Source: Chloroflexota bacterium
GTDB taxonomy: Bacteria > Chloroflexota > Anaerolineae > UBA2200
Length of the DNA stretch: 64,000 bases
Assembly: GCA_014360755.1 (NCBI GenBank)
Contig: JACIWX010000009.1
Coordinates: 1 to 64,000, forward strand
Direction of reading: 5' to 3'
Below, in pieces: positions 1-64,000 of the stretch. The position numbers and the translations under genes are program-made. Positions within the stretch are counted from its first letter, which is position 1. The number at the start of each line of letters is the position of its first letter. Below the pieces are notes generated by a model. That model saw only the letters and a program-made list of their open reading frames with translations. It searched no databases and had not been told where the DNA came from.

Positions 1-553
1 TATTTTCCCAAACACTGCGAGATGCTTCACTTCCCCTTCGCTTTCCCTTCGCTTCGCTCAGGGCAAGGCTCAGGGCAAGGCTCAGGGCAAAGGTTCAGCA
101 TGACATTGGAAGGGCTTTTTCAACACTCTCACCCTGAGGGGAAGCCGAAGGGCCTGCCCTGAGTACAACGAAGGGGTCTCATGGAACTGAGGGAGATTCT
201 TCGCCGCTACGCGGCTCAGAATGACCATGGGAGAGCAGGTGCTCTCACGTTTGGCGTGGACGGTGGGTGGTCCGCCTGGAGCAGTCTCACGCTCAGCGTG
301 GACTGTGGTCCACGCTGGGTATCAGATAGCCACATCTACTTGAGGAGCGAATCCGTTCAATCCGTTCCCCAAATCTGCTGACAGTGATTGTTCTTGTCCA
401 GACTTGGTTGCTTTTCATCCGCCTGGGGCTGTGCAAGGCATTTCTTGCCCCGAAGTTGAACTACACCCGTCTCGCCCACCCCAGTTGTCAATTCCCAAGG
501 CATACTGTAAGATACCCTACGCACAATGTCAAAACCATGGGAGGCTCCATGCC
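1..553. repeat. Repeat-filled intergenic block, long copy 1
   Basis: No convincing gene. Bases 1-120 hold a purine/pyrimidine-biased repeat (cttcgctttccc, then cagggcaaggct repeats) that recurs at 55196-55330. Bases 129-225 are one copy of the dispersed unit running from tcaccctgag to cagaatgac. The stretch from there to about 475 is repeated with roughly 90% identity by eye at 35166-35412, making a long interspersed pair. The small reading frame at 181-381 is only repeat translated. Confidence 0.75.
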
Positions 554-1042
554 ATGAAACAACCCTTACAACTCCTCGCCATCGGCCTGGCAGGCGCCTT
601 AGCCGCTGACTGGCTGGGCATCCCTGCTGGGTTGCTCATCGGGGCTATGCTGGCAGTCGCCATCGCCACACTGGCACGCCTTGACCTAGGCAAAGTACCG
701 CTCCTCTACGACGAAGGCGGCAAAATCCTGCTCGGCACAGTCATTGGCGCTACCTTCAACCGCCGCGTGCTGCTGCAATTGGGGGCTTTGCTGCCCTCAG
801 CCATCGCCGCCACCCTGGCTATGATTGCCATCGGCTTAGCCTTGGGTTGGCTCCTTGCCAAAATCGCCCATTTGGACATCGCTACGGGCTTGTTCAGCCT
901 GACCCCAGGTGGCATCGGGGAAATGGTGGCTGTGGCTCAGGAAATCGGCGCCGGCGCTACCGTCGTCGCCACCCTACAGTTCGTGCGCCTGTCCAGCGTG
1001 GTCCTCCTAGCGCCTGCGATCATCGGCTGGTTCTTCTCCTGA
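554..1042 (+). CDS. AbrB-family membrane protein, half-size (first of pair)
   Basis: A 162-residue hydrophobic protein with about five membrane segments. It contains the family signature SLTPGGIGEMVAVA near residue 120 followed by a GA-VATLQFVR helix. The AbrB family (Pfam AbrB, once annotated as ammonia monooxygenase) is normally about 350 residues with an internal duplication. Here the two halves are separate genes 14 bp apart, and this one carries one PGG repeat. Start chosen at ATG 554 because GGGAGG lies about 9 bp upstream; the longer frame from 404 translates repeat DNA. A small-molecule transport role is inferred from the family; the substrate is unknown. Confidence 0.8.
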   Translation: MKQPLQLLAIGLAGALAADWLGIPAGLLIGAMLAVAIATLARLDLGKVPLLYDEGGKILLGTVIGATFNRRVLLQLGALLPSAIAATLAMIAIGLALGWLLAKIAHLDIATGLFSLTPGGIGEMVAVAQEIGAGATVVATLQFVRLSSVVLLAPAIIGWFFS

Positions 1043-1056
1043 GAGGCAGTACTCCC

Positions 1057-1587
1057 ATGCTGGCACATACGGTCTTCCTGTTGCTCATCGGCTTGGCTGG
1101 CGCCATCGTGGCGCGGCGCATCAAAATGCCCGGCGGCACTTTCCTCGGTGCCATGCTCTCCACCGGCATCGTGAGCCTCCTCGCGCCGGATTCGCAGCCC
1201 TTACCTGAGGTCATCCGCTCCGTCGCCCTTGTCCTGCTGGGCATCAGCATCGGCGCCTCTGTGGACCGTGAGGCATTGCTCAGCCTCCGCCGTGTGCTGC
1301 CGTGGGCAGCGGCAATGATTGGCATCCTCATCGCTGCCTCAGTGGGATTAGGCTGGCTCGTCTACACACACCAGGCTCTAGACGTCTCCGCGGCTACCAT
1401 CCTCTTCGGTATCATGCCCGGTGGCGCAAGCGGCTTGTCTGCCGCTGCTTATGACCTGGGTGCAGAGCCGTCCATCGTGGCTTCACTGCATTCGGTACGC
1501 CAGTTCATCGTTTTTGGCTTACTGCCATTGCTCCTGCGCTGGCTCGCACGCCCAGGGTGGAACAAGCTCAAAGAGGCGAAGGAGTAG
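1057..1587 (+). CDS. AbrB-family membrane protein, half-size (second of pair)
   Basis: A 176-residue partner of the preceding gene with the same fold: about five membrane segments, an early PGGTFLGAMLS motif, and a second signature IMPGGASGLSAAAYDLGAE near residue 115, then ASLHSVRQF. It starts 14 bp after the upstream stop, so the pair is surely co-transcribed. Together the halves reproduce the length and the two PGG motifs of a full AbrB protein, suggesting a heterodimer replacing a fused protein. It ends at TAG 1585-1587. No sign of frameshift: each half has its own start and stop. Confidence 0.8.
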   Translation: MLAHTVFLLLIGLAGAIVARRIKMPGGTFLGAMLSTGIVSLLAPDSQPLPEVIRSVALVLLGISIGASVDREALLSLRRVLPWAAAMIGILIAASVGLGWLVYTHQALDVSAATILFGIMPGGASGLSAAAYDLGAEPSIVASLHSVRQFIVFGLLPLLLRWLARPGWNKLKEAKE

Positions 1588-1827
1588 CCATTCGACCTAG
1601 GGCAATTTTTTGGCTAGTCGCCAGAGATTGGAAATCATTGGTTGGAAATAAAGATAGGGCGAGAAATTTGTCGCCTTTACTGAAGAGGGCTGAAAACACA
1701 CTCGCCATTCGCTTGGCCTTGGCAATCCGCCATCTATTCAGTCAGGATTTGTATTCCCTGGCAATCTCTGTCCTGAAAGTGCACTACACCCTGGCAAAAG
1801 AACTGCTGCGCTATAGTTGCGGATACT
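1588..1827. other. AT-richer spacer, no recognisable gene
   Basis: About 240 bp between the AbrB pair and the first attC-like site. A 154-codon frame (1557-2021) crosses it but starts inside the AbrB gene and runs through two attC-like sites, so I do not call it. It may be the decayed end of a cassette. Confidence 0.5.
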
Positions 1828-1898
1828 GCCTACCTGCGGGCTGCGCTTCACCTGCGCCGCGCGCTGCGGAGCGGCGTCAGTGCAAGCGCTTGTTAGCT
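1828..1898 (-). other. attC-like recombination site
   Basis: On the minus strand the site runs from AGCTAAC (1898-1892) to GGTAGGC (1834-1828). The inner arms GCGCTTGCACTGACGCC and GGCGCAGGTGAAGCGC pair with a few unpaired extra bases around a short GC loop. This is the arrangement of integron attC sites: R''-L''-loop-L'-R' with extrahelical bases. The left end deviates from the GTTRRRY consensus. Confidence 0.45.
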
Positions 1899-1975
1899 CG
1901 CTTCTTGCAATACTTTCTCAATCACTTGTTTAACATGCGGCAATCGTTAAGACCCCCTTATCATTTTACCAGGCG

Positions 1976-2054
1976 GGCTAACGGCGCGGCGGTTAGGCCG
2001 CACGCAGAGCGAGCGAAGTGAGCGGAGCGTGTCAGCTACAACCACGTGTTGGGC
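1976..2054 (-). other. attC-like recombination site
   Basis: On the minus strand the site begins GCCCAAC (2054-2048) and ends GTTAGCC (1982-1976), 79 bp. Internally CACGC pairs with GCGTG around a ctcacttcgctcgctc loop. Its position directly after the response-regulator remnant fits a cassette with attC at its 3' end. Confidence 0.45.
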
Positions 2055-2110
2055 GGCAGAAAATCTTGAAAAAAGCAAATCATCTGCGCCCAGAAACATA
2101 TTGATATGCT

Positions 2111-2464
2111 TCAACGAACGCGGATATGAGGATAGCTACTTTTTAATTCATGTTTGCGCCTGCTTATCTCGTCCGCAATCAACTCCCGCTGAAGTTCTGG
2201 AGGTCGTGACAGGGCGAGCTTAACTCGTTGCACAACCTCATTTGATGCCACGGGCTTGAACAAATGCTCGGTCACACCAAGCTTTCGGAGCTGCTCCCTC
2301 ACTTCTTGGCTGCTAACTACGGAGAGACAAATGATTGGTACGTCACCGCGCCATTGCCTTGCTGCTTGGATGACTTCTAATCCCAAGTATCGTGATTCTA
2401 CAGCTTTTTCATCTCCGTATGGCAACATGATATCGGTCACTATGAGATCAACTCGCTGATCCGA
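2111..2464 (-). pseudogene. Response-regulator receiver domain remnant
   Basis: The frame reads RVDLIVTDIMLP near its start, which is beta-3 of a CheY-like receiver with the phosphoacceptor Asp. It continues through VPIICLSVV (beta-4 with Ser) and HLFKPV (beta-5 with the conserved Lys-Pro). The first third, including the acidic pair of beta-1, is missing. The region opens directly after an in-frame TAG that ends the upstream small frame, and the first usable start is GTG 2440. It could be a decayed fusion with the upstream membrane peptide, or a cassette truncated on entry. A phosphotransfer role is unlikely without the acidic pair. Confidence 0.6.
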
Positions 2465-2707
2465 CTAAAGTATCTTAATAGATTGGGATACATTTAAGAT
2501 TACCTGCTTCTTATCCGGTTGAATTGGAGTCGGCGGAACAACAGGCGAAACAAACGATCCGGGCTTCACGAAGTTTGTTGGCATTACCTTCTTCCGGTGT
2601 GACAAACGCCTGTAGAGTAAACCAAGGTTCGCAAGGACAGCGGCGGTAGCCAGTCCACCGATGGCTTCTGGAAGCGATTCACGCAGAAGTCGGACCAATT
2701 CTGCCAT
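2465..2707 (-). CDS. Small single-pass membrane protein, cassette-like
   Basis: An 80-residue peptide beginning MAELVRLLRESLPEAIGG, with one predicted membrane segment (residues about 15-32) followed by basic LYRRLSHRKK and a Pro-rich tail. ATG 2707 has GGAG 8 bp upstream. The stop TAG (2467-2465) is in the same frame as the receiver remnant that follows, so this may be the N-terminal part of an interrupted membrane-anchored receiver protein. The family is not recognised. It lies between two attC-like sites in the same orientation. Confidence 0.4.
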   Translation of the reverse strand: MAELVRLLRESLPEAIGGLATAAVLANLGLLYRRLSHRKKVMPTNFVKPGSFVSPVVPPTPIQPDKKQVILNVSQSIKIL

Positions 2708-2731
2708 CAATATCGCTCCATCTGTGGTACG

Positions 2732-2770
2732 GCCCAACAGTGCGACGCCAGGTGCAAACGCGTGTTGGGC
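2732..2770 (-). other. Short attC-like recombination site
   Basis: Perfectly matching ends: GCCCAAC and GTTGGGC on either strand, 39 bp overall. Read on the minus strand it goes GCCCAACACGCGTTTGCACC, the left half of a typical attC, but the central stem-loop is shorter than the usual minimum of about 57 bp. It is probably a deletion derivative. Confidence 0.45.
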
Positions 2771-2793
2771 GGCATAGTAAAGACTTGTTGATT

Positions 2794-2999
2794 TTACCTG
2801 AGGAGCTGATCATATTCGTCATGCGTACCAATCCAAAACCACGTTACCGTATCGCCTTTCAGTAATCCAAGCGCTCTGTATCCCAAGCCGATACGCACTG
2901 AGTAGACCGGCTGGCTTTCTTTCACGCGCTTATGGTTGCAGCGATGTCTGCGATGGCTTTTATTAAATCTGCGTGGGTCTGTCGTATCTTTGTTTCCAT
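2794..2999 (-). pseudogene. Broken toxin-antitoxin cassette (ParE/RelE-like toxin tail)
   Basis: The last 37 codons (to 2794) read VYSVRIGLGYRALGLLKGD followed by TVTWFWIGTHDEYDQLL. This closely resembles the C-terminal half of ParE/RelE-type type II toxins. No toxin N-terminus precedes it. Instead a 25-codon frame (2999-2922) beginning METKIRQTHADLIKAIADIA, in another frame, runs up to it. I read this as a frameshifted or fused remnant of a toxin-antitoxin cassette. Confidence 0.55.
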
Positions 3000-3065
3000 A
3001 TCTTTCACTCCACCCAAATCCTATCACGGTTATCCTATGCTGGCACAATGCGTTTCCGTAATGCC

Positions 3066-3129
3066 GCCTAACGCCGCCAGCGCAGGGAGCAAGGCCTACC
3101 AGCGGACGGAATCCGCCGCGCCGTTACAC
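3066..3129 (-). other. Degenerate attC-like site, upstream end of cassette remnant
   Basis: On the minus strand it ends GCGGCGTTAGGCGGC with a perfect GTTAGGC (3072-3066). The distal end GTGTAAC (3129-3123) only partly fits RYYYAAC. It has the same orientation as the three sites at 1828-2770, placing the toxin remnant just after it. Confidence 0.35.
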
Positions 3130-3190
3130 CAAGCGCGAAGCGGTCGGCTGAACGGAGGGACATGCAGAACCCGCGTCTCCCTCCAAAACG

Positions 3191-3219
3191 TTGACTTTTG
3201 CTGCGTGGTTGGCTATAAT
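3191..3219 (+). promoter_or_regulatory. Sigma-70 promoter of the lactate permease gene
   Basis: TTGACT (3191-3196), 17-bp spacer, TATAAT (3214-3219). Expected start of transcription is near 3226, giving a leader of about 90 nt. Confidence 0.8.
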
Positions 3220-3317
3220 GGCAACTACTTTTCATTTTAGCATAATGGTTTGGAAATGTCAACTTCAGAATGCGCTCGCCCTACGTTCGCGGATACCACC
3301 CCATGGAAAGGATCGCG

Positions 3318-4922
3318 ATGCCATCCATCGTGAACTCGCCATCTATCTTCTCTTTGTTGCTGGACTCGCTCCTAGCCAGCCTGCCCATCCTGGCAGTCCT
3401 GGTCTTGATGCTGCGCTACCGCTGGGGCGGGGCACAGGCAGGAGCCATTGGCTGGCTGCTCGCTCAAGCGATCGCCTGGCTCTTCTTCGGCACGGGTCCA
3501 TCCGTCCTGTTCTATGCCCAAGTGAAGGGCATCCTCTTGACCCTCTATGTGCTGTACATCATCTGGGCAGCGCTCCTTTTCTACCGGGTTACCGACGAGG
3601 CGGGCTTGGTCAAAGCCATTGGCTACTGGCTGCCCCACCTGACCCCTGACCGCGCGCTGCAGGCATTGCTGCTGGGCTGGATCTTCAGTTCTTTCCTCCA
3701 AGGTGTGGGCGGTTTTGGTGTGCCGGTAGCCGTCATTGCACCGCTGCTGGTCGGGCTGGGCTTTTCACCTGCTGCCGCCGTGGTCATCCCCTCCGTGGGA
3801 CATGGCTGGGCAGTCACCTTTGGCTCCCTCGGCGCTTCGTTCTATGCGCTCATCGCCGCCACCGGCCGCAATGGGAGCGAACTGGCTCTGCCAGCGGCGC
3901 TGTTCCTCGGCTGCGCTTGCTTCGGCTGCGGCGCGAGCGTGCTGTGGGCAACGGGTGGGAGGCGCACCTTGCGCGCAGGCTTGTTGCCCATGTTTGCCAT
4001 CGGGCTGACCATGGCTGTTGCGCTTTTCCTCGTCGTGTCGCAGGGATTGTGGGCTCTGGGCAGCACCATCGCCACCTTGCTCGGCTTGGGCGTAGCCGTC
4101 GCCTGGTCACGCTGGCAGAAAGCCAATGCCGTTGCCGCGCACGCCCAACTACCCAGTCCACTGCCCAGCGACGTCCGCACTGCCATACCGCCCGGCTGGG
4201 CACTGCTCCCCTACGTTCTGCTCATCGCCATCGTGTTGGCGGCGAACCTGCTCACGCCGGTGAGCGACTTCCTGGGACAGGTCGTTCTTCGCGTGGACTT
4301 CCCAGAGCTGTCCACTGCACGCGGCTGGGTCACTCCCGCCGGCCCTGGCCGCACCATTGACGTCTTTGGCCATGCGGGTGCGCTGCTGGTGTATGCTTCT
4401 CTCCTGAGCTATGCCGTGCTGCGTTGGCGGGGCTATCTGACCCCCGCCGCTGTACCACGCATTGCGCGTGGCGTCGTCAACGGAGCCCTCCGCTCCAGTC
4501 TGGGCATCGCCGCCATGGTGGGCATGGCTACTACCATGGAGCATGCCGGGATGACTTACTTCTTAGCCAGTGGCATTGCGCAGGTTGCAGGGCGTGCTTT
4601 CCCCTTGGTCGCGCCTTTTATCGGCGCCCTGGGAGCGTTCATGACCGGCTCCAACACCAATTCCAACGTCGTCTTTGGCAGCCTGCAACAGCAGATCGCC
4701 CTCCTGGCTGGCATCAACCCGGCCTTTATTTTAGCCGCGCAGACCTCCGGCGCCGCCATTGGCTCCACCTTCGCCCCCGCCAAGATCATCGTTGGCTGCA
4801 GTACGGTCAACCTGGGCGGTAAAGAAGGCGCCGTCATGGAAGCCATCATGCGCTACAGCCTGCTCCTGCTGGCTATTCTAGCCCTAATGACCGCTGCAAC
4901 CGTCTACCTGTTCGCAGGCTAA
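3318..4922 (+). CDS. lldP: L-lactate permease family transporter
   Basis: A 534-residue polytopic membrane protein of the LctP/LldP family, which imports lactate (or glycolate) with protons. Family landmarks are FLQGVGGFGVPVAVIAPLLV near residue 120, SVGHGWAVTFGS, and close to the C-terminus FMTGSNTNSNVVFG with FAPAKIIVGCSTVNL. Length is normal. Start set at ATG 3318 because GAAAGGA lies 6 bp before it; frames from 3270 or 3303 would add residues without a membrane signal. It stands alone behind its own strong promoter. Substrate within the family (lactate versus glycolate) cannot be decided from sequence. Confidence 0.88.
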   Translation: MPSIVNSPSIFSLLLDSLLASLPILAVLVLMLRYRWGGAQAGAIGWLLAQAIAWLFFGTGPSVLFYAQVKGILLTLYVLYIIWAALLFYRVTDEAGLVKAIGYWLPHLTPDRALQALLLGWIFSSFLQGVGGFGVPVAVIAPLLVGLGFSPAAAVVIPSVGHGWAVTFGSLGASFYALIAATGRNGSELALPAALFLGCACFGCGASVLWATGGRRTLRAGLLPMFAIGLTMAVALFLVVSQGLWALGSTIATLLGLGVAVAWSRWQKANAVAAHAQLPSPLPSDVRTAIPPGWALLPYVLLIAIVLAANLLTPVSDFLGQVVLRVDFPELSTARGWVTPAGPGRTIDVFGHAGALLVYASLLSYAVLRWRGYLTPAAVPRIARGVVNGALRSSLGIAAMVGMATTMEHAGMTYFLASGIAQVAGRAFPLVAPFIGALGAFMTGSNTNSNVVFGSLQQQIALLAGINPAFILAAQTSGAAIGSTFAPAKIIVGCSTVNLGGKEGAVMEAIMRYSLLLLAILALMTAATVYLFAG

Positions 4923-4939
4923 CCCGGGAGCCATCCAGC

Positions 4940-5128
4940 ATGCCATCAACGAATAGGGAAACGAATAAACGAATCCTGCCGCCACATCCATTCGTTTATT
5001 CGCTCACCATTCGTTGACGGCCCCTGCAACAACGATATAGCCCCAGCATGCCATCAACGAATAGGAAAACGAATAAACGAATCTTGCCACCACATCCATT
5101 CGTTTATTCGTTCACCATTCGTTGACGG
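4940..5128. repeat. Two tandem copies of an AACGAAT palindrome element
   Basis: Copies at about 4940-5020 and 5048-5128 share an inverted layout: aacgaataaacgaat on one side and attcgtttattcg on the other, bounded by atgccatcaacgaat and attcgttgacggc. A third copy lies at 31258-31322, and half copies at 51048-51082, 52988-53012 and 55508-55532. It is probably a non-coding dispersed element; the rest of 4923-5219 holds only this and a promoter. Confidence 0.75.
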
Positions 5129-5143
5129 CCACCTCCCTCGGCT

Positions 5144-5171
5144 TTGCCAAAGACGAACGGCCGAGTATAAT
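5144..5171 (+). promoter_or_regulatory. Promoter of the phosphatase-trmO unit
   Basis: TTGCCA (5144-5149), 16-bp spacer, TATAAT (5166-5171), 50 bp before the ATG at 5220. Confidence 0.65.
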
Positions 5172-5219
5172 GCACCAGCCACCTGTATCACAGGGACAGA
5201 ACGGAGTGGGAAACACACG

Positions 5220-7079
5220 ATGAATGCGATACGCTACTGGCTGGCGCGCATAGTTGCCGCTTTGCTCGATGCCTTTGCCGTCGTCACTGGCTTCTATTAC
5301 TCCAAGAAATATGCTGCCATCATCAAACGGCTTGGGCTACGACCAGAAAATGACGATGCGGACCAGCCAGGATTGATCATCATCCAAATAGACGGCTTGT
5401 CGTATGACCATTTCCTCCAAGCGGTGGAGAATGGCCATCTGCCATACATCCGGCGCATGCTCAAGCGCGGTGAGGTTGCTCTATCGCGCTGGCGTTGCGG
5501 CTTGCCCAGCACCACCCCTGCTGCCCAAGCCGGCATCATGTTCGGCAATAATGACGGCATCCCCGCCTTTCGCTGGTACGACAAGCAACACCGCACATCC
5601 CTGGTCTGCAAATTACCCGGCACAGCCGCATCCTTGCAAAGCCAAATCGCGCAAAAGCCAGGCATCCTTGCCCATGGAGTGAGTTATGTCAATATCTTTG
5701 ACGGCGGCGCAGCCAGCTCTCTCTTCACTCTCAGCACTTTGCAGCCACGCCACCTGTTCGCGGGGGTACAGGGCATTGGCTTTATCGCGCTCTTCCTGCT
5801 CAATCCCATCCGTGCTTTGCGCATCCTCTACCTGGTGCTGAAGGAATATCTCACCGATGCTTTGCAGCGGGTATCCTCCCGGCTCAAGGGGCAGTCCTAC
5901 CTGCCCTTCATCGGCATTTTCCCCCTGCTGCGCATCTTCAGCAATGTCATCTTCCGCGAAATCGAGACCTTCGCTGTGCTCGTGGACATTTACCGCGGCG
6001 TGCCGGCAATCTATGCCACCTATTACGGCTACGATGAACTGGCGCATCACTTTGGTGTCCATTCCATGGCAGCGCATCAGGCTCTGCGCGGCATTGACGG
6101 CTGCATCCGACAGATAGACCGCCTGCGCCGGGCGGGCATCAGCCGTCCTTATGCCCTGTTTGTCCTCAGCGACCACGGACTCACGCCAGCAGTGCCTTTT
6201 GAAGAGCGCTATGGACAAACCTTGGGGCAGTACATCGCGGGCTTGCTTGGCAAAGAAGTCATCTTGATAGAACATGGCGAGGGCGAGCAACAATACCTCA
6301 CCCAAGCGCATTACCTGCTCGACGAACTGAAAGCCATCGAGGTAAACCTCCCTCCCGCCGCTGCCCGCGTGGCACGCCGCATTCGCATCTTGGTGCGGCG
6401 CCGACTATCCATGCCCAACAACGAGTTGCCTGCCTGGAATGTGCAGCGCCGGCATGACGTGGTGGTCAAATCCTCCGGCTCGCTTGCCCACGTCTATTTC
6501 AACATCGCCAACCAACCCCTTGACCTGAGCGAGATCGCAGCGGCATTCCCCGACCTGGTGATCAAACTGCTCTCCCACGAGGGCATCTGGCTCGTAGTGG
6601 CGAGGGAGAGGGAACAAGTGTTGATCATGAGTCAGCAGGGCATCCTGACGTATGACGCGCAAGGGATGCCCCATATCGAGGGAGAAAACCCCCTCCAGAG
6701 GCTGCCAGAACCATGGCATGCTGCACAGCAAATCCTGCGCATTGCCCGTTTCCCGCAGAGCGGAGACTTGATCCTCTTTGGCAATTATGACCCAGAAAAG
6801 GACCTGATCATCTGCTTCGAAAAGCAATGGGCTTCGCATGGCGGCATTGGCGGGGCACAGGACTATCCCTTCATCCTTTACCCCCGCTACTTGCAGTGGG
6901 ACCTGTCCTCTGTGTGGAATGCACGCGATCTGTATCCGCTCTTTGCCCAACAACGTAACCTACTACCGAACGAAACCATGCCGGACAGGACCCTCCCTCT
7001 CCCCATCGGTGTAGAAATCGGAGCCAGAGACGACGGCTTCTCCCCTCCGCATGAGGAGGGGTCAGGAGGTAAGAGCTGA
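5220..7079 (+). CDS. Alkaline-phosphatase-superfamily hydrolase (nucleotide pyrophosphatase/phosphodiesterase type)
   Basis: A 619-residue protein with the metal site of the alkaline phosphatase superfamily. Visible are Asp58 in IQIDGLS, a Thr nucleophile at 98-99 in LPSTTPAAQ, Asp272 and His276 in YDELAHH, Asp318-His319 in LSDHG, and His540 in SHGGIGG. A hydrophobic N-terminus (residues 10-25) and a further hydrophobic stretch near residue 185 suggest membrane association. The family hydrolyses phosphate or sulfate esters or anchors; the substrate is not evident. GGAG precedes the ATG. Its last residues are encoded by a small palindrome (cccctcc...ggagggg), and trmO follows 14 bp later. Confidence 0.75.
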   Translation: MNAIRYWLARIVAALLDAFAVVTGFYYSKKYAAIIKRLGLRPENDDADQPGLIIIQIDGLSYDHFLQAVENGHLPYIRRMLKRGEVALSRWRCGLPSTTPAAQAGIMFGNNDGIPAFRWYDKQHRTSLVCKLPGTAASLQSQIAQKPGILAHGVSYVNIFDGGAASSLFTLSTLQPRHLFAGVQGIGFIALFLLNPIRALRILYLVLKEYLTDALQRVSSRLKGQSYLPFIGIFPLLRIFSNVIFREIETFAVLVDIYRGVPAIYATYYGYDELAHHFGVHSMAAHQALRGIDGCIRQIDRLRRAGISRPYALFVLSDHGLTPAVPFEERYGQTLGQYIAGLLGKEVILIEHGEGEQQYLTQAHYLLDELKAIEVNLPPAAARVARRIRILVRRRLSMPNNELPAWNVQRRHDVVVKSSGSLAHVYFNIANQPLDLSEIAAAFPDLVIKLLSHEGIWLVVAREREQVLIMSQQGILTYDAQGMPHIEGENPLQRLPEPWHAAQQILRIARFPQSGDLILFGNYDPEKDLIICFEKQWASHGGIGGAQDYPFILYPRYLQWDLSSVWNARDLYPLFAQQRNLLPNETMPDRTLPLPIGVEIGARDDGFSPPHEEGSGGKS

Positions 7080-7093
7080 AGAAAGGAGCAACC

Positions 7094-7540
7094 ATGTCCA
7101 TCCATTTTGAACCAATTGGCATCGTCCAAAATCAGTTCATAGACAAGATACCGGAAAAGTGGGAAAGCGCCGTGCACCGTATCGTCCTGGAGGAAAAGTG
7201 GGCACCTGCCCTAGATGGCATCGAGGAATTCTCCCACCTCTATATCCTCTTCTGGCTACACGGCATCAAGGGCGAAGTTGCCCTGCACGTCCACCCAGAG
7301 AGCCGCCAAGACCTCCCTGCCGTGGGGCTCTTTGCCACACGTACGCCCTATCGGCCCAATCCCATTGGCTTGCAAGTCGTCGAACTCATCGCTCGGGAAG
7401 GCAATGTGCTCACTGTGCGCGGCTTGGATGCCCTCAACGGCAGCCCGGTGCTGGACATCAAGCCCTACCTACCGCGCGGCGACAGCATCCCAAAAGCCAA
7501 AATCCCCACCTGGCTCAAAAAACTCTGGGCGGAACATTAA
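7094..7540 (+). CDS. trmO: tRNA (N6-threonylcarbamoyladenosine37-N6)-methyltransferase TrmO
   Basis: 148 residues of the TrmO/TsaA (YaeB) beta-barrel family, which uses S-adenosylmethionine to methylate t6A37 in certain tRNAs. Motifs seen are FSHLYILFWLH near residue 46, GLFATRTPYRPNPIGLQVVE at 76-95, and GSPVLDIKPYLPRGD near 116-130. It is a compact single-domain form, at the short end of the family range because the C-terminal extension of E. coli TrmO is absent. GAAAGGAGC lies 6 bp before the ATG. Spacing of 14 bp suggests co-transcription with the upstream phosphatase, without obvious functional link. Confidence 0.9.
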   Translation: MSIHFEPIGIVQNQFIDKIPEKWESAVHRIVLEEKWAPALDGIEEFSHLYILFWLHGIKGEVALHVHPESRQDLPAVGLFATRTPYRPNPIGLQVVELIAREGNVLTVRGLDALNGSPVLDIKPYLPRGDSIPKAKIPTWLKKLWAEH

Positions 7541-7661
7541 CCACCCACTCCTCACTCCTCACTCCTCACTCATCACTCATCACTCCTCACTCCTCACTCC
7601 TCACTCATCACTCCTCACTCCTCACTCCTCACTCATCACTCCTCACTTATCACTCATCACC
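7541..7661. repeat. CACTCMTCA minisatellite
   Basis: About a dozen alternations of ctcactcctca and ctcatcactca following the trmO stop. The last units encode the final residues and the TGA stop of the minus-strand cca gene. The same satellite recurs at 46668-46796, and a short piece at 45361-45380. Confidence 0.85.
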
Positions 7662-9134
7662 TAGCGGAACGCCGCGCCGCAGCATCTCCTCTGCCTCTTC
7701 CCTCGTCCGCACCTTCCCCTCTGCCTGCGCTTCACGCACTTCCTCCAGAATCCGCCCCACTTCTGGTCCAGGTGGCAAGCCCAACAAGGACATGACGTCG
7801 CTGCCGGTAACCAGTGTCGGCGGCGCCACCGCTTCCGTGGGTTTGCGGAAATAGTGCTCCAGCAGCAAATGGGCTAGGCGCAGATAACGCAGCCAATGCT
7901 CCCGATGGGCCGTGCGCAGCGCCTCCCCACGCGTAGCCAGTTGATCCGCCAAAGCCAGGATCAACACATCCACGCCGGCATCACCCGTATCGCGGAAAAA
8001 GTGGTAAATCGCCTTGCGCGTGACGGCTGGCTGCTTCACCAACCAACTCGGACGCATGTGGTGCTTCACGATGGTGCTTACGAGGCGGATCTCCTTGGCG
8101 GAGAATTTCAAACGTGTGAGCATTTCCCGAGCCATCTCCGCCCCGACATTCTCGTGCCCCAGGTTGCGGATGCGCCCATCCGCCTCCACAGTATAGGTGC
8201 GTGGCTTGCCCAAATCATGGCAGAGCGCCGCGAACTTGAGCAACATCGCGCGTGTGCGCCCCTCGCAGAGTACCGGCTGAAAATGCGCTGCCAAGTCATG
8301 GGCAAAGGGGCGGAGAAACTCCTCCTCTTCGGGGGAAAGGGGGGCATTGGGCCAGGTGCCCAAGCGCTCCGCCTCGGCAACTGTGGCAAGGGTGTGCTCA
8401 TACACGTCGTAGATATGGGGTGTGGATTGCGCCACCCCCTTGAGCGCCGCCACCTCCGGCAAGATGCCCGGCAGCAAACCCAACTCATCCATCTTGCGTA
8501 GGTGCTGCGCGGCATCCGGCGCAGCCATAATCAACGCCAATTCCTGGCGTATGCGCTCTGCCGAGGGCTGTGCAATTAGCAGCGCATCGCGGCGTATCCA
8601 CGATTCGGTCTGCGGCTCGATGCGCAATCCCAATGTCGCCACGAAGCGCACCGCCCGCAGCAGCCGCACCGCATCCTGCTGGAATGCGTCTTCGCGGGTC
8701 GCCCGCAGGATGCGTGCAGCCAGGTCAGCCTGCCCGCCGCAAGGGTCAATCACCCGTGGTTGGGGCGCATCGTATTCATGCACATCCACCGCCATAGCAT
8801 TGATGGTAAAGTCGCGCATCTGCAGGTCGGCGATGATGTCCCCGCCACGCATGGCGGCTAGGTCAACCGTGAGCTCAGACGGCGCACGATAGACGATGCG
8901 CGCTGCTTCCATCGCCTCATCCAGCACGTAAAAAGCCCCGCCCGTCCTGTTTGCGATGCGTCGGGCAAGGGGTATGGCAGCCCCGGCGACCACAATGTCC
9001 ACGTCCTTGCCCGGCTGCCCCAAGAGCCACTCGCGCACATATCCGCCAGCAACGTAACACGGCACATCCTGGCTGCGCAATAAATCAAAGATGTGTTTCA
9101 GATGCTCATCTTGCACAAAAGCCAAGGACACCAT
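7650..9134 (-). CDS. cca: CCA tRNA nucleotidyltransferase / poly(A)-polymerase family with HD domain
   Basis: 494 residues. The N-terminal nucleotidyltransferase head shows YVAGGYVREWLLG (residues about 21-33) and the catalytic KDVDIV pair. ADLQMRDFTINAMA and RVIDPCGGQADL follow, then the nucleotide-recognition DAVRLLRAVRF. The C-terminal half has an HD phosphohydrolase domain with ALCHDLGKP and IVKHHMRP. Such proteins add or repair the 3' CCA of tRNA; some relatives split the A-adding and CC-adding activities, which cannot be told here. Stop and last codons come from the CACTCATCA satellite, so the C-terminus may have been recently re-terminated. Confidence 0.88.
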   Translation of the reverse strand: MVSLAFVQDEHLKHIFDLLRSQDVPCYVAGGYVREWLLGQPGKDVDIVVAGAAIPLARRIANRTGGAFYVLDEAMEAARIVYRAPSELTVDLAAMRGGDIIADLQMRDFTINAMAVDVHEYDAPQPRVIDPCGGQADLAARILRATREDAFQQDAVRLLRAVRFVATLGLRIEPQTESWIRRDALLIAQPSAERIRQELALIMAAPDAAQHLRKMDELGLLPGILPEVAALKGVAQSTPHIYDVYEHTLATVAEAERLGTWPNAPLSPEEEEFLRPFAHDLAAHFQPVLCEGRTRAMLLKFAALCHDLGKPRTYTVEADGRIRNLGHENVGAEMAREMLTRLKFSAKEIRLVSTIVKHHMRPSWLVKQPAVTRKAIYHFFRDTGDAGVDVLILALADQLATRGEALRTAHREHWLRYLRLAHLLLEHYFRKPTEAVAPPTLVTGSDVMSLLGLPPGPEVGRILEEVREAQAEGKVRTREEAEEMLRRGVPLGDE

Positions 9135-9685
9135 CCCCCTTGCGAAGAATTCGCCCCCTCACGTCATGCTGAGCGCAGCGAAGCATCTGGCGCAGCGAAG
9201 CATCTGGCGCAGCGAAGCACCTCCCCTGTGTCACCCTGAGCAGAGCGAAGAGCCTGCCCTGAGTGCAACGAAGGGGTCTCGCGTAACTTGAGATTCTTCG
9301 CCGCTACGCAGCTCAGAATGACACAGGAGCAGAGTGCTACTCAGGATAATGTGCCTCCCCTGTGTCACCCTGAGGCGAAGCCGAAGAGCCTGCCCTGAGT
9401 GCAACGAAGGGGTCTCGCGTAACTTGAGATTCTTCGCCGCTACGCGGCTCAGAATGACACAGGGGCAGAGTGCTACTCAGGATAATGTGCCTCCCTTGTG
9501 TCACCCTGAGGCGAAGCCGAAGGGCCTGCCCTGAGGCGAAGCCGAAGGGCCTGCCCTGAGTGCAACGAAGGGGCCTCACGGAACTGGGGAGATTCTTCAC
9601 CGCTACGCGGCTCAGAATGACACCTCCGAAGCAGCTCACCTAACCCGCACCCGCCACAGAGCGGGCTCCCATGCCCAGGCGCTCC
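9135..9685. repeat. Three tandem copies of the CCCTGAG...CAGAATGAC dispersed repeat
   Basis: Copies at 9231-9322, 9363-9458 and 9501-9621, preceded by three short cgcagcgaagcatctgg units. Each about 95-bp unit opens tcaccctgag, contains tgccctgagtgcaacgaagg and gattcttcgccgctacgcgg, and ends agaatgac. The copies are separated by a shared linker (acaggggcagagtgctactc). Frames predicted here are repeat translations. Confidence 0.85.
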
Positions 9686-10267
9686 CTATCGTGCAAAACC
9701 CTTGCTCAGCGCCAAATGCTGCAACGCGATGATCGTCTTGGCGTCACGGATCACTCCCTCGCGGATCCAATCCAACGCTTTGCCCAGAGGGACCTCATGC
9801 ACGCGGATGTCTTCCCCTGCCCCCACGCCTCCGCCAGGCGCAACCCGCGCCTTGGAAGTAACATATCCGATATAGAGATGAATACGTTCCGAACAGGCTC
9901 CTGGGCTGGGGTAAAAGGTGCTGACGAACGCCAACTCTTCCAGAGCATAGCCTGCCTCTTCCAACAACTCACGGCGTGCCACGGACTCTGGCGTGCGCCC
10001 TCCTTCGATTGTGCCCGCCACAATCTCCAGCAAACGCCCCTCCGGGCTCTCCCGGATGTAAACAGGATAGCGAAACTGCTCCACCAGGACCACGACATCG
10101 CGCTCTCGATCGTACAGCAGGACTGCCGCCGAATCACCCCGCTCGAAGACGATGCGTTCCACCGGCTCGCTCATGCGCCCGTCAAACCTCTCAAAGCACA
10201 ACACCACGCGGTCCAGTTTGAAGAAGCCATCGTACTCGCGATGTCGTTCCTGCACCAACACTTGCAT
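9686..10267 (-). CDS. Nudix hydrolase, ADP-ribose/nucleotide-sugar pyrophosphatase type
   Basis: 193 residues from ATG 10267, chosen because GGAGG lies 5 bp upstream; a longer form from GTG 10291 would overlap the korC stop (GTGA). The Nudix box is at residues 85-107, AGTIEGGRTPESVARRELLE then EAGY. The REUXEE glutamates 100, 103 and 104 are present, but the first box glutamate is replaced by Arg91. VLVEQFRYPV upstream and FYPSPGACSERIHLYIG downstream match the ADP-ribose/GDP-mannose pyrophosphatase branch (NudK/NudF-like). Likely a housekeeping role clearing nucleoside diphosphate sugars. Last gene of a close-packed minus-strand group. Confidence 0.82.
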   Translation of the reverse strand: MQVLVQERHREYDGFFKLDRVVLCFERFDGRMSEPVERIVFERGDSAAVLLYDRERDVVVLVEQFRYPVYIRESPEGRLLEIVAGTIEGGRTPESVARRELLEEAGYALEELAFVSTFYPSPGACSERIHLYIGYVTSKARVAPGGGVGAGEDIRVHEVPLGKALDWIREGVIRDAKTIIALQHLALSKGFAR

Positions 10268-10287
10268 ACCTGCCTCCATGCTCCCCT

Positions 10288-10830
10288 TCACCGCCTATTT
10301 TCCCTCGCCCATTCCAACCCGGCGTGCAAGGCTTTCACATTCAGTGCCTCCGTGCCTTTCGGCGACCTCGCTACCACCGCTGCTTCGATAGCCGGTATGG
10401 AAACCACCCCGGTCAGCCCCACAAGCAATCCCAAAGCCACCATGTTCGCCGTAACGGCTTTCCCCGTCGCTTCCTCGGCGATTTGGGTAATGGGGACGCG
10501 GTAGGCATCCGCCCTCGGCGTCCTTTCAACTTGGACCGAATCCACGATCAGGAGGCCATTCTCTTTGAGAAAGGGGAAATAGGCATCGCAAGCTTTTTGG
10601 CTCATCGCCAATAACACATCCGCTGCGACCACCCGCGGGTAATCAATTTCCTCGTCGCTGATGACCACTTCAGATTCGGTCAGCCCGCCTCGCGCCTCTG
10701 GGCCGTATGAAGCGGATTGCGCCACGTTCTTGCCTTCCTGCACGGCCGCTGCTTCAGCCAAAATGACCGCTGCCAACACGACCCCTTGTCCACCTTCGCC
10801 TGCCAGTTGAATCTCATACCTTTTGCCCAT
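10288..10830 (-). CDS. 2-oxoacid:ferredoxin oxidoreductase gamma subunit, orphan
   Basis: 180 residues matching the gamma (KorC/PorG) subunit: IQLAGEGGQGVVLAAVILAE at the start, then QSASYGPEARGGLTESEVVI, ADVLLAMSQKACDAY and a C-terminal ANMVALGLLVGL. In the complete enzyme this subunit works with thiamine-diphosphate alpha/beta subunits to oxidise 2-oxoacids to acyl-CoA and reduce ferredoxin, a hallmark of anaerobic metabolism. No alpha, beta or ferredoxin-like subunit gene is in this window. ATG 10833 and ATG 10830 are adjacent; I prefer 10830, with GGAAGAGGA before it. It overlaps the upstream gene's stop. Confidence 0.82.
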   Translation of the reverse strand: MGKRYEIQLAGEGGQGVVLAAVILAEAAAVQEGKNVAQSASYGPEARGGLTESEVVISDEEIDYPRVVAADVLLAMSQKACDAYFPFLKENGLLIVDSVQVERTPRADAYRVPITQIAEEATGKAVTANMVALGLLVGLTGVVSIPAIEAAVVARSPKGTEALNVKALHAGLEWARENRR

Positions 10831-11474
10831 CATTCCTCTTCCTGCTGGCAGATTATGGCGCGCTTTTGCCACAGTTCTTTTTCCAACGTATAGTCTGCGA
10901 GGCGCGCGACTGCCTGGTCCACGGCTGCTTTTGCCTCCTCAATCACCTCTCTGAATTCGCGCAATTCGCCTTGCCCTCGACGCTCCGCTTCCTGCCACTC
11001 CCGGTAAAAGCCCCATGCCACAAAAAGCAACAGCATGGCGATGATCAAACCGGCATACCATTGGCTCCCACCCAAGACAAAAACGACCAGGAACCAGGAC
11101 ACAGTTGCCAGCAGCCCTGCGGCATAGGTCCCCACTTGTACCGGCTCAATGCCCTTCTGCACCTCTGCGATCGTCTCCCGGTAGACCTTTCGCGCCTCAG
11201 CCAGTTCTGCCTGTTTTGCCTCTACCTCCTCCTCGGCATCCACGATCGCCAGTTCCAACTCTGCCAAGTGCTTCTCGACCTCTTCCAAGGGCATTTGCTC
11301 CGCAGTCCTCGCCAGCACGGCTTCAAAACGCACCGGATGGGGTGCGCCCATCTCTAGCCCTTCCAAGACAAATTTTGAGCCGCAATACTCACATTGGCAG
11401 TACTTCCGACCGGCAGGGATGCCCATAGGAGCAGCACATTGAGGACAAAGCATGTTTTGTGACGTCATCTCCAT
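10830..11474 (-). CDS. Zinc-ribbon, coiled-coil membrane protein
   Basis: 214 residues. The N-terminus has a zinc ribbon with CPQC and CEYC pairs (residues about 10-32). Next comes a long acidic coiled coil (about 65-110), two membrane segments (about 115-155), and a second coiled coil to the end. Start at ATG 11474 because AAAGGTGG precedes it. The stop overlaps korC (ATGA type), so the two are translationally coupled. No function is recognised. The layout resembles membrane-tethered zinc-ribbon proteins of unknown role, and its coupling to an orphan KorC is the only hint. Confidence 0.65.
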   Translation of the reverse strand: MEMTSQNMLCPQCAAPMGIPAGRKYCQCEYCGSKFVLEGLEMGAPHPVRFEAVLARTAEQMPLEEVEKHLAELELAIVDAEEEVEAKQAELAEARKVYRETIAEVQKGIEPVQVGTYAAGLLATVSWFLVVFVLGGSQWYAGLIIAMLLLFVAWGFYREWQEAERRGQGELREFREVIEEAKAAVDQAVARLADYTLEKELWQKRAIICQQEEE

Positions 11475-11542
11475 AGCCACCTTTCCACTGATGTATGGCA
11501 AACACGGGCTTATTACAGACTGACCATCGCCACAACGGGTAT

Positions 11543-11570
11543 ATTGTACCACATTCTTCCCTACTCCCAA
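11543..11570 (-). promoter_or_regulatory. Promoter of zinc-ribbon-korC-nudix unit
   Basis: On the minus strand TTGGGA (11570-11565), 16-bp spacer, TACAAT (11548-11543), about 70 bp before ATG 11474. Confidence 0.55.
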
Positions 11571-11629
11571 ATTTCCTCAGCCCAATGGGCATAGTTCCAC
11601 CTAGGAGCACATATACTTGCCTGCTCACC

Positions 11630-12613
11630 TTACCGCAAATGGGCAAGAGCCTCCATCACCTCCTCCACCGCCACCCCCTCCAGACACACCCGCTGGCGGC
11701 AAGCCCGCCGCTGCTCCACGCTGCACGGCGCACAAGCCGCCTCACCACGCACTATCCGCACTGAGTCCCCTCGCGGCGCCCACACCGCCGCATCTGTTGG
11801 CCCAAAAATGGCTATCACGTGCGTGCCCATTGCTGCTGCCAGGTGGCTGACGCCCGAATCATTCCCCACATAAGCCCAGCATCGTGCCAAAAGCGCCGCC
11901 AAAAGGGGCAAGGGCAACTGCTGCAGCAGGACATACCCCTGCCCTCCCAAATCCCGTTCCACCATTGCGACTACCGCCTCATCCGCTGGCCCGCTCACCA
12001 ACAAAATTTGCATCCCCCGCTCTTTCCGCACCTGCTGTGCTACCGCAGCAAAGCGCTCTGCGGGCCAATTCTTCGCCGTGCTGCCGCTCCCCGGGTGGAT
12101 CGCCACTGCCAACCCCTCGCCCAGCCCGTGCTCCTGCCACCATTGCGCTGCTGCCTCTTGATCTTCCACTGTGAGCAGGAGGCGGGGCTTATCCACGTCC
12201 CCTTGCACGCCCAATTCCCGCAATGGCTGCTGCAAGTAGGCACTCATATGCATCTGCAACCCCTGGCTCGGGCGGGCATCCCAGCAGATCACCTTGCCTC
12301 GTGCCACGCGCACCAGATTACGGGCAAAAACGTGCTCCGGCGAAGTGGCATAAGAGATGATGAGATCAAACGGCTCGAGATAGCGTTGCAATGCCGACCC
12401 TGGTTGCGCTTCGGGCTGAAACAACTCCAAATCCGCTCGATCAAAAGAGGACACACTTCGTACCACGCTGCGTCCAGGCAGCCACTGCAGCGCAGCCAGA
12501 TCCCCCATCACCTCAATCGCTGCCTCTGGGAAGCGCTCCTGCAATGCCTGCAGCGCCGGCAGAGTCAACAACACATCACCCAACGCCCCCGGCCGTATCA
12601 CCAAAACCCGCAT
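11630..12613 (-). CDS. Glycosyltransferase family 9 protein
   Basis: 327 residues of the GT9 (heptosyltransferase-like, GT-B fold) family. It begins MRVLVIRPGALGDVLLTLPA and has the donor-site motifs HPGSGSTAKNWPAERF near residue 180 and VGNDSGVSHLAAAMG near 258, then AIFGPTDAAVWAP. Members transfer ADP-activated sugars in cell-surface glycan assembly. If the host is a monoderm Chloroflexota without lipopolysaccharide, the acceptor is probably another surface glycan. Start at ATG 12613, with GGAAGGG 8 bp upstream; the longer frame reads into repeats. Confidence 0.85.
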   Translation of the reverse strand: MRVLVIRPGALGDVLLTLPALQALQERFPEAAIEVMGDLAALQWLPGRSVVRSVSSFDRADLELFQPEAQPGSALQRYLEPFDLIISYATSPEHVFARNLVRVARGKVICWDARPSQGLQMHMSAYLQQPLRELGVQGDVDKPRLLLTVEDQEAAAQWWQEHGLGEGLAVAIHPGSGSTAKNWPAERFAAVAQQVRKERGMQILLVSGPADEAVVAMVERDLGGQGYVLLQQLPLPLLAALLARCWAYVGNDSGVSHLAAAMGTHVIAIFGPTDAAVWAPRGDSVRIVRGEAACAPCSVEQRRACRQRVCLEGVAVEEVMEALAHLR

Positions 12614-12644
12614 GTCGAGAAACCCTTCCAATACGTTTGTAGCG

Positions 12645-13017
12645 CGCTTCATGTTCGTAGTGCGCGCTTTAGCGCCAGTTCGTAGTGCGCGCTTTAGCGC
12701 GCCTCATATTTGTAACACGTTCGTAGTGCGCGCTTTAGCGCCAGTTCGTAGTGCGCGCTTTAGCGCGCCTCATATTTGTAACACGTTCGTAGTGCGCGCT
12801 TTAGCGCGCCCCATATTTGTAACACGTTCGTAGTGCACCCTTCAGCGCCAATTGCGGACTAAAGTCCGCACTACGAACCAGGCGTAAGCCCGTTTGTAGT
12901 GCGCGCTTTAGCGCCCCCCCGTTCGTAGTGCGCGCTTTAGCGCGCCCCATATTTGTAACGCGTTCGTAGCGCACGCTTCAGCGCCCTGTTTGTAGTGCGC
13001 GCTTTAGCGCGCACCTC
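12645..13017. repeat. Array of TTCGTAGTGCGCGCTTTAGCGC palindromes
   Basis: About nine copies of a unit with core gtgcgcgctttagcgcgc, separated by catatttgtaacacg. Related copies lie at 24803-24913, 49003-49200 and 63333-63420. The core is self-complementary (GCGCGCTTTAGCGCGC), so transcripts would fold into small hairpins. No gene. Confidence 0.85.
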
Positions 13018-13033
13018 AACAGAAAGCCCACGC

Positions 13034-13062
13034 TTGACGCCTTCCGCCTCTTCCGTTATACT
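13034..13062 (+). promoter_or_regulatory. Promoter of the CPBP protease gene
   Basis: TTGACG (13034-13039), 17-bp spacer, TATACT (13057-13062). Leader of about 90 nt to the ATG at 13159. Confidence 0.75.
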
Positions 13063-13158
13063 ACCCATGCAAACAAACCACGTGATGTCTATCCTTTCCG
13101 CTCATTGTAGCGGAATCTGCATCTAACGCCAAGAGGTAAGGAAAGGGGCATTGACCCA

Positions 13159-13926
13159 ATGCTTGAGCAAGACGCACTCAATCTGCCGAACGAAAACCCA
13201 GCCGCTGATACCTCCGAAACCCCACGTATTCAAGTGCCCTGGACCCGCAGCGACCTCATCTGGGCCGTGGTGCTGGGAGTGCTTGCCGTCCTCATGCTGA
13301 TAGCACTCATGACCTTGGCATTGACCCTGTACCAGATGGTCATCGGCATATCCAAGCCAGCGCAGCCGTTGGCTTTCTTCACCGTACTGGCCGAACTAGG
13401 GTTGCTGTTTCCCGTCTGGCTGTTTGGTGTGTACAAGTATCGTCTGTCCTGGCGGGATGTTGGCTTACGTCCATTTAACGTATCGCGCGGCTTGGGATTG
13501 GGCTGCATCTTCCTGCTCTTCGCCTTTGCCTTCAACTTCATCTGGTCCTTGCTCCTCTCGCTTTTCGAACTGCGTGCCCAACCGGATATGCTGCCCCTCT
13601 TCGGCAAGGGCATCGCCGGCTTGCTCCTGGCGATCCTGGCTGGCGGTGTGGTAGCTCCCATCGCCGAAGAAATCTTTTTCCGTGGCTACCTCTTTGCCGG
13701 CTTGTACAAACTGCTGGGGCTGCGGCGTGCCGCCGTGCTCAGCGCTGCCCTCTTCGCCTTAGCCCACATCCTGCCTACTTCCTGGCCACCCATCTTCGTG
13801 CTCGGCTTGCTCTTCGCCCTCCTCTACGAACAAACCGGCTCCATCTGGCCAGGCGTGATCGTGCACGCTGCCATGAACACCTTGGCTTTCCTGTTTGCCT
13901 ACCTCTCGCAATGGATCAGCATATAG
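13159..13926 (+). CDS. CPBP family intramembrane glutamic protease
   Basis: 255 residues with about seven membrane segments and the conserved catalytic motifs: Glu170-Glu171 and Arg175 in EEIFFRG, Phe and His203 in FALAHI, and His236 with Asn240 in HAAMN. The family (CAAX protease/Rce1 relatives) cleaves within or near the membrane; bacterial members act in protein maturation, bacteriocin immunity or regulation. The Pro-rich N-terminal 25 residues are cytosolic. Preceded by GGTAAGGAAAGGGG and a good promoter; no functional partner is adjacent. Confidence 0.85.
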   Translation: MLEQDALNLPNENPAADTSETPRIQVPWTRSDLIWAVVLGVLAVLMLIALMTLALTLYQMVIGISKPAQPLAFFTVLAELGLLFPVWLFGVYKYRLSWRDVGLRPFNVSRGLGLGCIFLLFAFAFNFIWSLLLSLFELRAQPDMLPLFGKGIAGLLLAILAGGVVAPIAEEIFFRGYLFAGLYKLLGLRRAAVLSAALFALAHILPTSWPPIFVLGLLFALLYEQTGSIWPGVIVHAAMNTLAFLFAYLSQWISI

Positions 13927-14036
13927 AGGGGCAAAATGTGCTAGATCTATGTGGCTGGTAATGCTAAAGTGTGTTGTCAAGGCCAATTTTGGCTAACATG
14001 TCAAAGAAGACGAGCCTTGGGAAAGGGGGAATCTCG

Positions 14037-16925
14037 ATGAGAGCGAAGTTTACCTACCACGTTATCATTCTTACAGCCACTATTAATCTTGTTGCATTGA
14101 TGCTGGTGACGAGAGCCACCACGGCGCAATCTGCCCAGGGCTGGACCTCACCAAGCCAAAAGGAAGTTCCAACTCCTGTCTTGACTCCCACGGTGGTGAT
14201 CCGCCAAGATGCTGTGAATGACCTGGGACAAGCGGTGCCACTTCCTATACCCGTGAAAACGATACCACAGTCCACTGAGGTTCAGGGCTTCACTATGGTC
14301 ACAGTGACGGCGGTGGTACAAAATGAGACTGGGGTACCGGTGCAAAACGCATTGGTAAAGGCTTTTTCTGAGGACTGGGGGGTACGTTACCCCTTTGATT
14401 GGGGAACCTTTTACACCACAGACCAACAAGGCCGAGTCACATGTCGTCTCCCAGCAGGCGACTGGACCTTCTTTGCAGCAAGCGGCGATGCATATAAATG
14501 GAACCGGCCAGGTCATGGCCTATTCGCTTTCCTGCGCACAACAGTAAATGCTTCCACGACGCTTATCCTCAGGCCCAACAGCACATTGACTCTTACTTTT
14601 CGAGATGTAAATGGCAATATGCTCGAGGCTGACGACGTTTATTTGATGGAAAGCAGCCATATCCCCAGGGTCCCATTTCCTATCATAGGGCGAACTCAAG
14701 GAGGGCGCATCACTTTGCACGTAAGTGCAGATGCGCAATATGATCTCCTGCTGCTCAAGCGGCCAGGCTCAACACCCGGTTACTTCTTACATTATTCACG
14801 CCAGCCCGCCGGTGGGACGTTATATCTGCGGCCTACACGCAGCGATCTGGCCCTAGTGCACTTCCGTGCCTATGACCGTCTCGGTCAACCAACCACACTA
14901 AACACTTCGGTTACTGTGGCCTGGCTGGACATGGACCGCATGCACGGATTCTTTGACTTTAATGTGACGGGCCAGACAGACCTGTACATCACGCCTCAAT
15001 GGATACGCCTGCACTACCGAAATCTTTCCGCGCCTGACTGGTACTATTTCTTCGTGGGCAAGCACTATGACTTGCAACCGGGTTCGGAGGTTAGCTACAA
15101 CATGGGCGGGCCGGTATCAGCAGACGTTAAGGTGCTTGGCAAGCAAACAGATACCCAGCTATGGCTGCGAGTTCGAGATGCGTTCGACAACCAAATGGAT
15201 TTCTTCAGCGGTCCTGGGGGAATTTGCAGCATACCGATCACACTCACCCGTCACGGCAACACAATCTACACAGGCACCCTCACTGGCTTGGGGGGTCGCC
15301 TGGAACATGGCTACACTCAAGCTGACTCACCGCAGTATCAAATCAGCCTGGACCTAGGCCCGCCCTACGGTCGCTTTAACCTGACAGGGACACTTCTCTC
15401 TCCAGAGACAGCCTATGGGTGGGAAGTAACCCGTTCAACCCATTTCGACCTGCATACCCCCTACGGTTTCCCAACTCAAACAGCAGCCCTGTTGACAGAG
15501 TTGGAGTCCGCTTACGAGCATTTGAGCAATTATCTGGGAGAGCAACTCTCTGGGAAGATCACTGTGTACATCGAGCCATGGCCTACCAGCGCTGGTTGGG
15601 GTGGGACGAATGTGATGCAAGCATGGTTTGGTGGTTTCCGATGGCATCATCCACAATGGCCAGCTGGGATTTTCGAGCCGGTTGTATGGCACGAGTTAGG
15701 CCATGTTTTCCAGTTCACCCCTCCGCTGTTCCATGGCATCGAATGCCCCTGGTTCTGCGAACCATGGGCTACCTACCTAGGTTGCGAAGTCATTGAGGCG
15801 CTTCAGGGGGAACAATTGGCTGAGTGGCATCGTTCTAACCATATAGATTTCTTCAAGTACATTGACGGCGGCGAAGCCAGCGAAGCAGGGCGTATGCAAT
15901 TCATCTTGTTCTATTTGCGCAAAGTATTCGGCCGAAACATCCATAGCGAGTTTGTACACTGGTGGGCTGACGGATCATACCCACCAGTCAAGACAACTCT
16001 ACGAGGTGCCGGTTTTAGCGACCGTCAGATCGTCACCATCCTGTACTCATATCTTTCCGGACAGAACCTAGGCTGGCTCTTCCGCTTGGGTGGGGTAACG
16101 ATCACCGATCAACAGATTGAACAAGGACTGCAGATCGTCCGCGAGGGTACTACACCAGATCTCTATGGTTTCGTGATTGATGGCCGGGACACTGATTGGG
16201 TCAGCCGTACTCCTGCCGCCGTAGACGCTACAGGGGATAGCCTTTGTGGCGCAGGCACTGATTTGACGGCTTTCTACTACGTTAGCACGCCTGAGTACCT
16301 GTATCTCATGCAAAGAGTAGCAGACAACAATGCTGGTCAGGCCTGGTTCCACTTCCACATTGATCGCAGCGATAGCATTGCTCAACACTATGTCCTTGAC
16401 CTCACAAGCAGCTGGTGTACCCTGTACAACGAAGACAACTGGCAAGCAGTTGGCTATCCTTTGGGAGCCGCGAACGTAGTGGCTGAGGCTCGCATACCCT
16501 GGGCTATGCTGGGGTCACCTCAACGAATAGAGGTATGGCCTGTGACCCCGGGACCTCCCTGTGATGCTTTCTCGACTGCTATCTTGATCCCCATGCAACA
16601 AGGGTGCCCTCCGGACTTGATTGTGTTCAACCCCGAGATTGCTGGTTGCACAGTGATCATTAACGGAGTGGTGACCAGCCCATGCAGCGACGGAGTGCAG
16701 CGTATCAACTGGAACTGGGGTGATGGGACAACCAATGACAGCTGGTTTCCAGCCGTCCACACATATGCTCAGTCGGGTACATATCTGGTGACGATAACAG
16801 CATATACAGCTGCTGGATACACGGCTTCAGACACTAAGACGGTGACCGTATCATGTGGCCCGCCTCCTGCCGTTCGAATTTACCTCCCCCTTATTCTGAA
16901 GGACTCCTACGCTGGCCGTGGGTAA
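14037..16925 (+). CDS. Large secreted HELGH metallopeptidase-like protein with PKD domain and YLPLI tail
   Basis: 962 residues from ATG 14037 (AAAGGGGG upstream). The N-terminal signal peptide ends near TTAQS. Carboxypeptidase-regulatory-like beta domains with VPVQNALVKAF follow. The zinc motif His552-Glu-Leu-Gly-His556 has a candidate third ligand, Glu575, in WFCEPWATYLG, which is a gluzincin-type spacing. Then comes a region with a repeated DGRDTDW/DLT pattern, and a PKD domain near residue 890 (NWNWGDGTTND and VHTYAQSGTYLVTI). The last residues read RIYLPLILKDSYAGRG, the tail shared by three other secreted proteins here. It is likely an extracellular peptidase; the exact family is unrecognised. 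Confidence 0.75.
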   Translation: MRAKFTYHVIILTATINLVALMLVTRATTAQSAQGWTSPSQKEVPTPVLTPTVVIRQDAVNDLGQAVPLPIPVKTIPQSTEVQGFTMVTVTAVVQNETGVPVQNALVKAFSEDWGVRYPFDWGTFYTTDQQGRVTCRLPAGDWTFFAASGDAYKWNRPGHGLFAFLRTTVNASTTLILRPNSTLTLTFRDVNGNMLEADDVYLMESSHIPRVPFPIIGRTQGGRITLHVSADAQYDLLLLKRPGSTPGYFLHYSRQPAGGTLYLRPTRSDLALVHFRAYDRLGQPTTLNTSVTVAWLDMDRMHGFFDFNVTGQTDLYITPQWIRLHYRNLSAPDWYYFFVGKHYDLQPGSEVSYNMGGPVSADVKVLGKQTDTQLWLRVRDAFDNQMDFFSGPGGICSIPITLTRHGNTIYTGTLTGLGGRLEHGYTQADSPQYQISLDLGPPYGRFNLTGTLLSPETAYGWEVTRSTHFDLHTPYGFPTQTAALLTELESAYEHLSNYLGEQLSGKITVYIEPWPTSAGWGGTNVMQAWFGGFRWHHPQWPAGIFEPVVWHELGHVFQFTPPLFHGIECPWFCEPWATYLGCEVIEALQGEQLAEWHRSNHIDFFKYIDGGEASEAGRMQFILFYLRKVFGRNIHSEFVHWWADGSYPPVKTTLRGAGFSDRQIVTILYSYLSGQNLGWLFRLGGVTITDQQIEQGLQIVREGTTPDLYGFVIDGRDTDWVSRTPAAVDATGDSLCGAGTDLTAFYYVSTPEYLYLMQRVADNNAGQAWFHFHIDRSDSIAQHYVLDLTSSWCTLYNEDNWQAVGYPLGAANVVAEARIPWAMLGSPQRIEVWPVTPGPPCDAFSTAILIPMQQGCPPDLIVFNPEIAGCTVIINGVVTSPCSDGVQRINWNWGDGTTNDSWFPAVHTYAQSGTYLVTITAYTAAGYTASDTKTVTVSCGPPPAVRIYLPLILKDSYAGRG

Positions 16926-16967
16926 ATTCTGACATCCAGTAGTATGAGAGCATAGGTTCTAAAGCTT

Positions 16968-19463
16968 ATGAACAATAAAACGCCAACTTGTTCTCCGGTA
17001 CGAACCGCAGTAGTGGTTGTCATACTCGCAATCGCTCTTATCGCCTTGTGGATGCTCCGAAGCTGGCTGCTGGCTGACCTACCTGCTCCGGGCAGCCTGC
17101 CCGCCGGCACCGTCGCCCCCAGCACCATCCTTTACGACCGTTATGGGCGTGTGCTGTACGAGATCATCGACCCGCATGTAGGGCGCCACCAGCCAGTGCC
17201 TCTGGAGGAGATCCCCCTCTACCTGCGCCAGGCTACCATCGCCACCGAGGACGCCACCTTCTATCAAAACCCCGGTGTAGACCTGCGCGCCATCATCCGC
17301 GCCCTGTGGATCAACCTGCGCGGCGGCGAAGTCCTTGCCGGTGGCAGCACCATCACTCAGCAATTGGCACGTAATCTCCTCCTTTCACCAGAAGAACGCG
17401 CCCAGCGCACCTTGACGCGCAAACTGCGCGAATCCATCCTGGCTTACCGCCTAGCGCGCACGCTGAGCAAAGATCAAATTTTGGAACTATACCTCAATCA
17501 AATTTATTATGGTAACTTATCCTATGGAGTAGAGGCAGCATCCAGGGGTTATTATGGCAAGTCAGTGCGTGACCTCGACCTGGCTGAATGCGCCCTTCTG
17601 GCTGGCTTGCCGCAAGCCCCTGCCACTTATGACCCGCTTACCAATCCCCAGGCAGCCAAGGACAGGCAGCACATTGTGCTCAACCTGATGGTGAAACACG
17701 GCTACATCACACCAGAACAAGCGGCTGCCGCTGCCGAAGAGGAACTCGCCTTCGCTGCCACTCCTTTCCCCATCCGTGCCCCCCATTTCGTGATGTACGT
17801 GTGGGAGATCCTGCGCCGCGAGTACGGCGAAGAAGCCTTGTACCGCCGCGGCCTCCGTGTCTACACCACCTTGGATATAGACCTGCAAGAGCGCGCCCAA
17901 GACATCGCCCGTTACCACCTGCAACAACTCGCCAAGCCCCGCGCTGGCGAACCAGCGCACAACGTCACCGATGCCGCCTTGGTAGCCCTTGACCCCCACA
18001 GTGGGGAAATCCTGGCTATGCTCGGCAGTCCGGATTACTTCGACCCCACCATTGATGGTGCGGTCAACGTCGCCCTCATGCCCCGCCAGCCCGGCTCCGC
18101 CATCAAACCGCTCACCTACGCTGCTGCCTTTGCCCGCGATTATACGCCAGCCACCATGCTTCTGGACGTGCGCACTACCTTTATCACCCGTGAAGGCGAC
18201 GCTTACGTGCCTGTGAACTATGACCGCCGCTACCACGGGCCGGTGCTCCTGCGCGAGGCGCTGGGCTCTTCGCTGAACGTCATCGCCGTCAAAGTACTGG
18301 ATCACATCGGCGTCCCCGAACTCGTTTCGCTGGCACAGAAACTGGGCATCACCACATTTCAGGATCCGCAGCGCTTTGGCTTGGCATTGACCTTGGGCGG
18401 AGGCGAAGTGCGCCTATTGGAACTCACCGCTGCCTACGCCGCCTTCGCCAATGGTGGCTTGCGGGTAACACCATGCCCCATTTTGCGTGTGGAGGATGCC
18501 CAGGGACAGGTGCTGTGGACACTGCAACCCTCTGTAGGCCCGCGCGTCCTCGATGAGCGCATCGCCTTCTGGATCACCGACGTCCTTTCCGACGACAGCG
18601 CCCGCATCCCTGCCTTTGGGGAAGGCAGCGCCCTGGCTCTCTCCCGACCCGCCGCTGCCAAAACCGGCACCACCACCGACTGGAGAGATAACTGGACCAT
18701 TGGCTACACCCCCGACCTGGTCGTGGGCGTGTGGGTGGGCAACGCGAACAACTCGCCGATGGTGAACGTGTCCGGCATCAGCGGGGCAGCCCCCATCTGG
18801 CACAATTTCATGGAAGAGGCGTTGAAGGGCAAACCGGTGCGCGATTTCCCCCGTCCACCGGGAATGGTGCGGGTAGAAATCTGCGCCGAATCAGGCATGC
18901 TGCCCAATTCCTATTGCCCCCATCGCCGCTTTGAATGGTTTATCGCGGGCAGGGAACCTCAAGAGACATGCACCATGCACCAACTGGTGAGAGTGGACCG
19001 CCGTACCGGGGAGCTCGCCACCGCTCTGACGCCCCCGGAATATGTCACCGAGACTGTGGGCATTTTCCTGCCGCCAGAAGCCGCGGAGTGGGCACATGAG
19101 CAGCAAAGCGCTGCCGGCGTCCGCTACTTCATCGCCCCTGCCTCATCTGCAACCGCTGCAGCGGCCACCGTCCAGCCTGGCATCATCCTCACCAGCCCGA
19201 ACCAGAACGCCACCTATCGCCTTGTGCCAAACGTGCCTGTTGCCAACCAGCGAATCGCAATCAGCGCACTGCCCTTAGGCTTGGCGGCTCTGACTGAAGT
19301 CAGGCTCTACGCCGACGATCACCTCATCGCCACCCTTGACAAGCCCCCTTACGCCGTACTGTGGCAACTGCTGCCAGGCCAGCACACCTTCCGCGCCGAG
19401 GCGCTAGACTCCACCGGCCATGCCTGGCACAGCCCGCCGGTACAAATTACCGTCCTACAATAA
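16968..19463 (+). CDS. Class A penicillin-binding protein (transglycosylase-transpeptidase)
   Basis: 831 residues with one N-terminal membrane anchor (about 12-30). The GT51 glycosyltransferase has catalytic Glu94 in TEDATFYQNPG and GGSTITQQLARNLLL. The transpeptidase has Ser377 in GSAIKP, an SSLN motif, and Lys565-Thr-Gly in AKTGTTTDW. The C-terminal about 95 residues form a beta domain resembling the BiPBP_C domain typical of PBP1C. It polymerises and cross-links peptidoglycan outside the membrane. In other bacteria PBP1C is paired with alpha-2-macroglobulin, and such a gene lies 5.5 kb downstream. Confidence 0.9.
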   Translation: MNNKTPTCSPVRTAVVVVILAIALIALWMLRSWLLADLPAPGSLPAGTVAPSTILYDRYGRVLYEIIDPHVGRHQPVPLEEIPLYLRQATIATEDATFYQNPGVDLRAIIRALWINLRGGEVLAGGSTITQQLARNLLLSPEERAQRTLTRKLRESILAYRLARTLSKDQILELYLNQIYYGNLSYGVEAASRGYYGKSVRDLDLAECALLAGLPQAPATYDPLTNPQAAKDRQHIVLNLMVKHGYITPEQAAAAAEEELAFAATPFPIRAPHFVMYVWEILRREYGEEALYRRGLRVYTTLDIDLQERAQDIARYHLQQLAKPRAGEPAHNVTDAALVALDPHSGEILAMLGSPDYFDPTIDGAVNVALMPRQPGSAIKPLTYAAAFARDYTPATMLLDVRTTFITREGDAYVPVNYDRRYHGPVLLREALGSSLNVIAVKVLDHIGVPELVSLAQKLGITTFQDPQRFGLALTLGGGEVRLLELTAAYAAFANGGLRVTPCPILRVEDAQGQVLWTLQPSVGPRVLDERIAFWITDVLSDDSARIPAFGEGSALALSRPAAAKTGTTTDWRDNWTIGYTPDLVVGVWVGNANNSPMVNVSGISGAAPIWHNFMEEALKGKPVRDFPRPPGMVRVEICAESGMLPNSYCPHRRFEWFIAGREPQETCTMHQLVRVDRRTGELATALTPPEYVTETVGIFLPPEAAEWAHEQQSAAGVRYFIAPASSATAAAATVQPGIILTSPNQNATYRLVPNVPVANQRIAISALPLGLAALTEVRLYADDHLIATLDKPPYAVLWQLLPGQHTFRAEALDSTGHAWHSPPVQITVLQ

Positions 19464-19586
19464 AGCCCACCCCTCCTTACAAGCCCTTCAATGAGAAGGA
19501 ATCCCACCACGAGCCAAGGGGAAAAGCCCTCCTTCTCCATTAGGACAAATAAAAACGACAATTACGAGATTCGCCCCCTACACTAT

Positions 19587-20429
19587 CTACGCATCGCCCC
19601 TTGGCCCTTGATCATTGTCCTTTTTCCCTTGCCTGTTGCCAGCCCTGCCTCGGTGCACATAAAACTCGCCAGGTGCCAAGACGATCGGTCGCGCCCGACT
19701 GCCCGCGCGGCCCAGAGCAGCCACAAAACGCGCTGGGTCAACCGTATTCTCCGCCACCAACCCCCAATGCATGGGGATAGCCACCACTGCTCCAACTTCA
19801 TCAGTTAGTTGCGCTGCCTCCTCCGCACTCATGTTCCCATATTGCCCGTTGATACAGGCTAGGATGATCTGCGGCTGCAACGCCTGCACATTCCGCAAAT
19901 CAGAGTGATAGAGCGTATCGCCAGTATGATAGACGGTTATCCCCTCCCAATCCAGGACATAGCCAACGGCATCCGGTGTCTCTCCACCAGCCGGAGAAAC
20001 GTGATGGGCAAAGGCTGCCGTGACTCGTACTCCATGGAGAACACGGCTCTCGCCCCGGTTGATTTCCACGATCCGTTCATTAGGTATCCCCCACTCCCGC
20101 ATCGCGGAAACGCAACGCGTCGGCCCTGCAAACACTGCATGGCTTGTTGCTGCCAAAGCGGGAATCGTCTCCGGATCCAAGTGGTCATCGTGAGCGTGGG
20201 TCACCAGCACCAAGTCCGGTTTCACCTCATCAGGAGCAAAAGGTATCGGAGAGAGGGGCAATCGTTTCCAAGAATAGAAGTGATCCAGGCAATCCGAGAG
20301 ATAAGGGTCAATAAAGATAATCTTGTCTGCTGCCGTTTTAAACGCAAACCCAGCTCCTCCTAACCAGAAAATCGCTACATCTCCAGGTCCAACACGGATC
20401 TCCTGAATATACATTGCCAGATTGTTCAT
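19587..20429 (-). CDS. MBL-fold metal-dependent hydrolase (UPF0173-like)
   Basis: 280 residues of the metallo-beta-lactamase fold. The metal site is THAHDDHLDPETI (the HxHxDH motif) near residue 80, with later His in VYHTGDTLYHSD and AIPMHWG. It is similar to small YtkL-type cytosolic hydrolases of unknown substrate. GGAGGG lies 8 bp before ATG 20429. The last 20-odd residues after GEFYVHRG are very basic/polar and are encoded by low-complexity DNA (cccttgcctgttgcc-like), so the natural end may be shorter. Confidence 0.75.
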   Translation of the reverse strand: MNNLAMYIQEIRVGPGDVAIFWLGGAGFAFKTAADKIIFIDPYLSDCLDHFYSWKRLPLSPIPFAPDEVKPDLVLVTHAHDDHLDPETIPALAATSHAVFAGPTRCVSAMREWGIPNERIVEINRGESRVLHGVRVTAAFAHHVSPAGGETPDAVGYVLDWEGITVYHTGDTLYHSDLRNVQALQPQIILACINGQYGNMSAEEAAQLTDEVGAVVAIPMHWGLVAENTVDPARFVAALGRAGSRARPIVLAPGEFYVHRGRAGNRQGKKDNDQGPRGDA

Positions 20430-20505
20430 CGCTTTCGCCCTCCAGGATGTCTTTATCCCACACTATTGCCTTGCAGTGCAACAACTACCTGCGATTCTCT
20501 CCCCA

Positions 20506-20533
20506 AGTATAGCATAAAATCCCTGTTTGTCTA
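20506..20533 (-). promoter_or_regulatory. Promoter of the MBL-fold gene
   Basis: On the minus strand TAGACA (20533-20528), 16-bp spacer, TATACT (20511-20506). It is divergent from and adjacent to the ECF operon promoter. Confidence 0.6.
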
Positions 20534-20547
20534 ACCGCTGCGCTCAT

Positions 20548-20576
20548 TTGTCAGATGCGGCGTTTTGTGTTATAAT
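20548..20576 (+). promoter_or_regulatory. Promoter of the ECF transporter-coaX operon
   Basis: TTGTCA (20548-20553), 17-bp spacer, TATAAT (20571-20576). Expected start near 20583, about 68 nt before the TTG start at 20651. The short leader could form a weak hairpin (ggatcgcttcgcgacc); no known riboswitch recognised. Confidence 0.75.
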
Positions 20577-20650
20577 ATCATTGCTTGGATCGCTTCGCGA
20601 CCGAGACAACCGGGATAGAACGTCGTCGTTCTTCCCATTTGGAGGCTAAA

Positions 20651-21544
20651 TTGATTCGGGCTGAAGAGCCCCTGATACGAGTTGAGGGCCTGCACTACAC
20701 TTATCAGGCTGGGACCCCGAAACCTATCCCTGCTCTGCGAGGTATTGACCTCACCGTTCAAGCCGGGGAGTATGTAGCAGTAATTGGCGCCAACGGCTCC
20801 GGCAAATCTACCCTGCTTCGTCATTTCAATGCCCTCCTTTTGCCTACCGCGGGCAATGTTTGGGTAACCAAGTGGAATACACGTGATACCGTTCATCTCC
20901 GCGACATCCGCAGTACTGTGACGATGGTTTTCCAAGTCCCCGATGATCAAATTGTCGCCAGCGTCGTGGAAGAGGATGTCGCTTTTGGCCCTGAAAACTT
21001 GGGCGTTCCCGAAGATGAGTTGCACCAGCGCGTAGACTGGGCTTTGGCAGCAGTTGGGTTAACCGAATTGCGCCATCGCGCTTCACGCCTTCTTTCAAGT
21101 GGACAGAAACAACGGTTAGCCATCGCTGCAGCTCTAGCCATGCAACCCCGCTGTCTCGTCCTCGACGAAGCCACTGCCATGCTTGACCCAGCGGGACAAA
21201 CCCAGGTTCGGAAAATCCTCCATCAACTGCATCAGGACGGCATGACCATCATTTCTGCCACTCACAACATGGCAGAAGCAGTTCAAGCTCAGCGTGTGGT
21301 CGTCCTCTCAGAGGGACGCATCGCGATACAGGGTGATCCCCGTTTCGTCTTCGCTCAGGAAGAGACGCTGCATGCCCTGCAACTGGATGTCCCTTACCCA
21401 ACCCGTATGGCACGTATGCTCGCGACTGTCATCAGGGATTTCCCCACCGACGTGTTAACGGTAACGGAATTAGCGGAGGCCATATCCATGCATCTCGGGC
21501 AGCCGCTTGAACTACGACCTAAGCCAACCACAGGAGTCAGATAA
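20651..21544 (+). CDS. ecfA1: ECF transporter ATP-binding subunit A1
   Basis: 297 residues from a TTG start at 20651, preceded by GGAGG with a 5-bp gap; the frame open further upstream crosses the promoter. ABC ATPase motifs: Walker A GANGSGKSTLL near residue 49, Q-loop FQVPDDQIVASVVEEDVAFG (the PDDQ form typical of ECF ATPases), signature LLSSGQKQRLAIA, Walker B CLVLDEATAMLD, and switch His in SATHNM. It drives vitamin uptake with EcfA2, EcfT and an S component. Stop TAA overlaps the next ATG (TAATG). Confidence 0.92.
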   Translation: MIRAEEPLIRVEGLHYTYQAGTPKPIPALRGIDLTVQAGEYVAVIGANGSGKSTLLRHFNALLLPTAGNVWVTKWNTRDTVHLRDIRSTVTMVFQVPDDQIVASVVEEDVAFGPENLGVPEDELHQRVDWALAAVGLTELRHRASRLLSSGQKQRLAIAAALAMQPRCLVLDEATAMLDPAGQTQVRKILHQLHQDGMTIISATHNMAEAVQAQRVVVLSEGRIAIQGDPRFVFAQEETLHALQLDVPYPTRMARMLATVIRDFPTDVLTVTELAEAISMHLGQPLELRPKPTTGVR

Positions 21545-22419
21545 TGAACTCGCCGGCAATCCCCCTCATTGACATACGTGGTTTGACTCACAGCTATTTG
21601 CCAGGCACGCCTCTGGAAACCAAATCGCTATGCGGCATTGACCTGCAAGTGCACGCAGGTGAAACAGTAGGCATCATAGGTCCCACGGGTTCGGGGAAAT
21701 CCACACTCCTGCAACATATGAACGGCTTGCTGCAGCCGCAACAAGGAGAAGTCCACGTTAACGGCTTATCCCTTGCCGATCCCAGTGTAGATATGCGCCT
21801 CATTCGGCAACGCGTTGGCCTGGTGTTTCAGAACCCCGAAGACCAACTGTTCGAGCGCTATGCAGGGGACGACGTTGCCTATGGACCCCGCAACTTGGGA
21901 CTACCCGCAGACCAGGTCCGCGAGCGGGTGCGCCTGGCAATGGAAATGGTCGGCTTGCCCTTTGCGTACAAAGATAGGTTGATCGCAGAACTCAGTCATG
22001 GACAAAAGAGACGATTGGCTTTGGCTGGCGTGCTAGCCCTTGAGCCTCAAGTACTGCTGTTGGACGAGCCGACAGCGGGGCTTGACCCACAAGGACGCCG
22101 TGAATTACTCCAAGTGCTGCGCCAATGGCGTGCAAAAGCGGGCAGAGCCATGGTTTTGGCTTCTCATAACATGGAAGACATTGCTGAACTGGCTACGCGT
22201 GTTTATGTGCTCGTAGCGGGCCGCATCGCGTTTCACGGCTCTCCAAGGGATCTGTTCGCGCACTACGAGATGCTTGTACAGCATAGCCTAGCCGTGCCTG
22301 CTGCTACAGAAGTCATGCACGCGCTGCGCCAATACGGTTACCCGGTCCCAACGGATGTGCTCAGCATGGAAGAAGCCGTAAATGAAATCAAAGGGTTGCT
22401 CCATGTCCAGACGAACTGA
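21544..22419 (+). CDS. ecfA2: ECF transporter ATP-binding subunit A2
   Basis: 291 residues. Walker A GPTGSGKSTLLQHM, Q-loop FQNPEDQLFERYAGDDVAYG, signature ELSHGQKRRLALAG, Walker B VLLLDEPTAGLDPQG, and switch His in ASHNMEDI. It pairs with A1 as a heterodimer beneath EcfT. The start overlaps the A1 stop by one base and the end overlaps ecfT, so the module is translationally coupled. Confidence 0.92.
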   Translation: MNSPAIPLIDIRGLTHSYLPGTPLETKSLCGIDLQVHAGETVGIIGPTGSGKSTLLQHMNGLLQPQQGEVHVNGLSLADPSVDMRLIRQRVGLVFQNPEDQLFERYAGDDVAYGPRNLGLPADQVRERVRLAMEMVGLPFAYKDRLIAELSHGQKRRLALAGVLALEPQVLLLDEPTAGLDPQGRRELLQVLRQWRAKAGRAMVLASHNMEDIAELATRVYVLVAGRIAFHGSPRDLFAHYEMLVQHSLAVPAATEVMHALRQYGYPVPTDVLSMEEAVNEIKGLLHVQTN

Positions 22420-23284
22420 GTTTGAATTCCTGGGACGCGTAACGATTGGGCAATACCTGCCTACCGGTTCGGCACTGCACCGGTTGGACCCGCGCACCAA
22501 ATTGCTCGTGTGTTTGCTACTGATTGCAGTAGTTGTTGCCAGCCAAAGTTTGCTAGGGATCATGCTGCTACTGGGGGCTGTGCTCATTGGCTTGGCGTTA
22601 GCGCGCATCCCGCTGTCCTTTGCTTTGTCTGGCTTGCGTGCCATGCTTCCCTATCTGTTGCTCTTGGCACTGCTGCAGACCTTCGCCATTCCACAGTATG
22701 CTGCCAATGCTACCGTGCTGTGGCGTTGGGCTATGCTTACTATCACTGATCGGAGCATTTTGGCTGGGATCCTGTTGATAGCTCGCTTCTCCGTCATGGT
22801 GTTAGGCTTGAGCCTGTTCTCATTTTCAACCACCACTACTGAGCTTACCCATGGCATTGAGCACCTCCTACGCCCCTGGCAAAAACTTGGCTTGCCAGCA
22901 CACGAACTCGCTCTCACAGTCAACATCGCCCTGCGCTTTGTGCCCATTATCGCGGAGGAAGCGGAGCGACTGATGAAAGCGCAAGCTTCGCGCGGCGCAG
23001 ATTTCGGCCAAGGACGAAATTTCATCCAGCGCACGCGCAAACTGCTCCCTCTGCTGGTGCCACTATTCTTGGTGAGTCTGCACCGAGCAGACAACCTTAT
23101 CGAAGCTATGGAAGCCCGCTGCTACCTCGGAGGCAAGGGCCGCACCCATTTGATCCATCTGCAAGCCCATGCGGCGGATTACCTCGCTCTAGCCGCTGCT
23201 TTCGCACTGATGGCACTTGTTATTGGGCTGAGTACAGCAAACGCTGACCAGTTGCTATGGCGTTTGCTTTCTACATATCTCTAA
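22403..23284 (+). CDS. ecfT: ECF transporter transmembrane subunit T
   Basis: 293 residues, about five to six membrane segments. The two cytoplasmic coupling helices carry the Ala-Arg-Gly type motifs that seat in the ATPases: AQASRGADFGQG near residue 197 and EAMEARCYLGG near 236 (the second as ARC). ATG 22403 has AAAGGG 7 bp upstream and overlaps the ecfA2 end by 17 bp. Confidence 0.9.
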   Translation: MSRRTEFEFLGRVTIGQYLPTGSALHRLDPRTKLLVCLLLIAVVVASQSLLGIMLLLGAVLIGLALARIPLSFALSGLRAMLPYLLLLALLQTFAIPQYAANATVLWRWAMLTITDRSILAGILLIARFSVMVLGLSLFSFSTTTTELTHGIEHLLRPWQKLGLPAHELALTVNIALRFVPIIAEEAERLMKAQASRGADFGQGRNFIQRTRKLLPLLVPLFLVSLHRADNLIEAMEARCYLGGKGRTHLIHLQAHAADYLALAAAFALMALVIGLSTANADQLLWRLLSTYL

Positions 23285-23316
23285 CCAAATTATGGAACAA
23301 AAGGAGGGAATCAAAC

Positions 23317-23871
23317 ATGAGTACCACCACTCGCAAAATCGTTATCGCTGGCGTAATGGGCGCCATCTCTATCTTTCTGGGTGCCTCGCACCTAGGGTTC
23401 ATCCCCTGGCTTGCCGGCGCTGCTCTGACTATCATGCACGTGCCGGTGATCATTGGCGCAGTGTTAGAGGGGCCAGTAGTCGGGCTAGCCATTGGACTGA
23501 TTTTTGGAGCATTTAGCCTCCTGCAAGCTGCCATTGCCCCCACTGGACCTGCGGACGTCTGGTTCACGAACCCCCTAGTGTCCATCGTCCCACGATTGTT
23601 CATCGGTCCCATGGCATGGTTGGCTTACAAGGCACTCAAAACCACCAATGAGGCGCTTTCTCTGGCCATTTCTGGGGTGGTCGGCAGCCTCACCAACACC
23701 ATTTTGGTGCTAGGTGTGCTTGGACTGTATCGCTTCCTGCCCTGGGCCCTCATTGGCACTATTGCGGTAACCAATGGCTTGCCTGAAGCCGTCGTCGCGG
23801 CGATCATCACCCTAGCAGTCGTTGCGGCTTGGAAACGCCTCGAGAGCGGACGCCGTAGTTCTACTATATAA
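23317..23871 (+). CDS. ECF transporter substrate-binding S component, probable pantothenate type
   Basis: 184 residues with about six membrane segments. It starts MSTTTRKIVIAGVMGAISIF, has GASHLGFIPW and TIMHVPVIIGAVLEGPVVG, and belongs to the ECF_trnsprt S-component family. GGAGGG lies 8 bp before the ATG. Immediately downstream is coaX, whose product phosphorylates pantothenate. This gene order, and the similarity to PanT-type components, suggests pantothenate as substrate; that is inference from context, not from binding residues. Confidence 0.8.
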   Translation: MSTTTRKIVIAGVMGAISIFLGASHLGFIPWLAGAALTIMHVPVIIGAVLEGPVVGLAIGLIFGAFSLLQAAIAPTGPADVWFTNPLVSIVPRLFIGPMAWLAYKALKTTNEALSLAISGVVGSLTNTILVLGVLGLYRFLPWALIGTIAVTNGLPEAVVAAIITLAVVAAWKRLESGRRSSTI

Positions 23872-23937
23872 AGGAAGCACTTGGTGGTATCGCACAACAC
23901 CAGTATAATGACGCCGAAGAAGAAAGGGAAAAGGCAC

Positions 23938-24705
23938 ATGCTGCTCTGTGTTGACATCGGCAACACCAATATAGTCCTGGGTTTGTGGGACAAAAACCAA
24001 TGGCTTGCCCAGTGGCGCATCCGCACCATCCGCGACCAAATGCCCGATGAGTACGCCGTCCTGCTCAAAGCCCTGCTGCGCGACAGGGGCTACGACTTCC
24101 CAGACATCACCCGCGTCGTGGTGGCGAGCGTCGTCCCCCCGCTCACCGTCGTCTTCAATGAACTATTCCGACGCTACCTAAGCACGGAACCGCTCGTCGT
24201 AGGGCCCGGTGTGCGCACCGGCTTGCGCATCCGCATTGACAACCCACCTGAACTCGGCGCTGACCTGGTAGCCGACGCCGTAGCCGCCTACCACCGCTTC
24301 CGCACCGCCTGCATTGTCGTGGACTTTGGCACTGCTACCACTTTCAGCGCTGTGTCCAAAGAGGGCGACTTCCTAGGCGTTGCCATTGCCCTGGGTTTGG
24401 GCGTTGCTGCAGAAGCGCTCGCCGCTCACACCGCCCAATTGCCGCGCGTCGCCCTCGTCCCACCCCCCGCAGCCATTGGCAAGAACACCGTCCATTCCAT
24501 GCAGTCAGGGCTGATCTTCGGATACGTGGGGCTGGTGAAAGAGTTATTGCACCGTATCCGCGCTGAACTGGGCGGACAGGCACAGGTGATCGCCACTGGC
24601 GGCTTGAGCAGCGTCCTGGCTCCGCTCATCCGTGAAATTGACGCCGTAGACCCTTGGCTCACCCTGGATGGCTTGCGCATCATCAGCGAACTCAACGAGC
24701 CCTGA
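23938..24705 (+). CDS. coaX: Type III pantothenate kinase
   Basis: 255 residues with the ASKHA-fold landmarks of CoaX: DIGNTNIVLGLWD (phosphate loop) at the start, PPELGADLVADAVAAYH near residue 102, VDFGTATTFSAVS near 124, and ATGGLSSVLAP near the C-terminus. It catalyses the first step of coenzyme A synthesis and, unlike CoaA, is not feedback-inhibited by CoA. ATG 23938 has AAAAGG 4 bp upstream. It follows the S component by 66 bp and is probably the last gene of the operon. Confidence 0.92.
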   Translation: MLLCVDIGNTNIVLGLWDKNQWLAQWRIRTIRDQMPDEYAVLLKALLRDRGYDFPDITRVVVASVVPPLTVVFNELFRRYLSTEPLVVGPGVRTGLRIRIDNPPELGADLVADAVAAYHRFRTACIVVDFGTATTFSAVSKEGDFLGVAIALGLGVAAEALAAHTAQLPRVALVPPPAAIGKNTVHSMQSGLIFGYVGLVKELLHRIRAELGGQAQVIATGGLSSVLAPLIREIDAVDPWLTLDGLRIISELNEP

Positions 24706-24943
24706 GCATAGCACAGCCACCTGCAGGATACCGGGGAACAAATTGCGGGAACTATCTGGCTGGCTCCTTCGTCTTTCGTTTTAGATGAGGGTGCCCAATA
24801 GCTTTGTAGTGAGCGCTAAAGTGCGCACAGGTTCGTAGTGAGCGCTTTGCGCTCATAGCGCACTAGAGTGTGCACTACAAACAGGTTCGTAGTGAGCGCT
24901 TCAGCGCTCATGGCTCGCTTACTTTCATTCGGGAGGAAAACGT
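24706..24943. repeat. Spacer with TTCGTAGTGAGCGCT palindromes
   Basis: Bases 24803-24913 hold three to four copies of the gttcgtagtgagcgctt family, with ends catagcgcactagagtgtgc. The remainder shows nothing recognisable. GGGAGGAAAACGT directly precedes the next gene. Confidence 0.7.
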
Positions 24944-27900
24944 ATGCGCCGATATATCCTGCTTCTCTTTGTCCTGCTTTCGCTGGGAACCCTGCTCACC
25001 GCCTGTGGTGCGCCCCAGCCTACACCCACCCCTGCTCCGACCTTCACGCCGTTGCCCCCGCAACCTCCCAAAGTCATCGCGCGCTCGCCGGAGCGGGGTC
25101 AGGAACACGACGTCAAAGCACCCATTGTCCTCACCTTCGACCAGCCCATGGACCCAGCCTCGGTGGAAAAAGCCTTTCGCATTACGCCACAGGTAAGCGG
25201 GACCTTCAAATGGGAAGGTACCAGGCTTTTCTTCACGCCCGCTGCGGAAGGCTTTGCCCGCGCTACCTCCTATCGTGTGACCTTGGAACCCACCGCGCGC
25301 AGTGCCGCTGGATTGCCCCTAGCCGATGCTTTCAGTTTCAAATTCAGCACCGTAGGCTACCTGGAAGTGGCAACGGTCCAGCCTGCTCCCGGTACAACGG
25401 GCGTGGCACCCGATGCGACCATTACCGTGATGTTCAACCGCCCGGTCGTGCCTCTGAGCGACATCCAGTCCCAAACCGGCTTTGCCCTGCGCCAACCGCT
25501 GCGCTTTGCCCCACCCATCAGCGGCGAGGGCAAATGGCTGAACACCTCCATCTACACTTTCCAGGCATCGCCAGGCTTTCTCCCAGGTACTACTTTTCAA
25601 GTGACGGTAGACCCAGACCGCCTGGCAGACCTCACCGAGGCTGTGATGCCTGAACCGTACACCTGGGAATTTACCACCGCCTTGCCCGAGGTATCCGCAG
25701 TGACCACCAGCGATCCAGAGGAATACATTGGCCTCTCCCCGACCATCAGCATCACTTTCAATATGCTCATGGATCACCCCTCGGTAGAGCAACGCTTTGC
25801 CCTGCAGCCAGCGAGTGGTGGGGCTTCTATCCCAGGCACCTTCACCTGGGACGGCAAGACGGTAGGCTTTACTCCCTCCACCCCGCTCCAGTTGGACACT
25901 GGATATGTCGTCGCTATCGCACCAGGCGCTCGTGCCAGTATCGGTGGTGAGGGCATGGCGCATGCCTTTGAATGGCGCTTTCGCACCATCCCCGCCCCGC
26001 GCATTGTGCGCACTTCGCCAGCCAACGGCGCCAAAGACGTCGAGCCCTACACCAGCCTGGAAGTAACTTTCAGCAGCCCCATCAACCGCGACTCGCTGCT
26101 GCCTAACCTGACCATTTTGCCCAAACCAACTGAGGTCTATACCTCCTGGTGGAATGCTGATACCCAACTGCACCTCTCCTTCGGCGCCAAGCCATCCACA
26201 ACCTATACCATCACTTTTGGCGCAGACCTGGAAGGGCGCTATGGGCACAAACTGGGGCAGTCTTATCGCATCACCTTCACCACCAAAGCCCTGCCCCCTG
26301 CGGTTTATTTCCCCATGGACCGTGTCGGCACCTACAATGCCTATACCACCACCGCCATCTATGTGCAACATGTCAATATATCCGAACTAGACCTGGCTTT
26401 GTACCGCTTGGACAGGGCTGACTTTATCCTCCTGAACAGCGGCGAATGGTGGAATCGCTGGGAGAAATATGCACCCAAGCCGGCAAACCTCATCCGCAAG
26501 TGGACGAAGAAGGTCGAGTCCGAACTCAACACCTATCAGGCAACGGTTGTCCCGCTCGCTGCCGATGGGGAGAGCCCGCTTTTGCCCGGATTCTACTATT
26601 TGGAAGTGCACGCCCCAGGCGTGCGCGAGCCAGCGCGCCACATGCTCGTTGTCTCCTACGCCAATGTCTTGCTCAAAGTAACGATGAAGGAAGCCTTGGT
26701 CTGGGTAACTGACTTGGACAGCGGCAAGCCTGTGTCCGGCTTGGATGTCGCGGTCTTCGGGCCTGAGGGGCAGGTCCTCGCTTCGGGCCGCACAGACAAG
26801 GATGGCGTCCTGTTCTCTGCGCTCACGCTGGACAAACCCATTGAACCCTGGAAACCCATCTTAGCCATCGTTGGCCCCGACGAAGCCCCCGCAGCCGTTT
26901 CCACCGATTGGTCAAGAGGCATCTCACCCTGGCAATTCAACATCCCTACCGAAGAGTACCTGGAGCCCTATCATGCCTACTTCTACACTGACCGCTCCAT
27001 CTATCGTCCGGGCCAGACTGTCTACTTTAAGGGCATCGTGCGCCGCGATGACGATGGCCGCTATAGCCTGCCCACAGACGTCAAGAGCATTTCCGTGGTC
27101 GTGTACGACGACGAAGGCAAAGAAATCTACCGTTCCGACCACACGCTGAACGACATGGGCACGCTGCACGGCGAATTCAAACTCGGCGACGAAGCCAGCC
27201 TGGGTTACTACTACCTCAACGCGCAACTGGGAGAGCAAACCTTTGGCACCAATTTCCAAGTAGCCGAGTACCGCAAGCCTGAGTTCGTCGTTACCGTAAC
27301 GCCCGATAGAGACGAGTATGTGCAGGGCGACCAAATCACGGTGGACATCGCCGCCAGCTATTACTTCGGAGGTCCCGTCGCCAATGCCAAGGTCACCTGG
27401 CGGTTGATGAGCCAGGATTACTACTTCAACTGGACGGGCAAGGAGCGCTATGACTTTACCGATGCCGACTACGAGTCCCGTGGAAAGCAGACCTTCTACG
27501 GCGAACTGCTCAGCGAAGGCAAGGGTATTACGAATAGCGACGGCCACCTCATCCTCAAGATCCCTGCGGATATCGCCACGCGCAAGAACAGCCAAGTCTT
27601 CACCATCGAAGCCTCGGTTACCGATCCGAGCAACCAGGAAGTCAGTGGCCGCAACAGCGCCATCGTGCACAAGGGCTTCTTCTACATCGGCTTGGCGCCA
27701 CTGGAATACATTGGCTCTGTTGGCCGTGAAAGCAAAATCAAAGCGATCACCGTGAACCCCAAGAGCGAACCGGTGGCCAATGTCCCGCTCACCGTGGTCT
27801 TCCTCGAACAGAAATGGTACAACGTGCAGACCCAAGCGGCAGATGGCCGCTTCTATTGGGAATGGAAGCTGGAGGAAACGCCCGTTTACACGACAACCGC

Positions 27901-30808
27901 GACCACAGATGCGGCAGGCACCGCCATTATTTCCTTCACACCGGAGAAAGGCGGCGCCTACCGCGTGCGCGCCTTTGCCCGTGACCAGCGCGAGAACGAA
28001 ATCCGCGCTTCCACGTATATCTGGATCAGCAGCAGCACCTTTATCCCCTGGCGGCAGGAGAACAACGACCGCATCGAACTGGTTACCGACAAGAAATCCT
28101 ATCGCCCAGGCGAGACGGCGCGCATCCTCATCCCTTCGCCCTTCCAGGGCAAGGTCCAAGCCCTGCTGACCGTCGAACGCGGGCACATCCTCAGCCATCG
28201 CCTGCTCACACTCAGCAGCAATAGCGAGCAGGTGGAGGTGCCTATCCTGTCCGAGTACGCTCCCAACGCCTATATCTCGGTGGTCATTGTCAAAGGCGTG
28301 GATGCCACCAATCCCGTGCCATCCTACCGCGTTGGTTATGTAAATCTAGACATCTCCACCGAAGAGAAAGAACTGAAGGTGCAGATTGTGCCCGACAAAA
28401 AGACGCCTTACCAACCCGCATCGAAGGCGACCTTTGAGGTTCTGGCTACGGATTACCGCGGGCGCGGCGTGGAAGCAGAACTGTCCCTGCAATTGGTGGA
28501 CCTGTCCGTCCTCGCCCTCACCGACAGCAGGCAGGGCACAATGCTGGACAGCTTTTACCGCAAGCGCGGCTTAGGCGTGCGCACCGGCAGCACCCTCGCC
28601 ATCTCCGTAGACCGCTACCGCCAACAGACGCAACCGCCCACCGGTAAGGGCGGCAGTGGCAGGGAAGCAGTCCTTGAGGATGCCATCCGCAAGCGCTTCC
28701 TTGATACAGCCTACTGGAACGCCGAGATCCGCACCGATGCCCAGGGCCGCGCCAAAGTAACGGTAGACCTGCCCGACAACCTCACCACCTGGCGCGCCAC
28801 CGCCAAAGCCGTTACTGCTGATACGCTCGTGGGCGATGGCAATATGGATATCGTCACCAGCAAAGACCTGCTCGTGCGCTCAGTCGCCCCGCGCTTCTTC
28901 GTCCTTGGCGACCAGGCTCAACTGGGCGCCGTGGTGCACAACAACACCGATCAGGCATTGGTTGTGGACGCCTCCCTAGAGGGCGAAGGCGTGGCTATCG
29001 AAAATGCCTCGCAGCGCATCCAGGTACCGGCGCATGCCATCCAAAGCCTTACCTGGCCAGTGCGGGTAACCGGCAGTAAGTCTGTTGTGCTCACCTGGCG
29101 CGTGGTCAGCGGCGGCTTGAGCGATGCCCTGCAATTGACCCTGCCTGTCTACCACTATAGCACTCCCGAAGTCGTCGCTACGGCTGGCCAAGTGCCCAGC
29201 GGAGAAGCCCGCGTGGAAACGGTGCTCCTGCCAGAGCGTCTAGACCCAAGCCAGGGCGAACTGACGATACAACTTGACCCATCCCTGGCAGCTGGCATGC
29301 GCGACGGCCTCACCTACCTGGAGACATATCCCTACGACTGCATCGAGCAGACGGTCAGCCGCTTCCTGCCCAATGTCATCACTTACCGCGCCTTGAAAAA
29401 ACTGGGCATGACCAATGCCGAACTGGAAGCCAAACTGCCACAATATGTCAGCCTTGGCTTGCAGCGCATCTACGCCTTGCAACATTATGACGGCGGGTGG
29501 GGCTGGTGGCTAGCCGATGACAGCAATCCCTTCATCTCTGCCTATGTCCTCTTGGGCATGAACGAAGCCGCCCGCGCTGGCTTTGCCGTGGACAGCCAAG
29601 TGATGGATCGTGCCGCCAAGTACCTGCTAGGCACCTTGGATTCTGCCCAGACCGAGCGCCAATATGGCCCCAATACACGTGCCTTTGTCCTCTATGTCCT
29701 GGCGGAATACGGCCAAGGCGATCTAGGCCGCACCATCGCCCTCTTCGATAAGCGGGCAACCTTAGCCAATTATGGCAAAGCCTACCTGCTCATGGCACTG
29801 CGTCTCTTGGAGCCAAAGGAGGAAAGCCGCGTCAAGACCTTGCTCAGCGAACTGACCAATGCTGCTATCCTGAGCGCCACCGGGGCGCACTGGGAGGAAG
29901 AGCAGGTAGACCACTGGACGATGAACACCGATACGCGCACCACTGCCATCGTGCTGGAAGCACTGCTGCGCGCTGACCCCGCCAACGCCCTCATCCCGAA
30001 CATAGTGCGCTGGCTGATGGCGGTGCGCCGAGAGGGCCATTGGGAGACCACGCAAGAAACCGCCTGGGCTATCATGGCTCTGACCGACTTTATGGCAACC
30101 ACCGGCGAACTGCAAGCCGACTACGACTACCAGGTCGTTGTGAACGGCAAGCGGCTTGGCCAAGGCACGGTCACTGCCCAAGATGTGGGCCAGACGCGCA
30201 AGTTGCTCGTGGCGGTGCGAGACCTGCTGCGCGAGGAGAGCAACCGCATTGTGCTGGAGAGGGCAGCACGCGCGCCCCAGACTGGGAAAGGGCAACTGTA
30301 CTACTCCCTCTACCTGCGCTACTTCTTGCCCGTGGAGGATGTAAAAGCGCTCAACCGCGGCGTCATCGTCTCCCGGCAGTACACGCTCCTGGACAAGCCG
30401 GATCAGCCCATCACCGCTGCCAAGGTTGGCGACGTCATCCGCGTCAAACTGACCATCATCGCTCCCAACAACCTGCACTATTTGGTCGTAGAAGACCCCC
30501 TGCCCGCTGGCTGCGAAGCGCTGGACATCAGTCTAAAGACCACCAGCGCTGTTTACCAAATGCCAACCCTCAAAGGTGAAGAGGAAGGCTGGTGGCACCC
30601 CTACTGGTGGTACTTCACCGAGAGCGAACTGCGCGATGAAAAGGTGGCCCTCTTCGCCACCTACCTGGATAAGGGCACTTACGAGTATACCTATCTCATC
30701 CGCGCCAGCATTCCCGGCCGCTTCTTGACCATGCCTGCCTTTGCCTACGAAATGTACTTCCCGGAGGTCTTTGGCCGCAGCGATGGCCTCGTATTCACCA
30801 TAGAATAG
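24944..30808 (+). CDS. Bacterial alpha-2-macroglobulin, lipoprotein
   Basis: 1954 residues. The lipoprotein signal peptide has lipobox LTAC (Cys21), followed by a TPTPAPTFTPLPPQPP linker. Four N-terminal Ig-like (Big_5/SbsA-type) domains span about 45-430, then macroglobulin-type beta domains. PDNLTTWRATAKAV near 1275 opens the A2M core, and the thioester motif is YDCIEQTVSRF with Cys1466 and Gln1469. The thioester domain GGWGWW follows, and the C-terminal receptor-like region has YLIRASIPGRF. Such proteins trap attacking proteases at the cell surface. The form is longer than Escherichia coli YfhM (about 1650) because of the extra Ig domains. A 15-bp hairpin follows the gene. Confidence 0.93.
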   Translation: MRRYILLLFVLLSLGTLLTACGAPQPTPTPAPTFTPLPPQPPKVIARSPERGQEHDVKAPIVLTFDQPMDPASVEKAFRITPQVSGTFKWEGTRLFFTPAAEGFARATSYRVTLEPTARSAAGLPLADAFSFKFSTVGYLEVATVQPAPGTTGVAPDATITVMFNRPVVPLSDIQSQTGFALRQPLRFAPPISGEGKWLNTSIYTFQASPGFLPGTTFQVTVDPDRLADLTEAVMPEPYTWEFTTALPEVSAVTTSDPEEYIGLSPTISITFNMLMDHPSVEQRFALQPASGGASIPGTFTWDGKTVGFTPSTPLQLDTGYVVAIAPGARASIGGEGMAHAFEWRFRTIPAPRIVRTSPANGAKDVEPYTSLEVTFSSPINRDSLLPNLTILPKPTEVYTSWWNADTQLHLSFGAKPSTTYTITFGADLEGRYGHKLGQSYRITFTTKALPPAVYFPMDRVGTYNAYTTTAIYVQHVNISELDLALYRLDRADFILLNSGEWWNRWEKYAPKPANLIRKWTKKVESELNTYQATVVPLAADGESPLLPGFYYLEVHAPGVREPARHMLVVSYANVLLKVTMKEALVWVTDLDSGKPVSGLDVAVFGPEGQVLASGRTDKDGVLFSALTLDKPIEPWKPILAIVGPDEAPAAVSTDWSRGISPWQFNIPTEEYLEPYHAYFYTDRSIYRPGQTVYFKGIVRRDDDGRYSLPTDVKSISVVVYDDEGKEIYRSDHTLNDMGTLHGEFKLGDEASLGYYYLNAQLGEQTFGTNFQVAEYRKPEFVVTVTPDRDEYVQGDQITVDIAASYYFGGPVANAKVTWRLMSQDYYFNWTGKERYDFTDADYESRGKQTFYGELLSEGKGITNSDGHLILKIPADIATRKNSQVFTIEASVTDPSNQEVSGRNSAIVHKGFFYIGLAPLEYIGSVGRESKIKAITVNPKSEPVANVPLTVVFLEQKWYNVQTQAADGRFYWEWKLEETPVYTTTATTDAAGTAIISFTPEKGGAYRVRAFARDQRENEIRASTYIWISSSTFIPWRQENNDRIELVTDKKSYRPGETARILIPSPFQGKVQALLTVERGHILSHRLLTLSSNSEQVEVPILSEYAPNAYISVVIVKGVDATNPVPSYRVGYVNLDISTEEKELKVQIVPDKKTPYQPASKATFEVLATDYRGRGVEAELSLQLVDLSVLALTDSRQGTMLDSFYRKRGLGVRTGSTLAISVDRYRQQTQPPTGKGGSGREAVLEDAIRKRFLDTAYWNAEIRTDAQGRAKVTVDLPDNLTTWRATAKAVTADTLVGDGNMDIVTSKDLLVRSVAPRFFVLGDQAQLGAVVHNNTDQALVVDASLEGEGVAIENASQRIQVPAHAIQSLTWPVRVTGSKSVVLTWRVVSGGLSDALQLTLPVYHYSTPEVVATAGQVPSGEARVETVLLPERLDPSQGELTIQLDPSLAAGMRDGLTYLETYPYDCIEQTVSRFLPNVITYRALKKLGMTNAELEAKLPQYVSLGLQRIYALQHYDGGWGWWLADDSNPFISAYVLLGMNEAARAGFAVDSQVMDRAAKYLLGTLDSAQTERQYGPNTRAFVLYVLAEYGQGDLGRTIALFDKRATLANYGKAYLLMALRLLEPKEESRVKTLLSELTNAAILSATGAHWEEEQVDHWTMNTDTRTTAIVLEALLRADPANALIPNIVRWLMAVRREGHWETTQETAWAIMALTDFMATTGELQADYDYQVVVNGKRLGQGTVTAQDVGQTRKLLVAVRDLLREESNRIVLERAARAPQTGKGQLYYSLYLRYFLPVEDVKALNRGVIVSRQYTLLDKPDQPITAAKVGDVIRVKLTIIAPNNLHYLVVEDPLPAGCEALDISLKTTSAVYQMPTLKGEEEGWWHPYWWYFTESELRDEKVALFATYLDKGTYEYTYLIRASIPGRFLTMPAFAYEMYFPEVFGRSDGLVFTIE

Positions 30809-30815
30809 GCTGACT

Positions 30816-30854
30816 CACAGAAACCAGGTTTCTCTCCAGAACCTGGTTTCTGTG
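30816..30854 (+). terminator. Strong hairpin after alpha-2-macroglobulin
   Basis: Perfect 15-bp inverted repeat CACAGAAACCAGGTT (30816-30830) / AACCTGGTTTCTGTG (30840-30854) with a 9-nt loop, 8 bp after the stop. No clear T-tract follows, so termination may be factor-assisted. Confidence 0.6.
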
Positions 30855-31370
30855 TATGCACAAGACAATGGTACAGTGGGGAGTCTCCCAGAATGACTGC
30901 TCAGTCGGCTTCAGCCGACTTGCCCGTTTCAGCCAGGGAATTGATTCCCTGGCGACATCTACGCCTGGGCTCCCATTCCCGGGCGAGGTGGTTTCCTGTG
31001 TCACCCTGAGGCGAAGCCGAAGGGCCTGCCCTGAGTACAACGAAGGGGTCTCATGGAACTGGAGGGAGATTCTTCGCCGCTACGCGGCTCAGAATGACAA
31101 TGGGAAAGCAGGCGGTCTCACGCTTCGCGTGGAAGCACGCCGGAGATGAAAATCCCCGGCTGAAGGTGTAAGCGCCCTGAGGGGGGCTGCAACCAATGTA
31201 GGGGCGAATCTCGTATTCGCCCTGTGCTTGGCGGACCATAGTCCACTGCAAGCATAGCCATTAACGAATGCCAATGCCTGCCACAGAGTGATTCGTTTAT
31301 TCGTTTTCCATTCGTTGATGGCTCTTGGGGCGAATCCTAGGACTCGCCCCTACAACGTGAAACGTTCGAA
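30855..31370. repeat. Composite repeat block
   Basis: In order: agtcggcttcagccgactt palindrome (about 30900), gccagggaattgattccctgg palindrome (30934-30955), the CCCTGAG...AATGAC unit (31001-31098), a ccggagatgaaaatccccgg variant, a gtaggggcgaatctcgtattc REP-like piece (31199), the AACGAAT palindrome (31258-31322), and ggggcgaatcctaggactcg (31327-31350). The same order of the first three recurs at 34965-35166, 55045-55180 and 60425-60592. No gene. Confidence 0.8.
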
Positions 31371-31399
31371 TTGACACCTTTACCCATTTGCGCTACCAT
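31371..31399 (+). promoter_or_regulatory. Promoter of the antitoxin-LVIVD unit
   Basis: TTGACA (31371-31376), 17-bp spacer, TACCAT (31394-31399). Confidence 0.55.
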
Positions 31400-31474
31400 T
31401 ATCCATGATAAGGCAGACTGACCAACAATTACAGGAAAATAGCACGAGCCGATAAGCAACTTTGAGAGGCACAG

Positions 31475-31684
31475 ATGAAAATGGAAATGATCCAAGAACA
31501 ATATATAGTTGATACAAAGGGGAAAAAACTAGGCGTGATTCTTTCTTTCGCTAGATACAAGCGATTGATGGAAGACCTGCATGATTTGGCGAAAGTAGCC
31601 GAGCGACGGAACGAGCAACCAGTCAGCCTGGAAGAAATGAAACGATACGTTCGACATCGGCGCGAGGTGTACCGTATGCTCTGA
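31475..31684 (+). CDS. Phd/YefM-like antitoxin, without toxin partner
   Basis: 69 residues reading EQYIVDTKGKKLGVILSF then ARYKRLMEDLHDLAKVAERR. This matches the small antitoxins usually encoded just before RelE-type toxins, which bind DNA through the N-terminal beta-sheet. GAGAGG lies 5 bp before the ATG. The next gene is a secreted repeat protein 35 bp downstream rather than a toxin, so this is an orphan that may survive as a regulator of the downstream gene or as a relic. Confidence 0.65.
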   Translation: MKMEMIQEQYIVDTKGKKLGVILSFARYKRLMEDLHDLAKVAERRNEQPVSLEEMKRYVRHRREVYRML

Positions 31685-31719
31685 GAAAATTGGCATCCTA
31701 GCTAGAAAGGACAGGAAAC

Positions 31720-33645
31720 ATGGATATCATCCATCCATCCAATGTACTTATCCGCCTAGTTTTGGCCATAGCAATTCTTGCCATCCTCTTCACACCCACT
31801 GCCTCCGCCCAGACCTCCGCGCACATCGTTGCCCAACTGGGTGGCGCCAGCTACGCCATCGCCGCCACGGATATGTTGCTGTGCGCGGGTGTAGGCCCTA
31901 ACTTGACCCTCTTCTCCCCATCAACCCCAACGCTGACCCCGCTGGGGAACCTGTACCTTGGCGGCATCGTGCGTGGCATTGCGGTTGTAGGGGATTACGC
32001 CTACGTAGCCGCCAGCGCCCAGGGCTTGCGCATCGTGTCCCTGACAAACCCTGCCGCACCGGCTCTCATCAGCGGCCGAGAAGAGCTTGGATCAGCCCAA
32101 TCCATAGCAGTCGCCAACGGCTATGCCTACGTCGGCGATGACAATGGCAATATCTATGTGCTGGACATCCATGACCCGACCAACCCCATCTTGCTGGGCT
32201 CTGTCTCCACTCCTGGCCAGGCACTTGACATCGAGATCGTGGATGATTACGCCTACGTCGCCGACGGGCGAAGCGGCCTCTACATCCTCTCGCTCGCCGA
32301 CCCCGCCCATCCACAGCAAACCACTGTCTATACACAGACAGCCGAAGCCCTGGATGTGGCCATCGCTCCGCCATTTGCCTACCTCGCTGCCGGCGAAGAG
32401 GGCCTCCAAATCCTCTCCTTGGCTGACCCTGCTCAGCCCACCTTGCTCGGTGCAACGCCCATCTCCATGGGTATTGCCAGTGGAGTAGCCATCGCACCAT
32501 TTGACTCAGCCATAGGTCCCACCCATGTTTACTTGGCAGCGCAAGAGGGCGGGCTGCGCGTTATTTCGGTGAGCACGTCAGGTGCTCCAGAGGAAATCGC
32601 GGCTTGCCCCACCCCAGGCTTGGCCACCGCCCTTGCCATCCACGGCAATCGAGTCTTCCTAGCTGACGGTGCCGGCGGCGTACACACCATGGATGTCGCC
32701 AACCCCCTCCAACCTACGCTTGCGAACACCTATTCCCTCCTAAGCGATGCCTGCGATGTCGCCCTCTATAACCGCTATGTTTTTGTTGCCAACGGGGCAG
32801 GAGGAGTACATGCCCTTTCCTATGCCAATGGCCAGCTCGCCCTATTGGATACATGGGATACCCCTGGCTATGCCGTCAGCCTGGCGCTGTCTTATCCCTA
32901 CCTCTACGTAGCGGATGAAGAGGGTGGGTTGCGTATCCTCTCTATCTCCGAACCCACCCAATTGCTTGAGGTGGGAGCCATCACCGGTCCCGGGATGGCG
33001 AGCGGCGTAGCCCTGCAGAATCACTATGCTTTTGTCGCTGCCGGTGAGGAAGGCGGCTTGTGGATCGCTTCCGTGTATAACCCGGCTGCCCCTTCGCTTG
33101 TCAACACCGTCTCCACACCCGGACAGGCAGTGGATGTGGCAGTAGCGGGCGAGTATGCCTATGTGGCAGATGGCGAATGGGGCTTGCGCGTCATCTATGT
33201 CGCCGACCCCACCGCCGCCCATGAAATCGGCGAACATTTTGACCCCCCGGGCTACGCCTCTGGCATCGCCCTCCAATCAAGTTATGCCTACCTTGCATCT
33301 GGTGAGGAGGACTTGTTCTCTATCCAGATTTCCAATCCCCTGCGGCCAGACATCGTGGGAGCGATTACTTTGCCCGGAAACGCTCTGAACCTCACCATCA
33401 ACGGTAATTACGCCTATATCGCCTCGGGAAAAGCGGGCTTGCAAATCGTTTCCACCCAGGATCCCACCCTGCCACCCGAAGCCCTGCTCCTCTCCGTACC
33501 TTTGCCCGGCATGGCGAGCAACGTGGCGATGGATGCCGTGCGTCATCTGGCTTTTGTCGCCGCCCGGGATGGCGGCCTGGTCGTAGTAAGGCTGGATTTG
33601 CCCATGCGCCTCTATCTGCCTATAATATGGAAAGGTCCCTTCTGA
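31720..33645 (+). CDS. Secreted LVIVD-repeat beta-propeller protein with YLPII tail
   Basis: 641 residues. Signal peptide of about 30 residues ending PTASAQ, then about twelve LVIVD-type repeats of some 43-50 residues. The pattern is YAYVADG-SGLYILSLADPAHP followed by a short exchange segment, with GYA/GIA starts. The last 17 residues are PMRLYLPIIWKGPF preceded by VVVRLDL. Such propellers are usually extracellular binding or adhesion scaffolds; ligand unknown. It is separated from the antitoxin by 35 bp and likely co-transcribed. Confidence 0.8.
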   Translation: MDIIHPSNVLIRLVLAIAILAILFTPTASAQTSAHIVAQLGGASYAIAATDMLLCAGVGPNLTLFSPSTPTLTPLGNLYLGGIVRGIAVVGDYAYVAASAQGLRIVSLTNPAAPALISGREELGSAQSIAVANGYAYVGDDNGNIYVLDIHDPTNPILLGSVSTPGQALDIEIVDDYAYVADGRSGLYILSLADPAHPQQTTVYTQTAEALDVAIAPPFAYLAAGEEGLQILSLADPAQPTLLGATPISMGIASGVAIAPFDSAIGPTHVYLAAQEGGLRVISVSTSGAPEEIAACPTPGLATALAIHGNRVFLADGAGGVHTMDVANPLQPTLANTYSLLSDACDVALYNRYVFVANGAGGVHALSYANGQLALLDTWDTPGYAVSLALSYPYLYVADEEGGLRILSISEPTQLLEVGAITGPGMASGVALQNHYAFVAAGEEGGLWIASVYNPAAPSLVNTVSTPGQAVDVAVAGEYAYVADGEWGLRVIYVADPTAAHEIGEHFDPPGYASGIALQSSYAYLASGEEDLFSIQISNPLRPDIVGAITLPGNALNLTINGNYAYIASGKAGLQIVSTQDPTLPPEALLLSVPLPGMASNVAMDAVRHLAFVAARDGGLVVVRLDLPMRLYLPIIWKGPF

Positions 33646-33710
33646 ACCCGAACTGAGCGCGACAATCCAATCCAATTCCTGGCCACGTTGGCCACAGTTA
33701 TAGTGAACTT

Positions 33711-34766
33711 ATGAAGGACAACAACCACGGATTTCATCAATACTCGCCCTTCCACCGCTTGGGCAGCACCCCACCGAGGCGCACTGTCGTCATCTTGCTA
33801 TTGCTGATAGGCACGTACCTGCTCATCCCCCGCCTGGCAGGCCTGGCTGAGACCCTAGAGTTAATCCCGCGGGCGAATGCACCGTACCTCTTGGCTGCCC
33901 TCGCCTTGCAAATTGTCAGCGTGCTGGCTGGCGCTTACCTCGTGCATCAGATGTTGCCCGCCTTTGGCACTGCGATGGATTTTGTGCGCGTCCTGCACGT
34001 GACCCAGGCATCGAGCTTTGCCAGCCTGTTCATCCCTTCGGCAGGACTGAGCAGCCTGGCGGTACGCACCCGTTACCTCGGTGAAAATGGCTGTAGCGTA
34101 GAGGGAACATTCTTCATTTTTGCCCTTGAAACGCTGGGGCAGGGCATCGCCATCTCGCTATGGGTGGCGTTGGCTCTATTTCAAGTGGCACTGAAAGGCG
34201 CAGATGCGCCATGGTGGATCGCCCTGCTGATGACCAGCGTCATGCTAGTAGGCATCGCTGCCCTAGCCATCCTACTGGCTCGCCCGCATAAGGGCGACTG
34301 GCGCTATCGCTTGCTCGCCCGCCTGAACGAGCTGCTCTCCCGCCGGGGACACTTCCCATTCCCATCCCCCGCATTGGAACAACGCCTAGGGGCTTTGCGC
34401 CAGGGTGCCCTGACGCTGAACGCCCAGCGGCGCTGGCATCTATTATTGGGCTGCATGGCACGAGCCCTGATGGACATGCTGTGCCTGCAAATGACACTCC
34501 TGGCTTTCGGACAACATCTATCCCTCCCCATCACCATCGTCAGTTATGGGCTTTCCGCTATCTTGGGCTTTCTCTCTACCTCGCCCGGTGGCTTGCTCGT
34601 CACAGAGGGCTCCTTGTCCGCCATCCTAGCCAACCGCGGGGTAGCACTTCCCGTGGCAGTCGCCGCAACGCTCACCTACCGCCTGATTGCCTTCTGGCTG
34701 CCCCGCCTGACCGGCCTCATCAGTTGGTACATCCTCCAGCGACAGAGCACTCGCCCGCTGTGGTAA
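33711..34766 (+). CDS. LPG_synthase_TM / flippase-like integral membrane protein
   Basis: 351 residues with about eight membrane segments. The family hallmark segment is FASLFIPSAGLSSLAVRTRY near residue 100, with SYGLSAILGFLSTSPGGLLV and TEGSL near 275. Relatives form the membrane half of lysyl-phosphatidylglycerol synthase MprF (flippase) or unlinked UPF0104 proteins. The catalytic synthase half is absent, so a lipid-handling role is inferred only. It follows the LVIVD gene by 65 bp. A hairpin lies 65 bp past the stop. Confidence 0.75.
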   Translation: MKDNNHGFHQYSPFHRLGSTPPRRTVVILLLLIGTYLLIPRLAGLAETLELIPRANAPYLLAALALQIVSVLAGAYLVHQMLPAFGTAMDFVRVLHVTQASSFASLFIPSAGLSSLAVRTRYLGENGCSVEGTFFIFALETLGQGIAISLWVALALFQVALKGADAPWWIALLMTSVMLVGIAALAILLARPHKGDWRYRLLARLNELLSRRGHFPFPSPALEQRLGALRQGALTLNAQRRWHLLLGCMARALMDMLCLQMTLLAFGQHLSLPITIVSYGLSAILGFLSTSPGGLLVTEGSLSAILANRGVALPVAVAATLTYRLIAFWLPRLTGLISWYILQRQSTRPLW

Positions 34767-34830
34767 CTGAACTCATGTATCAGATGAAAAATTTCCCCCT
34801 CTATTTTTGACCCTGAAGCGGGATGGATTA

Positions 34831-34861
34831 GACCTGACAGGCCTTGAAGACCTGTCAGGTC
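34831..34861 (+). terminator. Hairpin after flippase-like gene
   Basis: GACCTGACAGG (34831-34841) / CCTGTCAGGTC (34851-34861), 11-bp perfect stem and 9-nt loop. The half motif agacctgacaggtct recurs near 43857 and 60267. Confidence 0.5.
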
Positions 34862-35412
34862 TGTGTAAGATCCCTGGAGCGTAGACGGCGTCGTTTGCCC
34901 TTGAGCCTGCCAGGGATTGAAATCCCTGGCTGAAACAGTAAGCCCCTGAAGGGGGCTGCTGCCAATCACCAGTCGGCTTTAGCCGACTTGCGCGTTTCAG
35001 CCAGGGAATTGATTCCCTGGCGACATCTGCGCCTAAGCATGGGAGCCCAGGTGAGGTGGTCTCCTGTGTCACCCTGAGGCGAAGCCGAAGGGCCCTGCCC
35101 TGAGTACAACGAAGGGGTCTCATGGAACCGAGGGAGATTCTTCGCCGCTACGCGGCTCAGAATGACAATGGGAGAGCAGGTGCTCTCACGTTTGGCGTAG
35201 ACGGCGGGTGGTCCACCTGGAGCAATCTCACGCTCGGCGTGGACCACAGTCCACGCTGGGTATAAGATAGCCCCATCTACTTGAGGAGCGAATCCGTTCC
35301 ATCCGTTCCCCAAATCTGCTGACAGTGATTGTTCTTGTCCAGACTTGGCTGCTTTTCATCCGCCTGAGGCCATGCAAGGCATTTCTTGCCCCGAGGTTGA
35401 ACTACACCCTCA
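34862..35412. repeat. Composite repeat block, long copy 2
   Basis: Contains ccagggattgaaatccctgg, agtcggctttagccgactt and ccagggaattgattccctgg palindromes (34907-35022), the CCCTGAG...AATGAC unit (35069-35166), and then to about 35412 the long segment matching 226-475. It includes the distinctive gatagccccatctacttgag, ccccaaatctgctgacagtg and gcaaggcatttcttgccccg. No gene. Confidence 0.8.
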
Positions 35413-35422
35413 CCCTAACATT

Positions 35423-35450
35423 TTGACACATCTCTCAACCCGCGTAAAAT
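35423..35450 (+). promoter_or_regulatory. Promoter of GDT1-RAYT pair
   Basis: TTGACA (35423-35428), 16-bp spacer, TAAAAT (35445-35450), 37 bp before the ATG at 35487. Confidence 0.75.
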
Positions 35451-35486
35451 CTCATCACAAAACCTTGTACTAGGATAAGAGAATTC

Positions 35487-35759
35487 ATGGACTGGAAAAT
35501 CTTCACTACCACATTCATCGCCTTACTCATTGCCGAACTGGGGGACAAAACCCAACTGGCTGTACTTACCCTGACCTGCAAATATCAGCGCCCGTTGCCC
35601 GTCTTCTTAGGTGCTAGTATCGCTTTGGCGAGCGTGACCTTGCTCGGTGTGCTAGGCGGTGAAATAGCTGTGCGCCTAGTGTCCACCCAGATCCTGCGTA
35701 AAGTGGCCGCTGTGCTGTTCCTCGTCATCGGTGCGCTGATGTGGTTCGAAATCCTGTGA
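35487..35759 (+). CDS. GDT1/UPF0016 family membrane protein, half-size
   Basis: 90 residues with three membrane segments and one copy of the cation-binding motif Glu-Leu-Gly-Asp-Lys-Thr in LIAELGDKTQLAVLTL (residues about 15-30). The family (GDT1, TMEM165, MneA) exchanges Mn2+ or Ca2+. Full proteins have two such halves; half-size members are common in bacteria and work as dimers or pairs. Only one half gene is present here. Its stop TGA overlaps the start of the transposase gene (TGATG), an unusual coupling. Confidence 0.85.
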   Translation: MDWKIFTTTFIALLIAELGDKTQLAVLTLTCKYQRPLPVFLGASIALASVTLLGVLGGEIAVRLVSTQILRKVAAVLFLVIGALMWFEIL

Positions 35760-36301
35760 TGCGATACGAACCTGAACGCCACCATCGCCAATCGATCCGC
35801 CTGAAGGGATATGACTATCGCCAGGTAGGGGCCTATTTCATCACCATTTGCACACAAGAAAAGGCTTGCCTCTTCGGCGAGGTGGTGAATGGGGAAATGA
35901 AATTGAACGATGCTGGCCGGATCGTGGAACATTGTTGGCTAGAAATTCCACACCATTTCCCGCACGCGGCATTGGACGCGTTTGTGGTCATGCCCAACCA
36001 CGTGCATGGCATCATTTGGATCGTTGTAGACATCCGGAACACATCGCCCTCACAACCAACCCTACAATCCCCAGCCATGCGATCACCATCCAAGACCATT
36101 GGTTCCATTGTTCGTGGGTTCAAAATCGGTGTAACCAAATGGTTCCGACAAAATACAGATATTTACACCGTCTGGCAACGCAATTATTACGAACACATTA
36201 TCCGCAACGACAAATCGTTAACCCGTATCCGCGAATACATTGCCAACAATCCCCAGCGCTGGGAATCCGATCGCGAAAACCCGTTGGCTACGCCAAAATA
36301 A
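35759..36301 (+). CDS. REP-associated tyrosine transposase (RAYT, Y1/IS200-like)
   Basis: 180 residues. The HUH nuclease motif is MPNHVHGIIWI near residue 77, the strand GAYFITICTQ lies near residue 25, and the catalytic-Tyr helix NYYEHIIRNDKSL is near 142. The C-terminus reads YIANNPQRWESD. This is the RAYT branch rather than mobile IS200, as it has no partner and no flanking IS ends. RAYTs act on REP-type palindromes. Directly downstream lies a five-copy array of a gtaggggc palindrome unit, and related palindromes are scattered through the window. ATG 35759 sits in TGATG with the GDT1 stop. Confidence 0.85.
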   Translation: MRYEPERHHRQSIRLKGYDYRQVGAYFITICTQEKACLFGEVVNGEMKLNDAGRIVEHCWLEIPHHFPHAALDAFVVMPNHVHGIIWIVVDIRNTSPSQPTLQSPAMRSPSKTIGSIVRGFKIGVTKWFRQNTDIYTVWQRNYYEHIIRNDKSLTRIREYIANNPQRWESDRENPLATPK

Positions 36302-36540
36302 CGTAGGGGCAAATAATCATGCGCCCCTACGTTGCGGCCCATCGGGCGAATGGTTTTCGGGCGAATAATCATGCGCCCCTACGTTGCGGCCCATCGGGCG
36401 ATTGGTTTTCGGGCGAATAATCATGCGCCCCTACGTTGCGGCCATCGGGCGAATGGTTTTCGGGCGAATAATCATGCGCCCCTACGTTGCGGCCACCGGG
36501 CGATTGGTTATTCGGGCGAATAATCATTCGCCCCTACGTT
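36302..36540. repeat. Five tandem 52-bp REP-like units next to RAYT
   Basis: Units begin at 36321, 36373, 36425, 36476 and 36528 (spacing 52, 52, 51, 52). Each contains gcgcccctacgttgcggcc, catcgggcga and ttttcgggcgaataatcat, so gggcgaataatcatgcgccc forms an imperfect hairpin. The array lies between the RAYT stop and the convergent MFS gene, whose TAG stop (36536-36534) is inside the last unit. There are no unique spacers, so it is not a CRISPR. Confidence 0.88.
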
Positions 36541-37829
36541 GCGGCTATCGCATCCGCCTCACGTGCCACGCGGATGCCCTCCTGCTCATCTACCAGGGTC
36601 AGCAAAAACCCGCCCACGACGAAGAAAATAATCAGCGAAATAATGCTCAAGCGGCTAGTTCCGGTAATCTGCCCCACCAGCGCAAACACCGCCGGCCCGA
36701 CAATCCCCGCGAATTTGCTGCTCACGTCGTAAAAGCCGTAGAACTCGGCGCTCTTCGCTTTGGGCACCATCAGCCCGAAAAGCGAACGGCTCAGCGCCTG
36801 GCTGCCGCCTTGTACCAGCCCCACCATCCCCGCCAGCACCCAGAATTGCCAGGCACTGGTCATGAAATAGCCGGCGATAGAAATCAGCGTATACACCCCC
36901 AGCGCCAGGTAGATAGACCGCTTGGTGCCGATGAAACGGGGCAGTTTGCCAAACAGCAGCGAAAAGGGGATGCCCACGAATTGCGTCAGCAGCAGCGCAC
37001 CAATCAGGCTTGCCTGGCCAATGCCGATCTCCGTGCCATAGATCGTGGCCATCTTGATAATCGTGCCGATGCCATCGTTGTACAGCCAGAAGGCGATGAT
37101 GAACTTGGTCAATTCCTTATAGCGGCGGATGTCGCGAAAGGTACTGCCCAGGCGTTGAAAAGCCGCGCGGAACGGGTTCACCCGTGGCCCACTCGCTTCC
37201 CGCACCGGTGGTTCCGGCACAATGCGCAGGATAGGGATGGAAAATACCGCCCACCAGATACCCACACTGAGGAAAGAAAGCCGCGAAGCCATTTCCTGGC
37301 TGGGCAAGCCCAGTTTGTCCCAGAACAGGATCATGACAATGTTGATCGCTAGCAAGATGCCACCACCCAGATAACCCATGGCATAGCCCTTGCTCGAAAC
37401 ATAGTCTATGTCTTCTGGACGAGCGATATGGGGCAATAGGGAATCATAGAAGACAGTAGACCCGCTGAAGCCCAGCTCGCCCAGGATGTACAGCACAGAA
37501 GCCAGCAGCCAGTCTCCCCTGCTCACAAACACCAACAACGAAGTGAAAAAGATGCCAAACAGGGCAAATATCGCGAGAAAGCGCTTCTTGGCGCCCAGGT
37601 AATCAGCAGCGGCTCCTAGAACAGGCGCCAACACCGCACCGATCAACAGCGCAATGGAAGAAGTATATCCCCAATACACCGTAGCAAGGTTGCCAGGCAA
37701 ATCTGCACCAGCGACCGCGCCATAGAAGGTAGGCAGCACCGCCGCCATGATTGTCGTGGCAAAAGCCGAGTTCGCCCAGTCATACATGCACCAGGCATTG
37801 ATGATCCGCTGGTATGCCTTGTCCTGCAT
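36534..37829 (-). CDS. MFS transporter, UMF1/Atg22-like
   Basis: 431 residues and about twelve membrane segments. It begins with AYQRIINAWCMYDWANSAFA, the YDWANSAF motif of the UMF1 family, and has an inner duplication with IGTKRSIYLALG. ATG 37829 is preferred, with AAAGGTGG 7 bp upstream. The last codons GCC GCA ACG TAG come from the REP-like array, so the C-terminus has been set by the repeat. Substrate unknown; relatives include vacuolar amino acid effluxers. Likely separated from lspA by a terminator. Confidence 0.8.
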   Translation of the reverse strand: MQDKAYQRIINAWCMYDWANSAFATTIMAAVLPTFYGAVAGADLPGNLATVYWGYTSSIALLIGAVLAPVLGAAADYLGAKKRFLAIFALFGIFFTSLLVFVSRGDWLLASVLYILGELGFSGSTVFYDSLLPHIARPEDIDYVSSKGYAMGYLGGGILLAINIVMILFWDKLGLPSQEMASRLSFLSVGIWWAVFSIPILRIVPEPPVREASGPRVNPFRAAFQRLGSTFRDIRRYKELTKFIIAFWLYNDGIGTIIKMATIYGTEIGIGQASLIGALLLTQFVGIPFSLLFGKLPRFIGTKRSIYLALGVYTLISIAGYFMTSAWQFWVLAGMVGLVQGGSQALSRSLFGLMVPKAKSAEFYGFYDVSSKFAGIVGPAVFALVGQITGTSRLSIISLIIFFVVGGFLLTLVDEQEGIRVAREADAIAAT

Positions 37830-37852
37830 CCACATGCCACCTTTCTGTCCAA

Positions 37853-37898
37853 GAAAAAATTGACCTCCGAGGTCACTAGGGCAAAGACCTCGGAGGTC
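37853..37898 (-). terminator. Intrinsic terminator after lspA
   Basis: GACCTCCGAGGTC (37898-37886 on minus) and its complement (37874-37862) form a 13-bp stem with an 11-nt loop. On the minus strand it is followed by AATTTTTT, a clear rho-independent terminator. Confidence 0.85.
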
Positions 37899-37902
37899 TC
37901 CG

Positions 37903-38394
37903 TCAAGCCCAATCCTGCGCAAAGAAGAGCAGGTAGATGGCTAGCATGCACACGCCTACTACAATAGCGCTGTCCGCGACATTGAAGACCGGCCATTCTT
38001 GCAGCGGCCAGAAATTGAGGTCAATGAAATCAACCACCTGCCCCCGCCAGATGCGATCCACCAAATTGCCGAAAGCGCCGCCCAACTGCAATCCCAGGCT
38101 GAGCGCCACCAACCAGTGATCCGTAGGGAAACGGCGGTAGAAAAAGAGGATAGCGGCAATGACCACGATCGCAACGAGGGTATAGAACCAACTTAACTCG
38201 GGGAAAAGGCCAAAAGATGCCCCTTTGTTAGTAACGAGGGTAAAACTCAGAATCGGACGCAGCCACGGCGCCGGATTCCAAGGCATGCCTGGCAAGAGGT
38301 TCTGTTGCACCCAAGATTTGCTGAGCTGGTCGGCGGCCAATACTACCATTGCGGCACCGAAGACGAGGATGTCCTTGGCTCGCCTGGGGTTCAA
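37903..38394 (-). CDS. lspA: Lipoprotein signal peptidase (signal peptidase II)
   Basis: 163 residues, four membrane segments. Conserved boxes are LAADQLSKSWV near residue 20, VTNKGASFGLF near 54, GGAFGNLVDRIWRGQVVDFI near 106 (first catalytic Asp) and WPVFNVADSAIV near 136 (second catalytic Asp). It removes signal peptides from diacylated prolipoproteins; in this window candidates are the alpha-2-macroglobulin, amylase, esterase and chagasin. It sits 27 bp after the dksA-like gene and is probably co-transcribed with it. Confidence 0.95.
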   Translation of the reverse strand: MNPRRAKDILVFGAAMVVLAADQLSKSWVQQNLLPGMPWNPAPWLRPILSFTLVTNKGASFGLFPELSWFYTLVAIVVIAAILFFYRRFPTDHWLVALSLGLQLGGAFGNLVDRIWRGQVVDFIDLNFWPLQEWPVFNVADSAIVVGVCMLAIYLLFFAQDWA

Positions 38395-38421
38395 GGCATG
38401 TTCTCCTTCTGCATCGTGTTC

Positions 38422-38784
38422 TTAACGCGAACTCCGTAGCTCTGCGCGTGCCTGGCAGGACATGCACAGCGTCGCATAGGGCAATGCCTTCAGTCGTGCC
38501 GGGTCGATAGCCTCGCCACATTGCTCGCAAATGCCATATGTGCCCTTGTCCATCTTCTCCAAAGCCTTCTTGATGAGGCTCAGAGTATGCCGCAGGCGTT
38601 GGGTCACCGCCAAGTTCTTGGCTTGTTCAAAGACCTCCGTGGCATCATCCGCCATGTGCGTGCTATAACCCGGACGCTCGCGTTCATCCATCGCGGCTCC
38701 CATGCGATTCAGCTCGCTTTCCAGACGTGCACGCTCCTCCTCGAGCCATTTTCTGTTACGTTGCATCCGTTGCTCACTGAGCAC
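38422..38784 (-). CDS. DksA/TraR-type C4 zinc-finger protein
   Basis: 120 residues: a coiled coil (about 5-75) followed by the four-Cys zinc finger YGICEQCGEAIDPARLKALP then CMSC. DksA-family proteins enter the RNA polymerase secondary channel and adjust promoter output. The Asp-containing coiled-coil tip is not an obvious DxxDxA, so it may be a YteA/TraR-like accessory member. It heads a short operon with lspA. Confidence 0.88.
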   Translation of the reverse strand: MLSEQRMQRNRKWLEEERARLESELNRMGAAMDERERPGYSTHMADDATEVFEQAKNLAVTQRLRHTLSLIKKALEKMDKGTYGICEQCGEAIDPARLKALPYATLCMSCQARAELRSSR

Positions 38785-38818
38785 TGTACATCGCTCCTAC
38801 AAACTGCTCTGGATGACT

Positions 38819-38846
38819 ATTTTACTGAACATCCACGAAAAAGCAA
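38819..38846 (-). promoter_or_regulatory. Promoter of dksA-like-lspA operon
   Basis: On the minus strand TTGCTT (38846-38841), 16-bp spacer, TAAAAT (38824-38819). It abuts the divergent promoter of the NHL gene. Confidence 0.55.
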
Positions 38847-38847
38847 A

Positions 38848-38876
38848 TTGACCAAATGCTCCAAATGTGGTAAAAT
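38848..38876 (+). promoter_or_regulatory. Promoter of NHL-GT4-amylase operon
   Basis: TTGACC (38848-38853), 17-bp spacer, TAAAAT (38871-38876). About 80 nt leader. Confidence 0.75.
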
Positions 38877-38963
38877 AAAACCAGATGAAAAAATTGTAAC
38901 GCACCCACACATTAACCTATTACGTCTTATTTACTGAGAGAGAAGCGCGAGGAGGCATGCCCA

Positions 38964-40793
38964 ATGAACGCGTTCAGGCGCTTTGTGTGGGTTCTGCTCT
39001 TCTTCCTGGCTTGTGCGCCTGTAGCTTTGGCCCAAACAACAGAAGGCTATGCTTGGATCCAGACCATTGGCATCCCGCATGGTCCCGGCGAGTTCAAATG
39101 GCCATCCGATGTCGCGGTTGGCCCCAACGGCCAAGTCTATGTAGTGGACAGTGCGAACCACCGCATCCAAGTCTTTGCGGCGGATGGCACTTTCCTGCGC
39201 CAATGGGGATCCTATGGCACCTATAACGGCCAGTTCAATTTCCCCAGCAGTGTCGCAGTGGGTGCGGACGGGAGCGTCTATGTGGCAGACACTGGCAACT
39301 ACCGTGTGCAGGTTTTTGATGCCTATGGCAAGTTCCTGCGCAAATGGGGCGGCTACGGCACCGACCAAGGACTTTTCACCTATCCTTCCGCGCTGGCAGT
39401 TGGCTCCGATCAGCGCGTCTACGTCGCCGACCGCCAGAGCAATTGCATCCAAGCCTTTGACTCCCAAGGCAATTTCCTCCTCCGCTGGGGCTCCGAAGGC
39501 AGCGGCGACGGGCAGTTCTCCTCGCTATCGGATATTGCAGTAGCTCCGAACGGGCGCGTCTATGCTGTGGATGCCTGGAACCACAACGTTCAGGCGTTTG
39601 ACCGCAATGGCAACTTCCTCCTCAAATGGGGACGCTATGGCGCAGGCAACACCTACCTTGGGGCACCCGCCGGCATTGCTGTAGACCATAATGGCTATAT
39701 CTATGTCACGGAGGGTTGGAACCACCGCGTACAGATTTTTGATGCCAACGGCAGTTACCTGTACAAATTCGGCTCCTATGGCACAGCCGATGGCCAGTTC
39801 CGCAACCCGACCGGCATTGCCGTTGCCCCTGATGGCCGCATCTACGTCGCTGATTATGCCAACGAGCGCATCCAGGCTTTTCACCCTGATCGCACCTTTG
39901 CCACCAAATGGGGAGCGCCTAGCGCAGGCAATGGCCAATTGCTCTGGCCAGCCGACGTGGCAGCAAGCCCAGGTGGCCGTATCTACGTCGCCGATACCTC
40001 CAACCACCGCATCCAGGTTTTTGACCGTAACGGAACATACCTAACGCAATGGGGCACGCAAGGGACAGGCGCTGGTCAATTCAATCTGCCAGCCAGTGTG
40101 GCTGTCGCTCTCAATGGCCAAGTGTACGTTGCAGACACCAATAACAGCCGCATTCAAGTATTCGACGCCGATGGCAACTACCTGAGGGAATGGGGTAGCT
40201 ACGGCAGCGGCGATGCACAATTCGCCTCGCCTTCTGGCTTAGCCATTGCCTCCTCAGGCCTGGTATACGTTGTCGACAAAAACAACCACCGCATCCAAGT
40301 TTTTGACTCCGCGGGAACCTTCCTCAACAAATGGGGCGTCCAGGGTGCTGGGCCCGGACAATTCTCATGGCCTTCGGACGTCGCTGTAGATCCCCTGGGC
40401 AGAGTCTACGTCGCTGATACCTCCAATCATCGCATCCAAATCTTTGATGCCAACGGCGAGTTCCTCTCCAGTTTCGGCAGATTTGGCGCAGGTTCTGGCA
40501 TGTTCAATTCGCCAGCAGGCATAGCCGTTAGCGCGGATGGCCGCATTTATGTGGCAGACACCGGCAACCATCGCATCCAAGTCCTGGATAGCGGGGGCAG
40601 GTGGATCACCACATGGGGGCACCAAGGCTCTGCCGTTGGCCTCTTTGGCCATCCCCGCGGCATGAGCATTGACGCAGATGGACGGCTCTACGTTGCCGAC
40701 ACGGAGAATCATCGCATCCAGGTATTCGCACGCATGTATTATGACAATTGGATTTACTTTCCTCTGGTAACCTGGATGCCAGAGGACCATTGA
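38964..40793 (+). CDS. Secreted 12-NHL-repeat beta-propeller with YFPLV tail
   Basis: 609 residues. Signal peptide to about residue 24 (CAPVALAQ), then twelve regular 47-residue NHL repeats. The pattern is W-P-S-D-V-A-V..G.VYVADT.NHRIQVFD.NG..L..WG..G...GQF. Twelve repeats would make two six-bladed propellers. The final stretch NWIYFPLVTWMPEDH matches the window's secreted tail motif. Such propellers bind glycans, proteins or RNA; here an extracellular role is inferred. The stop is 2 bp before the GT4 start, so the genes are one operon. Confidence 0.85.
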   Translation: MNAFRRFVWVLLFFLACAPVALAQTTEGYAWIQTIGIPHGPGEFKWPSDVAVGPNGQVYVVDSANHRIQVFAADGTFLRQWGSYGTYNGQFNFPSSVAVGADGSVYVADTGNYRVQVFDAYGKFLRKWGGYGTDQGLFTYPSALAVGSDQRVYVADRQSNCIQAFDSQGNFLLRWGSEGSGDGQFSSLSDIAVAPNGRVYAVDAWNHNVQAFDRNGNFLLKWGRYGAGNTYLGAPAGIAVDHNGYIYVTEGWNHRVQIFDANGSYLYKFGSYGTADGQFRNPTGIAVAPDGRIYVADYANERIQAFHPDRTFATKWGAPSAGNGQLLWPADVAASPGGRIYVADTSNHRIQVFDRNGTYLTQWGTQGTGAGQFNLPASVAVALNGQVYVADTNNSRIQVFDADGNYLREWGSYGSGDAQFASPSGLAIASSGLVYVVDKNNHRIQVFDSAGTFLNKWGVQGAGPGQFSWPSDVAVDPLGRVYVADTSNHRIQIFDANGEFLSSFGRFGAGSGMFNSPAGIAVSADGRIYVADTGNHRIQVLDSGGRWITTWGHQGSAVGLFGHPRGMSIDADGRLYVADTENHRIQVFARMYYDNWIYFPLVTWMPEDH

Positions 40794-40795
40794 AT

Positions 40796-41941
40796 ATGAC
40801 AATCTACGTGGACATTTCGGCTGCCATACACCAGCGGGCAGGGCTAGCACGCTATGCAGAGGGCTTGTCCCGTGCGCTTCTCGCTCACCATGGCCAGAAG
40901 TATCGCTTCGGCTTCTTCTACAATGGCGCAGGTCCAACAGAGGTTGCCTCTGTTTTGCCCATCTTGCCGCCCGATGTGCCCGTCCGGTCTGTGCGCGCCG
41001 GGTACAAGCCTTGGCGCATGGCTGTCTGGCTGGGCCAACTGCTGCATGTGGGGTTCAACCGTCTGATCCCTGATGCCGAACTCTTTCACGCGACAGAGCA
41101 CCTGCTGACGCCTTTGCGGGACATCCCCACCGTTCTCACCGTCCATGACTTGGTCTATCATCTCTTCCCCTCTTACCACAAACGCCTGAACTACTGGTTC
41201 CTGAATGCTGCCATGCCCCTCTTTGTGCGCCGCGCTAGCGCCTTGATCACCATCTCCGAGTCGAGCAAACGCGACTTGATACGCATTTACGGGGTGCCAG
41301 AGGAAAAGGTTACCGTTATCTACGAAGCCGCCTCACCCATCTTCCGCCCCGCCACCCCTGAACAAATAGCGGATGTCAAGGCGCGCTATGGTTTACCCGA
41401 ACGTTACCTCCTTGCGTTGGGCACCATCGAACCTCGCAAGAACCTCATCCGTTTGCTGGGTGCCCTGCGCCTGCTCCGTCAGAAGGATCCACAACTGGCT
41501 TTGGTCATTGTGGGCAGTGCCGGTTGGCTATATCAGGACTTTTTCCAAGCACTGGAAAAGATAGATGACCCCAAAGCGGTGCTTCTCTCTGGCTATGTGC
41601 CTGATGTAGACCTCCCTGCCGTGATCAGCGGAGCGGAGGCTTATGTTTTGGCTTCCCTATACGAGGGCTTTGGTTTGCCCATCCTGGAAGCCATGGCTTG
41701 TGGTACTCCTGTAGTCTGCAGCAACACTTCCAGCATGCCTGAATTGGGGGGAGACGCCGCACGCTATTTTGACCCACAGGATACATTCGACATGGCGGCA
41801 GCGATTGGCGCAGTGCTCGAAGATGCTGACCTCCGTGCGGAAATGCGCGCACGGGGCCTTGCCCAGGCGGCGCGCTTCTCCTGGCAACGCGCCGCAGAGG
41901 AAACCCTTGCCGTCTATGAGCGCCTGCTGGCAAAAACGTAG
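40796..41941 (+). CDS. Glycosyltransferase family 4 (GT-B)
   Basis: 381 residues. N-terminal MTIYVDISAAIHQRAGLARY carries the Gly-Leu-Ala-Arg-Tyr donor-loop, followed by TVLTVHDLVYHLFP. The C-terminal domain has GTIEPRKNLIRLL near residue 208 and SLYEGFGLPILEAMACGTPV near 283-303. It resembles mannosyl/rhamnosyl-type GT4 enzymes acting on surface glycans. The start ATG at 40796 lies just past the NHL stop. Placement between a secreted propeller and a lipoprotein amylase hints at a cell-surface glycan function. Confidence 0.88.
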   Translation: MTIYVDISAAIHQRAGLARYAEGLSRALLAHHGQKYRFGFFYNGAGPTEVASVLPILPPDVPVRSVRAGYKPWRMAVWLGQLLHVGFNRLIPDAELFHATEHLLTPLRDIPTVLTVHDLVYHLFPSYHKRLNYWFLNAAMPLFVRRASALITISESSKRDLIRIYGVPEEKVTVIYEAASPIFRPATPEQIADVKARYGLPERYLLALGTIEPRKNLIRLLGALRLLRQKDPQLALVIVGSAGWLYQDFFQALEKIDDPKAVLLSGYVPDVDLPAVISGAEAYVLASLYEGFGLPILEAMACGTPVVCSNTSSMPELGGDAARYFDPQDTFDMAAAIGAVLEDADLRAEMRARGLAQAARFSWQRAAEETLAVYERLLAKT

Positions 41942-41970
41942 GAGCGAGACATGGCCCCAGGGAGGTACCT

Positions 41971-43788
41971 GTGACAATGAACGGTCCACGTAACAGTAGG
42001 GGCAAGGCATTCCTAGAAAAGCCCCCGTCTGGCCATCAACACGCATCCGTTGGCATACACCCTCTCATGCGAGGCACGTTTAGGAATGCCTTGCCCCTAC
42101 TTCTCATCATCTTGTTGCTGGTAACCTGTTGTGCCAAGGCAACTCCCGCACCTACTCGTACCACCGCCCCGCCCACCGCTGCCCCGCCTGCCACTGCTGC
42201 AATCCCACCCACACCCACTCCTGCTATCACGCCTCCTCAGCCTATCCCTGGCGGATTGAAGCCTGGCTGGTGGAACGATTGCATTTTTTATGTCATCCTG
42301 GTGCGCAGCTTCTACGACAGCGATGGGGATGGGAACGGTGACCTGAAAGGCTTGATGGAGAAACTCGACTACCTCAACGACGGGGACCCCAACACGAACT
42401 CCGACTTAGGCATCAATGCCCTATGGCTGATGCCGGTGTACCAATCGCCAGCATACCACGGCTACGCTGCCAGCGATTATTACACCATCGAACCGCACTA
42501 TGGCGACAACGAGACCTTCCGCCAACTAGTCAGCGAGGCACACCGCCGCGGCATCTACATCATTGTGGACATCGCCCTGAACCATACCGCCGAACAACAT
42601 CCTTGGTTCCGTGAATCAGCAAGCAGCCCAGACTCCCCCTACCGTAACTGGTACGTCTGGTCGGATACAGACCCTGGCTGGCGCGGCCCAGATCAACGCC
42701 GTGTCTGGTTCCAGCGCGATAGCGGCTACTATTATGCCTTTTTTGGCCCATCTCTGCCTGACCTGAACTTGCGCAATGAGGCGGTAACCCAGCAGATGCT
42801 GGACGTCATCCGCTTCTGGCTGCAGGACATGGGTGTAGACGGCTTTCGCCTGGATGCCATTCGCCATCTCATCGAGGAGGGAGCGAAACAAGAAAGCACG
42901 CCCTCCGCGCATCAATGGCTCAAGCGCTTCTACCAGTTCTACAAAGGCTTGCAACCCAACGCCTTCACCATCGGCGAAGTAACCGGCCCCATCTCTGAAC
43001 GCCTGGGGTACTATCATGATGAAGTGGACATGTGCTTCGAGTTCGAATGGGCTAGTGCCGCTGTCGCCAGCCTGGATCAGGGCGACCCCACGCTGCTGCG
43101 CACCAAACAGGCACAGATCCAGTCCCTCTACCCCAAGGGGCAGTACGGCATCTTCCTAGCCTTGCAAGATCACAACCGCATCATCTCCCAACTCCGCGAT
43201 AGCCTGCCCAAGGCACGCCTAGCTGCCACGATCCTGCTAACCTCACCTGGGGTGCCGTTCCTGTACTATGGCGAGGAAATCGGCATGAGGGGTACAAAAC
43301 CAGATGTCTTCATCCGACGTCCCATGCAATGGGCAAACCAACGCGCCGCCGGCTTTACTACCGGCCGCCCCTGGATGGACGTAGACCTGAACTATAACGT
43401 GGTCAATGTGGAAAGCCAGTTGGGCGACCCGGATTCCCTGCTCAGCCACTACCAGCGTCTGACCCGCTTGCGCCTACAGTACCGTGCCCTGCGCACTGGC
43501 GACTGGGTTCCCTTGGAAACCAGCAGCAAACAGGCCTATGCTTACCTGCGCCATGCGAGCGATACTGATATCCTGGTGGTGCTGAACTTTGCGGAGCGCA
43601 CCATCCGCAACTGCGAACTGACGGCTGCGCAAAGCCCCATCCTCGCCGGCCAGTACACGCCTCAAGACCTGCTGGGCAACGAACCCATTGCCCCGCTAAC
43701 CGTGGGTGCAGAAGGCAGCTTCAGCGGCTACATCCCGCTCGCCACGCTGGAACCCCTCACTGGCTATGTGATACGGCTACGGCCATAG
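41971..43788 (+). CDS. Lipoprotein alpha-amylase (GH13)
   Basis: 605 residues from GTG 41971, which has GGAGGT 4 bp upstream; ATG 41977 and ATG 42067 are alternatives. A hydrophobic segment ends in the lipobox-like LLVTCC, then a TPAPTRTT-type linker. The GH13 barrel has YDSDGDGNGDLKGLMEKLDY, nucleophile Asp295 in DGFRLDAIRH, acid/base Glu336 in TIGEVTG and Asp400 in LQDHNR (usually NHD). It degrades alpha-glucans at the surface. A 105-bp palindromic element (41996-42100) lies inside the coding region and encodes part of the signal peptide; see findings. Confidence 0.88.
   Translation: MTMNGPRNSRGKAFLEKPPSGHQHASVGIHPLMRGTFRNALPLLLIILLLVTCCAKATPAPTRTTAPPTAAPPATAAIPPTPTPAITPPQPIPGGLKPGWWNDCIFYVILVRSFYDSDGDGNGDLKGLMEKLDYLNDGDPNTNSDLGINALWLMPVYQSPAYHGYAASDYYTIEPHYGDNETFRQLVSEAHRRGIYIIVDIALNHTAEQHPWFRESASSPDSPYRNWYVWSDTDPGWRGPDQRRVWFQRDSGYYYAFFGPSLPDLNLRNEAVTQQMLDVIRFWLQDMGVDGFRLDAIRHLIEEGAKQESTPSAHQWLKRFYQFYKGLQPNAFTIGEVTGPISERLGYYHDEVDMCFEFEWASAAVASLDQGDPTLLRTKQAQIQSLYPKGQYGIFLALQDHNRIISQLRDSLPKARLAATILLTSPGVPFLYYGEEIGMRGTKPDVFIRRPMQWANQRAAGFTTGRPWMDVDLNYNVVNVESQLGDPDSLLSHYQRLTRLRLQYRALRTGDWVPLETSSKQAYAYLRHASDTDILVVLNFAERTIRNCELTAAQSPILAGQYTPQDLLGNEPIAPLTVGAEGSFSGYIPLATLEPLTGYVIRLRP
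41996..42100. repeat. GTAGGGGC palindromic element inside the amylase gene
   Basis: Perfect 20-bp terminal inverted repeats, GTAGGGGCAAGGCATTCCTA at 41996-42015 and its complement at 42081-42100, around a 65-bp centre. It is the same gtaggggc family that occurs next to the RAYT gene. Length 105 bp keeps the frame (35 codons). Confidence 0.85.
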
Positions 43789-43973
43789 ACACCGAGATGG
43801 GAGCCGCCTCACGTTTGGCGTGGACCACAGTCCACGCCCCGGAGCAGGATGCTCTAGACCTGACAGGTCTGTCTTCAAGAATGTAGGGGCGACCCGGTGA
43901 GTCGCCCCTACTGCCGACTTCCTCGTTTCAGCCAGGGAATTCATTCCCTGGCGATATCAGCCTTGAAGCACGC
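43789..43973. terminator. Convergent spacer with REP-like hairpin terminator
   Basis: GTAGGGGCGAC (43883-43893) / GTCGCCCCTAC (43901-43911), 11-bp stem, 7-nt loop, lies between two convergent genes and may stop both. It is preceded by gacctgacaggtct (43859) and followed by ccagggaattcattccctgg (43932-43951). Confidence 0.6.
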
Positions 43974-45335
43974 CTATTCGTAGTACAGCACAAGGGGTAA
44001 CAACACTTTCCATCCAGGCACAGAAGTGACGGTAGCCGTTGGCGTGGGAGTCGCCATTGCTGTAGATGTAGCCGTCGGCGTTGCACTGGGCGTCGCTGTG
44101 ACAGTAGCCGTCGCGGTAAACGTCGCTGTCGGCGTCGCACTGGGCATCGCTGTGGCAGTAGATGTTGTGGTAGGCGTCGCCGTAGATGTGGCCGTCGGAG
44201 TGGCACTAGGCGTCGGCGTAACAGGAGTGATTTCCCGCCTACTGTAGTACACATCCGGGTAGCCACTGGCTGCTTCCGCCAGCCAAGCTACATGCACCGT
44301 GTCTGCAACAGCCAGGCACGCATCAGAAACCCCCTTTTGTCCCAAAGCCACGCTCTCTATGGAGCCCCACACGCCGCTGCCCGTGTCCCAGGATGCATAC
44401 TGCACTGCGCCCTCTGTCGTCCAAACCAGGTGGCCATATCCAGAAGCATCCACCGCCAGCGCCGGAGCAAAAGCCCGCTCAGTCCCCGAACGCTTTTGCG
44501 GCCAGCCCCACGCCCCATCCGTCCACTGCGCCCAGTACACCGCCTCCTCGCCCGGCTCACCCTCCTGCCACGCGAGGTACACGTTGCCCTCGCTCACTGC
44601 TATGGACGGCAAAATCGAATCCACTTCAAAAGAGTAGGACACATCCTCCGGCAGCGTCCATTCGCTTCCTGTCCACTGGCTGGCAAAGATCTCCAGCGGG
44701 AAACCCACATCCAACACATCCTGCCAAGCGACCCACAGCGCACCATCAGGGCCATAAGCCAGCACAGGACGGCTGCCATAGGCGTAAGGGATGGGCATTG
44801 TGATCCACACTTCGCCATCGGCAGAACGGCCCAGGAAAATGGGCGCCCATTCTATGGTTTGCTCGCTCCAGACAATCGCCAGCGCACCATCTCCAGCCAC
44901 TGCAATGCGCGGCGAAGAGGACTGCGCGCTGCTTTCCGAAACGTTGACCGGCAGGCTCCAACCGCTCACCGCTTGCCAGGAAACAAAGTAGACATCATCA
45001 CCGCCCTCCGACTGGGCGGCGAAAGCCATGTACACACGGCCCGTGCTATCTGCTGCCAAGGATGGGGAATGCCCGCGTGCTACCGTGGCAATGTCCGACC
45101 AGCCGGAAGCATTGCGCATGCGGTGCAAAATCTGCCCCTCCTCACTCCACACCACATGCACCCAGCCGTTGTGATCCACGATGATGCTTGGCTTTTCGCT
45201 ATAGGCAGCACTGTTTGAACAGTTAAACGGCGCGCTCCATACTCCCCCTTGCGCCAAGCCATCACTAGGAACGCGGAAAATGAAAAACACAACACACCAT
45301 AGCAAAAACAGAAAACGCCACTCAGTACCCACCAT
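43974..45335 (-). CDS. Secreted sialidase-like propeller protein with Thr-rich linker and LLPLVL tail
   Basis: About 453 residues from ATG 45335. Signal peptide: FLFLLWCVVFFIF, ending near GLAQ. The body has repeated blocks of about 50 residues, such as PSIIVDHNGWVHVVWSEEGQ, GRVYMAFAAQSEGGDDVYFVS and GYGHLVWTTEGAVQYASWD. These resemble BNR/sialidase-type propeller blades without clear catalytic residues. A 65-residue Ser/Thr/Pro/Ala linker of TPSATPTATSTATPT type leads to the final VPGWKVLLPLVLYYE. The open frame extends to 45383, but those codons are repeat DNA (tactcctcactc), so the start is uncertain. Confidence 0.7.
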   Translation of the reverse strand: MVGTEWRFLFLLWCVVFFIFRVPSDGLAQGGVWSAPFNCSNSAAYSEKPSIIVDHNGWVHVVWSEEGQILHRMRNASGWSDIATVARGHSPSLAADSTGRVYMAFAAQSEGGDDVYFVSWQAVSGWSLPVNVSESSAQSSSPRIAVAGDGALAIVWSEQTIEWAPIFLGRSADGEVWITMPIPYAYGSRPVLAYGPDGALWVAWQDVLDVGFPLEIFASQWTGSEWTLPEDVSYSFEVDSILPSIAVSEGNVYLAWQEGEPGEEAVYWAQWTDGAWGWPQKRSGTERAFAPALAVDASGYGHLVWTTEGAVQYASWDTGSGVWGSIESVALGQKGVSDACLAVADTVHVAWLAEAASGYPDVYYSRREITPVTPTPSATPTATSTATPTTTSTATAMPSATPTATFTATATVTATPSATPTATSTAMATPTPTATVTSVPGWKVLLPLVLYYE

Positions 45336-45549
45336 ACGCCATACGGAATACGCAATATTCCTCACTCCTCCCTCCTCACTCATGCGAACAGCAGCCCCAG
45401 CTCCAAAGGCTGCTGTCCGAGAGATGGGTTGCTGAGGTCGCAGTGTGCTCGGCTGCCTTCCGCGCCGGCGCCACTGCGGGAGCTGTACATTTTCTTCCCC
45501 TACCTACTCCGCACGGGGAAAAAGCCAGTAGAGCATCTTGTCACAGGAT
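45336..45549. other. Spacer with orphan plus-strand tail codons
   Basis: Contains a short run of the CACTCCTCA satellite (45361-45380). On the plus strand, 45483-45560 encodes LYIFFPYLLRTGKKPVEHLV, then TGFTV and stop. This looks like the conserved secreted-protein tail without a gene in front of it. Confidence 0.35.
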
Positions 45550-46533
45550 TTACGGTGTAGTAGACAAGACCTCGATCTTCTTTGCTGTCAATGGCTGACG
45601 CGGGGAGTACACCGCCTGTACATGCGCTTGCAAGCCAATCCGTGGTGTTCCAACGATCTCCGTCTCGCGCGTGACCCACACTTCGCGTCCACCAACGACC
45701 CAGCGGCCAAGGTAATTCGATGCACGGCCGCCCACACTGGGCGGAAGCCGCTCGATCACGCCGGTCCATTCCACGAATTCCGGCCCATTCTGCACCTCGA
45801 TACGCAGTGCCAGCAGTATGCCATCAGGCTGCCGTATCGCCCGTACTTTGGCGGTCAGCCCAACCTGCGGCTGGCCGATAATCGTCGTCTGGCGCGTGAC
45901 CTTCACCCTCTGGCCTCCAATGATCCAGGCTGGTTGGCCAATGTACTCGATGACGCCCTCGAACTCTACAATGCGCACGCTCCAACCTATCACCTCGATT
46001 TTCAGCGCCTTCAATCCCTCGCTGGTGCGTACCGCCACCACATTCACGAGCACGCCAAGCGCTAACTCGCCGGAAATTTCAGTGGAGTCGTCATACCAGA
46101 TCTTGAGCCGGTTCACGACCAGATAGTCGCTCTCCAGTTCCGTAACCCAGCCACGGATGGTGATAGGCCGCGCCACGTCTGCTGCCGGGAGCACTCGTAT
46201 CCAGATTGCCTCCAGTGCTACGGCTTCTGGGTCGGTCACCGGCAGACGCTTGGCAATCACCTGTACCAATGCACCCACGACTGCTTGTCCTTGCGTCTCA
46301 TCCAGCACCGTGCTTTCAGTTACCTGTACCTGGCGGCCATCAATCACCCATACGCCTACCTTCGTGTCTTCCGGGCGATCCACCACCACGCCAGTGAACT
46401 TGACCAGCGGCACACGTCCGCCAGCCGCTGGCGGAAGCGCCTCAGGCTCAGCCAGGGCAACCCCACTGCCCAAAGCCAAGAGCAGCCCGCTCAGCACCAT
46501 CGTCAATATCACCAATCGCCACTTCTTGTCCAT
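45550..46533 (-). CDS. Secreted DUF5666 repeat protein
   Basis: 327 residues. Signal peptide to about residue 28 (SGVALA), then four DUF5666-type beta units of about 70 residues. Each follows the pattern F-G-V-I..P...G.W.I.G..V.V...T.I.G.P.VGL.A.V.A......L.AL.IEV. AGGAGGAAAGGAG precedes the ATG. Divergent to it lies a sigma/anti-sigma pair whose anti-sigma carries one copy of the same domain (GVIESLPARLLGAWTISGQT). A shared ligand, or direct regulation by that sigma factor, is inferred. Confidence 0.75.
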   Translation of the reverse strand: MDKKWRLVILTMVLSGLLLALGSGVALAEPEALPPAAGGRVPLVKFTGVVVDRPEDTKVGVWVIDGRQVQVTESTVLDETQGQAVVGALVQVIAKRLPVTDPEAVALEAIWIRVLPAADVARPITIRGWVTELESDYLVVNRLKIWYDDSTEISGELALGVLVNVVAVRTSEGLKALKIEVIGWSVRIVEFEGVIEYIGQPAWIIGGQRVKVTRQTTIIGQPQVGLTAKVRAIRQPDGILLALRIEVQNGPEFVEWTGVIERLPPSVGGRASNYLGRWVVGGREVWVTRETEIVGTPRIGLQAHVQAVYSPRQPLTAKKIEVLSTTP

Positions 46534-46859
46534 TCTCTATCTCTCCTTTCCTCCTGAATCTTCAGGGCATTTCCGCCCTCTCACTGTAGAAGAGCAATTG
46601 CTCCGCCAAAAAATACAACAACCCCAGCATCCGCCATACGGAATACGGAATACGCAATACGCAACACTCCTCACTCCTCACTCCTCACTCATCACTCATC
46701 ACTCATCACTCATCACTCCTCACTCCTCACTCATCACTCATCACTCATCACTCCTCACTCCTCACTCATCACTCATCACTCCTCACTCATCATTCTTCCC
46801 CCGTCATTTCTTCCTTACCCCAACGTCATAAAACCAGGAGATATACTTGCCTGTATTTT
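46534..46859. repeat. Divergent spacer with CACTCATCA satellite
   Basis: 46620-46667 holds tandem tacggaatacg/cgcaatacgc units. 46668-46796 is an extended ctcactcctca/ctcatcactca satellite as at 7541-7661. No gene seen. Confidence 0.8.
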
Positions 46860-46887
46860 TTGACTCATTTTTCCCCTCTTTTAATAC
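46860..46887 (+). promoter_or_regulatory. Promoter of sigma-anti-sigma pair
   Basis: TTGACT (46860-46865), 16-bp spacer, TAATAC (46882-46887). Leader only about 20 nt. Confidence 0.55.
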
Positions 46888-46912
46888 GGGTGGGGTTTGC
46901 TGAGGGAATGCT

Positions 46913-47497
46913 TTGCCGACGGAATACAATGATGCGCAATTGATCGTCGCCTGCCGCAAAGGACAGGAGTGGGCGTGGGATATGCTCGTGGAGCGCTACA
47001 AGCGCCTGGTCTATTCCATTGCTCTGCGCGCCGGGTTGGACCAGGAAGATGCCGCCGATGTCTTCCAGACCGTCTTCACGCTCTTGGTGGAGAACCTGTC
47101 TAACCTACACGCTCCGCAGGGCTTGGCAGCCTGGCTCATCACCACGACCAGGCGCACCAGTTGGAACATGCTGCGCAAGCGCAACCGCGAGCTGCCGCAG
47201 AGCCTGGCAGAGACGCAGGATGCCGATTCCAACCATCCTGCTGAGGAATGGCTCCTGCATGGGCATCCCGATGAAAGCCGCTGGGCAGATCAGGCGCTGG
47301 TGCGCGAGGCGCTGGAGCGGATGGGAGGGCGTTGCAAAGAGCTGCTCTGGCTGCTCTATTACGACCCTGCCGAGCCATCCTATGAGCAGATCAGCCATCG
47401 GATGAACTTGCCCTTAGGCAGCATTGGCCCCACAAGAGCGCGCTGTCTGCAAAAAATGCGCCAGATCCTGCAGGCAATGGGGATGGATGGAGCATGA
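46913..47497 (+). CDS. ECF-type RNA polymerase sigma factor
   Basis: 194 residues from TTG 46913, with GAGGG 6 bp upstream. Sigma region 2: WAWDMLVERYKRLVYSIALR then DAADVFQTVFTLLVENL. Region 4: GRCKELLWLLYYDPAEPSYE then QISHRMNLPLGSIGPTRARC. Its stop overlaps the anti-sigma ATG (ATGA), so production of the pair is coupled. It probably directs transcription of the divergent DUF5666 gene and its own operon; no target promoter is proven. Confidence 0.88.
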   Translation: MPTEYNDAQLIVACRKGQEWAWDMLVERYKRLVYSIALRAGLDQEDAADVFQTVFTLLVENLSNLHAPQGLAAWLITTTRRTSWNMLRKRNRELPQSLAETQDADSNHPAEEWLLHGHPDESRWADQALVREALERMGGRCKELLWLLYYDPAEPSYEQISHRMNLPLGSIGPTRARCLQKMRQILQAMGMDGA

Positions 47498-49002
47498 GCC
47501 ATCACGAAATACACTTCACGAACCTAATAGATTGGCTGGACAACCGCCTCGACGCAGAAGCGCGGGAGCGTGTGGAAGCGCATGTGGCGAGCTGCCCAGC
47601 CTGCCAGCGCGACCTTGCCTGGCTGCAACGGGTCATCCAAGCAGCGCGCAGCGACGACACGGTCGAGCCTCCAGCAAAAGCCGTGGCGCAGGTGAAGGCA
47701 TTGTACCGTGCGAAAAAGGCGGCACTCCGGGGTCGGCAGCGCGCGCCGCGCCTGGCTTTTGCCTTCGCGCTGACGCTGGTGCTGCTCATCAGCATGGCAT
47801 GGTATCTCACGCAGGTGCCTACATTGTTCGCGCGCGAGGCTACGTTGACCACCGTGCTGGGTTCTGCGCAGGTACGGCATGCAGACAGCCAAACGTGGCA
47901 AGAAATGGCAGCAGGTGAAACCGTGCATGAAGGGGATGGAGTGCGTGTCCTCGATGGGACGGCTGTGCTCGCCTTGTTCGAGGGCAGCCTGCTGGAGATG
48001 CAGGCGGGGAGCGAATTGGCTCTCTCCACACTGCGCTCCGGCCTCTTTGGGGTGACGTATCAGGTTGTGTTGGGACAAACAGCAGGGGTGGTGGATTACA
48101 ACGTAGCCCCCTTGCGCAGCGCGCTATGCCGCTTTGAGGCATATGCCCCGACGGTGCGGGTGGCTGTGCATGGCACGCGCTTCGTGATCGCCGTGCAGAG
48201 CCAGGAACAGACCCAGGTAACCGTGCTACAGGGTAGGGTAGAGGTAACCAATGCTGTGACAAAGACGGTGCTGGTCGAGCGCGAGGCAGCGGTTGTGCCA
48301 GCCAATGCCCCGTTGGTCTACTTGCCGACTCTGACGCCACTGCCCACGCCAGAGCCTACAACGACTCCCACGCCATCGCCTGCTGCTCCTACGTTGCCTT
48401 CGCCGACCGCAACGCCTACACACATGCCCGCGCTGCCGCCACAACAGGGCAGACACCCTACAGCCATGCCACCGTCCAGCACGCCTCAACCCATGCCCAG
48501 CCAGACGCCTTCGCCCACTGCCAGCATGTCTATCACGCCCACACTGACGCTGGAGGCAAACCGAGTGTCGTTCCGAGGCGTCATCGAGAGCCTCCCCGCC
48601 CGGCTGCTGGGAGCGTGGACAATCAGTGGACAGACTGTGTGGGTCACGCCTAGGACGCAAATTACAGGCACTCCTGAAGTAGGGCGGCGTGCGAGGGGCA
48701 TCGCTCTGGCTATTGCCGGCCAACCATTGGTAGCGCTGCAGATAGAGATTGAGGAGCTATATCCCACGGCAACGCCCTCACCTGGACTTGGCACGCACCC
48801 TACGCCTACGCCGATGCGCACGATCATGCCTGGCCCACGGCCTTCGCCTATCGTCACCCTTCCACCCATGCGCACGCCCATTGCTACGCTGCTGCCACGC
48901 CGCACGCCGCACCGGACACCCATACCGTCATCCACGCCTTCGCCGCAGCCAAGCGCCTCACCCGAGGCAACGGCAACGCCTCCTGCACTCACAGGTTCGT
49001 AG
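47494..49002 (+). CDS. Anti-sigma factor with zinc-binding domain, FecR and DUF5666 domains
   Basis: 502 residues. The N-terminal zf-HC2 anti-sigma domain has HVASCPACQRD (residues about 29-38). A membrane segment near 93-111 (FAFALTLVLLISMAWYL) is followed by a FecR-like domain (about 115-270: VLGSAQVRHAD, EGDGVRVLDGTAVLALFEGS, VHGTRFVIAV). A TPTPSP-rich linker, one DUF5666 domain (about 350-420) and a second Thr/Pro-rich tail complete it. It likely sequesters the preceding sigma factor until an outside cue releases it. The final TCG-TAG is part of a ttcgtagtgcgc repeat. Confidence 0.85.
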   Translation: MSHHEIHFTNLIDWLDNRLDAEARERVEAHVASCPACQRDLAWLQRVIQAARSDDTVEPPAKAVAQVKALYRAKKAALRGRQRAPRLAFAFALTLVLLISMAWYLTQVPTLFAREATLTTVLGSAQVRHADSQTWQEMAAGETVHEGDGVRVLDGTAVLALFEGSLLEMQAGSELALSTLRSGLFGVTYQVVLGQTAGVVDYNVAPLRSALCRFEAYAPTVRVAVHGTRFVIAVQSQEQTQVTVLQGRVEVTNAVTKTVLVEREAAVVPANAPLVYLPTLTPLPTPEPTTTPTPSPAAPTLPSPTATPTHMPALPPQQGRHPTAMPPSSTPQPMPSQTPSPTASMSITPTLTLEANRVSFRGVIESLPARLLGAWTISGQTVWVTPRTQITGTPEVGRRARGIALAIAGQPLVALQIEIEELYPTATPSPGLGTHPTPTPMRTIMPGPRPSPIVTLPPMRTPIATLLPRRTPHRTPIPSSTPSPQPSASPEATATPPALTGS

Positions 49003-49192
49003 TGCGCACTTTAGTGCGCCATGAGCGCTTCCGCGCTCAATAGTTCGTAGCGCGCACTTCAGTGCGCATTGAGCGCCAAAAGCTTGCCCTGAGCGCAGCG
49101 AACGGGCGCTCACTACAAACCCGTTCGTAGTGCGCCCTTCCGTGCGCATTGAGCGCCAAAAGCTTGCCCTGAGCGCAGCGAACGGGCGCTCA
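49003..49192. repeat. TTCGTAGTGCGC repeat block
   Basis: Three copies of gttcgtagtgcgc...gtgcgcattgagcgccaaaa linked by agcttgccctgagcgcagcg and ending gggcgctcactacaaac. The first copy supplies the anti-sigma stop codon, and the block abuts the end of the esterase gene. The same composite occurs at 63333-63420. Confidence 0.8.
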
Positions 49193-50143
49193 CTACAAAC
49201 CCACTCTCCGCTGTGCAAACAGCCACTGGTACAGCGCCTGGTCCTGATATGCCCGCTCCCAAGCCTCGCGGTGCGCGGCATCGTCATAGAGCGTGAAGCG
49301 CACGTCACCCCCGCACGCCCGCAGCGCTTGCACCGCCTTCTCCGATTCGGTGTAAGGCACATTCTGGTCCAGCCGCCCGTGGAACACCCAAACCGGCAAC
49401 CCCACCAGATCACACAGGTTGGGCGGCATGTCGTCCCCCACCGCATTGGCTCCGCCCGCAATGGGCACCAGCGCCGCAAAACGTTGTGGATAGCGCAGCG
49501 CCAACGCCCATGCGCCATAAGCCCCCATGCTGATGCCTGTCAAGTAGATGCGCCCCGTATCCACCGCATACATGGACTGCATTTGATCCAGAAAAGCGCC
49601 GACAATGTGCGCCCGTGACCACCAGCGCTTTCCCTGAGGACATTGCGGAGAGACGACGATGGCTGGGAAATCAGGCCACCCTTCCAGCAACTTGGGCAAG
49701 CCCTCCCTGCGCAGCAGATTGGGGTCATCCCCGCGCTCTTCAGAACCGTGCAGGAACACGACCAGTGGCCATTTCCGCGCCGGCTCTTGCCCATAACCCT
49801 GCGGAAGGTAGAGCAGGTAATGGACCTCTACCGTCTCCGTGATGCCATTTCCACTATCCACTGGCACAGTCAGCGAACCCGTTTGCTGGCCGCTCCAGGC
49901 GCCTGTGGTGGGCAAAGGGTGTGGGCTAGGCGTGGGCGTTGCAGGCACGGCAGTCGCCGTGCACGTAGGAGATGGAGTGGCCATCGCGGTCGGAGGAACT
50001 GCTGTGAAGGTTGCGCTAGGCAGCGGCGACGGTGTAGCCGTAGCGGGAGCCGCAGTCAGTGAAGCAACAGGGGAACCGACCTGCGCACACCCCGCCACCA
50101 CCCAGAGGATCGCCAGCGACAAGAAAAGGGCCAGGAATTTCAA
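49193..50143 (-). CDS. Lipoprotein carboxylesterase / dienelactone-hydrolase-like
   Basis: 316 residues. Lipobox VAGC (Cys19), then a 45-residue TPSP/TAVP linker. The alpha/beta hydrolase has oxyanion VVFLHGSEERGDD near residue 128, nucleophile Ser in YLTGISMGAYGAW near 200, a candidate acid Asp in FHGRLDQNVPY and His in DDAAHREAWE. It resembles esterase/PHB-depolymerase-type surface hydrolases. The start is TTG 50143, overlapping the upstream stop (TTGA), with AGGGA just before. It is translated from the phosphatase operon. Confidence 0.82.
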   Translation of the reverse strand: MKFLALFLSLAILWVVAGCAQVGSPVASLTAAPATATPSPLPSATFTAVPPTAMATPSPTCTATAVPATPTPSPHPLPTTGAWSGQQTGSLTVPVDSGNGITETVEVHYLLYLPQGYGQEPARKWPLVVFLHGSEERGDDPNLLRREGLPKLLEGWPDFPAIVVSPQCPQGKRWWSRAHIVGAFLDQMQSMYAVDTGRIYLTGISMGAYGAWALALRYPQRFAALVPIAGGANAVGDDMPPNLCDLVGLPVWVFHGRLDQNVPYTESEKAVQALRACGGDVRFTLYDDAAHREAWERAYQDQALYQWLFAQRRVGL

Positions 50144-50925
50144 TCCCTGGCCTCCTCACCGCGGATCAGCGCCAGGACTTGCGGCAGCAACGCCCTGGTC
50201 GTTGCCATGCCCTCAAAAGCATAAATGGTCTCATTCCCCTGCCAATCGCCGAAGTAACCACCCGCTTCCCGCAGGATGGGCAAAAGCGGGGCACTGTCCC
50301 ACACGCTCATCACCGGGTCGAGCATCAAATCCACCCGTCCGGTAGCCACCAGGCTATAGCCATAGGCATCGCCCCAGCCCGCACGGTAATAAGTGGCGCG
50401 TTGGATGCGCTCCCACGCTTCCCCTTTTCCGTAGCGCTCGAAAGTGCCCACATCGGTGCATGAGACTACTGCCTGATGGAGGTCGGACACAGCCGAAACA
50501 TGCGCCCGGCGGCCATTCCACCAGCACCCCTCGCCAAAGGCAGCCGCAACCATCTCATCCAGGGCAGGGAAATACGCCACACCCACCTGCGCCTCGCCCT
50601 CGATCTCCAGCGCCAGGAGCACCCCGTAGAGTGGCACACCACAGAGGAACGCTTTGGTGCCATCAATGGGGTCAATGAACCAGCGGTGGCTTGCCCCCTC
50701 GCTGCCCTGCGTTCCGTATTCCTCACCCACGATGGCATGTTGTGGATACTTCTGCGCAATCCGTTGGCGGATCAACTCCTCCGCCTGCCGGTCCGCGATC
50801 GTCACCGGGCTGCCATCATCCTTGAACTCGGGCCGTACCTCCCGCTGAAAATACCCCAGCGTCAGCCTTCCTGCTTGGTACGCTGTCTCCACCGCAAAAT
50901 CCAAATACCCACGCAAAGATTCCAT
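50140..50925 (-). CDS. Inositol-monophosphatase family, histidinol-phosphatase-like
   Basis: 261 residues. Lithium-sensitive phosphatase motifs: DGSPVTIADRQAEELIRQ near residue 37, VGEEYG near 67, WFIDPIDGTKAFLCGVPLYG near 81-100 (metal ligands Glu, Asp, Ile, Asp-Gly-Thr) and VMSVWDSAPLLPILREAGG near 202. The DGT-KAF and WD signatures fit the HisN/histidinol-phosphate phosphatase clade, but inositol or CysQ-like substrates are possible. It has its own promoter 45 bp upstream and overlaps the lipoprotein esterase. Confidence 0.82.
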   Translation of the reverse strand: MESLRGYLDFAVETAYQAGRLTLGYFQREVRPEFKDDGSPVTIADRQAEELIRQRIAQKYPQHAIVGEEYGTQGSEGASHRWFIDPIDGTKAFLCGVPLYGVLLALEIEGEAQVGVAYFPALDEMVAAAFGEGCWWNGRRAHVSAVSDLHQAVVSCTDVGTFERYGKGEAWERIQRATYYRAGWGDAYGYSLVATGRVDLMLDPVMSVWDSAPLLPILREAGGYFGDWQGNETIYAFEGMATTRALLPQVLALIRGEEARD

Positions 50926-50970
50926 CCACGTATTCCCTTTCCTATCTGTCTCCGCTCGGCAATTGCCCTC

Positions 50971-50998
50971 ATTATAGACCGGGGAGAGAATCTGTCAA
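50971..50998 (-). promoter_or_regulatory. Promoter of phosphatase-esterase pair
   Basis: On the minus strand TTGACA (50998-50993), 16-bp spacer, TATAAT (50976-50971). Strong consensus. Confidence 0.8.
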
Positions 50999-51312
50999 AA
51001 GGAGACATTTTCCTGCCGCGTAGGGCAAATCTTGTTTTCGCCCCCGCATGCCATCAACGAATAGGGAAACGAATAAACGAATCCCCCATACCCCCCTTAC
51101 TAAGGGGGGCAAAGGGGGGATCAATCGGTCCCCTCTGCACCCCCGAATTGACCGCAGCGCCATGCTGTGCTATATTGCTACAGCGTCAGCCACTCGTCGG
51201 CTGGCTGTCAGGAAAACTCACCCGCCCTCGAGTACAATACCGATGAAACCATCGCGATCTGCTAGGCATCGCGTCGCCCAAGCCCTCGCGAAATAAAAAG
51301 AGGAGGTGTTTC
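50999..51312. repeat. Spacer with half AACGAAT element
   Basis: 51048-51082 is half of the atgccatcaacgaat palindrome, followed by ccccccttactaaggggggc (51093-51112), a self-complementary piece also near 53030 and 55410. TACAAT at 51233-51238 may be a weak -10. No gene. Confidence 0.65.
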
Positions 51313-52071
51313 ATGTTTTGGCTCATGCTGTTTCTCATGATCGTGCTGTTCGCGTTCTTCTACCTGCTGTCAGGCATCCGCATGTTGTACCAGTACCAAC
51401 GGGGCGTAGTCTTTACCCTGGGCAAGTACACCGGCACCCGTAATCCCGGTCTGACCTGGATTGCACCCTTCTTCCAGAACATGCGCGTGGTGGACATGCG
51501 CATCACTACCGCCGACATCCCTAAGCAGGAAGTCATCACCCGCGACAACATCACCATCCTTGCCAACACCGTCGTCTACTTCCGCGTGGAAAGGCCGGAG
51601 GACGCCATCATCAAGATCGAGGATTATGGCTATGCCGTCCGACAGTACACGCAGGCCGCTCTCCGGGATGTCGTGGGCAATAGCGAACTAGACTTTGTCC
51701 TGAGCGAGCGCGAGAAGATCGCGGATAGCATCCGCAAGATCGTAGACGCCGAGACCACCGGCTGGGGCATTGACATCGAATCCATCAAGATCCAGGAAAT
51801 CGAACTCCCCGCCGAGATGAAGCGCGCCATGGCAAAGCAAGCGGAAGCGGAACGCGAGCGCCGCGCCGTCATCATCGCTTCCCAAGGCGAACTGTCCGCC
51901 GCCGAAAACCTGATGAAAGCAGCGGAGATGCTCGCCAGGAGCCCCGGTGCCCTGCATTTGCGCACGCTGCAGACCATCCGTGACATCGCCGCCGACCCGT
52001 CGGAGAAAATCATCATCTTCATGCCCAGCAGTTTAGAGGAGGCCGTCGCCAAAGTGATCCAGAAGGGATAG
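51313..52071 (+). CDS. Slipin (stomatin/SPFH family membrane protein)
   Basis: 252 residues. One N-terminal membrane segment (about 3-20), then an SPFH domain with YQYQRGVVFTLGKYTGTRNP, DIPKQEVITRDNITILAN and QAALRDVVGNSELDFVLSER. The C-terminal coiled coil has AEMKRAMAKQAEAERERRAV. GAGGAGG precedes the ATG. Slipins form oligomeric rings that scaffold membranes; they are often paired with an NfeD protease partner, which is absent here. The next gene starts 6 bp later. Confidence 0.9.
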   Translation: MFWLMLFLMIVLFAFFYLLSGIRMLYQYQRGVVFTLGKYTGTRNPGLTWIAPFFQNMRVVDMRITTADIPKQEVITRDNITILANTVVYFRVERPEDAIIKIEDYGYAVRQYTQAALRDVVGNSELDFVLSEREKIADSIRKIVDAETTGWGIDIESIKIQEIELPAEMKRAMAKQAEAERERRAVIIASQGELSAAENLMKAAEMLARSPGALHLRTLQTIRDIAADPSEKIIIFMPSSLEEAVAKVIQKG

Positions 52072-52077
52072 AGGGCA

Positions 52078-52899
52078 ATGCTGCGCCATATCATCCGCAA
52101 GCAACTGGAAGCCGCGTTGGCGCAACAGCGCGCCCAGGGCAAGGTTAACCCCTGGCTGGAAACCCTCCTCGGTGAGGGATGGCAAGCGCCACAGCAAGCG
52201 GTGGAGCAAATCTTCACGTTGCCCACCCGCGCCAGGCTGAGCAGCGATTTCCGCTACCTGCAACTGGCTTTCAACGAGGATTGGGCACAGGCACGCCGCC
52301 TTTTGCCCCTCATCCCTGTGAGCGAGCGCGTTTTGGTCGAAGCCGGCACGCCGTACATCAAGCGCGAGGGGCTGAAGGGCATCCAAGCCATCCGCAACTA
52401 CTGGCCCGGTCACATCGTCGCCGATTTGAAGGCGTCCGATGGTGGCGCGGAGGAGGCGGAGATGGTCCATGCAGTTGGCGCTACCGCTGCCACAGTGCTG
52501 GGAAGCTCGCCCATCGAGACGCTGGACCGCTTCATCGCCGCTTGTGACAGGCTGGGCATGGACTCCATGATTGACATGCTGGGGGTGAGCGACCCTCTGC
52601 GCGTGGTGATGCAACTGAAAAAGCCGCCCAAGGTCATTGTGCTGCACCGTGGCAGAGATGAGGAGAGCACGCGCGGCAAAGTGATCCAATACCGGCACGT
52701 CAACCGCTTGCGCAGCAAATTCGACGTGCTCATCTCCGCTGCGGGCGGCGTGGACCTCCGCGAGGCACGCAGCGCCATCTTCAATGGCGCCAACATTGTC
52801 GTGGTCAACATCGTCTCCCCGGGCAAGCCCTGGGAAGGCATCCGCGCCGATGCCGACGTGGGCGCGCTCGCGCGCGAATTCCTCGCCACCATCGAGTAG
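52078..52899 (+). CDS. OMPDC/hexulose-phosphate-synthase-like protein
   Basis: 273 residues. The C-terminal two thirds resemble the HUMPS (orotidine-5'-phosphate decarboxylase superfamily) barrel. The catalytic strand is IVADLKASDGGAEEAEMV with Asp116, Lys118 and Asp121, then AVGATAATVLG, DSMIDMLGV and DVLISAAGGVDLREA (phosphate loop). 3-hexulose-6-phosphate synthase of formaldehyde fixation is the closest named relative I can suggest, but the about 75-residue N-terminal extension and lack of a hexulose isomerase neighbour leave the reaction open. It starts 6 bp after slipin; its TAG stop is the first part of a taggggcgagtc hairpin. Confidence 0.65.
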   Translation: MLRHIIRKQLEAALAQQRAQGKVNPWLETLLGEGWQAPQQAVEQIFTLPTRARLSSDFRYLQLAFNEDWAQARRLLPLIPVSERVLVEAGTPYIKREGLKGIQAIRNYWPGHIVADLKASDGGAEEAEMVHAVGATAATVLGSSPIETLDRFIAACDRLGMDSMIDMLGVSDPLRVVMQLKKPPKVIVLHRGRDEESTRGKVIQYRHVNRLRSKFDVLISAAGGVDLREARSAIFNGANIVVVNIVSPGKPWEGIRADADVGALAREFLATIE

Positions 52900-52921
52900 G
52901 GGCGAGTCCATGACTCGCCCC
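52899..52921 (+). terminator. Hairpin at the stop codon of the HPS-like gene
   Basis: GGGGCGAGTC (52899-52908), 3-nt loop, GACTCGCCCC (52912-52921), then TTTG. Perfect 10-bp stem of the gtaggggc REP-like family; the G of TAG is its first base. Confidence 0.7.
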
Positions 52922-53372
52922 TTTGTTTCACCGCCGAGCACGCCAGGGTAGGGGCGAATCCTCGTAGGGGCGAATCACGGATTCGCCCCCAAGCGCCATC
53001 AACGGATGGAAAACGAATCCCCCCATACCCCCCCCTTAGTAAGGGGGGTGTAGGGGGATAAACCCCACAAAGGGAGGCAATGGGGATGTAGGGGCGCAAT
53101 AAATTGCGCCCCCATTCATTGCACCCCAATGTACTACGCCCCCATTCATTGCGCCCATTGATTTCACCGCCGAGCACGCTCTGCGCCCTCAGCGGCGAAA
53201 CACCTCACAAGAGTGTTGAGAAACATTCATAGGTCACCATGATGTCATCCTGAGCCTTGCCCTTCGCTTCGCTCGGGGCAAGGCGAAGAATCTCTACCTC
53301 TGTCTCGTCGAGATGCTTCGGCTTCGCCTCAGCATGACAATGTGGCTTTTTCAACGCTCTCACCTCACCATT
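52922..53372. repeat. Repeat-rich spacer
   Basis: In order: gtaggggcgaatcctcgtaggg and ggcgaatcacggattcgccc (52950-52988), half AACGAAT element, cccccttagtaaggggggtg (53030-53050), gcaataaattgcgcccccat (53096-53116) and repeats of cccccattcattgc. A rearranged dispersed unit runs from catcctgagccttgccc to cctcagcatgac (53246-53338). No gene. Confidence 0.75.
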
Positions 53373-53402
53373 TTGCCAAACCATACCTCTTGGTAGTACA
53401 AT
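53373..53402 (+). promoter_or_regulatory. Promoter of folC
   Basis: TTGCCA (53373-53378), 18-bp spacer, TACAAT (53397-53402). Short leader of about 22 nt to GTG 53431. Confidence 0.6.
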
Positions 53403-53430
53403 TTGCCATCTCATGCAAGGAGAACAATGC

Positions 53431-54798
53431 GTGTCCATTACTTATACAGAAGCACTGCGCTATCTGTACAGTCTCACGAACTATGAGATCAAATCAACAT
53501 ACGCCTATGCACCGCAATTCTTCGATTTGCGCCGTGTTGAGCGCTTGCTCGCTGCACTGGGCAATCCCCACCGCAAATTCCAGAGCGTACACATTGCCGG
53601 TACCAAAGGCAAAGGCTCGACTTCAGCCATGCTTGCTTCGGTCCTCAAGACCGCCGGCTACCGCACCGGCCTATACATTTCGCCGCACCTGCACTCCTTC
53701 CGCGAACGCATCCAGGTGAACAACGAGTACATCCCAGAGGCAGATTTTGCCGCCCTCATGGAACAAATCCGTCCCATCGCCGAGCAGGACAAGGAACTGA
53801 CCACCTTCGAGGTCGCCACTGCCCTGGCTTTTGCCTACTTCGCCCAAGCAGGGGTAGACATTGCCGTGGTGGAAGTGGGCCTCGGCGGGAGGTTGGATGC
53901 CACCAACGTCATCCTGCCCTTGGTCTCGGTCATCTGCACCATTGGCCATGACCACATGCACATCCTCGGCAAGACGCTGCGCAAGATCGCTGCCGAGAAA
54001 GCAGGTATTATCAAGGAAGGAACGCCGGTTGTCTCCGCGCCACAAGAGCCCGCCGCTATGGCTGTGATTGAACGCGTTGCCAAGGAAAAACACGCCCCAT
54101 TGTATGCCGTGGGCCGCGACTGGCAATGGCGGAACACAGAATACAGCCTGGAGGGCCAGGAATTCACCGCTACCCACCGCGGGCAGAACCATCTCCCCAA
54201 CAACGGCCCTTACAAGGGGCTCTACATCCCACTGCTGGGCAAGCACCAACTGCGCAACGCTGCTGTCGTCCTGCAGACCGTAGAGGCACTGCGCTCGTTA
54301 GGGCTGCATGTCAGCGATGCAGCATTGCGCCAAGGCTTGCGCGATGTCGTCTGGCCAGCGCGTTTTGAGGTCATGGGGCGCTCGCCTTACTTTGTCGTGG
54401 ACGGCGCCCACAATGTGGATTCAGCACGCTGCCTCGCCGAGACCCTGCAGCAGTACTTTCCACACCAACGACCGTGGTTTGTCCTCGCCATCCTGAGCGA
54501 TAAGGACATCCCCGCCATCCTGCACCAGTTGCTGCCGCATGCGCGCGGGGCATTCCTCTCCCGCTCTAATCATCCCCGCGCTGCCGATCCGCACCAGTTG
54601 CAGACGGAAGCAGCGCTTTATCATACCCCCACTCAGGTCATCGAAGACGTGGGGCAGGCTACTCGTTCCGCACTGGAGCAAGCGGACACGGATGGGCTGG
54701 TGGTGGCAGCCGGCTCCTTCAGCACCGCTGGTGAAGCGCGCGAGGCATGGCTGCGCCTGCACAACCTGCCCCTCCCGCCGCTGGACCCCAAGATCTAA
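53431..54798 (+). CDS. folC: Bifunctional folylpolyglutamate/dihydrofolate synthase
   Basis: 455 residues from GTG 53431, chosen because AAGGAG lies 8 bp upstream; an ATG at 53413 lacks a site. Mur-ligase fold: P-loop HIAGTKGKGSTSAMLASVL near residue 52, YISPHLHSFRERIQVN near 77, FEVATALAFAYFAQAGVDIA then VVEVGLGGRLDATNV near 145, IGHDHMHILG near 175 and YFVVDGAHNVDSARCLAE near 315. It adds glutamates to folates. Monocistronic. Confidence 0.93.
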   Translation: MSITYTEALRYLYSLTNYEIKSTYAYAPQFFDLRRVERLLAALGNPHRKFQSVHIAGTKGKGSTSAMLASVLKTAGYRTGLYISPHLHSFRERIQVNNEYIPEADFAALMEQIRPIAEQDKELTTFEVATALAFAYFAQAGVDIAVVEVGLGGRLDATNVILPLVSVICTIGHDHMHILGKTLRKIAAEKAGIIKEGTPVVSAPQEPAAMAVIERVAKEKHAPLYAVGRDWQWRNTEYSLEGQEFTATHRGQNHLPNNGPYKGLYIPLLGKHQLRNAAVVLQTVEALRSLGLHVSDAALRQGLRDVVWPARFEVMGRSPYFVVDGAHNVDSARCLAETLQQYFPHQRPWFVLAILSDKDIPAILHQLLPHARGAFLSRSNHPRAADPHQLQTEAALYHTPTQVIEDVGQATRSALEQADTDGLVVAAGSFSTAGEAREAWLRLHNLPLPPLDPKI

Positions 54799-55813
54799 CC
54801 CGCTATTTCCCCGCCGAGAGCGCAGAGGATAATGAATGGGAGCGCAATAAATTGCTCAATGGGCGCAATGTATGAGAGTGTTGAAAATCGTGTCGCCCTG
54901 AGGCGAAGCCGAAGGGCCTGCCCTGAGTACAAGAAGGGGTCTCATGGAACTGGGCGAGATTCTTCGCCGCTACGCGGCTCAGAATGACAATGGGAGAGAC
55001 GTGCATGGGCGAACACAAGGCTCGCCCCTACAGAAGGAGGCCCCGATCATCAGTCGGCTTCAGCCGACTTTCTCGTTTCAGCCAGGGAATTTTATTCCCT
55101 GGCGGTTTTTGTGCCTGGGCTCCCATGCCCAAGGGCGGATGGTCTCATGTGCCACCCTGAGTACAACGAAGGGGTCTCGCATAACTTTAGCCGTATTTTC
55201 CAAGTACTGCGAGATGCTTCACTTCCCCTTCGCTTTCCCTTCGCTTCCCCTTCGCTTTCCCTTCGCTTTCCCTTCGCTTCGCTCAGGGCAAGGCTCAGGG
55301 CAAAGGTTCAGCATGACATTGAAAAGGCTTTTCAACACCCTCCAATGAATGGGGGTGCAATAAATTGCGCCCCTACGCACACCCTTTGTGGGGTTTATCC
55401 CCTTTGTCCCCCCTAGTAAGGGGGGTGTAGGGGGATCAATCTCCCTCCAGGGAGAGGGTTGGGGTGAGGGCGAACACACGGTTCGCCCTTACGAAGGGGG
55501 TATGGGGGATTCGTTTTCCCATTCGTTGATGTCCCTCGGCGGTAAAAACCTCACCGCAGAGAGCACAGAGCCCACGGAGATAAATCCCAATGAATAATGA
55601 CCAATGAGCAAAATCTTCGTGTCTTTGTGGTAAAAACCTCTGCGTTCTCTGCGCTCTCGGCGGTAAAACGTCTTTTCACCGCAGAGAGCACAGAGCCCAC
55701 GGAGATAAATCCCAATGAATAATGACCAATGAGCAAAATCTTTGTGTCTTTGTGTCTTTGTGGTAAAAGCCTCTGCGCGCTTTGCGTGCTCTGCGGTAAA
55801 ACAGTGGTAAATC
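54799..55813. repeat. One-kilobase repeat-only region
   Basis: No gene. Contents in order: gcgcaataaattgctcaatg; the CCCTGAG...AATGAC unit (54893-54988); agtcggcttcagccgacttt and gccagggaattttattccct palindromes (55052-55103); the cttcgctttccc block (55196-55330), also at window start; gtgcaataaattgcgcccct; ctccctccagggagagggtt; half AACGAAT element; and two copies of an 85-bp accgcagagagcacagag...atgaccaatgagcaaaatc unit (55551-55625 and 55679-55745), also near 60685. Confidence 0.8.
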
Positions 55814-57394
55814 CTACAGCCGTACCATCCATGCGGAGCGGATGCTGGGCAAAGCCATCACCTGTTCCAGCACCTCCGGCGGCAACGGGTCATCCAGCCC
55901 CAGCACCAATACCCCTGGCCCGCCGCGCTCCCGCCTCCCTACCTGCACAAAATGGATGTTTATCCCCGCATTCCCCAGCACCGTGCCCATGCGCCCCAGG
56001 ATGCCCGGTTGTTCGATGTGTTCGCTGACCAGCAGCAACCCCCGCGCAACAAAATCCAGCCAGTAGCCGTCAATCTGCACGATGTGCGGCTCACCACGCA
56101 GCACTGCCCCTGTGATCGTATGCCGCTGCCCGGCGCTGCACAAGCGCAGTTCCACCCAATCCGACCACCCTCCAGCACTGCCCAGCGGTTCGTACTGCCC
56201 GGCGAAGGCAATGCCGCGCTCCTGTGCCACCAGCGGCGCATTGACCCAGTTCACCGCCTCCTCGCTGCTCCTCGCCAGCAGCCCCACTAACGCTGCCGAG
56301 ACCAGTAAGTCCATGCGCTGCCTGGCTACTTCGCTGCCACAAGCCACTTCCAGCGACTGCAGATGATCCGCCTGCCACTGGGCATAGAAACTGCCCAGGC
56401 GCTGCGCCAGGTCCAGGTAAGGCTGCAGCCGCTCCAGCTCTTCGCCTGCCAGCGCCGGGGCATTCACGGGGTAGCGCGGCATCCGCCCGGCGAGCACTTC
56501 CAACACCTGCTCTGCTACTTCCAACGCCGTGTCCCGCTGCGCCTCCACGGTTGACCCCGCCACGTGTGGAGTCAGGATCACGCGGTCGCTGCGCAGCAAA
56601 CGGCTGTTCAACAAGGGTTCCTGGGCGAACACGTCGAGCGCCGCACCCGCCAGCCGTCCTTCTTCCAGCGCCTGACACAGTGCTCCCTCGTCCACCAGGT
56701 TGCCCCGCGCGCAATTGATGAGATAAGCGGTGGGCTTCATCAACGCCAGTTCGCGGGCGCCAATCAAGCCGCGGTTCTGTTCATGGCCTGGCAAATGCAA
56801 CGAGACGAAATCGGCGCTGCGCAGCAAATCGTCGAACGGCACCCACTGCACCCCCAGTTGCGCTGCCCGCTCTGGCGTGACGAAGGGGTCATAGGCAATG
56901 ACTTTCATTTCCAGCCCCAGCGCGCGGCGCGCCACAGCCGTCCCAACTCTCCCCAGCCCGATCAAGCCCAGCACCTTGCCGCGCACCTGGACGCCCTGGT
57001 AGCACCCTTTGTCCCAGTGCCCCTGGCGCAAGGCAGCATCCGCGAACGGAATGCGCCGCACGAGAGCCAGCAGCATAGCCAGCGTGTGCTCTGCCACCGC
57101 CACGGTGTTGCCATAGGGCGCATTGACCACCACAATGCCCTTGCGCGTAGCCGCCGGCAGGTCAATGTTGTCCACTCCTGTGCCGGCTCTGCCAATGACC
57201 CGCAGGCGCGCCGCCGCAGCAATCACCTCCTCCGTGACCTGCGTGCTGCTGCGCACCACCAGCCCATCATAAGCGCCAATCACAACGACCAGCTCTTGCG
57301 CGCTCAAGCCCAAGCGCACGTCTACTTGCGCCTGCCGACGGAGCAATTGCACCCCTTCCTCAGCCAACGGTTCGGTTACCAATATGCGGTACAT
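55814..57394 (-). CDS. serA: D-3-phosphoglycerate dehydrogenase
   Basis: 526 residues, the long SerA form. NAD-binding domain with VLGLIGLGRVGTAVARRA near residue 137 and the catalytic Arg in INCARGNLVDEGAL near 230, Glu near 263 and His in ILTPHVAGSTVEAQ near 281. An allosteric substrate-binding (ASB) domain spans about 315-450, and a C-terminal ACT domain (IEQPGILGRMGTVLGNAGI near 461) binds serine. It performs the first step of serine synthesis. It lies 65 bp behind trpB2 in the same direction, separated by a small REP-like hairpin, so it may fall under the upstream T-box. Confidence 0.95.
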   Translation of the reverse strand: MYRILVTEPLAEEGVQLLRRQAQVDVRLGLSAQELVVVIGAYDGLVVRSSTQVTEEVIAAAARLRVIGRAGTGVDNIDLPAATRKGIVVVNAPYGNTVAVAEHTLAMLLALVRRIPFADAALRQGHWDKGCYQGVQVRGKVLGLIGLGRVGTAVARRALGLEMKVIAYDPFVTPERAAQLGVQWVPFDDLLRSADFVSLHLPGHEQNRGLIGARELALMKPTAYLINCARGNLVDEGALCQALEEGRLAGAALDVFAQEPLLNSRLLRSDRVILTPHVAGSTVEAQRDTALEVAEQVLEVLAGRMPRYPVNAPALAGEELERLQPYLDLAQRLGSFYAQWQADHLQSLEVACGSEVARQRMDLLVSAALVGLLARSSEEAVNWVNAPLVAQERGIAFAGQYEPLGSAGGWSDWVELRLCSAGQRHTITGAVLRGEPHIVQIDGYWLDFVARGLLLVSEHIEQPGILGRMGTVLGNAGINIHFVQVGRRERGGPGVLVLGLDDPLPPEVLEQVMALPSIRSAWMVRL

Positions 57395-57427
57395 GCGTTC
57401 CTCACCTACCCTCTCAAAGAATCAGAT

Positions 57428-57453
57428 GTAGGGGCGAACACAAGGTTCGCCCC
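57428..57453. repeat. REP-like hairpin between trpB2 and serA
   Basis: GTAGGGGCGAAC then a 5-nt loop and GTTCGCCCC (9-bp stem, 57431-57439 / 57445-57453). No T-tract on the minus strand, so readthrough into serA is possible. Confidence 0.6.
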
Positions 57454-57459
57454 ACACCC

Positions 57460-58818
57460 TTATCCTGCCCGTGGCAATCCCGCCAATGCCTTGGCTACCT
57501 CGCTCTCCGGGTACTCATAATCCTGCAGCGCCCCACTGAGGTAGGCATCGTAAGCAGCCAGGTCAAAATGACCATGCCCGCTGAAATTGAACAAGATGAC
57601 CTTTGCCTCGCCGCTCTCTTTGCAACGCAGCGCCTCGTCTATCGCTGCACGCACGGCATGGGCAGTTTCAGGGGCTGGGACGATGCCCTCGCTGCGCGCG
57701 AATTGCACCGCCGCCTGGAAAACAGCGTTCTGGTGGTATGCCACGGCTTCGATGTACCCTGCCTGCGCCAAGGCGGAGACCAATGGCGCCATGCCATGGT
57801 AGCGCAAGCCGCCGGCATGGATGCCTGCCGGCACAAAGGAGTGGCCCAGCGTGTGCATCTTCAGCAAGGGCGTGGTTTCGGCAGTATCGCCAAAATCATA
57901 GGCATAAACGCCCTTGGTGATGGAGGGGCAGGCTTTGGGCTCTACCGCGACAAAGCGCGTCTTCGCTCCTTCGCACAGCACACCGCGCAAGAAAGGAAAA
58001 GCCAGCCCGGCAAAGTTGGAGCCGCCGCCCACGCAGCCAATCACCACATCCGGCTCCTCGCCAACCATCTCCATCTGCAAGAGCGCCTCCTCGCCGATCA
58101 CGGTCTGGTGCAGCAAGACGTGGTTGAGCACGCTGCCCAGAGAGTACTTGGTGTCCGTGTTCGTGGCTGCCACCTCCACTGCCTCGCTGATGGCAATGCC
58201 CAAAGAACCGAGGGAATCGGGGTTCTGCGCCAGGATCTTGCGCCCAGCGGCCGTCTCCGGGCTGGGGCTTGGCGTGACGCTGGCGCCCCACAACTGCATC
58301 AACGAGCGACGGTACGGCTTCTGCTGGTAACTGATCTTCACCATGTAGACCTTGCACTCGATGCCGAAAAAGTTGCACGCCATCGCGAGGGCGCTGCCCC
58401 ATTGTCCTGCCCCCGTTTCCGTGGTGATACGGCGCACGCCCTCCGCTTTGTTGTAATATGCCTGCGCCACCGCCGTATTCGGTTTGTGGCTGCCGGGTGG
58501 GCTCACGCTTTCGTTCTTGTAGTAGATATGCGCCGGCGTGTCCAGATCCTGCTCCAGGCGGCGTGCGCGTACCAGCGGCGTGGGCCGCCACAGCCGGTAC
58601 ACGGCGCGCACTTCCTCGGGAATGGGGATATAGCGCTCCGTGCTCACCTCCTGGCAGATCAAAGCCATCGGGAACAAAGGCGCCAGGTCATCCGGTCCCA
58701 CTGGCTGCAGTGTAGCCGGATGCAGCACTGGCGGCAGCGGCACCGGAAAATCCGCAATGATGTTGTACCATGCCTTCGGCAACTTTGCCTCATCTAGGAT
58801 AAACTTGTTTCCGTCCAT
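57460..58818 (-). CDS. trpB2: TrpB2-type tryptophan synthase beta subunit
   Basis: 452 residues of the TrpB2 branch of PLP-dependent beta subunits. N-terminal [20 protein letters not shown] and [15 protein letters not shown] are followed by the PLP lysine in [20 protein letters not shown] near residue 110. [16 protein letters not shown] and [16 protein letters not shown] near 255 (phosphate loop) follow. It condenses indole with L-serine to give tryptophan and may act without a TrpA. AAAGGAGGATGG precedes the ATG. A tryptophan-specific T-box with its own promoter lies upstream, firm evidence for a role in tryptophan supply. Confidence 0.93.
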
Positions 58819-58982
58819 CTTCCATCCTCCTTTTGTTTTTATGGCTTAGGGGTTAGAAGTTTGGGATTTGTTCGTTCTCCCATCTCCGCACCCTCTCTCA
58901 ACAAACTCCACCACCGGTTACGCACTACGTATTACGTATTACGTTTTACGTTTTACGCAATACGCCTCACTCCCCACCAACC
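58819..58982. other. Spacer between T-box terminator and trpB2
   Basis: Holds tandem acgtattacg/acgttttacg units (58922-58967) resembling 46620-46667 and the trpB2 ribosome-binding site. Nothing else seen. Confidence 0.6.
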
Positions 58983-59023
58983 AAAAAACCTCCCATCCCT
59001 CAACAACCCAGGGACGGGAGGTT
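58983..59023 (-). terminator. T-box regulated terminator
   Basis: AACCTCCCGTCCCT (59023-59010) pairs with AGGGATGGGAGGTT (59000-58987), one G.T, then four further Ts. The 5' arm overlaps the region needed by the antiterminator. Confidence 0.88.
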
Positions 59024-59436
59024 TTCACCCGCGGTGCCACCCTCATTAGGCTGGCGCTCTTGCTCCGTCGTTGTCCCCAATGCCACTCAAGGACCCCCCT
59101 CTAGAAACAAAAAATCCGCCGGTGACGGCGGAATAACGTCGGGAGAGGGCCAGCCTCACTCATTGCAGGTACGGGACAGCCCATAGCCATCGCTGGCTAT
59201 GCCATCCGATACCCTCAGCCATGATAACGGTGGCGGCTCCGGCACAGGCTACTCAGACCCTCACCACCACCCTCTCCCTGTAACTGCCAGGGAGAGGGAG
59301 TATTAGGCTTTTCGCCCTGCGACTCCCAAGCCCATTCAGCGTACGCCTCGGTACCGGGCTCTCACCTTACCCCGGCTCTCTGCACCGCCCTCGCACGCCT
59401 ACTCGCCTTGTTCACAGTCTTTGACGCTGTATTGCT
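58983..59436 (-). ncRNA. T-box leader, tRNA-Trp specific, upstream of trpB2
   Basis: Minus-strand leader of about 450 nt. Stem I is closed by GACT (59419-59416) with AGTC (59324-59321). Its specifier bulge has AGTA (59403-59400) opposite GAA-TGG (59337-59332), so the specifier codon is UGG, tryptophan. GCAGAGAGCCGGGG and GGTGAGAGCCCGGTACCGAG are the upper stem I motifs. The T-box sequence AGGGTGGCACCGCG (59043-59030) begins the antiterminator; the competing terminator is at 59023-58983. Uncharged tRNA-Trp should stabilise the antiterminator and allow trpB2 transcription. Unusual additions are listed in findings. Confidence 0.92.
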
Positions 59437-59442
59437 ACACTA

Positions 59443-59471
59443 AGTATAGCACAACCTGCCAATTCTGTCAA
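59443..59471 (-). promoter_or_regulatory. Promoter of the T-box-trpB2 unit
   Basis: On the minus strand TTGACA (59471-59466), 17-bp spacer, TATACT (59448-59443). Near-perfect consensus just before the T-box leader. Confidence 0.88.
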
Positions 59472-59514
59472 ATTTTGTTCGGGTTAGAAAAACAGGTTTG
59501 TCTTACTAATTGAT

Positions 59515-59865
59515 TTATGACCCCAACAGCCACTCTGCCAACCGCTTTTTGATGCTCTGAAGCCTTTCCGGTGCAATTTCGCCTATCGCTCCAAGGAGTA
59601 CCTCTCCTTGGACCACTGCCAGGCGACCCACGCGAATCACGCTCGGGCTTTTCAGGCCGCTGCAGCCAAAATCCACGTCATTTTCTCGGACGAGCTCATC
59701 AAACTCGGGCACATATTGATGTATCTGAGAGGAAATCATGCAGATTAGCCAATCATCGTAATACTCGCCCGGCAATTTGCCCAGCAAAAGAGCAGGGCGC
59801 AGTTTCCCTTCGGCGAGGTTGGTCTGCGGAAAGCGAAACAATACAATTTGCCCAGCCTTCTTCAT
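59515..59865 (-). CDS. PemK/MazF-like type II toxin
   Basis: 116 residues beginning KKAGQIVLFRFPQTNLAEGK then LRPALLLG, the beta-barrel start of PemK/MazF endoribonucleases. WLICMISSQ and SPSVIRVGRLAVVQGEVLLG follow, and the C-terminal helix is RLQSIKKRLAEWL. The family cleaves mRNA at short motifs. The start overlaps the antitoxin stop by 4 bp (ATGA), the normal arrangement. Not obviously damaged. Confidence 0.82.
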   Translation of the reverse strand: MKKAGQIVLFRFPQTNLAEGKLRPALLLGKLPGEYYDDWLICMISSQIHQYVPEFDELVRENDVDFGCSGLKSPSVIRVGRLAVVQGEVLLGAIGEIAPERLQSIKKRLAEWLLGS

Positions 59866-60155
59866 GCAAAAACTACCTTCAAATCGGCCATAGTGTATAC
59901 CGGCGTCTCCTCGTCCTCCATTCCTCGCATAGCAGACGCCAGGGATAACTCGCTCCAGGCACTATCTTCCAAGCGCCTTTCTTTTATCACGAAATACTCA
60001 GCGAAGTTGTCACGTTCAGCCTTGGTTCCCTTGGCTATGACCCGGCGCCCTCGCTTTTCCTTTAGCAAAAGATACTCGATAAAATGAAGCACTTCTGCCT
60101 GTAATGAAGCGGGAAGTTTTTGTACCTGCTCCTGGATTTGCTCAGAAATAGACAT
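59862..60155 (-). CDS. Antitoxin partner of the PemK/MazF-like toxin (DUF2281-like)
   Basis: 97 residues. The N-terminal helix MSISEQIQEQVQKLPASLQA then EVLHFIEYLLLKEKR resembles DUF2281 antitoxins; the acidic C-terminal half (MRGMEDEETPVYTMADLK) presumably wraps the toxin. ATG 60155 has AGGAG 8 bp upstream. It precedes the toxin under a strong promoter and likely autoregulates it. Confidence 0.78.
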   Translation of the reverse strand: MSISEQIQEQVQKLPASLQAEVLHFIEYLLLKEKRGRRVIAKGTKAERDNFAEYFVIKERRLEDSAWSELSLASAMRGMEDEETPVYTMADLKVVFA

Positions 60156-60199
60156 CACTACATCTCCTGCCGGCGAAATTCTGGTTATCCCTGCCACTC

Positions 60200-60227
60200 A
60201 TTATAAACCAGGAGTGAGATCTGTCAA
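60200..60227 (-). promoter_or_regulatory. Promoter of the toxin-antitoxin pair
   Basis: On the minus strand TTGACA (60227-60222), 16-bp spacer, TATAAT (60205-60200). Its surroundings (tctgtcaaaag, cattata) match those of the promoter at 50971-50998. Confidence 0.82.
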
Positions 60228-60880
60228 AAGAAACGCGCACCGTAAAGAACCCTGGCTTAGTCTTCTAGACCTGACAGGTCTGTTTAAGACCCATGGAACG
60301 GGGTATGGACGGCGGACTGTGGTCCGCCTGGAGCAGGATGGAGCAAACTTGCGCCTGGCGTGGACGGCGGCATCCGTTCTGAAGCACGCCGGGGATTGAA
60401 ATCCCCGGCTGAAGGTGGGCAAGCGTTAGTCGGCTTCAGCCGACTTCCTCGTTTCAGCCAGGGAATTTTATTCCCTGGCGACATCCGCCCTGAGGCGCGC
60501 CCAGGGATGGTCTCCTGTGTCACCTTGAGTACAACGAAAGGGCCTCATGGAACTGAGGGGAGATTCTTCGCCGCTACGCGGCTCAGAATGACAATGGGAG
60601 AGCAGGTTGCCTCACGCTTCGCGTGAAGTCGGCTTCAGCCGACTTGTTTCCGCCAGGGAATTGATTCCCTGGCGGACAAATCTTTCACCACAGAGAGCAT
60701 AGAGACAAATCCCAATGAATAATGACCAATGACCAAAATCTTGGTGTCTTTGTATCTTTGTGGTCAAAACCTCTGTGTTCTCTGTGGGCTCTGTGGTAAA
60801 TAGCTCCCAGCCTGGAGCAGGATGCACTAGACCTGTCAAGTCTGTCTTCAAAAATGTAGAGGTGACCCAGTGGGTTGCCT
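60228..60880. repeat. Composite repeat region
   Basis: Contains agacctgacaggtct (60268), cgccggggattgaaatcccc (60390), agtcggcttcagccgacttc (60428), ccagggaattttattccctg (60457), a shortened CCCTGAG...AATGAC unit (60520-60592), another pair of those palindromes (60628-60675), the caccacagagagcatagaga unit (60687) and aaaaatgtagaggtgaccca (60850). No gene. Confidence 0.78.
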
Positions 60881-61276
60881 CTACTTGACCACAATATACA
60901 CCTCAAAGGTCTTTGCCGGGGCAACACCCTCCTCCCAAGAGCGGCGGTAGACCAGCCGTAGCCATTCCTTTCCCGGCGCAACTGCCTCAAAGCGTATCGT
61001 CATCTTGCCGCCTGCGCCCAGCGCCTGGCTGTCAGCCTTGAATTGGGGCTCCCCCACCTGCTTCACCACTCCTACCTCCCCAGCCACTTCCCACGTGTAA
61101 CCCGTGCTCGGGTTGGCGTCCAATACCAAATCGATCTGCTCGCCGACGCGCAGCTCAATCATCGAGCCGCTATCCCTCTCCACCACCTTCAACGGAGCAC
61201 GAACCCGCGGCCCACAAGCCACCAATGCCACGGCTACAATGATGCTTGCCAACAACACACTCCGACCGCCACTCAT
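60881..61276 (-). CDS. Chagasin-family (I42) cysteine protease inhibitor, lipoprotein
   Basis: 131 residues. Signal with lipobox VALVAC (Cys21). The three inhibitory loops of chagasin are present: LDANPSTGYTWEV near residue 54, ALGAGGKMTIRFEAV near 85 and VYRRSWEEGVAP near 108. It is expected to block papain-like peptidases at the cell surface. With the alpha-2-macroglobulin it is the second protease inhibitor lipoprotein in the window. Followed by repeats; no operon partner. Confidence 0.88.
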   Translation of the reverse strand: MSGGRSVLLASIIVAVALVACGPRVRAPLKVVERDSGSMIELRVGEQIDLVLDANPSTGYTWEVAGEVGVVKQVGEPQFKADSQALGAGGKMTIRFEAVAPGKEWLRLVYRRSWEEGVAPAKTFEVYIVVK

Positions 61277-61300
61277 CTAGACCTCCTTCCACTACATTCC

Positions 61301-61345
61301 CCCCTCTCCCTAAGTTTGGGAGAGGGGCTAGGGGGTGAGGGCATC
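61301..61345. repeat. CCCTCTCCC palindrome repeat
   Basis: CCCCTCTCCC (61301-61310), 7-nt loop, GGGAGAGGGG (61318-61327), then ctagggggtgaggg. It supplies the last codons (Leu-Thr-Pro) and the TAG stop of the DUF998 gene. Related copies at 55440-55470 and inside the T-box (59270-59298). Confidence 0.8.
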
Positions 61346-61915
61346 TCCCTCCAGCACCAGCCTTGCCCCCATCGCAAACACACGGCTGGTCAAGATCAAC
61401 GCCGCGACAAGCTCCGGCAGTGCCAAGCCATCGTGCGGAACCAGCAGGATAGCCAGGAAAGCGCCCAGCCCTGCACTCACCGCCAACAAACCGTGCGCCC
61501 GCTGCCCCTTGCGCCATATCTCCACGCCCAACAAGACGTATCCCACCGGCGTGACCAGAAAATAGACCGCCGCAGCATACCAATGCAACTTGCCATAGTG
61601 CTCTGGGAACACCCCCACCAAAATCAATGCCACCGCAGCGATGAACGCCAACGCTGCCCCGGCCCTGCCCAGCCACCCTGAGCCAATCCATTGCCACACG
61701 CCGGTGGCTAGAATTGCCGTGAGCGCCCCGCCGAGGATCAGCGCGGCATTGAACCAGCCGCCTGCTTCCGGATGCACTCCCAAATCGCTCAGGGCATTCG
61801 TATGCCAATTGAACCACGGCGAAATAGCGACGGCGAAAAAGATCATCCCCAGGGAAAGCCATGGGGCAATCATGCCACACAACCCAGCAAAGCGCAGAAA
61901 CTTCTTCGATGCCAT
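61328..61915 (-). CDS. DUF998 family membrane protein
   Basis: 195 residues with about six membrane segments. MASKKFLRFAGLCGMIAP opens it, and the family signature is NALSDLGVHPEAGGWFNAAL near residue 40. GVFPEHYGKLHWYAAAVYFL near 105 and VPHDGLALPELVAAL near 160 follow. Function unknown; relatives include small polytopic membrane proteins. ATG 61915 lies 8 bp after the dipeptidase stop. The last codons and the stop are repeat-derived. Confidence 0.75.
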   Translation of the reverse strand: MASKKFLRFAGLCGMIAPWLSLGMIFFAVAISPWFNWHTNALSDLGVHPEAGGWFNAALILGGALTAILATGVWQWIGSGWLGRAGAALAFIAAVALILVGVFPEHYGKLHWYAAAVYFLVTPVGYVLLGVEIWRKGQRAHGLLAVSAGLGAFLAILLVPHDGLALPELVAALILTSRVFAMGARLVLEGDALTP

Positions 61916-61923
61916 CGGAGCCG

Positions 61924-63288
61924 CTATCCTGTGAATCCTGCTGCCTTGTTGAAACCATTCCATGCCAGTGTGAACAGCAGCGGCGCCCTGTGCTTCAGCG
62001 GTGCAGCGGAAACCGCTTCCGTCCAGCGCTGCGTGGCTTCCTTGGCGCGCGCAAAACAAGAGGCAGTGAAAGCCTGCAACGCCGGCGCCCGCTCCTCCGC
62101 GCTGACGTGGCGGTACCTTTCATACACCTCCGCCGCCTCGCTCACGAAAGCCTGCTCCAGCGCATCGCGTTCGCTGCGGTACAGCGGCAATCGCGTCGCA
62201 TAGTCGCGGATCACGGCGCGGTGCAAGCGCTCATGCGTCCACCACAGGGATTGCCCATCATAACGCCCGCTCGGCTCCGGACCCAGATGGGGCAGCCCTG
62301 CCCCGCCCAGATAGACCGGCTTGAAAATCCCCGTGCACGTCCCAGAGGTGCCAGTCAGCCAATAGGTGGGCAAATCGCGCCTCAAGTGGGCAACCATTGA
62401 CCCGGTGGACTGGCTGGGCCGTGTTGGACCCAGGCTGGCGTGCACGCAGATAGTATCCATCACCCAACCGCGGCCTGGGTTCCAAGTCGGGTCTGCTGCC
62501 GCACGCTGCCCGTGATCGCGCAAGATGGACATCATCGTCTCCGGAGTGATGCGCCCCTTTTGCCCCTCCAAGAGCTCCATGGAGCGGCACTGCCGCGGCC
62601 GGCAGCCATCCAGTCGCGTGTACAGAAAATCCGAATAGCAACGGGCGAAATGGAAATCTTCCTTGGACTTGCACCACCCCTTTTCAATGGCGTGTTCCAC
62701 CAGCCCCGGCGATGCCAAGTCCCACTCGCTGCCGATGGTCAGACCATTGGAAATGCTGCGTACATCGCGCACGCGTTCCGCCGCCCAGTACTTGCCTGCT
62801 GTCTCCAGTACCCATGCCTCATTGGGGTCAGCGATGATGAACGAGTTATGATAGTACGTCTTGTGCTGAAAGCCGCAATTGCCGCTCTGCCCGTACGTGG
62901 TCAGCAGTTCTATGATGATGTCCAGTGCTTTGCGCGCCGTGTCCGCGCGCTCCAGCGCCAAGCGTATCATGTCCATACCTATAAGACCCGGTTCCTTGCC
63001 ATAAGGTTCCTTAGTAAATACCGCCTCGTTGCCAATCGCTACGCCATGCTCGTTGGCACCCATCTCGCATCCCCACATCCAGAAGGGCCGCGAGAGGATC
63101 ACTTCGTACGTTTCCTCCACCTGTGGCACCTCGATGTAGGTGCACTTGACCTTGCTCCCCGGCTCGTGCCGCGCCCGTGGGATGTAGGTCAGCACCTGCG
63201 CTTCGTTTGGCTCGCGATCGCTGTTCTTAGCCAGGATCGTCGTGCCATCAGCCGTTGCACTGCCCACCGCTACCAATGTATCGCACAT
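61924..63288 (-). CDS. C69-family dipeptidase / secernin-like Ntn hydrolase
   Basis: 454 residues. MCDTLVAVGSATADGTTILA then KNSDREPNEAQ shows the N-terminal nucleophile Cys2 expected to be exposed after removal of Met1. WGCEMGANEHGVAIGNEAVF near 72 and FIIADPNEAWVLETAGKYW near 152 follow. Such enzymes are cytosolic dipeptidases or amidohydrolases. GGAGG precedes the start. It is 8 bp upstream of the DUF998 gene, likely same transcript. Confidence 0.88.
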   Translation of the reverse strand: MCDTLVAVGSATADGTTILAKNSDREPNEAQVLTYIPRARHEPGSKVKCTYIEVPQVEETYEVILSRPFWMWGCEMGANEHGVAIGNEAVFTKEPYGKEPGLIGMDMIRLALERADTARKALDIIIELLTTYGQSGNCGFQHKTYYHNSFIIADPNEAWVLETAGKYWAAERVRDVRSISNGLTIGSEWDLASPGLVEHAIEKGWCKSKEDFHFARCYSDFLYTRLDGCRPRQCRSMELLEGQKGRITPETMMSILRDHGQRAAADPTWNPGRGWVMDTICVHASLGPTRPSQSTGSMVAHLRRDLPTYWLTGTSGTCTGIFKPVYLGGAGLPHLGPEPSGRYDGQSLWWTHERLHRAVIRDYATRLPLYRSERDALEQAFVSEAAEVYERYRHVSAEERAPALQAFTASCFARAKEATQRWTEAVSAAPLKHRAPLLFTLAWNGFNKAAGFTG

Positions 63289-63436
63289 CTTCCACCTCCC
63301 TCACAAGGTTCAGAAAAGTTCATATACAAACTAGGCTCGTAGTGCGCGCTTCAGCGCGCATTGAGCGCTAAAGCTTGCCCTGAGCGCAGCGAACGGGCGC
63401 TTACGACAAACCTGGTGCTCGCTTCAACACGCCACG
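63289..63436. repeat. TTCGTAGTGCGC composite repeat
   Basis: ctcgtagtgcgcgcttcagc to gcgcattgagcgctaaag, agcttgccctgagcgcagcg and gggcgcttacgacaaac, matching 49003-49200. It separates the ABC exporter end from the dipeptidase start. Confidence 0.75.
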
Positions 63437-64000
63437 CTACTCCCTCTCCGCAAACTGCAACGTATACAGACGGTGATACACGCCTCCCGCCGCCATCAGC
63501 TCCTCATGCGTCCCCTGCTCGACAATCCGCCCGCCTTCCAAAACCACAATGCGATCCGCCCGTTGCACGGTCGCCAGGCGGTGCGCAATGATGAACGTGG
63601 TTCGCCCACGCATCAGCCGTTCCAACGCCGCCTGCACCTCATGCTCTGCTTCCGCATCCAGCGCGGACGTGGGCTCGTCCAAAATCAGGATGCGCGGGTC
63701 TTTGAGCAGCGCCTGCGCGATCGCTAGGCGCTGGCGCTGCCCGCTCGAAAGCCGCACCCCGCGCTCACCAATCACCGTATCATAACCCGCCGGTAAATGG
63801 AGGATAAATTCCTCCGCATACGCAGCACGGGCGGCAGCGGCAATCTCTTCATCGCTTGCTCCGGGTTTGCCATAGGCAATGTTCTCCCGCACCGTGCCGC
63901 CAAAGAGGAAAATATCCTGAGGCACCAACCCAATCTGTTCGCGCAGGCTGCGCAGGCGCACATAGCGGATGTCGTGCCCGTCAATTTCAATGCGCCCAGA
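63437..64000 (-). CDS. ABC exporter ATPase C-terminal part (cut by window end)
   Basis: The last 187 codons of an ABC transporter nucleotide-binding domain, open to the window edge. [20 protein letters not shown] leads to Q-loop [20 protein letters not shown], signature [20 protein letters not shown], Walker [17 protein letters not shown], and switch His in [16 protein letters not shown]. The GTVRENI form and the D-loop are those of lipid/multidrug or peptide exporters with a fused membrane domain. The Walker A part and membrane half lie outside. Confidence 0.92.

Follow-up and report, generated by a model that had tools for sequence, protein, structure and literature searches.

In a 64,000-nucleotide stretch of DNA from a Chloroflexota bacterium (hereafter, the window), we found an ECF sigma factor and a membrane anti-sigma factor that carries one DUF5666 unit, next to a divergent gene for an exported protein made of four such units. 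We lean, with moderate confidence, towards the view that this is an ECF switch whose DUF5666 sensor is of the same kind as the secreted protein that it controls, and that sensor and product would sense a shared ligand. One promoter-like motif precedes both transcription units, the units of sensor and product are matched, and DUF5666 recurs beside ECF sigma genes above chance in related genomes.

Domain make-up of the locus

The sigma gene (46,913..47,497, + strand, TTG start) encodes a protein of 194 aa, recognized by profiles and by its place in a sigma tree. It scored 46.8 bits with Sigma70_r2 and 77.5 bits with TIGR02937 over residues 21–186 (cut-off 42.9), while Sigma70_r4 by itself scored below its cut-off. 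Regions 2 and 4 only, a length of ~200 aa and an adjoining anti-sigma gene mark it as an ECF sigma factor. The anti-sigma gene (47,494..49,002, + strand, 502 aa) overlaps it by 4 bases. Its product has an N-terminal, cytoplasmic zf-HC2 domain (47,524..47,607; PF13490, 35.2 bits against a cut-off of 22.2, 1.3e-8), in which H-x3-C-x2-C reads HVASCPAC, followed by one transmembrane helix (about aa 86–107; 47,749..47,814), that is, the layout of a zinc-type class I anti-sigma factor. Such a partner is ordinary in Chloroflexi, since 72% of the ECFs there are linked to a class I anti-sigma (PMC7406223). Beyond the membrane segment come a FecR domain (aa 113–277; 47,830..48,324) and, flanked by Thr/Pro linkers, one DUF5666 unit (aa 357–420; 48,562..48,753). 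The FecR domain was identified by Pfam (PF04773, 25.9 bits, cut-off 24), AF2 and Foldseek, the last matching it to a Parabacteroides anti-sigma (4m0n) and to PupR (6ovk), and it was the single FecR match in the window's genome. The DUF5666 unit scored 18.4 bits, under the Pfam cut-off of 27; its orthologue in a close relative (L068) scored 34.1 bits, and AF2 modelled it as a whole 6-strand barrel with pLDDT mostly 80–89.

The divergent gene, du1 (45,550..46,533, − strand), encodes 327 aa with a hydrophobic signal at the N terminus. It scored 86.1 bits with the DUF5666 profile PF18914 (cut-off 27), which matched in four stretches. By local HMM and AF2, unit 1 spans aa 43–114 (46,192..46,407) and unit 4 spans aa 252–323 (45,565..45,780); units 2 and 3 lie at 45,994..46,155 and 45,796..45,960, all on the − strand. 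AF2 returned four separate barrels with a mean pLDDT of 85 and a pTM of 0.37, the latter indicating that the spatial arrangement of the OB beads was not predicted. The best structural matches were S1, Unr, EF-P and CusF. The gene positions, the four units of du1, and the build of the anti-sigma from zinc domain, membrane segment, FecR domain, Thr/Pro linkers and a single DUF5666 unit were thus as given in the preliminary description.

These units are assigned to DUF5666 (PF18914) by profile, the anti-sigma unit with a score below the cut-off, and the models predict that DUF5666 is an OB-fold barrel: Foldseek matched the anti-sigma unit to OB folds, among them CusF and cold-shock domains, and S1 appeared among the du1 matches. 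The residues that are conserved (G, V, W, T, A, I) are mostly structural ones, and the unit profile shows no prominent polar or metal site, a point against the ligand-binding role that we favour. CusF-like metal binding was considered and rejected, as the unit profile holds no conserved Met or His. A PDB sequence search gave no match below E 0.03, and PF18914 has no recorded function.

Going beyond the preliminary description, we noticed that du1 is followed by a gene for an exported beta-propeller-like protein, bp1 (43,974..45,383, − strand, 469 aa; NF053835, 31 bits, below cut-off), which carries a T/P linker and a C-terminal LLPLVL tail. It probably lies in one transcript with du1, downstream of it. 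In many modules, a homologue of bp1 comes after the gene for the secreted DUF5666 protein, and in L033 and L061 exported DUF5666 and propeller form one fused protein, with a BNR_4 match in L033. In all, the neighbours of the sigma/anti-sigma pair are the exported OB protein, the propeller, an amylase, an alpha/beta hydrolase and a probable inositol-monophosphatase-like gene.

Shared motif and gene linkage in close relatives

The preliminary description had proposed a search for a shared promoter motif before 46,533 and 46,913. Such a motif was found. It reads TGTATTTTTT-N13-CTCTT before du1 (46,590..46,617, − strand) and TGTATTTTTT-N14-CTCTT before sigma (46,852..46,880, + strand), and a CACTCAT repeat of 18 copies (46,665..46,792, no strand assigned) lies between both promoters. 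Upstream alignments recovered slightly varying forms of it ahead of both sigma and du1 in three genomes: the window's own (G000) and the two nearest relatives holding these genes (G001 and G002). The window contains two occurrences of the pattern, versus 0.01 expected. Exact matches in the whole of G000 (2.98 Mb) are only these two; G001 likewise has only two, before sigma and du1 on different contigs, and G002 has four, namely sigma, du1 and two not at gene starts. No exact match was found in G003–G005, three genomes without this sigma. Because these counts do not clearly exceed those of a reversed control pattern (4, 1, 1), it is where the motif lies, and not how often it occurs, that is informative. 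It also counts against the motif that it was derived from these same upstream regions.

Two controls bear on this point. The six real upstream regions share an 8-mer and shuffled ones never shared more than a 5-mer, a comparison that ignores kinship. In a control that preserves kinship, made of 406 orthologous gene-pair comparisons between G000 and G001, the sigma/du1 pair ranked first with a 10-mer, the next best reaching 8. Taken together, the sequences strongly suggest that one sigma would read both promoters, and the regulatory coupling of sigma switch and secreted protein put forward earlier is supported by a motif conserved in three genomes. No larger regulon emerged from the exact matches; a 2-mismatch pattern gave few matches per genome, the exact ones standing at gene starts only before sigma and du1. 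Near the sigma genes of other FecR-type genomes there was no exact match, and in G034 the sigma is preceded by TGTAT-N18-CTCTT, of equal spacing as read by eye. The idea of a shared motif in the DUF5667-type modules described below was dropped: their upstream regions resemble ordinary TTGACA/TATAAT-type promoters, judging from the one unit looked at.

We then compared gene order. In G001, the genes of locus L015 are collinear with those of the window (84% identity for the amylase, 69% for du1, 66% for the hydrolase and 83% for the next gene). The sigma (82%) and anti-sigma (62%) genes of G001 lie away from it on a different contig (L067), and in G002 the pair (L068) and the du1 locus (L018) are likewise on separate contigs. 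Conserved adjacency in close relatives was therefore rejected, and, among these three genomes, adjacency of the pair to du1 is special to the window's species. The motif of G001 occupies the short stretch that separates hydrolase from du1. In the window, the hydrolase and the motif of du1 have the sigma pair between them. Repeat arrays flank the inserted pair.

A possibility was that du1 and the sigma pair adjoin merely by recent rearrangement and have unrelated functions, as the flanking repeat arrays and the collinear sister-species locus L015, which has no sigma/anti-sigma, would fit. We consider this very improbable: the motif precedes both genes even where they are unlinked, and, across the class, many further families show the same association.

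Distribution of DUF5666 among sigma/anti-sigma systems

DUF5666 is present in 34 of 41 genomes (the window's own and its relatives). An ECF sigma gene lies within 5 kb of 31 of the 56 DUF5666 loci in these genomes, versus 1.68 expected from sigma density, that is, an association ~18-fold over chance (nominal P 7e-33, kinship ignored). Kinship by itself does not account for the enrichment, as many families are represented among the loci. At 24 of the 56 loci, DUF5666 is fused into the anti-sigma itself. Ten further loci of the class all showed a sigma/anti-sigma with DUF5666, eight of them with a separate exported DUF5666 protein. Outside the class, this was the case at one locus of ten (L131), and several loci place DUF5666 near histidine kinases and response regulators. 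The check for the same arrangement elsewhere, proposed in the preliminary description, showed the association of sigma and DUF5666 recurring across the class; the exact adjacency is not kept in G001 and G002.

The preliminary description had set its proposal against a random placement of DUF5666 relative to FecR anti-sigma genes. Random placement was rejected, as DUF5666 was found within or next to 6 of 48 FecR places versus about 0.23 expected. DUF5666 was found in 6 of 11 sigma-linked FecR proteins and in 0 of 14 FecR proteins without a sigma neighbour (Fisher p 0.003, which overstates the significance because some of the 11 had been selected on account of their DUF5666). The earlier term "FecR-type" cascade is too narrow, because DUF5667 serves more often as the partner backbone; about half of 55 DUF5667 places contain or adjoin DUF5666. 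FecR as the defining partner was rejected, as most DUF5666 anti-sigmas are of the DUF5667 type and most FecR proteins have no DUF5666.

A tree of 66 sigma factors requires at least nine changes in whether the partner anti-sigma carries DUF5666. The sigmas of the window, L067, L068 and L085 form a clade 5.7 changes per site from the other sigmas, and a single clade for all FecR-type sigmas gave p-AU 0.056. L085 (in G034) is a sigma/FecR anti-sigma pair of the window's type without DUF5666, indicating that the unit is not needed in a switch of this kind, which counts against our preferred reading. So do du1 relatives in genomes without this sigma (G004 L023 and G013 L037), showing that the secreted protein is not bound to one regulator. 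Incidentally, a scan of named genomes with the sigma alignment returned the contig of L085 as Anaerolinea sp. Tomsk.

We also considered that DUF5666 might be a general stalk or wall-binding OB fold, duplicated from the target gene into the anti-sigma, with FecR alone sensing. The commonness of DUF5666 in the phylum (119 of 251 Chloroflexota genomes sampled), its occurrence in MacAB-like efflux operons and next to two-component systems, the stalk-like look of the Thr/Pro linkers on both sides of the unit and the close homologue L085 devoid of it are in line with this idea. We nevertheless judge it unlikely, given the ~18-fold association with sigma/anti-sigma genes and its repeated origin, the occurrence of DUF5666 on DUF5667-type anti-sigmas without any FecR domain, its absence from the 14 FecR proteins away from sigma genes and a promoter link that is independent of domain shuffling.

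Matched units, sensing and known systems

On contig C1, the window's genome has a second module, composed of an ECF sigma, a DUF5667-type anti-sigma bearing four DUF5666 units, an exported protein of four DUF5666 units and an exported propeller, all in one direction. We built a tree of 40 DUF5666 units from the two modules in three genomes (59 columns), in which the deeper forks are unresolved. The unit of the FecR-type anti-sigma grouped with unit 4 of its own secreted partner, its nearest relative (SH-aLRT 94, not strong support), and unit 4 of the DUF5667-type anti-sigma grouped with unit 3 of its own secreted protein (SH-aLRT 96). The best scores between units favour the cognate partner in most cases.

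How such matched units may serve a switch can be pictured as follows. At rest, the zf-HC2 domain would keep the sigma at the membrane, with the FecR–DUF5666 arm held outside the cell on its Thr/Pro linkers. On meeting a ligand, which could be an envelope or extracellular polymer or a small molecule, the DUF5666 unit would bring about inactivation of the anti-sigma, probably by regulated proteolysis, as we infer from other ECF systems. The freed sigma would then fire two promoters, its own and that of du1 with the propeller gene behind it, and the exported du1 and propeller proteins would bind this ligand too, with greater avidity.

The main rival to this shared-ligand sensing is that the anti-sigma reads the exported four-unit protein itself, or its surface assembly. 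Free du1 would bind the anti-sigma unit or compete for a docking site, so that sigma activity would track assembled product. Units are matched in two independent module types and one motif precedes both sigma and du1, in line with this homotypic feedback. Moreover, unlinked genes keep the match, which local gene conversion in present genomes would not by itself explain. On the other hand, AF2 showed the du1 units as separate beads with no confident packing within one chain, the units of anti-sigma and secreted protein share only about half of their residues, and self-association of OB arrays like these has, to our knowledge, no precedent. We give homotypic feedback a lower, though not negligible, probability. 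A broader version, which we find rather doubtful, would make DUF5666 a dedicated extracytoplasmic signalling fold of Chloroflexota, with tandem arrays secreted and one or a few copies grafted time and again onto unrelated anti-sigmas, each switch reading its own product by direct OB–OB recognition in a self-measuring surface-assembly circuit.

We favour shared-ligand sensing because of its parallel with RsgI. In C. thermocellum, the outer sensors of RsgI anti-sigmas are CBM or GH10 domains that resemble domains of the enzymes under their control (PMC4711584). As in SigI/RsgI, the outer domain of the anti-sigma is of the same family as the secreted product's, and the sigma would drive itself and secreted genes, co-regulation here being predicted from the shared motif. 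The parts differ: a SigI sigma, an RsgI N-terminal domain, CBM3, PA14 or GH10 sensors and known polysaccharide ligands there (PMC4711584), versus an ECF sigma, a zf-HC2/FecR or DUF5667 anti-sigma and a DUF5666 sensor here. Indeed, RsgI_N had no match in the window's anti-sigma, which has zf-HC2 and an ECF partner instead. FecI/FecR systems (FecR, PupR) share the FecR fold outside the membrane and the sigma/anti-sigma operon; unlike them, the window's anti-sigma has a zf-HC2 domain and an extra OB-fold unit, and no gene for a TonB-dependent transducer was found among the genes neighbouring the pair. The lysozyme receptor RsiV of SigV shows that the outer domain of an ECF anti-sigma can bind an extracellular protein directly, leading to degradation; it differs from the present case in its outer domain and in having a ligand outside the regulon's own product family (PMC4183432, PMC5014341).

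The arrangement is most likely RsgI-like, in that the sigma would drive itself and a secreted multi-OB protein and the anti-sigma would sense with the same domain. In our literature search, DUF5666 was rarely named and with no sigma link, DUF5667 went unmentioned and the pairing of a sigma switch with secreted DUF5666 was not described. Our data suggest that Chloroflexota independently evolved the RsgI principle, by which the sensor is made of a domain found in its own product, and did so on two or more different anti-sigma backbones; in the present case, the minimal predicted regulon comprises two promoters. The pairing of DUF5666 with sigma factors, built from different parts across the class, points to a role for DUF5666, a widespread domain of no known function that hereby gains a predicted OB fold and a recurring place in envelope signalling.

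Repeats bordering the exported gene and the sigma/anti-sigma pair

The gene for the exported four-unit DUF5666 protein (45550-46533, minus strand) is flanked on both sides by one interspersed sequence, at 46635-46792 and 45340-45385. This consists of CATACGGAATACGCAATA, followed by CACTC-type repeats, and the 46635-46792 copy includes an array of 18 CACTCAT repeats (46665-46792). Directly past the end of the anti-sigma gene, two 80-bp direct repeats, 96% alike, occupy 49043-49202. Compared with the collinear sister locus, which lacks the sigma/anti-sigma pair, they lie where the pair ends on its other side.

Tails of propeller proteins and anti-sigmas

Exported propeller proteins carry a short C-terminal tail, such as LLPLVLYYE, FLPIVLKG or YLPLVVR, often preceded by a Thr/Pro linker. 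Genes with such tails occur in the window (43974-45383 and 13971-16925) and at L011, L014, L033, L038, L063 and others. The tail is reminiscent of signals that sort or anchor proteins by their C terminus. Where DUF5667-type anti-sigmas lack DUF5666 (L093-L106), a long low-complexity tail rich in Pro/Thr, Gln/Asn or Asp/Ser/Asn often closes the protein, as if the outer part were freely exchanged in this family.

Neighbors of exported DUF5666 proteins

MacAB-like efflux operons, whose ABC ATPase, membrane-fusion protein and FtsX-like permease were assigned from sequence, contain exported proteins with a single DUF5666. One is encoded on contig C17 of the window's genome (L012, 5309-5764), and others at L016, L022, L025, L027 and L055. 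In position and predicted fold, they resemble CusF in Cus efflux.

In one family of the class (L115-L117, L121, L122), an additional gene lies between the sigma and exported DUF5666 genes. Its product, mostly about 500 aa with two transmembrane segments, had no Pfam match in the copy tested (L116). In other classes of the phylum (L125, L126, L129), exported DUF5666 proteins with three units are encoded close to a histidine kinase with a HAMP domain and a response regulator of the OmpR type; DUF5666 thus occurs alongside a second type of membrane signalling system as well.
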